Shown in pieces: positions 1-10,439 of a stretch of DNA of 10,439 nucleotides; the first letter of the stretch is position 1; every line of letters starts with the position of its first letter. This DNA is from an uncultured Clostridium sp. (GTDB lineage Bacteria > Bacillota > Clostridia > Lachnospirales > Anaerotignaceae), in the NCBI GenBank assembly GCA_947246775.1, contig CAMXTM010000049.1, positions 1 to 10,439 of the forward strand. Reading direction: 5' to 3'. The translations under genes were made by a program, and so were the position numbers. Below the pieces are notes generated by a model. That model was not told where the DNA came from, searched no databases, and was given only the letters and a program-made list of their open reading frames with translations.

Positions 1-136
1 CTAGTAACGCCTTTGCTTGCTCGTATGTCCCCCATGTCGTACTGTCGTTGCTTTTTGCGCTACCGCCCGTTTTAGGGTCAATGGGTATCTTGTTTTTATG
101 GCATACCCAGTTAGCCATTTTTTTCATATTTTGCAA
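1..136 (-). CDS. Phage/ICE replication primase, N-terminal fragment
   Basis: Only the first 45 codons are in the window; the gene runs off the left edge. The peptide starts LQNMKKMANWVCHKNKIPID and continues with PKTGGSAKSNDSTTWGTYEQ. The pattern W-V-C-x-K, then P-x-T-G-G-x-A-x-S-N-D-x-x-T-W-G-T, is typical of the N-terminus of primase/primase-polymerase proteins of prophages and integrative elements (NrS-1-polymerase / DUF5906-like). These synthesise primers and usually carry a C-terminal helicase. The TTG start at 136 is preferred because an AGGAGG lies about 10 nt upstream inside the end of the preceding gene; ATG codons at 127 and 118 are alternatives. It follows the excisionase-like gene by 5 nt, so the two are probably co-transcribed and translationally coupled. 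The family call rests on the N-terminal motif alone. Confidence 0.7.
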   Translation of the reverse strand, partial: MQNMKKMANWVCHKNKIPIDPKTGGSAKSNDSTTWGTYEQAKALL

Positions 137-141
137 CTGCG

Positions 142-378
142 CTACACCTCCTGTTTTCTAATTCCTTTTTGTTGTTTCTGTTCTACAAATAGTGTTACAT
201 TCTCAAGGAATCTATCTACATCATCTAAATTGAGTAGTATTTTATTTCCTATCTTGAATGTAGGTATTTTTCCACTTTTTACAATGTTTCTAAAAGCATA
301 TTCCGTTAAAGCGGTTTCGCTGTCTTGCTCTTTTATGTACAAATATGCTTGCTTGATGTTTCTTACCCTAGAAGCCAT
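142..378 (-). CDS. Small excisionase-type helix-turn-helix protein
   Basis: This 78-residue protein has a winged HTH of the excisionase / HTH_17 kind. A first helix (about residues 8-18) is followed by a recognition segment, ALTEYAFRNIVKSGKIP (about 23-39), and the wing FKIGNKILLNLDDVDRFLE (about 41-59). The K-x-G-x-I-P-x-x-K-I-G-N-K pattern is the usual mark of the family. Such proteins bind DNA next to recombination or replication sites, as excision factors (Xis) or as small regulators in front of primase genes. The ATG at 378 is backed by AAAGGTGA a few bases upstream. It lies between the Cro-like gene and the primase in one leftward transcript. Whether it is the Xis partner of the integrase at 2115 or a replication-module regulator cannot be decided from sequence. 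The basic C-terminal tail (KQQKGIRKQEV) is not characteristic. Confidence 0.75.
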   Translation of the reverse strand: MASRVRNIKQAYLYIKEQDSETALTEYAFRNIVKSGKIPTFKIGNKILLNLDDVDRFLENVTLFVEQKQQKGIRKQEV

Positions 379-445
379 TCCCTCACCTTTTTTCTATATT
401 GTATTGTTGTTGCACCGTTTGGACACTGTGTTAGAACTGTGGGCA

Positions 446-721
446 TTATGATAAGTCTTCTGTTAACTCTGATATATCAGCCTCAAGAGCGTCTTTTAAT
501 GCTTGTTGCTCATCATAGTAGCTTGGAGAATCCTCTAGCAGCTCCCTAACATCACAGTTGAGGGCTTTGGCTATCTTTACTGCAATATCTACTCTACAAC
601 GCTTTCCAGCCTTAATCATAGATAATGTTTGCCTTGATACTCCACTTTTCTGTGCTAGTTTTGTAAGATTAAAACCATTTCTAGCCATTGCTATAGCTAA
701 TTTGATTTCGTCTAATCTCAT
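446..721 (-). CDS. Cro-like XRE-family repressor
   Basis: This 91-residue protein is essentially one lambda-repressor-like (Cro/C1, XRE) DNA-binding domain. Residues about 4-60 hold the five helices, with the scanning turn LTKLAQKSGVS, the recognition helix SRQTLSMIKAGK and the closing segment ALNCDVRELLE. The last 30 residues are acidic (SELTEDLS end) and may serve dimerisation. I place the start at ATG 721. The GTG at 730 would directly abut the AAAGGAAG ribosome binding site, whereas ATG 721 is about 8 nt from it. It is the first gene of the leftward transcript, divergent from the larger XRE repressor at 930, as in a cro/cI switch. Direct repeats in its own leader suggest autoregulation or control by its partner. 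Its role in the early/lytic decision is inferred from position. Confidence 0.85.
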   Translation of the reverse strand: MRLDEIKLAIAMARNGFNLTKLAQKSGVSRQTLSMIKAGKRCRVDIAVKIAKALNCDVRELLEDSPSYYDEQQALKDALEADISELTEDLS

Positions 722-745
722 GTAATGCACTTCCTTTCATTAAAA

Positions 746-833
746 TACATTTTGTCTAATTTTTTTACATTTTGTCTAGTTTTAATTTACTTTTTGTTGA
801 TTTATAAATTTATCATAATATACATTCTGTTGA
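746..833. repeat. Operator-like direct repeats in the control region
   Basis: A 13-bp sequence occurs as TACATTTTGTCTA at 746-758 and again, identically, at 766-778. Diverged copies are TACTTTTTGTTGA at 788-800 and TACATTCTGTTGA at 821-833. A weaker fifth copy, GACGTTTTGTAAA, is at 882-894, just inside the -35 of the rightward promoter. All have the same orientation, with start-to-start spacings of 20, 22, 33 and 61 bp. The copies lie in the leader and spacer of the leftward promoter and in the spacer of the rightward one, which is where repressor operators belong. Which of the two XRE proteins binds them is unknown. Confidence 0.6.
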
Positions 834-840
834 TTGTCAA
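812..840 (-). promoter_or_regulatory. Leftward promoter for the Cro-like operon
   Basis: On the minus strand, TTGACA (840-835) and TATGAT (817-812) are separated by exactly 17 bp, which gives a strong sigma-A promoter. Transcription should start near 805, leaving a leader of about 85 nt before ATG 721 that contains three of the 13-bp repeats. The copy at 821-833 lies in the spacer. Confidence 0.75.
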
Positions 841-879
841 TACTTTTTTTAAAAAATGTTAATTATTTTTTATTTTTTA

Positions 880-908
880 TTGACGTTTTGTAAATTATCA
901 ATTATAGT
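880..908 (+). promoter_or_regulatory. Rightward promoter for the CI-like repressor
   Basis: TTGACG (880-885) and TATAGT (903-908) are separated by 17 bp, in front of the repressor ribosome binding site GAGGTG (915-920) and ATG 930. The leader is very short, about 15 nt. The spacer carries the weakest operator-like copy (882-894). A TATAAT at 908-913 is also present but is too far from the -35. Confidence 0.65.
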
Positions 909-929
909 ATAATAAGAGGTGAAAAAATA

Positions 930-1532
930 ATGAGCTCATTTGGTAATCAATTAAAGCAAGCAAGACTAAATAAAGGCTTAACGCAAAAGGAATTGGCTAA
1001 GCTATTAAATGTTTCTCCTGCTGCTTATTCATTATGGGAAAAAGGAGAAAGAGAACCACGTTTTGAAGTATTAGAAAAACTTTGTAAAATTTTAAATGTT
1101 GATATTTCATACTTAATGGATTGGGATGCATTTAAGACTACTTATAAAGATGAGGTAGCGAAACAAACAGAGTTATATGAAGATAAAGTGCTACAAAAAA
1201 TGAACGATATAGCAAATGACTATACTCATAATTTTTTTAAAAAATTAATTGATTTGTATTTAACTCCTACGAATAATGGCTATCATTTGATTAATATTGA
1301 TGTTGAACATTCTTTTCTATTTTTAAAAGCTTCAGGATATGATTTTGTTAGGCATTATGATGAAGCTAAAAATTGTAATATATTTGATATTATAAAGGAC
1401 CATGAAGTAAAAGTAACTATAAATAATGATGATTTATTAAAAATAGCTACAAATAGCAAAAAATACATTGATACAGAGATAGAAAAATTGATTAAAAAAT
1501 ATAATCCAACACAAGAAAATAATGATGACTAA
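930..1532 (+). CDS. CI-like XRE-family repressor of the mobile element
   Basis: This 200-residue protein has an N-terminal XRE/Cro-C1 HTH at about residues 5-62. It shows LKQARLNKGLTQKELAKLLN, then the recognition helix SPAAYSLWEKGEREP and the end segment LCKILNVDISYLMDWD. The remaining about 135 residues are rich in Lys, Asn, Asp and aromatic residues and match no domain I know. There is no S24/LexA-type Ser-Lys protease and no ImmA-type HExxH, so it is not a RecA-cleavable repressor of the classic kind. The ATG has GAGGTG 9 nt upstream. Base composition is distinctly more AT-rich than the integrase or the chromosomal genes, which agrees with horizontal origin. It presumably holds the element quiescent by repressing the divergent Cro-like operon through the 13-bp repeats; the C-terminal domain would dimerise or sense an inducer. 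That role is inferred from the layout. Confidence 0.85.
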   Translation: MSSFGNQLKQARLNKGLTQKELAKLLNVSPAAYSLWEKGEREPRFEVLEKLCKILNVDISYLMDWDAFKTTYKDEVAKQTELYEDKVLQKMNDIANDYTHNFFKKLIDLYLTPTNNGYHLINIDVEHSFLFLKASGYDFVRHYDEAKNCNIFDIIKDHEVKVTINNDDLLKIATNSKKYIDTEIEKLIKKYNPTQENNDD

Positions 1533-1552
1533 ACATTTTACATGACTAAAGT

Positions 1553-1580
1553 CCACACTAACACCTATACCTCTGTGTGG
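1553..1580 (+). terminator. Possible hairpin after the CI-like repressor
   Basis: CCACAC (1553-1558) pairs with GTGTGG (1575-1580) about 20 bases past the repressor stop codon. The loop is long (16 nt) and only a weak T-rich stretch follows (TATTAAATAGTTCTTTTG), so a terminator role is uncertain. Confidence 0.3.
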
Positions 1581-1781
1581 CTATTAAATAGTTCTTTTGT
1601 TCTAGCGCCCTAAATAATGCTTATAGTGCTACTCTGTTTTACAGTAGCCCTTGCTTTCCAAAATAGGAAAGCGACCTATTGTGCAAGAGAGTTTTTCTCA
1701 AAATTGGGAAAAAGGGGGCAATGTTTCACCGATACCTAGCATGAACAATATTTATATCAGGTATGTTTTATAAACACATCA

Positions 1782-1825
1782 CCTTATACTCAAAAATGAG
1801 TAAAAGGCTTTATTTCATTTTTGGA
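1782..1825 (+). terminator. Candidate intrinsic terminator
   Basis: CCTTATACTCA (1782-1792) pairs with TGAGTAAAAGG (1797-1807) with one mismatch around a 4-nt AAAA loop, followed by CTTTATTTCATTTTT. It is the best terminator-shaped hairpin between the repressor and the integrase. It may end the repressor transcript or that of a small RNA within the non-coding region. Confidence 0.4.
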
Positions 1826-1997
1826 AAAAAGAGGTTTCGTACAAATTTGTTAAAAACCTAAAAGGCTGTAAGGATTCTTTACAGCCCTAGCGATAATAAC
1901 GCAAGGGTACAAGCACGATTTGCAAGCTAAAGCGTAAGCATTATTTACGCATTTCAAGTGCTTAAAAAAAATGCCCCTGTATTGGCGTACAAGGACA

Positions 1998-2052
1998 TTC
2001 ATATAAATGGGATATTCTGATATACCCACACAACTAAAAAAAGTATATCAGA
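1998..2052 (+). promoter_or_regulatory. Possible integrase promoter inside an inverted repeat
   Basis: A perfect 10-bp inverted repeat, TCTGATATAC (2016-2025) and GTATATCAGA (2043-2052), lies 63 bp before the integrase start with a 17-nt spacer. The left arm contains an extended -10-like TGATATACC, and a weak -35 (TTCATA, 1998-2003) is 17 bp upstream. Related TATACCCA strings recur at 2021 and 2070. The arrangement suits an operator that controls integrase expression, or an integrase/Xis arm site. The promoter itself is weak by consensus. Confidence 0.4.
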
Positions 2053-2114
2053 TTACCCCTTATTTTTCTATACCCATTTTTAAAAAATATTAGAATTTTA
2101 AGGAGGTTTTTTTT

Positions 2115-3482
2115 ATGGCAACAATCAAAAAAAGAGGGAAAAGCTATTCTATTCGTGTATCCTGTGGCTATGATATGCAAGGCAAACAAATAGTACATAG
2201 TATAACATGGAAGCCAGAAGCGGGCATGACAGCAAAACAAGAAGAAAAAGAAGTACAAAGGCAAGCGGTGCTATTTGAGGATAGGTGTAAAAAGGGCTTA
2301 TATCTCAATGGTAATATTCGTTTTGCAGATTTTGTTGAAAGATGGTTTGTTGACTATGCTGAAAAGCAGCTAAAAGCAACTACTTTATGTCGTTTAAGGT
2401 ACACATTGGAGCAGGCAAACAAGGCAATCGGTCATATTCCATTGGAAAAGCTGCAACCTATACATATTATGCACTTTTATGACAATCTAGCTGAAAATGG
2501 CATAAAACATACAGCAGCATATAGTATAAAAGTTGACTTAAAAGCCCTACTGAAACAAAGAGGATACACCTACCAACAGTTAGCAGACCTTGCAGGGCTT
2601 CATGTATCCACAATCCATAAAATATGCAATCATAGTACCACATATCCCAAAACAGCACAAAAGGTAGCAACTGCATTAGGATATGATGTAGAAGAACTAT
2701 TCATATATCATGTAGAACAAACAAAACTAAAATCTAGCACCATAAGAACCTATCATGTTGCAATATCAACTGTACTTTCTAGTGCGGTACAGTGGCAAAT
2801 CATTGCTTCAAATCCCTGTGAGCGCCTCAAACCGCCCAAAATAGACACAAAAGAAAGCAAGTACCTTGATGAAAAACAAGCGTTATATATGCTTGATTGT
2901 CTTTCTAATGAGCCTTTACAATATCAGACATTGATTACCTTACTTGTGTATACGGGTATGCGTAGAGGGGAAGCATTTGGGCTAAAGTGGAGCGATATTG
3001 ATTTTGATAATAAAGTGATTACGATACAAAGAACATTGCTTTATACAGCGGATAAAGGGCTTTTTGAGGATACTCCAAAAACTGCTAGCTCAAATCGTAT
3101 GATTAAGGTTGCGCAAGAACCCCTAAAATTGCTCAAAAAACATAAAATAGAACAGACCGCTAGACGCTTGCAATGTGGTGACCAGTGGTATCATAATGAT
3201 TATGTGTTTTCTGCATGGAATGGAAAAGCAATGCACCCATCAAGTGCTGGGAGTTGGTTTAAAAACTTCTTAAAAAGGTATGACTTACCACCTATTACCC
3301 TGCACTCACTTAGGCATACCAATGCAAGCCTTTTAATCGCAAATGGTATCAATATCACCACTGTTTCTAAAAGGCTGGGACACGCTAATACTTCTATTAC
3401 AACTAGCGTCTATGCTCATGCCATTAAGACCGCTGATGAAATAGCTGCCGATACATTGGAAAATATATTTAAAATGAAATAA
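2115..3482 (+). CDS. int: Tyrosine recombinase (integrase) with inserted XRE domain
   Basis: This 455-residue site-specific recombinase inserts and excises the element by strand exchange through a 3'-phosphotyrosine. The N-terminus (about 1-65, MATIKKRGKSYSIRVSCGYD) is the arm-binding AP2-like domain. The SAM-like core-binding domain starts at about 68 (FADFVERWF) and ends at about 240 (SNPCERLKPPK). The catalytic domain has all expected residues: Arg283 (TGMRRGEAFGLKW), Lys322 (PKTASSNR), His397 and Arg400 (LHSLRHT), His423 (RLGHANTSIT) and the nucleophile Tyr433. The oddity is that residues about 140-197 form an XRE/HTH_3-like helix-turn-helix (LKQRGYTYQQLADLAGLHVS, ending ALGYDVEELF). It is inserted before KLKSSTIRTYHVAISTVLSS, so it splits the core-binding domain. 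AAGGAGG lies 8 nt before the ATG. Position next to the repressor at the element edge is typical. The sequence shows no frameshift, so the enzyme is probably active. Confidence 0.93.
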   Translation: MATIKKRGKSYSIRVSCGYDMQGKQIVHSITWKPEAGMTAKQEEKEVQRQAVLFEDRCKKGLYLNGNIRFADFVERWFVDYAEKQLKATTLCRLRYTLEQANKAIGHIPLEKLQPIHIMHFYDNLAENGIKHTAAYSIKVDLKALLKQRGYTYQQLADLAGLHVSTIHKICNHSTTYPKTAQKVATALGYDVEELFIYHVEQTKLKSSTIRTYHVAISTVLSSAVQWQIIASNPCERLKPPKIDTKESKYLDEKQALYMLDCLSNEPLQYQTLITLLVYTGMRRGEAFGLKWSDIDFDNKVITIQRTLLYTADKGLFEDTPKTASSNRMIKVAQEPLKLLKKHKIEQTARRLQCGDQWYHNDYVFSAWNGKAMHPSSAGSWFKNFLKRYDLPPITLHSLRHTNASLLIANGINITTVSKRLGHANTSITTSVYAHAIKTADEIAADTLENIFKMK

Positions 3483-3658
3483 AGAACAAATAAAGAACAA
3501 AATGCCTGTTTTTTGAAAAACGTAAGCCCTGTAAACCTTGATTTTATAGGGCTTTTGTTGCCTGTAGGGCTGCTAGCATTGTTTTCCAAATAAGAGAGTA
3601 AAGCAATGATGACTGAACATAGAGTCAAAAATAAGTATATTTTCTCAAATTTAGTCAT
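3416..3658 (-). CDS. Candidate type I holin-like toxin (Hol-Tox), extended
   Basis: From ATG 3658 the peptide begins MTKFEKIYLFLTLCSVIIAL and goes on LLSYLENN. The short polar start with F-E at positions 4-5, one hydrophobic helix (about 7-24) and L-L-S-Y after it match my recollection of the putative holin-like toxins (Hol-Tox, TxpA/BsrG-like) that sit near integrases and in prophages. These are membrane toxins repressed by antisense RNA. Support is unusually good for such a small gene: a near-consensus promoter at 3751-3723, a leader of about 58 nt, and GGGGTGA 5 nt before the ATG, occluded by a hairpin. It is odd that the frame continues to 80 residues (stop at 3416) and runs antisense into the last 67 bases of int. 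Known members are usually about 30-45 residues, so the tail may be a read-on created at the element junction. I found no convincing antitoxin RNA promoter on the plus strand. Confidence 0.5.
   Translation of the reverse strand: MTKFEKIYLFLTLCSVIIALLSYLENNASSPTGNKSPIKSRFTGLTFFKKQAFCSLFVLYFILNIFSNVSAAISSAVLMA
3480..3501 (+). repeat. 11-bp tandem repeat at the integrase stop
   Basis: TAAAGAACAAA is present twice, head to tail and identical (3480-3490, 3491-3501). The first copy supplies the integrase TAA stop. Element ends and attachment cores often lie just past int, so this may be an integrase-binding or core-flanking repeat. The other element end is outside the window, so the core cannot be confirmed. 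Confidence 0.4.
3524..3558 (+). terminator. Intrinsic terminator of the integrase gene
   Basis: AAGCCCTGTAAA (3524-3535) pairs with TTTATAGGGCTT (3543-3554) as a 12-bp stem with one G-U wobble and a 7-nt loop, followed by TTGTTG. It starts about 40 bases after the integrase stop. The stem also lies within the 3' part of the minus-strand toxin frame. Confidence 0.7.
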
Positions 3659-3663
3659 ATGCC

Positions 3664-3694
3664 TCACCCCCCTTCCTAGTAGAGGGAGGGGGTA
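3664..3694 (-). promoter_or_regulatory. Leader hairpin occluding the toxin ribosome binding site
   Basis: On the minus strand, TACCCCCTCC (3694-3685) can pair with GGAAGGGGGGTGA (3676-3664) with small bulges around a 8-nt loop. This buries the Shine-Dalgarno GGGGTGA. Such sequestration is a known trait of type I toxin mRNAs. Confidence 0.45.
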
Positions 3695-3722
3695 AACCAC
3701 TCCATCATGGCTGCTCGATGTC

Positions 3723-3751
3723 ATTATAGCACAGTATTTTCCACAATTCAA
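3723..3751 (-). promoter_or_regulatory. Strong promoter for the toxin candidate
   Basis: On the minus strand, TTGAAT (3751-3746) and TATAAT (3728-3723) are separated by exactly 17 bp. Transcription would start near 3716. No other minus-strand gene follows, so this promoter is independent evidence that the small frame at 3658 is expressed. Confidence 0.7.
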
Positions 3752-3848
3752 CAAAAAAGACTTTCTACACTTCGACTCAACTCAACTAAAAATCACCTAA
3801 TTGAAAAACAACAAAAAAGAGTAAATAGATACTTTTTGATACTTAGGA

Positions 3849-4040
3849 TATGATATAAAGGAAATAATAAGAGCTGTTTCTAGTTCGTTTTACAACAGTG
3901 AGGTGAACTAGATGTGGTGATAAAACTGTTCCTAATCTGTTTCAAGAGTGAGGTTGATTAGGCGTGGTAGCAACAAGGGCTGTGCCTAGTCTGCTTTATG
4001 GTCGGTAAGGTTGGCTAGGTGTGGTGACAACGACCGAACG
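3849..4040 (+). ncRNA. Three tandem covarying hairpin repeats, putative structured RNA
   Basis: Three diverged units begin at CTGT 3874, 3926 and 3980 (52- and 54-nt periods). Each has CTGT, a left arm, a loop ending GTGAGGT or GTAAGGT, a right arm, then GTGGTRRYAA. The stems are TCTAGTTC/GAACTAGA (3879-3886/3905-3912), CCTAATC/GATTAGG (3931-3937/3956-3962) and CCTAGTC/GGCTAGG (3985-3991/4013-4019). Three base pairs differ by compensatory changes (U-A to C-G twice, G-C to A-U once), so pairing is selected. Two units allow a pseudoknot: AACAGT 3894-3899 with ACTGTT 3925-3930, and GGTCG 4000-4004 with CGACC 4031-4035. An extended -10 (TGATATAAA, 3851-3859) just upstream may start transcription on the plus strand; the -35 is poor. 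Strand is inferred. I recognise no known RNA class. From 3752 to 3848 I see nothing assignable. Confidence 0.5.
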
Positions 4041-4114
4041 AAACCATTGGAATTAAGATGATATAGTCGTTCTAAAATAAGCGTTTCATAATTGTTCCAA
4101 TCAAAAAAAGAAAA

Positions 4115-4156
4115 ATGTTAACATGATGTACACAGAAATTTAAAAAATGTTGACAT
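4115..4156. repeat. Pair of ATGTTRACAT palindromes
   Basis: ATGTTAACAT (4115-4124) is a perfect 10-bp palindrome, and ATGTTGACAT (4147-4156) is the same with one change. The copies are 32 bp (about three helical turns) apart and both are preceded by an A-run. They could be operator half-sites, but no promoter between or beside them is convincing. An ATTGGAA/TTCCAAT inverted repeat (4046-4052/4095-4101) lies just upstream. Confidence 0.3.
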
Positions 4157-4197
4157 TTTTGAATAAAGTAAAGGAAAGGAAAGAACAGAATATATAT

Positions 4198-4233
4198 GCT
4201 CATTTGACGAAATGAGCGTGTGTGTATTTTTTT
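4198..4233 (+). terminator. Candidate terminator downstream of the RNA repeats
   Basis: GCTCATTT (4198-4205) pairs perfectly with AAATGAGC (4210-4217) around a GACG loop. Seven T residues follow at 4227-4233 after a short GTGTGTGTA. The gap before the T-run makes it an atypical terminator, but it would end a rightward transcript from the repeat array. Confidence 0.4.
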
Positions 4234-4280
4234 GATAAAAAAAACAGAAAAGCTATACCCCAAAGTAAAGTATAGCTTTT
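4233..4280 (-). terminator. Terminator of pepF (possibly bidirectional)
   Basis: AAAAGCTATAC-type arms (4248-4258 and 4270-4280) form an 11-bp stem with an 11-nt loop. Read on the minus strand, it is followed by CTG and a run of eight T residues, starting 13 bases after the pepF stop. On the plus strand, TTTT then GTTTG follows, so it may also stop rightward transcripts. Confidence 0.8.
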
Positions 4281-4293
4281 GTTTGTTGTGTGA

Positions 4294-6087
4294 TTATGAT
4301 AATTGTTCTAATTGGTCAAGTAAATCCTCGAATACAGCCATAGCGTTTTCGATAGGAGTAGAGCTTGTCATATCCACACCAGCGCCTTTGAGTAAATCAA
4401 TGGAGTATTCGCTGTTGCCTTTTGAGAGAAAATCTAAATAGCGGTCAATAGCCGGCTGACCCTCTTGCGTAATTTTTTGAGATAAGGCAATTGCTGCGCT
4501 GTAACCTGTAGCATATTGATAGACATAAAAGGCGTTGTAGAAGTGAGGGATTCTAGCCCACTCTATGGCAATTTCCTTGTCTATAATGATGTCATCACCA
4601 AAATATTTTTTGTTGAGGTCGTAGTAGATTTCGCTCATGTTTTCGCAGGTAAGAGGTTCGCCTTTTTCTGCCATGTCGTGAGTGATTTTTTCAAACTCAG
4701 CAAACATCGTTTGACGGAAAAGCGTACCACGAAATTGTTCTAAAAAGTAGTTAATGAGATATTTTTTTGTAGTTGTGTCGTTTGTATTTTGCAATAAGTA
4801 GTGCATAAGGAGAGCTTCATTGCAGGTAGAGGCAACTTCTGCGACAAATATTTTGTGACCACTGTAGAGGTAGGGTTGTTTTTGCCAAGTAAAGTAACTG
4901 TGCAAAGCGTGTCCCATTTCGTGAGCGAGGGTAAACATACTGTTGATGTTGTCGTTGTGGTTCAGTAGCACATAAGGGTGAACACCGTAAACGCCCCAAG
5001 AGTAAGCACCACTTCTTTTACCCTCGTTTTCGTAAACATCAATCCAACCGCTGTCAAGACCTTTTTGGAGTGCATCACTGTAGGACTTGCCTAATATTTG
5101 GAGAGCTTGAGATACAGTTTGTTTTGCCTCTGTATAAGGGATTTTTTTGTCAGCATCAGGCACAAGAGGAACATATAAATCGTACATATGGAGTTCGTCT
5201 ACACCAAGAAGTTTTTTGCGTAAAGCAATGTAACGGTGCATAAGAGGTAAAAATTGGTGTACCGTTTGGATTAAATTGTCGTAGACGGAAAGAGGGATTT
5301 TGTCGTCATCTAGTGCCGCAGCAAGGGAGCTTGGATATTTTCTAGCTTTTGCAAAAAAGACGTCTCCTTTAACACTGGCAGAATAAGTAGCAGCGATGGT
5401 ATTTTTTTGTTTTAAGTAAGTGTTGTAGAGGGCAAAAAAAGCCTCTTTTCTGACACGGCGGTCGCTGTTTTCTAAGAAAGAAGTGTAACGACCTTTTGTG
5501 AGTTCAACTTGTTCGCCTTTTTCGTTGGTTATGCTGGGAAATTTGATGTCTGCATCGTTAAGCATGGTAAAAATAGTTTGAGGAGCGCCAGCGATTTCGC
5601 TTGTTTGGGCAAGAAACTGTTCTTGTTCAGCAGAAAGCGTGTGTTGTTTTTGGCGAAGTATGTTGTCAAAAAAGTGTTCATATGTTTGAAAATCTGGTAA
5701 TTGTCTTCTGAAATCAGAAAGTGTTTGTTCTGGTATGCTAAGGATTTCAGGCACAATAAAAGCAGCGGCAGTGGAATATTGAATCATCAGTAGCTCTGCA
5801 CGAGAAGAAAGTTGTTGATATGTTGTGTTGGTGCTGTCTTCGTGGAAACGCATAAAAGCATAAACATAGAGTTTTTCTATGATGTTGCTAGTTTGAAAGC
5901 TCTGATTGAGACAGTCAAGTAATGTTTGTGCAGATGTACTAATTTTACCTGAAAAAGAGCTTAAAAGTTGAATAGAATTTTGAGAAATGGAAAAATCATT
6001 TTCCCATTTGTCTAAGTCGCTGTAAATATCTTCTAAAAGCCAAGCATAAGTTGAATCAATTTCCGTTCTTTTGGGTAATTTGTCCAT
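4294..6087 (-). CDS. pepF: Oligoendopeptidase F, M3 family metallopeptidase
   Basis: This 597-residue cytoplasmic zinc peptidase cuts short peptides and is close to the usual PepF length of about 600. It opens with LPKRTEIDSTYAWLLEDIYS, the typical PepF N-terminus, followed by the helical N-terminal domain. The zinc site is HEMGH at His389-Glu390-His393 (AHEMGHALHSYF), with Glu417 in FVAEVASTCNEALL as the third ligand. A conserved GAYSWGVYGVHPYVLLNH segment lies just before it (about 360-377). The C-terminus HFYNAFYVYQYATGYSAA is also characteristic. There is no signal peptide. The ATG is 7 nt after AAGGAAG. It stands alone, divergent from glgA, with its own promoter and a strong terminator, so it is monocistronic. 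Its likely role is general peptide turnover. It marks the return to host chromosome next to the mobile element. Confidence 0.96.
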   Translation of the reverse strand: MDKLPKRTEIDSTYAWLLEDIYSDLDKWENDFSISQNSIQLLSSFSGKISTSAQTLLDCLNQSFQTSNIIEKLYVYAFMRFHEDSTNTTYQQLSSRAELLMIQYSTAAAFIVPEILSIPEQTLSDFRRQLPDFQTYEHFFDNILRQKQHTLSAEQEQFLAQTSEIAGAPQTIFTMLNDADIKFPSITNEKGEQVELTKGRYTSFLENSDRRVRKEAFFALYNTYLKQKNTIAATYSASVKGDVFFAKARKYPSSLAAALDDDKIPLSVYDNLIQTVHQFLPLMHRYIALRKKLLGVDELHMYDLYVPLVPDADKKIPYTEAKQTVSQALQILGKSYSDALQKGLDSGWIDVYENEGKRSGAYSWGVYGVHPYVLLNHNDNINSMFTLAHEMGHALHSYFTWQKQPYLYSGHKIFVAEVASTCNEALLMHYLLQNTNDTTTKKYLINYFLEQFRGTLFRQTMFAEFEKITHDMAEKGEPLTCENMSEIYYDLNKKYFGDDIIIDKEIAIEWARIPHFYNAFYVYQYATGYSAAIALSQKITQEGQPAIDRYLDFLSKGNSEYSIDLLKGAGVDMTSSTPIENAMAVFEDLLDQLEQLS

Positions 6088-6123
6088 AAAAATCTTCCTT
6101 TCTGAATAAAATTCACTGTAATG

Positions 6124-6161
6124 TTGTAATACAAGCCATATTTTAGCGTTGTTGTAACAAC
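6124..6161. promoter_or_regulatory. Two small palindromes in the pepF leader
   Basis: TTGTAATACAA (6124-6134) and GTTGTAACAAC (6151-6161) are each 5-bp inverted repeats about a single central A, 27 bp apart. They share GTTGTAA. They lie at and just downstream of the expected pepF transcription start, a usual repressor position. The protein that would bind is unknown. Confidence 0.3.
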
Positions 6162-6162
6162 T

Positions 6163-6190
6163 ATTATATCACTTATTTTGCATACTATAA
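6163..6190 (-). promoter_or_regulatory. Promoter of pepF
   Basis: On the minus strand there is a perfect TATAAT (6168-6163) with an extended -10 TG (TGATATAAT). The -35 is weak (TTATAG, 6190-6185) at 16 bp. The leader of about 70 nt ends in the AAGGAAG site. Confidence 0.55.
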
Positions 6191-6242
6191 GCGAAAAATG
6201 CAAATTTTAAAATAAAATATGAAATTTTGTTAATATTATGAC

Positions 6243-6272
6243 TTGCGAACATGCGGCATTTTGTAGTAAAAT
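6243..6272 (+). promoter_or_regulatory. Possible promoter of glgA
   Basis: TTGCGA (6243-6248) and TAAAAT (6267-6272) are 18 bp apart, about 45 bases before the preferred GTG start. It is the best-spaced pair in the divergent pepF-glgA region but is not close to consensus. Confidence 0.4.
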
Positions 6273-6317
6273 TGGGTAGTAACGAATGTGTCAAATCATA
6301 TTGAAAGGGTGGTTACG

Positions 6318-7763
6318 GTGGCAAGTGAAAGACGAAAAATATTGCTAGTTTCTTCTGAGGCAGCACCTTATGCAAAAAGTGGTGGATTGGGGGACGTTGT
6401 AGGGTCATTACCAAAGGCATTGAAAGAAGCGGACGTTGACGTAAGAGTGGTACTTCCTAAATATGCAACGATAAAAGAAGAGCATTTGCAAGATGTCGAA
6501 TACTTGGGTTCTTTCTTGGTTAATCTTGCCTGGAGAACGCAGGAAGCGAAAATATTAAGAAAAAATACTGGAGCATTTCCTGTGTACTTTATAGAAAATG
6601 ATTTTTATTTTGGCAGAGAAGGACTTTATGGTTATGGGGACGATAACGAACGTTTTGCATTTTTCTGCAAAGCGGTATTGCATATGCTTTCGATGGTAGA
6701 CTATTATCCAGACATTATACATTGTAACGATTGGCAGACAGGTCCAATTTGTATGATGTTAAAAGAGACATATAGCAAAATGGTATTTTATTCCAGAATC
6801 AAGACATTGTACACCATACATAACTTGCAATATCAAGGTGTGTTTGGTAGAGAGACAATGGACTTATTGGGAGTGCCACATTGGTGTTTCGATAATGGAA
6901 GCGTTGAATTTTATGGCAATGTAAGTTATATGAAAATGGGCTTAATGTATGCAGACCATATCAGTACAGTAAGTAATACTTATGCTGAGGAAATACAAAC
7001 ACCACAGTATGGCTATGGTATGGACGGCGTATTAAGAAGTAGAAAAGAGCATTTGAGCGGCATTATCAATGGTATTGACTATGTAGCAAATGACCCAGCA
7101 ACAGATAAACGCTTAACAGTAAACTTTGATAGAAATAGTATTGAAAAGAAAAAAGAGAACAAAAGAGATTTGCAGCAATATCTGGGATTGGAACAAAGAG
7201 ATGTGCCAATGATAGGTATGATAACAAGATTAGCAGACCAAAAAGGCTTAGATATTTTGACACAGGTTCTAGGCGAGATGATGAGAGAGGATATACAATT
7301 TGTGCTTTTGGGTACAGGAGAGAATCGTTATGAGTATATCTTTAAGAGTATGGCACAGCAATATGGTGGAAAAATGAGTGCAAATATTATGTTTGATGAT
7401 ACATTAGCACAAAAAATCTATGCATCAAGTGATTTATTTATGATGCCATCATTCTTTGAGCCATGTGGATTAGGACAAATGTTCAGCTTGAGATATGGCA
7501 CAGTGCCTATTGTAAGGAAGACAGGCGGCTTGGCTGATACCATAACACATTATAATACAGAAACCAAACAAGGAAATGGATTTGTATTTGAGAGTTATGA
7601 TGGCAATGGCTTGCTCTGGGCATTTAGGGAAGCATTAAAAGTGTACCATATGGGTGAAGAAGAATGGGGCAATGTCGTAAGAAATGCAATGGATTGTAAT
7701 TATTCTTGGGCAAGTTCCGCAGGAAAATATATTGCATTGTATGACCAGTTAATGAAAGGATAA
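6318..7763 (+). CDS. glgA: Glycogen synthase, GT5 family
   Basis: GlgA extends alpha-1,4-glucan chains from ADP-glucose (EC 2.4.1.21) in the cytoplasm. With the start at GTG 6318 it has 481 residues, the usual GlgA length. This start is preceded by AAAGGGTGG and puts the family opening KILLVSSEAAPYAKSGGLGD at about residue 7; a GTG at 6288 lacks a ribosome binding site. The ADP-binding K-S-G-G-L-G-D is Lys20-Asp26. The N-terminal Rossmann domain includes IIHCNDWQTG and YTIHNLQYQGVF. The C-terminal domain has MITRLADQKGLD and the catalytic EPCGLGQ with Glu381, followed by GTVPIVRKTGGLADT. No glgC, glgD or glgB is adjacent, so the gene works as a separate unit in glycogen storage. It has its own terminator and is divergent from pepF. 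Confidence 0.96.
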   Translation: MASERRKILLVSSEAAPYAKSGGLGDVVGSLPKALKEADVDVRVVLPKYATIKEEHLQDVEYLGSFLVNLAWRTQEAKILRKNTGAFPVYFIENDFYFGREGLYGYGDDNERFAFFCKAVLHMLSMVDYYPDIIHCNDWQTGPICMMLKETYSKMVFYSRIKTLYTIHNLQYQGVFGRETMDLLGVPHWCFDNGSVEFYGNVSYMKMGLMYADHISTVSNTYAEEIQTPQYGYGMDGVLRSRKEHLSGIINGIDYVANDPATDKRLTVNFDRNSIEKKKENKRDLQQYLGLEQRDVPMIGMITRLADQKGLDILTQVLGEMMREDIQFVLLGTGENRYEYIFKSMAQQYGGKMSANIMFDDTLAQKIYASSDLFMMPSFFEPCGLGQMFSLRYGTVPIVRKTGGLADTITHYNTETKQGNGFVFESYDGNGLLWAFREALKVYHMGEEEWGNVVRNAMDCNYSWASSAGKYIALYDQLMKG

Positions 7764-7773
7764 TCAAAAAATA

Positions 7774-7813
7774 ACAAGGGGTTGAACAGTTATGTTCGCC
7801 CTTTTGTTTTGTT
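7774..7813 (+). terminator. Intrinsic terminator of glgA
   Basis: ACAAGGGGTTGAAC (7774-7787) pairs with GTTCGCCCTTTTGT (7794-7807), with wobble pairs and one mismatch, around a 6-nt loop. It is followed by TTTGTTT and starts 11 bases after the glgA stop. It separates glgA from the next operon. Confidence 0.75.
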
Positions 7814-7832
7814 TAAAAATAAAAAAATAGGT

Positions 7833-7860
7833 TTGCAATTTTATAAAAATAGGTTATGAT
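7833..7860 (+). promoter_or_regulatory. Promoter of the DUF5711-cvpA operon
   Basis: TTGCAA (7833-7838) and TATGAT (7855-7860) are 16 bp apart, right after the glgA terminator. The leader to the TTG start at 7937 is about 70 nt. Confidence 0.6.
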
Positions 7861-7936
7861 TGATTGAGATGTAATAAAAGTAAGTATTATTTTTTTTGTA
7901 AGGTCTAGCAGGTTTTTAGAAAAGGAGCAATTACAT

Positions 7937-9610
7937 TTGGAACAGGAAAAGAGAATAGAAAATAGAAGAAAAGGAAGCAAAAAATATATTATCATGCTGT
8001 TTTTGCTTGTTTTAGTGGTAGGAGGAGGTTGTGGGTTGTATTATGTTGATACCTTTTATGGGCAAGGCAAAATCAATACGATACTTTCTTCTTTGCAGCA
8101 GGATAAAAACACAACAGAGGATACAGAAAATGTAGAAGAGTCCCAAATTCCAGAGGAACAGCAGGTAACAGATAAAAATAGTATAACATTATCTTCAGGT
8201 GGCACATTATTTTTGACAAAGGGCAAAAAGTTTTTGATGTGTACGAAAGATGGCGCAAGATATATGAATGGTATGGGTGACCAAAAATGGAATGATACTT
8301 TTACGATGACAGCGCCAGAAATGATAGAGGAGGGCAATTACTATGCCATAGGCGATTTGTCAGGAAAAAGTGTCAAGGTGTATAATGATACAGGCTTGCT
8401 TTATTCTGTGCAGCATACAGGGAATGTATTGTATTTTGCCTTAAATAGAAATGGTTATTTAGGTGTCATTACAAAAGAGAAAGAGATGTATACGGCTATG
8501 GTTTATGATAGCGCAGGTACACAGTTAACAGGTAGACAAGAGGGACAAAAGGGAATTTTTCCGTTGTCTATAGATGTTTCCGATGATAATAGAGTATTTG
8601 TCATCAGTTATTTGGATACCACAGATGTAGAACCAGTAGGTAAAGTCAACTTTTATTATGTCAATGAATCTGATGGTAAAAACTATAGTGAAAGTATGTT
8701 TTCTGCAATAATAAAAGAAAATGAAATCATACCGAAAGTATTTTATTTAGATAATGGCAGTTTAATTGCTGCGTCAGATAGAGGATTGTATGGTATGAGT
8801 GCGAATGGAGAGCAGCGTTGGGAAATTGTGCTGACAAACCATATTGATTATATTGGTTTAGAAAAGAAAAAGTATATTGTACTTGCTTATGGTACTGCAA
8901 TTTCTGGACAAAATAGTAAAGCAGTAGGTAATGTTAGCTGGATAAATGGAGATGGCAAAGAAATAGCGAATTTCCAACCAAGAGATGCGGTCACTTATCT
9001 AAATTGTGGTAATACAGGTACAGTGATAGGCTGTAATAAGACATACTATGGCTTTAAAATAGGGGGAAGACCTTTTTGGGAATATACGGCGACAAGAGAT
9101 ATGTCAGATGTGATTTTGATGGAAAATGTCAATAATGTGTTGTTTGTCACAAGTGATAGTGCAATGATATTAAATATGGATAGAGTCAGCCAAGACACTA
9201 CCGTAAAAGAACATAAACAAGGTGATAGAAATACAGAAAGAATTATTAAAAAGCAAACAGAAGATGACCAACAGGGAGAAGACAATAAAGAGGATAAAGA
9301 TACCCAACAACAAGATAATCAAAATACAGAGCAACAAGATAATCAAAATCAAGACGATACACAAAATAGTGAAAACAATATAGAAAATACAGAAAAAGAC
9401 CAAGAAGAACAAAATCAAGACAAAAAAGACCAAAATGATACAAAAACGACAGAAAAGGAACAAAAAAATGATAAAAAAGAAGAAAAAGAGGAGCAAAATG
9501 GAAGTGAACCAAGTACAGAAAATCAAAAAAATACAGAAGATACAGAAAGTGGAGAAAGTGGAGAAAATAGCGAAGATGAAGTAAAACAAAATAGTAGAGG
9601 TAGAAGGTAG
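7937..9610 (+). CDS. DUF5711-like membrane-anchored beta-propeller protein
   Basis: This 557-residue protein has a basic N-terminus (EKRIENRRKGSKK) and then one membrane helix at about 17-37 (YIIMLFLLVLVVGGGCGLYY). An acidic linker (about 55-80) follows, and then a large outer domain at about 82-415. This domain is built of repeated beta-strand units such as AIGDLSGKSVKVYNDTGLLY and LIAASDRGLYGMSANGEQRW. The repeated G/D-x-x-G-x-x-x-W/Y patterns suggest a PQQ/WD40-like propeller, as in the DUF5711 proteins of clostridia that I recall being found beside CvpA. The last about 135 residues (420-557) are low-complexity, rich in Gln, Asn, Asp, Glu, Lys and Thr, and probably disordered. TTG 7937 is the start, with AAAAGGAG 10 nt upstream. 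It is the first gene of an operon with the CvpA protein 77 bases downstream. The function is unknown; an envelope-associated sensor or scaffold is only a guess. Confidence 0.75.
   Translation: MEQEKRIENRRKGSKKYIIMLFLLVLVVGGGCGLYYVDTFYGQGKINTILSSLQQDKNTTEDTENVEESQIPEEQQVTDKNSITLSSGGTLFLTKGKKFLMCTKDGARYMNGMGDQKWNDTFTMTAPEMIEEGNYYAIGDLSGKSVKVYNDTGLLYSVQHTGNVLYFALNRNGYLGVITKEKEMYTAMVYDSAGTQLTGRQEGQKGIFPLSIDVSDDNRVFVISYLDTTDVEPVGKVNFYYVNESDGKNYSESMFSAIIKENEIIPKVFYLDNGSLIAASDRGLYGMSANGEQRWEIVLTNHIDYIGLEKKKYIVLAYGTAISGQNSKAVGNVSWINGDGKEIANFQPRDAVTYLNCGNTGTVIGCNKTYYGFKIGGRPFWEYTATRDMSDVILMENVNNVLFVTSDSAMILNMDRVSQDTTVKEHKQGDRNTERIIKKQTEDDQQGEDNKEDKDTQQQDNQNTEQQDNQNQDDTQNSENNIENTEKDQEEQNQDKKDQNDTKTTEKEQKNDKKEEKEEQNGSEPSTENQKNTEDTESGESGENSEDEVKQNSRGRR
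9308..9349 (+). repeat. 24-bp in-frame tandem repeat in the low-complexity tail
   Basis: CAACAAGATAATCAAAAT occurs at 9308-9325 and 9332-9349 with a 24-bp period, encoding QQDNQNTE then QQDNQNQD. It suggests that the charged tail grows and shrinks by slippage or unequal recombination. The coding strand of 9230-9600 is strongly A-rich. Confidence 0.6.
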
Positions 9611-9619
9611 GATAGAGAT

Positions 9620-9680
9620 GAGGGAACTGTAAAAGGTTTCCTCCTTTCCTACATCTTGAAAAGTCATAATAAAGGAGAGG
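9620..9680 (+). promoter_or_regulatory. Possible Shine-Dalgarno switch before the CvpA gene
   Basis: CCTCCTTT-type sequence at 9641-9647 (CTCCTTT) is exactly complementary to AAAGGAG (9671-9677), the ribosome binding site of the next gene. The same block also pairs with upstream GAGGGAAC (9620-9627 with GTTTCCTC 9636-9643, one G-U). The two pairings exclude each other, as in a translational attenuator. Both stems are only 7-8 bp. Confidence 0.35.
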
Positions 9681-9687
9681 ACATATT

Positions 9688-10395
9688 TTGGAAAGTGACA
9701 GTTTGGTGTGGTTGTTGGATATTGTGGCGATATTGCTAATTGCATTACCTGCTATAATGGGTTATAGAAAAGGGTTTATCTATGCTTGTTTGGGATTTTT
9801 GCCAATAGTGGTATCATTTTTGGGTTCAAAAATATTGTCGCCTGTTTTAAGTAAATTTCTTAGAAATACACCATTGTTTGATTTTTTAAAAAAGAGTGTA
9901 TATAATGGCATGGATTTAGGCAAGCTATTGACAGAAGGTGCAGAACAGTCTCACGCAAGTGTTATCGATGGTATGAATATACCTGAGTTTTTAAAAAGTG
10001 CTTTGCTAGAAAACAATAATTCGGTAGTACATTCTATTTTTCAGACAGATAAGTTGCAAGACTATGTTGCAAGTTATATTGCAAATATTTGTTTGAATAT
10101 TGTAAGTGTTGTGCTGGTGTCTGTTGTGCTTTATATTGTAATGAAGTTGTTTTTAAAAGCACTCAATGTGGTTTCAAAGTTGCCTGTGATTAGCACAGTC
10201 AATCGACTGTGTGGCACGACAATCGGTGCAGCAAAAGGCGTGTTTGTAGTGTGGTTTATTGGTATTGTGCTGACATTTTTTTATTATCGAGAGTTGTTTC
10301 AACCATTTTTTGTATTGTTGGAAAAAAGCCATGCTGCCGCGTTTTTGTACCACAATAATTTGTTGCTTTTTATGGTTTTAAAAATATTTGCATAA
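9688..10395 (+). CDS. CvpA-family inner-membrane protein
   Basis: This 235-residue integral membrane protein has four predicted helices, at about 7-24, 29-47, 130-157 and 178-200. The first two are joined by GYRKGF (25-30), the conserved G-x-x-K/R-G-x of the CvpA (colicin V production) family. The third and fourth are joined by a loop with P-V-I-S-T-V-N-R-L-C-G and the motif GAAKGV. A soluble region of about 80 residues (50-129) lies between the second and third helices and is larger than in short CvpA proteins of about 160 residues. CvpA proteins are linked to envelope integrity and purine-related phenotypes, but the biochemical role is not settled. The start is TTG 9688, with GGAGAGG 7 nt upstream. 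It is co-transcribed with the propeller protein, which suggests that the two act together at the membrane. No terminator is visible before the window ends. Confidence 0.85.
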   Translation: MESDSLVWLLDIVAILLIALPAIMGYRKGFIYACLGFLPIVVSFLGSKILSPVLSKFLRNTPLFDFLKKSVYNGMDLGKLLTEGAEQSHASVIDGMNIPEFLKSALLENNNSVVHSIFQTDKLQDYVASYIANICLNIVSVVLVSVVLYIVMKLFLKALNVVSKLPVISTVNRLCGTTIGAAKGVFVVWFIGIVLTFFYYRELFQPFFVLLEKSHAAAFLYHNNLLLFMVLKIFA

Positions 10396-10411
10396 AAAAT
10401 AAAAAAAAGTG

Positions 10412-10439
10412 TTGACAAAAAGTGGTGGACGTGTTACCA
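10412..10439 (+). promoter_or_regulatory. Promoter of the next gene, cut by the window end
   Basis: A perfect -35 TTGACA (10412-10417) is followed after 17 bp by TACCA at 10435-10439, the likely start of a -10 that the window truncates. It implies a new transcription unit just downstream of the CvpA gene. Confidence 0.5.

Follow-up and report, generated by a model that had tools for sequence, protein, structure and literature searches.

The window, as we call the whole 10,439-nucleotide stretch of DNA analysed here, contains a tandem array of hairpins that belongs to an undescribed RNA family without an Rfam match. In this gut bacterium and two relatives, such arrays lie in the chromosome outside any recognized prophage; they also occur in phages, where they lead into a replication-initiation gene, and a phage origin of the chromosomal element that includes the array is well supported.

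As an earlier note on this DNA had claimed, the array consists of three tandem units; they lie on the + strand within positions 3870–4035 and start at 3874, 3926 and 3980 (Table 1). No open reading frame of at least 50 amino acids overlaps these positions on either strand, again as claimed, and the gene convergent with the array encodes oligopeptidase F (pepF). The units are alike in structure more than in sequence, and repeat finders did not report the three as a family. A cmscan of the window against Rfam 15 (4,227 families, up to an E-value of 5) returned no match at the gathering score, which bears out the suggestion of an undescribed RNA; the sole hit overlapping the array, SpR20, falls on the minus strand (3958–3987) and scores 18.2 bits where 45 are required. 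A promoter-like site at 3826–3854 overlaps the GATACTTTTT-type block but is by itself no better than chance (3 found, 2.5 expected). Candidate terminators had been proposed 3′ of the array on the plus strand, and a terminator-like site lies there at 4190–4225; sites of this kind exceed expectation (3 found versus 0.4). The DNA just 3′ of the array (4116–4225) resembles the likely phage origin discussed below, and three of the four TGTNNACA sites in the whole window are clustered there. Upstream, positions 2115–3482 encode a tyrosine integrase with a Cro/C1-type helix-turn-helix (residues 142–198) between its SAM-like and catalytic parts; among the five chromosomal copies, in the stretches read, only the window's adjoins an integrase gene. 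Elsewhere in the window, low-complexity tandem repeats (9300–9498) lie inside a 557-aa open reading frame (7937–9610).

Table 1. Features of the array and its surroundings in the window.
Feature	Positions	Strand	Remarks
GATACTTTTT-type block, promoter region	3828–3844	+	Common to other chromosomal copies and phages
Unit 1 hairpin	3874–3917	+	Folding z −3.68
Unit 2 hairpin	3926–3967	+	Folding z −1.09
Unit 3 hairpin	3980–4024	+	Folding z −2.48
Three TGTNNACA sites (4116, 4127, 4148)	4116–4155	+	Resemble repeats within the phage initiator gene
AAAGTAAAGGAAAGGAAAG repeats	4165–4183	+	Match the AAAGTAAAG stretch of the phage initiator gene
Hairpin and T-run	4190–4232	+	Terminator-like (site 4190–4225); the phage counterpart hairpin lies within coding sequence

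The genus sample comprised five genomes, G000 to G004, of which G000 (78% complete) holds the window and G001 is Clostridium sp. MD294, strain ASF356 (NZ_CP097810.1). Five chromosomal arrays were found at two sites in three of these genomes (G000, G001 and G002, three host species), with true hits at 51.7 bits or more and the next best at 20.1 bits. Beside pepF lie the window's three units, six units in G001 (locus L027) and two in G002 (L029). The second site is the interval between serS and galK, identified by Pfam matches of the G002 genes (seryl-tRNA synthetase and galactokinase) and, in G000, by likeness to them; it holds three units in G000 (L002), 83% identical to the window's over 221 bases, and one good unit in G002 (L028), where the remainder of the copy looks decayed. 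The corresponding site in G001 is empty, the element having been lost or never present. The G002 copy lies between two similar terminators (L028 5930–6480); G001 lacks the element and has only one terminator, which suggests either an insertion or the deletion of DNA between repeats. The G000 copy has a galactokinase gene on one side and, directly upstream of the array on the other, a gene on the minus strand (L002 1753–2340) with a DUF4291 domain (1.5e-59); the stretches of G001 and G002 that were read show no DUF4291 gene here. In G003 and G004, a model search of the genomes found no array at E ≤ 0.001; no array lies in the DNA beside pepF in G003, and the G004 contig stops shortly after that gene. 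The phage loci are the ASF356 prophage (L003, L005 and L025; five units), a metagenome contig (L004; five units), its variant (L026; three units) and L033 (four units), a sample of three related lineages. The earlier note had named homologous arrays with covarying stems in other genomes as the finding that would support its claim, and such arrays are what the search recovered.

An alignment of 21 units from eight loci reveals a single consensus fold. The alignment takes all units of the window, L002 and L029, one found in L028, and part of the units of L003 (3 of 5), L004 (4 of 5), L027 (3 of 6) and L033 (2 of 4). Each unit consists of a CTRT/GTGG outer helix, a 7-bp core stem and an inner helix in which GTTTYA pairs with TGAGGT. 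The conserved blocks that had been taken as single-stranded are thus mostly paired, CTGT with GTGG and GTTTYA with TGAGGT, making each unit one long hairpin. Pairing is kept in 345 of 357 cells (96.6%) and in all 147 cells of the core stem, and both sides have changed in 6 of the 17 pairs, so that the covariation is confirmed and is wider than first described. When the partner strand was slid by 1–3 columns, the paired cells fell to 34.7–44.4%. None of 500 shuffles reached the observed values for cells paired, cells with double changes or covariation score, and seven reached the number of pairs with double changes; 85 reached the number of further pair types, and this last measure therefore gives no support. 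Because 140 of the 345 kept pairs are G–U, which would be A–C on the other strand, the structured molecule is the plus-strand RNA. RNAalifold, unaided, arrived at nearly the same structure, and the units that were folded alone all had negative z-scores (14 of 14, −0.20 to −4.51).

Covariance models recovered units beyond those on which they were built. Model R1, made from 11 type 1 units of the window, L002 and L003 (types are defined below), found units outside its training set in L027 (6 of 6), L004 (5 of 5) and both G002 loci (one each). With default filters it gave 18 matches and missed window unit 1, L002 unit 2 and unit 4 of L003/L005, all of them its own training sequences or copies of these; another search with R1 recovered all of them. 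A second model, R2, recovered each of the 37 units present in the loci it was given.

Pseudoknots, by comparison, are not a general feature. The earlier note had given units 1 and 3 of the window a downstream partner for a loop segment and unit 2 none. This ranking holds up weakly when tails are shuffled (p = 0.048, 0.566 and 0.082 for units 1, 2 and 3), but it does not generalize: a loop–tail helix reached p ≤ 0.05 in 4 of 27 units, three of them in L027, and the other 23 did no better than shuffled tails at that level. In L027, 8-bp loop–tail helices occur in four of the five distinct units, three at p ≤ 0.05, and the pseudoknots of this locus may be real.

In the phages, the arrays lie directly 5′ of one gene, and the last unit stops just before its likely ribosome-binding site. 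The encoded protein contains a Lin1244_N domain, and PHROG replication initiation proteins match it from end to end (1.5e-47). Nearby genes encode a DnaB-like helicase, a phage-type transcriptional regulator and an integrase, and in L004 also a small terminase subunit. The earlier note had seen no matching gene next to the array, which is correct for the window; in the phages, such a neighbor exists in the replication-initiation gene, and overall the earlier interpretation is partly supported. A TGTCGAC site precedes unit 1 immediately in all four phage contigs. L004 and L026 agree at 1,844 of 1,845 bases before the array and at 3,895 of 3,901 after it, yet the former carries five units (7796–8074) and the latter three (3892–4056); the number of units thus changes fast. 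The N-terminus of the initiator was considered as a candidate for the type-specific partner; among the three proteins available, it does not clearly correlate with hairpin type. L004 also encodes, on the minus strand (2744–4687), a 647-aa protein that weakly matches NACHT (9.3e-06, slightly below the Pfam cut-off), and its ASF356 prophage version is 64.7% identical, the lowest value among the genes compared.

The chromosomal copies join the phage leader to a stretch that in the phages lies within the gene. Their order is promoter-region block, array, TGTNNACA sites, AAAGTAAAG repeats and hairpin. The GATACTTTTT block is found upstream of unit 1 in all five chromosomal loci and all four phage contigs, and the phage counterpart of the TGTNNACA/AAAGTAAAG/hairpin stretch lies inside the initiator gene, ~400 bp past its start. 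In all five chromosomal copies the initiator gene is absent between the leader and the in-gene-like stretch, and a copy therefore amounts to the cis-acting parts of the replication module only. When the chromosomal downstream DNA was aligned with three initiator genes, 14 of 15 pairs beat the best of 200 dinucleotide shuffles; the alignment of L002 with L003 did not rise above its 200 shuffles. Outside the genus, the pattern AATGTNNACA...AAAGTAAAG occurs four times (in 3 of 35 genomes); its ten occurrences in G000, G001 and G002 all lie at array loci. Because a reversed control pattern also occurs, four times in the same three genomes and four times elsewhere, the pattern alone is no proof. 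TGTCGAC is missing before unit 1 in all five chromosomal copies, which would uncouple them from a phage regulator. By its position inside the initiator gene, its repeats and analogy, the iteron stretch is probably the phage origin.

The chromosomal parts may have been kept by selection. Between G000 and G001, identity in the iteron–hairpin stretch is 77.7% at aligned positions and 59.7% when gaps are included, compared with 79.0% for pepF and 75.9% for the spacer (31.3% with gaps); conservation of the element is no higher than that of pepF.

The hairpins fall into two types (support 94.4/93). Type 1 comprises the window, L002, L003, L004, L026 and L028, and type 2 comprises L027, L029 and L033. 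Over the 600 bases that precede the array, phages L004 and L033 are 94.0% identical, and the two parts of the gene reach 85.0% and 92.7%, but their hairpins are only 65% identical, whereas those of L003 and L004, which share a type, are 85% identical (aligned units). A similar break occurs on the pepF side of G001 and G002, where the permease (86.9%), spacer (92.2%) and pepF (90.8%) are alike and the hairpins only 76% identical. The G002 hairpins at this site share 91% identity with the phage L033 hairpins, and in the tree one of the G002 units pairs with an L033 unit (89.4/90, from ~50 columns only). Because the hairpins diverge while their flanks stay alike, the array changes as a cassette, in phages and in one chromosome. 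The two copies of G000 are paralogous, their units 2 and 3 pairing up in the tree. Strain ASF356 carries type 2 in its chromosome and type 1 in its prophage; as one lysogen, it fits type-specific exclusion.

Outside the genus, we found no arrays in samples of the order (392 genomes) and the class (391 genomes). R2 matched 3 of the 392 genomes, in 1 of 174 genera, and a single genome of the class sample, G000, which belongs to both of these overlapping samples. DNA searches of a phage collection with the L027 element and the L003 leader, and of a plasmid collection with the L003 leader only, returned nothing. Genes like the initiator were located at 24 loci, 23 of them outside the genus and carrying more distant relatives; R2 had no match at any of these 23 at E ≤ 1, although a locus whose match is confined to the later part of the gene may stop short of the leader. 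The 450 bases upstream of the gene, read at 11 loci, hold no such array; a twelfth, L054, starts at a contig end and has no upstream DNA, which leaves 11 of 12 informative.

Reasoning in part by analogy, we tentatively propose, as the likeliest of the explanations considered, that the array is part of a domesticated phage leader-plus-origin module that acts as a decoy against related phages. The element would be a free-standing, noncoding segment of ~400 bp (window positions 3826–4232) taken from a phage replication module and would be transcribed into an RNA of ~370 nt. Its hairpin RNA would bind whatever factor acts on the phage leader, its iterons would bind the phage initiator, and replication of related phages would be weakened, as in phage-encoded resistance (PER), with the hairpin type determining which phages are affected. 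We infer this function from the covarying plus-strand hairpins, the position of the phage array 5′ of the initiator gene, the sequence shared between chromosome and phage, the recurrence of the same cis-acting parts without the initiator in five copies, which occupy two sites in three species and all lack TGTCGAC, the swapping of hairpin types, the type split in ASF356 and the PER precedent. Against it weigh the L002/L003 alignment, the decayed G002 copy, the empty G001 site, the lack of arrays in G003 and G004, a conservation no higher than that of pepF, and a sample of three phage lineages and three host species in which the type pattern comes from one lysogen. A bolder form of the proposal, which we consider unlikely, is that the element would be a protein-free, type-specific immunity locus, which phages would escape by exchanging cassettes and whose types hosts would acquire, recording the phages met.

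By analogy, PER is the closest precedent. The origins of TP901-1 and Tuc2009 lie inside their initiator genes and confer resistance in trans (PMC8965321), and a 302-bp noncoding origin of Sfi21 does likewise, with a similar element reported in a cryptic prophage (PMC6356513). As described there, PER shares with our element an origin within the initiator gene and a noncoding or in-gene piece of the replication module, with presumed initiator-site repeats, that is present apart from the phage; derivation from a phage replication module is also what we found here. PER was shown with cloned copies and reported in a cryptic prophage, whereas here the element is free-standing and intergenic, occupies sites shared by several species and includes a tandem structured RNA array, and resistance would be its presumed effect.

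The chromosomal copies might instead be prophage relics that have no present function, the hairpins mattering only as a cis-acting leader in phages. Such an origin would account for the degenerate G002 units, the empty G001 site, the integrase gene upstream in the window and the paired terminators around the G002 serS–galK copy, which contrast with the single one in G001 as they would after an insertion. Relics would not be expected, however, to keep the same set of parts in five copies with core stems intact in every aligned chromosomal unit, to lack any other phage gene beside them (in the stretches read, the window's integrase excepted) or to have their hairpins swapped for another type at an otherwise orthologous place, and we regard this explanation as rather unlikely.

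A second alternative draws on the CI RNA immunity of phage P4, in which a structured RNA lies in the leader of the phage replication operon. By this mechanism, units released from the array would serve in trans as small RNAs, targeting the leader of a superinfecting phage as it is being transcribed and shutting off the transcription or translation of its initiator gene. The arrays likewise belong to a replication operon's leader, copies in the same sense exist elsewhere and the two sequence types resemble immunity groups. They differ from the P4 RNA in forming a tandem array and in having chromosomal copies without the operon; moreover, the only known complementary target is the hairpins' own arms, and the core stem is nearly identical between the two types, making a P4-like mode of action improbable.

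The hairpins could also be antitoxin-like or anti-defense RNAs that neutralize an RNA-cutting protein by binding to it, as in type III toxin–antitoxin and AbiF systems. The tandem structured units of 52–58 nt recall the type III antitoxins (ToxI, CptI and TenpI) and AbiF RNA, and phages could carry such units as a mimic, as is the case for a phage mimic of ToxI. Here, however, the arrays are linked to a replication initiator gene, their units form single long hairpins without a pseudoknot (the frequency of loop–tail helices given above sets them apart from the pseudoknotted type III repeats), and no toxin or AbiF gene adjoins any array read. The type III toxin family PF13958 (ToxN) is present in two of the five genomes, G002 and G004, and absent from G000 and G001, which bear two arrays each; Abi_2 (PF07751) is found in none of the five, and RF03085 is absent among the Rfam hits in the window. 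The ToxN-type genes of G002 and G004 (L098 and L099) have their own, different upstream sequence, in which R2 found no match. An antitoxin-like role is accordingly very improbable. We give equally little credence to a noncoding satellite that a helper phage's initiator would replicate, allowing it to persist or spread: it would explain the cis-acting parts and the paralogous G000 copies, but copies occur at only two places, shared between species.

Our literature search, outside which most subscription journals lay, turned up neither a natural chromosomal phage-origin decoy nor a tandem RNA of this kind. The hairpins define a structured RNA family that is new, shows strong covariation and has a specific setting, in the leader of the replication-initiation gene of phages. 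Since hairpin types are exchanged between phages and chromosomes, the proposed decoy predicts that the types of a chromosome and of its resident phage differ, and ASF356, the single lysogen at hand, fits this expectation. If the decoy reading is true, the element would provide a naturally occurring equivalent of the PER effect, free-standing in the chromosome.
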